Positions 1 through 6,569 of a DNA stretch of 6,569 bases are shown here, one piece after another. The DNA comes from Desulfobacteraceae bacterium (GTDB lineage Bacteria > Desulfobacterota > Desulfobacteria > Desulfobacterales > Desulfobacteraceae), in NCBI GenBank assembly GCA_015486915.1, contig WFQS01000236.1, positions 1 through 6,569 on the forward strand. The letters are read 5' to 3'. The notes under the pieces were generated by a model. It saw only the letters and a list, made by a program, of their open reading frames with translations, did not search any database and was not told where the DNA came from. The position numbers and the translations under genes are program-made. Numbering within the stretch: position 1 is the first letter of the stretch; each line of letters begins with the position of its first letter.

Positions 1-43
1 ATATTGGTCAGCCCCACTTGTTTTTTATAACGGCCATGAGGCA

Positions 44-142
44 GATCCGAACTGCGTTACAGTGCCTCAAAAAATCAGATATTTTGACGAACATAAAAAG
101 AGCATCAGTTACTCATTCAAAAGTGAGCTCTTTCATATAAAA
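44..142 (+). repeat. Direct repeat copy A flanking the corrinoid cassette
   Basis: The right block (88-142) matches 3346-3400 at about 52 of 55 bases by eye, and the left block (44-62) matches 3317-3335 at 18 of 19. About 15 bases between the blocks are extra in this copy. The left block sits in an imperfect palindrome with arms GAGGCA (38-43) and TGCCTC (63-68). The right block holds a hairpin: 97-107 pairs with 124-133 around one bulged A. On the - strand that hairpin ends in a run of five T. The similarity is far above chance, and the copies lie just outside the riboswitch promoter and just beyond the cbiZ-fusion gene. Confidence 0.85.
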
Positions 143-156
143 TTTATTCTTTTAAG

Positions 157-185
157 TTGACTTTTCACTTAATACAAAATATTTA
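157..185 (+). promoter_or_regulatory. Sigma70-type promoter of the riboswitch-cbiZ unit
   Basis: TTGACT (157-162) and TATTTA (180-185) are separated by exactly 17 bases. Transcription would start near 191-193, immediately before the first paired base of the cobalamin riboswitch at 194, which is where an aptamer transcript should begin. The -35 box is close to consensus and the -10 box is moderate. No other promoter candidate of this quality was seen between 1 and 194. Confidence 0.65.
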
Positions 186-193
186 AATACTCA

Positions 194-382
194 TTCAGGT
201 GCTTTTCAGCATAAAATGGAACTCCGTTAAATTCGGAGGCGGACCCGCCGCTGTAATCGTGGACGAAAACCGAAAAAGCCACTGACCGGTAAAACTGCTC
301 ATCCTCTTAAAGAAGCAGGGTTAATACCGGTTGGGAAGGTTCGGCAATTAGGAAGATACGAAAGCCAGAAGACATGCCTGAA
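194..382 (+). promoter_or_regulatory. Cobalamin (B12) riboswitch aptamer
   Basis: Conserved landmarks appear in family order. There is a closing stem TTCAGG (194-199) with CCTGAA (377-382); a CTCCG/CGGAG arm (222-226 with 234-238); a core GGCGGACCCGCCGCTGTAA (238-256); GCCACTG (278-284); a long arm with ACCGGTA pairing to TACCGGT and an inner CTGC/GCAG; then TGGGAAGG (332-339); and the B12-box-like AAGCCAGAAGACATGCCTG (362-380). In this family adenosylcobalamin or a related corrinoid usually binds the RNA and switches off downstream uptake or synthesis genes. Downstream lies a BtuF-CbiZ fusion, a fitting target. No canonical expression platform directly follows; the only strong terminator is about 220 nt further on. 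Confidence 0.95.
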
Positions 383-542
383 CAAAGCAGTGTGTGACCC
401 TTGTGAATGTTCTGTAGGGCACTATTTCAAAAAAAGGCTTTGATTTGAGTTTTGTGAGTTTTGTGAATTCATAAAATTCCATTTTTAAAATTTGAGCCTG
501 GCATTGAAATCATAGGCAGACAGGGCATTATTAAAGGTTGCG
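383..542 (+). other. Long untranslated leader segment, no assigned function
   Basis: This lies between the riboswitch and a short ORF. I see no gene, no tRNA and no second riboswitch class I can name. It contains a possible small stem (GCCT at 496-499 with AGGC at about 514-517) and the ribosome-binding site AAAGG (533-537) of the ORF at 543. It could be decayed sequence of a former transporter gene or an extended regulatory leader; the sequence alone does not decide. Confidence 0.4.
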
Positions 543-660
543 ATGAATATCCTCGAGGTTAAGGAACGCTGTGCATATAAAAATATTTGGATATAAAAAC
601 GGATATCCCTTTATCGATGTTTTCGGTGAAGGGATTTTTTTATCTGTAATGTATACTATC
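543..660 (+). pseudogene. Leader ORF resembling a decayed ABC ATPase (BtuD/FecE-type) N-terminus
   Basis: The ATG at 543 has AAAGG five bases upstream and opens 17 codons (MNILEVKERCAYKNIWI) ending at TAA 594-596. The peptide reads like the first strand of BtuD/FhuC-type ABC ATPases, which commonly begin with a MxxLEVKxLxFxYK pattern. Shifting frame after the stop gives KTDIPLSMFSVKGFF, like the usual KDISLSV-KGEFF stretch. A further one-base shift in the seven-T run gives LSVM, where a Walker A region normally follows with IGPNGSGKS. That motif itself is not readable. A corrinoid ABC ATPase would fit the operon before a BtuF domain. The alternative is a genuine regulatory leader peptide, because the same bases form a good terminator. 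This is eye alignment only. Confidence 0.35.
605..641 (+). terminator. Intrinsic terminator inside the riboswitch leader
   Basis: A 13-bp stem, 605-617 with 623-635, has a five-base loop and two G-U pairs and runs into seven T (635-641). It lies between the riboswitch and the first full gene, so it could serve as a transcription attenuator for the downstream genes. A weaker competing hairpin, GGATAT (589-594) with ATATCC (603-608), overlaps its 5' arm. That hairpin also overlaps the stop codon of the 17-codon ORF, so ribosome position or aptamer folding could shift the balance. The control link is inferred; the hairpin itself is plain. Confidence 0.75.
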
Positions 661-714
661 CGAACAGTATGGCACAGATTTGAGTTGTTTAATGATTTTT
701 AAAGGAGAAAAATA

Positions 715-1014
715 ATGAACCAGTATAACCCTAAAATTTTCAGCACTTCAGACTCCTGTTCTTTGGACAAGGATTGTCCGGTTTACACAATAATTGACGG
801 AAAATTGTTTCGGACAGCTTTTCATCCCCTTGGATGGTCTGAATTCCCAGATTATTATTTTGGTGATGATGGAAAAATATACAGGACAAAGTATAACAAG
901 CTTGGCTTTGGCAGTAAACCCGATTATGAATTCAGTAAAGACGGAAAAATATATCGTACAAAAAATCATCCGGATGGATTCAGGGATCATCCCGATTATG
1001 AAATCAGAGATTAA
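715..1014 (+). CDS. Small repeat protein: three 24-residue DGK-YRT-PDY repeats, unknown function
   Basis: The 99-residue protein starts at an ATG with a strong AAAGGAG (701-707) seven bases upstream. After a 27-residue lead, the rest is three repeats of exactly 24 residues: 28-51, 52-75 and 76-99. Each follows the pattern DGK(I/L)(Y/F)RT, a variable stretch with a fixed G, then PDY and an aromatic or aliphatic residue. The third repeat ends at the stop codon. Residues 18-27 (DKDCPVYTII) look like a worn half-repeat. There is no signal peptide or membrane segment. The spacing of short beta-prone pieces with turns (DGK, PDY) suggests a small all-beta repeat fold. It ends 27 bases before the BtuF-CbiZ gene and lies behind the same riboswitch, so a corrinoid-related role is possible by position only. 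I do not recognise the family. Confidence 0.8.
   Translation: MNQYNPKIFSTSDSCSLDKDCPVYTIIDGKLFRTAFHPLGWSEFPDYYFGDDGKIYRTKYNKLGFGSKPDYEFSKDGKIYRTKNHPDGFRDHPDYEIRD
796..1011 (+). repeat. Three tandem 72-bp coding repeats
   Basis: Units at 796-867, 868-939 and 940-1011 encode the three 24-residue repeats with no linker. The last two are closest: both start with the same GACGGAAAAATATA-type stretch (one base differs) and both contain CCCGATTATGAA. The exact period and the different wear of each unit point to internal duplication followed by divergence under selection for the protein pattern. Confidence 0.85.
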
Positions 1015-1041
1015 TAGAAACAATTTTTTTTAAGGGATCTT

Positions 1042-3087
1042 ATGCAAATAAAAAAAAATTTACGCATTCCCATGTGCTGTATAATTGTTTTCTGGTTATT
1101 GACTTTCTGCACCACATCAATTGCCGCGTATCCTGTAAGTATTCAGGATTCAAAAGGGAATCATTTAGTATTTGCAAGCCAGCCGCAGGCCGTAGTATCT
1201 CTTGTGCCTTCGGCTGCTGAAATTCTTTTTAAAATTGGTGCAAAAAAATTTATTAAAGCCATTACCTATCATGACTGCACTCTGAAAGGTGCTGAAGGTA
1301 AACTCATAGCAGGCGGGTTTTTCAGCCCAAGCCTTGAAAAAATAAAATCAGTTTCACCTGATTTGATCATCCTCTCACCCATTCACAAAAATTTAATTAA
1401 AATTTTTAAACAAACAGATTGTAAATTATTTGTTTTTAAAACATCTTCCATTGAAGACTCTTATAGAAACATAAGGGCACTTGGAAAGATATTTAATCGT
1501 GAAAATCAGGCGGAAAAGGTAATTAAAGAAAATATATCCGAAATAAATCATATAAAACTGAAACTTGCCGGAATTAAGAATTTAAAGAGGAAAAGGGTTA
1601 TGCGGCTTATGGGAAAAAAAACCATAATGACACCGGGAAGCGATTCTTTCCAGAATGAGATAATACGTGCCGCAGGAGGTATCTCCCCTGATTTTGGGAA
1701 AAAGGGAGATATTGTACAGGTTACAAAAAAAGAATGGATGAATTTTAACCCTGAGTTTATTTACGGGTGTACCCCTGAAAAAAAACTGGCAAAAAAAATT
1801 TTCCAGCAACCCGGGTGGAAAGATGTTGCCGCTGTGAAAAACAGAAGAATTTATTTTTTCCCCTGTGACTTAACATGCAGGGCTTCCACCAACACAGGAT
1901 ATTTTGTATCCTGGCTGTCCTCTGAAATTTATACAGATGAATTTTCCAATCCGGAAAACGATATACTTTCCACTGGCATCACCCGGAAAAGGCCATTAAA
2001 AGTTAATCTTGAATATGTCAGATCTGCCGCAATATACTACAGCAATATTTTTGATTTTGAGAATAAAACTCTTTTAATTGATTTTAAATCTCCCATGAAA
2101 ATTGTTTCAACTCTGGAAGGCTCCCGGGATAATATCACAAGTATTGCAAATCATTTTACTCCGCCGCCTACATGGGGACCAGGCTATAAAACAGGAATTG
2201 ACCATTTAAGGTCATCTATTTTAAAAGCAGTTAACAGGCAGGCAAAGAGCACTTCATTATTAATAACCGGTGCTGATATGGATAAACTTTCCATTCAGAC
2301 GCAAAGCTATAAGGATATGAAAGTTTACGCCTTTGTCACGGCAGGGGTCATGGGAAATGCCCAGAGAATGTCGAAAGATACCGGCAGGTTTTATGAACCA
2401 GGAACTATAAATATCATAATTATTACCAACATGAAACTTTCCCAAAGAGCAATGACACGGGCAATCATCACGGCCACGGAAGGAAAAACAGCAGCACTTG
2501 ATGACCTGGATATCAGATCAAGCTTTACCCCTGGGATAAATGAGGCCACGGGAACGGGCACGGATAATGTCCTTGTGGTGCAGGGATGCGGTGTAAAAAT
2601 AGACAACACCGGCGGACATTCAAAGATGGGCGAATTGATTGCAAAGGCGGTCTATACAGGTGTTAAAGAGGCAGTGCTGAAACAGAACGGAATTTATGCA
2701 GAACGGTCTGTTTTTCAACGCCTTAAGGAAAGAAAAATCAACATATATCAACTTGTAAGTGGTGCCGGCTGCGCCTGTGCCTGCAAAAACGATAATTTTG
2801 CAGCCATGGTGGAACATATTCTCCTGGAACCTGAATACGCTGGTTTTATAGAGGCTTCACTTGCCATAAGTGATGAATATGAAAAAGGATTAATCAAGGA
2901 TCTCACCTCATTTAAAATGTGGTGCACAAATATTGCCGAATCCATTGCAGGGACAAGGATTGAAAAAATTAATGATATTATTTCGAACGACACTCTGCCA
3001 ATGCCGGTAAAAACAGCTCTTAATGCCATTATGACCGGTATAAAGGTACGACAATTATTTAATTATAAAAAAAAGAGTAAAATGTGA
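1042..3087 (+). CDS. cbiZ: Exported BtuF-CbiZ fusion: corrinoid-binding domain plus adenosylcobinamide amidohydrolase
   Basis: The 681-residue protein starts at an ATG with AAGGGA (1032-1037) four bases upstream. Residues 1-28 are a Sec signal peptide: basic start, hydrophobic core 12-23, SIA/A cleavage. The cysteine at 23 lacks a proper lipobox. Residues 32-300 are a BtuF-type periplasmic binding domain, with VVSLVPSAAEILFKIGA (51-67), a lysine-rich backbone helix (about 137-190) and PGWKDVAAVKNRRIY (257-271). Residues about 320-550 match CbiZ, with NITSIANHF (364-372), ATGTGTDNVLVVQGCG (502-517) and GGHSKMGELIAKAVY (524-538). CbiZ removes the aminopropanol arm from (adenosyl)cobinamide, giving cobyric acid that can be rebuilt with a new lower ligand. 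Residues 551-670 are an extra tail with three near-adjacent cysteines (577, 579, 581). The riboswitch upstream supports a corrinoid role. The export signal would place the amidase outside the cytoplasm, unlike classic CbiZ. No permease or ATPase is adjacent. Confidence 0.9.
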   Translation: MQIKKNLRIPMCCIIVFWLLTFCTTSIAAYPVSIQDSKGNHLVFASQPQAVVSLVPSAAEILFKIGAKKFIKAITYHDCTLKGAEGKLIAGGFFSPSLEKIKSVSPDLIILSPIHKNLIKIFKQTDCKLFVFKTSSIEDSYRNIRALGKIFNRENQAEKVIKENISEINHIKLKLAGIKNLKRKRVMRLMGKKTIMTPGSDSFQNEIIRAAGGISPDFGKKGDIVQVTKKEWMNFNPEFIYGCTPEKKLAKKIFQQPGWKDVAAVKNRRIYFFPCDLTCRASTNTGYFVSWLSSEIYTDEFSNPENDILSTGITRKRPLKVNLEYVRSAAIYYSNIFDFENKTLLIDFKSPMKIVSTLEGSRDNITSIANHFTPPPTWGPGYKTGIDHLRSSILKAVNRQAKSTSLLITGADMDKLSIQTQSYKDMKVYAFVTAGVMGNAQRMSKDTGRFYEPGTINIIIITNMKLSQRAMTRAIITATEGKTAALDDLDIRSSFTPGINEATGTGTDNVLVVQGCGVKIDNTGGHSKMGELIAKAVYTGVKEAVLKQNGIYAERSVFQRLKERKINIYQLVSGAGCACACKNDNFAAMVEHILLEPEYAGFIEASLAISDEYEKGLIKDLTSFKMWCTNIAESIAGTRIEKINDIISNDTLPMPVKTALNAIMTGIKVRQLFNYKKKSKM

Positions 3088-3115
3088 AAGTAAATCATAG
3101 CTCTTTCATGTACCT

Positions 3116-3157
3116 TTACAAAAGTTTTAGAAGCCAGACCTTCATTGTAGTTTTTTT
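3116..3157 (+). terminator. Weak candidate terminator after the cbiZ-fusion gene
   Basis: TTACAA (3116-3121) pairs with TTGTAG (3145-3150, one wobble) and GAAG (3130-3133) with CTTC (3140-3143) inside it, followed by seven T (3151-3157). The internal loop is lopsided and GC content low, so it is only a candidate. Its position, 28 bases after the stop codon and just before convergent sequence, is right. Confidence 0.35.
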
Positions 3158-3161
3158 ATTT

Positions 3162-3316
3162 TCACAGAGTCTGCATGCGGTCAAGTTCCTTTATGATTTC
3201 ATCTGGTAAATGTTCAGGACGGTGTTTCATCTTTTCAAGGGTCAATTCTTGAAGCCTTTTTTCCATTGTTTTTTCTCCGGCATTCTGCCAGTTCGCAAAG
3301 ACATCCCGTTCAAGCG
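3162..3316 (-). pseudogene. C-terminal stub of an MttB-family corrinoid-dependent methyltransferase
   Basis: Reading on the - strand from 3316 to a TGA at 3162-3164, the frame encodes about 50 residues beginning LERDVFANWQNAGEK and continuing with a lysine/glutamate-rich helix, then HRPEHLPDEIIKELDRM and the stop. This resembles the end of trimethylamine or glycine-betaine methyltransferase (MttB superfamily) proteins: a DR-x-W-x-x-G segment, a helix, and a KPEPLP-x-x-x-x-x-ELDR tail. Full proteins are near 480-500 residues, so about nine tenths is missing. The frame meets TAA (3330-3332) just inside repeat copy B, and no start codon or ribosome-binding site suits it. It is a relic whose upstream part was replaced by the repeat. 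The family call is from recall, not a search. Confidence 0.6.
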
Positions 3317-3400
3317 GATCTGAACTGCGTTACAGCACCTCTCAGCGAACATAAAAAGAGCATCAGTTACTCTGTCAAAAGTGAGCTCTTTCTTATAAAA
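3317..3400 (+). repeat. Direct repeat copy B flanking the corrinoid cassette
   Basis: This is the partner of the repeat at 44-142, in the same orientation about 3.27 kb away. It has the same two blocks (3317-3335 and 3346-3400) but lacks the roughly 15-base middle. Its left palindrome arm is absent: the bases before 3317 are the MttB-like stub instead. That makes position 3316/3317 a likely rearrangement breakpoint. Confidence 0.85.
3355..3391 (-). terminator. Hairpin terminator for the - strand usp transcript, within repeat copy B
   Basis: Read on the - strand, AAAGAGCTCA (3391-3382) pairs with TGATGCTCTTT (3365-3355) around one bulged base and ends in a run of five T (3357-3353). It lies about 50 bases after the stop codon of the universal stress protein gene, with no gene between. 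The identical hairpin in copy A suggests the repeat family can carry terminators from place to place. Confidence 0.55.
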
Positions 3401-3441
3401 AATGAGCGGGGCTTTTAAAGAGAATGCGGAAATCATTACCT

Positions 3442-3831
3442 TTATTTCAAGGTAAGAACGGGGCAGGGGGCTTCCAGTATTACAAACTGGGCTGTAGAGC
3501 CAAAAACGATTTTACCGAGTTTTGACCTTTTTTTAATTCCAATGATAATTTCGTCAACTTTTTTTTCCTTTGCAAACTGAACAATGTCTTCTCCAGGGGT
3601 GAGTCCTCTTATGAGAAGGTGAGTTTCACAGGATACACCATTTTTTTTAAATTCCTCATCTGCATAGTAGTTCAGTTTGTTTTCGGCTTCCGCAATATCG
3701 GCTTTTGATGCATCTGAAGCACTTGAGGTCACAAGATACACAAAGGCATTTGATTGTTTTGCCCTTTTTACGGCAATATCAATTGCCCTTAATGACTTAT
3801 TTCTTTTGTCATAACACACTAATAATTTCAT
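3442..3831 (-). CDS. Universal stress protein, UspA domain
   Basis: The 129-residue single-domain protein has an AAGGAA ribosome-binding site 7 bases before the ATG. It opens with MKLLVCYD, the first strand with the aspartate (D8) that contacts adenine in nucleotide-binding Usps, and closes with the typical CPVLTLK strand (123-129). The nucleotide loop is GIKKRSKLGKIVFGSTAQ (98-115): the first Gly, the nine-residue spacer and the final GS (111-112) are kept, but the second Gly of the GxxG is Lys (101), a variant I recall in other Usps. ATP or AMP binding is plausible but unproven. It is the last gene of the - strand run, 155 bases after the YbaK-type gene, and is probably followed by the terminator at 3355-3391. 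Its specific stress role cannot be read from sequence. Confidence 0.9.
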   Translation of the reverse strand: MKLLVCYDKRNKSLRAIDIAVKRAKQSNAFVYLVTSSASDASKADIAEAENKLNYYADEEFKKNGVSCETHLLIRGLTPGEDIVQFAKEKKVDEIIIGIKKRSKLGKIVFGSTAQFVILEAPCPVLTLK

Positions 3832-3986
3832 CTGTTTTTTCCTTAAATTTTTAAATTAACACTACAAAAAATGACAATGCCAGCAACTTTCAATTTTTTA
3901 TGGCATAAATTCAGTGTCAGGGCATCGCTGCCATATACAGATTGAGATCTTCAATAAATTCTTCCCAAACAAGAGCAAATGGCATA

Positions 3987-4439
3987 TTAAATATAAGCTG
4001 CATTGCATAGTTTCTGTAAATCCCGCGCCTTTAATTTAAAGGACTTGTCATGAACACCGGGATTTAAAAAAAGTTGGTCCTGCTTGAGGAGCGCTTTGTC
4101 CATATATACGGGTAAAGGATCTTTATGGCCGAAAGGAGGTACACATCCTACTTCGCATCCAACGCTTTCCAGGACTTTGTCAGGCTTTGCAAATGAGACT
4201 TTTTTTGTTCCTATTCCGGCAGCGGCTTCTTTCCAGTTCACCCTTTTGTTCCCGGGAAGGACAAGAACCACCATCTGTTTTTCCTTTGTTAACAGAACAA
4301 GGGATTTTACGGTTTCAGCTTCACTTACATTCAAAGCTTCAGCCATTGCAGGATTGGTAAAAACCGGTTCGTGATTAAAAACTTCATAGGAAATTTTATT
4401 GTCTTCAAGCATTTTTACAATATTTTCCTCAAGTGTCAT
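3987..4439 (-). CDS. YbaK/ProX-type aminoacyl-tRNA deacylase
   Basis: The 150-residue cytoplasmic editing protein belongs to the YbaK/EbsC/prolyl-tRNA deacylase superfamily, which hydrolyses mischarged tRNAs such as Cys- or Ala-tRNA(Pro). It shows NHEPVFTNPAMAEALNV (22-38), the conserved lysine K45 in TVKSLVL, GCVPPFGH (98-105), YMD (112-114) and NPGVHDKSFKL (126-136), in the usual order and at normal family length. Start choice: the reading frame is open upstream to 4742, but GGAG eight bases before this ATG (AAAGGAGAAAAGCAA-ATG) and the exact start of the fold mark 4439 as the true start. Upstream is a truncated CCG-domain fragment in the same frame, so a longer fusion could also be made. 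The exact tRNA substrate is not decided. Confidence 0.88.
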   Translation of the reverse strand: MTLEENIVKMLEDNKISYEVFNHEPVFTNPAMAEALNVSEAETVKSLVLLTKEKQMVVLVLPGNKRVNWKEAAAGIGTKKVSFAKPDKVLESVGCEVGCVPPFGHKDPLPVYMDKALLKQDQLFLNPGVHDKSFKLKARDLQKLCNAAYI

Positions 4440-4742
4440 TTGCTTTTCTCCTTTCATCTTTTGGTTGCAACTCTTGGGGACCTTAACTGTCACCTTTTTT
4501 TCCGTTTCCATGATTCCGTCATTTAACATAACAGCACAGAAAGGACATGCAGATATCACAGTTTCTGCATTAGTTGCAACAATTTCTTTTGCACGCACAT
4601 TATTTATCCTCTCCCCGATATTCTCCTCCATGAACATTCTGCCCCAGCCTGCACCGCAGCACATCACCTTAGATCTGTTTTTCTCAATTTCAATAAGAAA
4701 ATTTTCAGCATAGGGTTTATTACACATAAACGGCACGTCCAT
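4440..4742 (-). pseudogene. Truncated CCG-domain fragment of an HdrD-like Fe-S oxidoreductase
   Basis: About 100 codons resemble the last part of HdrD/GlpC-like Fe-S proteins. CCGAGWGRMFMEENIGERIN (28-47) is followed by ISACPFC (63-69). CCG to CxxC spacing is 35 residues, as in the family motif Cx31-39-CCG-x35-36-CxxC. The first cysteine of that motif is missing; the only upstream cysteine is C7, 20 residues before CCG. An in-frame TGA directly precedes the ATG at 4742, so the N-terminal ferredoxin, any membrane part and the first CCG domain are gone. Intact relatives often sit beside etfAB and pass electrons from acyl-CoA oxidation toward menaquinone, matching the neighbour etfA 51 bases upstream. 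The frame runs into the YbaK-type gene with no stop. It is most likely a relic, though a small expressed CCG protein or fusion is possible. Confidence 0.7.
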
Positions 4743-4793
4743 TCAAAGTCTCAAAAAAGATTAAAAAAAATTTCAAAGAATGCCAGGTTATTA

Positions 4794-5870
4794 TCAGGCT
4801 GTATGATTTATTTCACTGAGCACTTTGGTGAGTAAAGGAATAATCTCAAAGAGATCCATGACAATATAATAATCGCAAAGGGCAATGATAGATGCATCTA
4901 AATCAATATTGACGGCAATAATCATATTGGACGTTTTCATGCCTGCAAAATGCTGAATCGATCCTGCAATCCCGCAGGCTATGTAAACTTTTGGGCTTAC
5001 CTTTTCTCCTGTCTGGCCCACCTGCATTGAATAGGGCACCCATCCTGAGTCAACTGCAACTCTGGATGCTCCCACGGCTGCACCGAGCTGTTTTGCACAA
5101 TCTGACAGGATTTTAAAATTTTCCCTGTTTTTCATACCGCGGCCGCCGGATATGACAATATCAGCATCCATGAGGCTAACACTTGAGAATTCATCTGCGG
5201 TGGAAGTTTCAGGCATAATCGTTTTAATCAGCCTTATATTATCAAACTGTCCTTCGGTTTCCACTGAATCTGCCTTAATTGTAAATGAAATGATTTCAGG
5301 TTTGTTCAATGCAGAAATATCTTTTGTTCCGGGAAGTGCCTCAATATCTTCTGGTACTGAATCCGAGGACATGGAATCTGTGTTACCAGGTACTGCATCA
5401 ATGAAATTTGGTTTTATGCCAAAAAGAAGATCCTTTCCTGTAAGTTTAACAGTGGCAATTGTTTTTCCGGAATACCTGAATGTTTCCGCAGTTTGTTTGT
5501 CAAAATCAATACCAATGCAATCCATCACCAGAGGGGCATCCAACTCAGCTGCAATTCTTGGAAGAAGTTCTTTTCCAATGCCGCTTGTAAGGGCAAGTAA
5601 AATATGGATATCAAATGCATCCATCGCTTCCATGACAGCTTTTGACCATGATACAGGATTCCATCCCATTTCAGGATCAGTTTCATGGCAAATCTCTATA
5701 ATTTTATCAATTCCATAAGCATACAGTGTTTCTTTTATTTTTTCTGCCTTAAAATTTATCACAAAGGCATATAACTCTGTGTTGCTGCCTCTTGCAGCAG
5801 TGATCATGCCGTAATTTGCATTTTTTATTCTGCCGTTGCTGATCTCAATAAATATCCCTGTTTTTTTCAT
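4794..5870 (-). CDS. etfA: Electron transfer flavoprotein alpha subunit, divergent
   Basis: A 358-residue protein that pairs with EtfB to carry electrons from acyl-CoA dehydrogenases. The N-terminal alpha/beta domain spans 1-155, with KTIATVKLTGKDLLFGIKPN at 136-155. The C-terminal FAD domain (about 233-358) shows GGRGMKNRENF (242-252), VGASRVAVDSGWVP (266-279), QVGQTGEKVSPKVYIACG (283-300) and IQHFAGM (305-311). The frame opens 16 codons earlier, but MKKTGIFIE at 5870 matches the family start and has AAGG about 9 bases upstream. Oddities: a low-complexity insert (about 159-190, two PGxxD units) makes it longer than the usual 310-330. GISG reads GIAG, the usual NKDP reads NIDL (321-324), and ADYGIVGD reads CDYYIVMD (332-339). 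It follows etfB after 140 bases and precedes the CCG fragment, in one probable operon. Confidence 0.92.
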   Translation of the reverse strand: MKKTGIFIEISNGRIKNANYGMITAARGSNTELYAFVINFKAEKIKETLYAYGIDKIIEICHETDPEMGWNPVSWSKAVMEAMDAFDIHILLALTSGIGKELLPRIAAELDAPLVMDCIGIDFDKQTAETFRYSGKTIATVKLTGKDLLFGIKPNFIDAVPGNTDSMSSDSVPEDIEALPGTKDISALNKPEIISFTIKADSVETEGQFDNIRLIKTIMPETSTADEFSSVSLMDADIVISGGRGMKNRENFKILSDCAKQLGAAVGASRVAVDSGWVPYSMQVGQTGEKVSPKVYIACGIAGSIQHFAGMKTSNMIIAVNIDLDASIIALCDYYIVMDLFEIIPLLTKVLSEINHTA

Positions 5871-5962
5871 ACCATACCTTAAACATATTTTTTTGTAAAA
5901 AACTCCTGCCAAGTACATTAAATTATAAAAGTTGGTTTCGCGCCTTTAGCCCATTTTTTTTG

Positions 5963-6000
5963 TGAGGCAAATCCGGGCAAATTCAGATCGGCCTCATGGC
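5963..6000 (-). repeat. REP-like palindrome between etfB and etfA, related to copies A and B
   Basis: On the - strand it reads GCCATGAGGCCGATCTGAA, then a variable middle, then TGCCTCA and an A-rich run. Bases 34-69 of the window show the same frame (GCCATGAGGCAGATCCGAA ... TGCCTCA plus A run). Arms GAGGC and GCCTC pair; the loop is diverged. It lacks the second block found in copies A and B. It does not look like a terminator, since no T run follows in the direction of the etf genes, so it may be a dispersed palindrome tolerated in a co-transcribed gap. Confidence 0.6.
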
Positions 6001-6010
6001 AGTTATTGTG

Positions 6011-6569
6011 TTAAATAACCTTTGCCTCTTTGTGGAGAATTTCCACAAGCTTTTTTGCAGCTTCCAATGGAGTTCCTTTTATCTCCACGGGAGTGCGTTT
6101 TTTCACAAAGGGCTTAAGCTCAAGAACCTCAACAGATGCCCCGGTTTCTTCAATTTCGGATTTATTAAAATCTATTTTTTTAATTTGTTTTTTTCTTGCT
6201 TTAACTATTTGGGGAAAGGTTGGATATTCAGGTGTATTCAGTCCTCTGCCTGCACCGAGCACACAGGGAAGTGACAGTTCATAAACATCTCTTATACCGC
6301 CTTCCCTTTCGCTTTCAACGGTCACTTTATTGTTTTTCATGGAAAATTTTACTATATTTGCTGCAACCGGAAAACCAAAAGCTTTTCCAATACGAAACAT
6401 TGTCTGCATGCCAACGTCATCTATGGATTCACGACCCGTAAAAATGATCCCGGGCTCCCCGTCATCTTCAATGGCAGCCTTTAATGCCTTTGCCGTTGTG
6501 ATATAATCGTGTTCTGCTGTTTCTGCTGTTATCAGAATACTGCGGTCTGCGCCCATCTCCATTGCAGAT
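6011..6569 (-). CDS. etfB: Electron transfer flavoprotein beta subunit, partial (5' end outside window)
   Basis: About 186 C-terminal residues are visible out of the usual 250 or so; the start lies beyond the right edge. AMEMGADRSILI, split by the edge, matches the ALAMGADR-ILV segment of EtfB. The nucleotide-binding part follows with GIIFTGRESIDDVGMQT, then the KVTVESEREGGI strand pair, and LNTPEYPTFPQIVKARKKQI near the C-terminus, equal to the family LNxPRYPTxPxIMKAKKK signature with PEYP in place of PRYP. EtfB binds AMP, or a second flavin in bifurcating forms, and docks on EtfA. The stop is TAA at 6011-6013; etfA begins 140 bases further on, an unusually wide gap for this pair, filled by a palindromic repeat. 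Acyl-CoA dehydrogenase genes may lie off the window. Whether this is a bifurcating type cannot be settled from the fragment. Confidence 0.93.
   Translation of the reverse strand, partial: SAMEMGADRSILITAETAEHDYITTAKALKAAIEDDGEPGIIFTGRESIDDVGMQTMFRIGKAFGFPVAANIVKFSMKNNKVTVESEREGGIRDVYELSLPCVLGAGRGLNTPEYPTFPQIVKARKKQIKKIDFNKSEIEETGASVEVLELKPFVKKRTPVEIKGTPLEAAKKLVEILHKEAKVI

Follow-up and report, generated by a model that had tools for sequence, protein, structure and literature searches.

The analysed stretch of 6,569 nucleotides (contig WFQS01000236.1, called the window below) carries a gene of a Desulfobacula-related bacterium for a protein in which a predicted signal peptide, a BtuF-like substrate-binding domain and a CbiZ amidohydrolase domain follow one another. 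We consider it fairly probable that this protein performs an exported step of cobamide salvage, which can be summarised as capture, cut and hand over. The original prediction had read all three parts in a single frame of 681 codons, and this was borne out by Pfam and by a signal-peptide rule; the C-terminal domain (residues ~556-679) and the riboswitch upstream of the gene are additions to it. The features of the window were as follows.

180..395, + strand: cobalamin riboswitch aptamer (RF00174; cmscan 93.4 bits, gathering score 31.5)
605..635, + strand: hairpin with T run, resembling an intrinsic terminator (fold z-score -4.56)
715..1014, + strand: ORF of 99 aa with three 24-residue repeats (DNA repeat family D1, spacing 72)
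1042..3087, + strand: BtuF-CbiZ fusion gene, 681 aa, ATG start (ORF list, Pfam and homologues)
1042..1128, + strand: residues 1-29, predicted signal peptide of SPase I-like type with its cleavage site near A28/A29 (by our own rule, not SignalP)
1192..1863, + strand: BtuF-like substrate-binding domain, residues 51-274 (Peripla_BP_2, PF01497; 77.7 bits, cut-off 27.5)
2083..2664, + strand: CbiZ amidohydrolase domain, residues 348-541 (PF01955; profile positions 2-191 of 191, 172.7 bits, cut-off 27)
2404..2406, + strand: codon of Thr455 within EPG-T-IN, ahead of a beta strand; proposed nucleophile (invariance and predicted strand)
2707..3078, + strand: C-terminal helical domain, putatively PgpA/CobZ-like, residues ~556-679

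A search with the window protein returned 1513 homologues at E<=1e-3, and the best 120 of these 1513 all carry both domains. A chance fusion, or an artefact of frame or assembly, was rejected on the strength of these homologues.

Export of the fusion by its signal peptide is likely, as predicted from the N-termini of the family. The window protein begins with MQIKKNLRIPMCCIIVFWLLTFCTTSIAA, followed by YP after the predicted cleavage site, and has a positive n-region, a hydrophobic core and an SPase I-like c-region that ends in SIAA before the Y. It passed the self-written rule that was used throughout in place of SignalP and which considers as many as eight start codons for each ORF. No match to a lipobox was found in this N-terminus. 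An inner membrane-spanning stretch is not likely either, the maximum of the 19-residue mean hydropathy after the signal being 1.30, and a topology in which the chain returns through the membrane was rejected for the window protein on this value; values of 1.6-1.72 were reached beyond the signal in 7 of 74 fusions. The rule was passed by 63 of the 68 assessable fusion ORFs, six further fusion ORFs and two others having been excluded for a cut 5' end. Among the five that failed, the N-terminus was missing or short in L050, L072 and L089, and a charge lay within the hydrophobic core in L092 and L109. As controls, lone BtuFs passed in 35 of 38 cases, ABC ATPases in 0 of 23 and uncut CbiZ ORFs without BtuF in 1 of 18. 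The same was seen at 28 new loci from across the phylum (L128-L155), where 11 of 12 fusions passed (the exception being L146) and none of 15 uncut CbiZs without BtuF did.

Two further kinds of protein bear on the location of CbiZ. In L073, L075 and L126, and in five relatives of 930-983 aa that were read, the order BtuF-CbiZ-BtuF is found in one frame, and the last domain matches the separate BtuF of the Desulfobacula contig L002, which has a hydrophobic N-terminus of its own. Since BtuF domains stand on both sides of CbiZ in these chains, little room is left for a cytoplasmic CbiZ. The single CbiZ without BtuF that passed the rule among the 18 controls (L122:7795-9111, + strand) has a signal peptide of its own as well as a low-complexity insert near its C-terminus, and the gene that comes 4 bp downstream encodes a BtuF. 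The opposite reading is that the hydrophobic N-terminus is no working signal and that the fusion acts after import like a standard CbiZ. In its favour, CbiZ proteins with known biochemistry act in the cytoplasm. Conversion is likewise described as following import in PMC8620254. Against it stand the signal rule with its controls, the chains with CbiZ between two BtuF domains, the independently secreted L122 protein and the fact that BtuF-type proteins work in the periplasm, so that we find a cytoplasmic fusion barely credible. The export proposed in the original prediction is thus upheld, as a prediction, by the window N-terminus, by the family and by these two unusual architectures. Three cysteines, C243, C275 and C279 (codons 1768-1770, 1864-1866 and 1876-1878), were found to be invariant in 65 of 65 aligned fusions of this exported protein; they might form a disulfide or bind a metal.

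The CbiZ domain was compared in two chosen sets of sequences, 65 fusions (A1) and 62 CbiZs, both exported and non-exported (A2). All CbiZ columns invariant in A2 are kept in the window. T455, the TGTGTD run (503-508), E480, K482 and H526 are the same in 62 of 62 sequences of A2 and in 65 of 65 of A1. The original prediction was to be abandoned if active-site residues were missing, and on this point it held, every invariant residue being present as judged from a 62-sequence alignment composed without a biochemically characterised CbiZ. A degenerate CbiZ was rejected for the same reason. The domain might nevertheless have been turned into a second corrinoid-binding or chaperone module without catalysis. 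A long branch (1.77) lies between cytoplasmic CbiZ and the exported clade, and an adenosylated substrate is expected to be rare outside the cytoplasm, both of which agree with such a module; however, the residues listed above are kept in all 65 aligned fusions and binding is already supplied by the BtuF domain, and we regard a non-catalytic role as improbable. Adenosylation of cobamides is a cytoplasmic process, and a catalytic domain in the periplasm would need to accept a hydroxo or other form. The CbiZ rate quoted in PMC7733943 was given for an adenosylated cobamide, and this mismatch is the chief difficulty of the periplasmic reading.

A sequence search of the PDB gave no match to the CbiZ part, and a search with the A2 profile gave only two weak hits to unrelated proteins (E 0.43 and 1.4). 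Structure prediction, which had been proposed as a check, gave for this domain a model with a pLDDT of 93.8 and a fold of the DmpA/NylC type. Over its whole length, the VIA-align scores were 13.0 for Nyl50, 12.2 for ThnT, 12.1 for NylC, 11.7 for BapA, 11.3 for ornithine acetyltransferase and 11.1 for DmpA, with the next structure at only 8.2. Foldseek also ranked the P1 family first (E 1.4e-4), at low TM-scores of ~0.25-0.33. An hhalign comparison of CbiZ with Peptidase_S58 (PF03576) was weak (probability 3%, P 0.015) and aligned T455 with G-S or N-T in that family. The motif EPG-T455-IN opens a predicted strand (456-462). Hydrolases of the P1 family use an N-terminal Thr or Ser freed by self-cleavage and need neither metal nor ATP. 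Taken from the model, CbiZ is probably a cofactor-free hydrolase of the Ntn type, with Thr455 as the likely nucleophile on the basis of fold and invariance, and self-cleavage at G454-T455 is possible; we know of no report of self-cleavage in a CbiZ. In two relatives (L091:7662-9875, - strand; L113:1491-3776, + strand) insertions lie directly before the (P)GT motif, in the proposed nucleophile loop. The predicted fold thereby points to a catalytic residue that can be tested in CbiZ, for which the PDB searches by sequence gave no relative.

The combination of a Peripla_BP_2 domain with a predicted signal peptide is what is expected of BtuF and other class III substrate-binding proteins. Vitamin B12-binding proteins are among its PDB relatives, with binders of iron complexes and siderophores scoring higher. 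Of the E. coli BtuF residues that we take to form the corrinoid pocket, W66 is replaced by an aromatic residue, Phe or Tyr, at 65 of the 68 fused domains; W85, F168 and W196 are hardly or not kept. Since the pocket aromatics are mostly changed and iron-complex binders are nearer in the PDB, corrinoid binding by the fused BtuF is best called presumed. E72 and E202 of E. coli BtuF are presumably its contacts to BtuC, on which a literature search yielded no paper. All 42 other BtuF domains from the fetched loci have both glutamates; this comparison set comprises every BtuF-like protein there plus three C-terminal domains and reaches beyond the fusion operons. Among 68 N-terminal fused domains, 17 have Glu and 19 have Asp at the E72 equivalent, and 44 have Glu at the E202 equivalent (L043, L050, L054, L065, L072, L078 and further fusions truncated ahead of the domain are left out of this count). 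The window domain has Glu at the first and Lys at the second position and so lacks the full pair.

These residues fit a division of labour, as far as sequence can suggest it, in which the fused BtuF binds for cutting and a second BtuF docks. Alternatively, the fused BtuF could itself dock on BtuCD while CbiZ trims the docked cargo, a second BtuF, where present, merely widening the substrate range. This arrangement would be consistent with the Glu kept in the window at the E72 equivalent, with the Glu at the E202 equivalent in 44 of 68 fused domains and with the 35 of 55 fusion loci in which the 1 kb downstream contains no further BtuF. The lower count at the E72 equivalent, set against the complete pair in 42 of 42 other BtuF domains, and the Lys in the window speak against it, and we think it rather unlikely, preferring a docking role for the second BtuF.

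No BtuB, second BtuF, BtuC or BtuD was found in the window by ORF list and Pfam, and the next gene downstream of the fusion is a universal stress protein on the opposite strand. Further on (3987-4742, - strand), beside ETF genes, part of a CCG cysteine-rich domain and a YbaK-type tRNA-editing domain share a single frame, which represents either an unusual fusion or a remnant. On the Desulfobacula contig L002, a riboswitch is followed in turn by a TonB receptor, a 99-aa ORF, BtuF-CbiZ, BtuF and BtuC. Neighbours were counted for 73 fusion ORFs, excluding the window, with the loci that had enough flanking sequence as denominators. A BtuB-like receptor lay within 2.5 kb upstream of the fusion in 35 of 59 loci and was absent there in 24; some of these TonB receptors may serve other substrates, as they were called by similarity to one receptor. 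Downstream, 20 of 55 loci had BtuF within 1 kb, 21 had BtuC within 2.5 kb and 18 had both, the pair being missing in 37. Of 38 loci, 30 had at least one of BtuB, BtuF and BtuC on the same strand and no more than 5 kb away. Among eight signal-less CbiZs of ~390 aa, the BtuF and BtuC pair was downstream in one and no BtuB was upstream in seven.

The hairpin at 605..635 is likely the expression platform of the cobalamin riboswitch. Of 26 scanned fusion loci, 24 had a riboswitch of this class in the 6 kb upstream, on the strand of the fusion and at a distance of 5.3 kb in L071; the 26 loci were drawn from 74 fusion ORFs and scanned in addition to L002 and the window, and the two without a hit were L117 and L084. 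The 99-aa repeat protein between riboswitch and fusion had no match in Pfam or NCBIfam. A protein 72% identical to it precedes BtuF-CbiZ directly at L002:7648-7944, and it recurs in other B12-related loci (L044:13445-13723 and L099:698-940, both - strand). The segment from the riboswitch to BtuF-CbiZ is bracketed by a repeat (41-142 and 3314-3400 of the window) made of two parts, one of 28 nt with 86% and one of 55 nt with 95% identity; an inverted partial copy of the repeat's start lies at 5982-6006. The repeat had no copy in the fetched loci and may be a mobile or terminator-like element. A promoter scan gave 4 sites, as compared with 3.6 in shuffled sequence.

An exported enzyme of this kind could also destroy cobamides that the cell cannot use, denying them to competitors, or supply neighbours with cobyric acid, for which the lack of transporter genes in the window and the loci with BtuB as sole neighbour might be quoted. 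The riboswitch in 24 of 26 loci, the neighbouring BtuB and BtuF-BtuC genes and the presence of CbiB and CobS in the same genomes point the other way, and denial or sharing appears very improbable. CbiB and CobS were each found in 55 of 57 fusion genomes (57 of the 67 having been searched), and cobyric acid could therefore be completed there. CbiB is not specific to these genomes, since it was also present in 20 of 28 comparison genomes.

The distribution of the fusion was followed in 241 genomes from the order of Desulfobacula genome G002 at a completeness filter of 85. CbiZ was found in 81 of them, 67 of which carry the BtuF-CbiZ fusion and 11 other forms of CbiZ. In two more, a CbiZ of the fusion type was seen without BtuF, cut by the contig end in G053 and being the secreted L122 protein in G021; G209, whose two CbiZ fragments were outside the fetched set, belongs to none of these classes. 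Of the 67 fusion genomes, 62 showed no CbiZ lacking BtuF, with the proviso that the genomes may be incomplete; the exceptions were G049, G067, G071, G134 and G199. Two fusions each were present in 4 of the 67. A draw across the phylum gave CbiZ in 81 of 395 genomes, with many open frames of 660-780 residues; a single-protein scan of genome contigs gave 3 loci only. In the tree, for which 46 of 73 fusion-type rows were used (the window and 45 taken at random, L113, L091, L094, L089 and L092 being left out), exported CbiZ, that is the fusions and L122, formed a clade of its own apart from two signal-less CbiZ clades. Support was 99/98 for the whole exported clade and 97/93 for a 36-row set with L122 inside. 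The ~390-aa CbiZs without signal peptide (L095-L101 and L103) form a separate clade, and their extra C-terminal region showed no match to that of the fusions. This distribution suggests that the fusion is widespread in Desulfobacula-type relatives and that lower ligands are trimmed there ahead of import.

A sequence of steps can be proposed from these observations. Cobalamin riboswitches permit transcription at low cobalamin, and scarcity would thus switch on the fusion gene. The protein, predicted to be exported by Sec, would bind through its BtuF-like domain a cobamide or cobinamide delivered to the periplasm by a TonB receptor. The tethered CbiZ would then hydrolyse the aminopropanol amide and release cobyric acid, which is the reaction of characterised CbiZ. 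A second BtuF, either separate or fused at the C-terminus, would pass the product to BtuCD, as the operons and docking residues suggest, and CbiB, CobU and CobS would rebuild cobyric acid with the cell's own lower ligand. A periplasmic cut followed by import of cobyric acid fits the operons, the CbiB in 55 of 57 genomes and the docking residues, and we infer it from sequence comparison. The wider proposal is more tentative and, in our judgement, falls a little short of an even chance: that Desulfobacula-type bacteria and others in the phylum share a widespread route of stripping first and importing later, with Thr455 serving as nucleophile of a cofactor-free Ntn-type CbiZ tethered to BtuF, and with cobyric acid in place of a complete cobamide taken up through a second BtuF and BtuCD, and that BtuF-CbiZ-BtuF proteins unite capture, cutting and delivery in one chain.

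Remodelling of cobamides is generally taken to follow import. Were the first cut to take place outside, one importer could serve many cobamides, with cobyric acid as the molecule imported, and genome-based predictions that place CbiZ in the cytoplasm would need correcting for a large group of bacteria. Searches of open-licence papers turned up neither a title nor an abstract on a BtuF-CbiZ fusion, an exported CbiZ or a BtuF-CbiZ-BtuF protein. Automatic annotation, in the JGI names of homologues, already gives such proteins a double function, and a link between CbiZ and uptake was proposed earlier (PMC7733943).

Among known systems, E. coli BtuF (b0158) belongs to the same superfamily and is exported, with ~20% identity over the domain; unlike it, the fusion carries an enzyme, its pocket aromatics are mostly different and its docking glutamates are often lost. 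DmpA, BapA, NylC and ThnT of the P1 family (PF03576) and ornithine acetyltransferase have no significant sequence similarity to CbiZ. CbiS (NF038002) joins CbiZ to CobZ, and the fusion may likewise continue behind CbiZ with a CobZ/PgpA-like region; the CbiS model aligns with residues 344-622; identity with CbiS was rejected at 81.4 bits against a cut-off of 250. To our knowledge CbiS has not been described as exported. CbiR of Akkermansia muciniphila, according to PMC7733943, begins cobamide remodelling by removal of the lower ligand and is an enzyme of the AP-endonuclease superfamily that cuts the phosphoribosyl bond. Both CbiR and the fusion would thus remove lower ligands, CbiR at the phosphoribosyl bond and CbiZ at the amide. 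With CbiZ itself (PF01955; Methanosarcina mazei, Rhodobacter sphaeroides), the window protein shares a full-length domain and the invariant residues, and release of cobyric acid is expected from it; it differs from this adenosylcobinamide amidohydrolase in its predicted export, in the BtuF domain in front and the putatively PgpA/CobZ-like domain behind, and in its place in a clade of its own.
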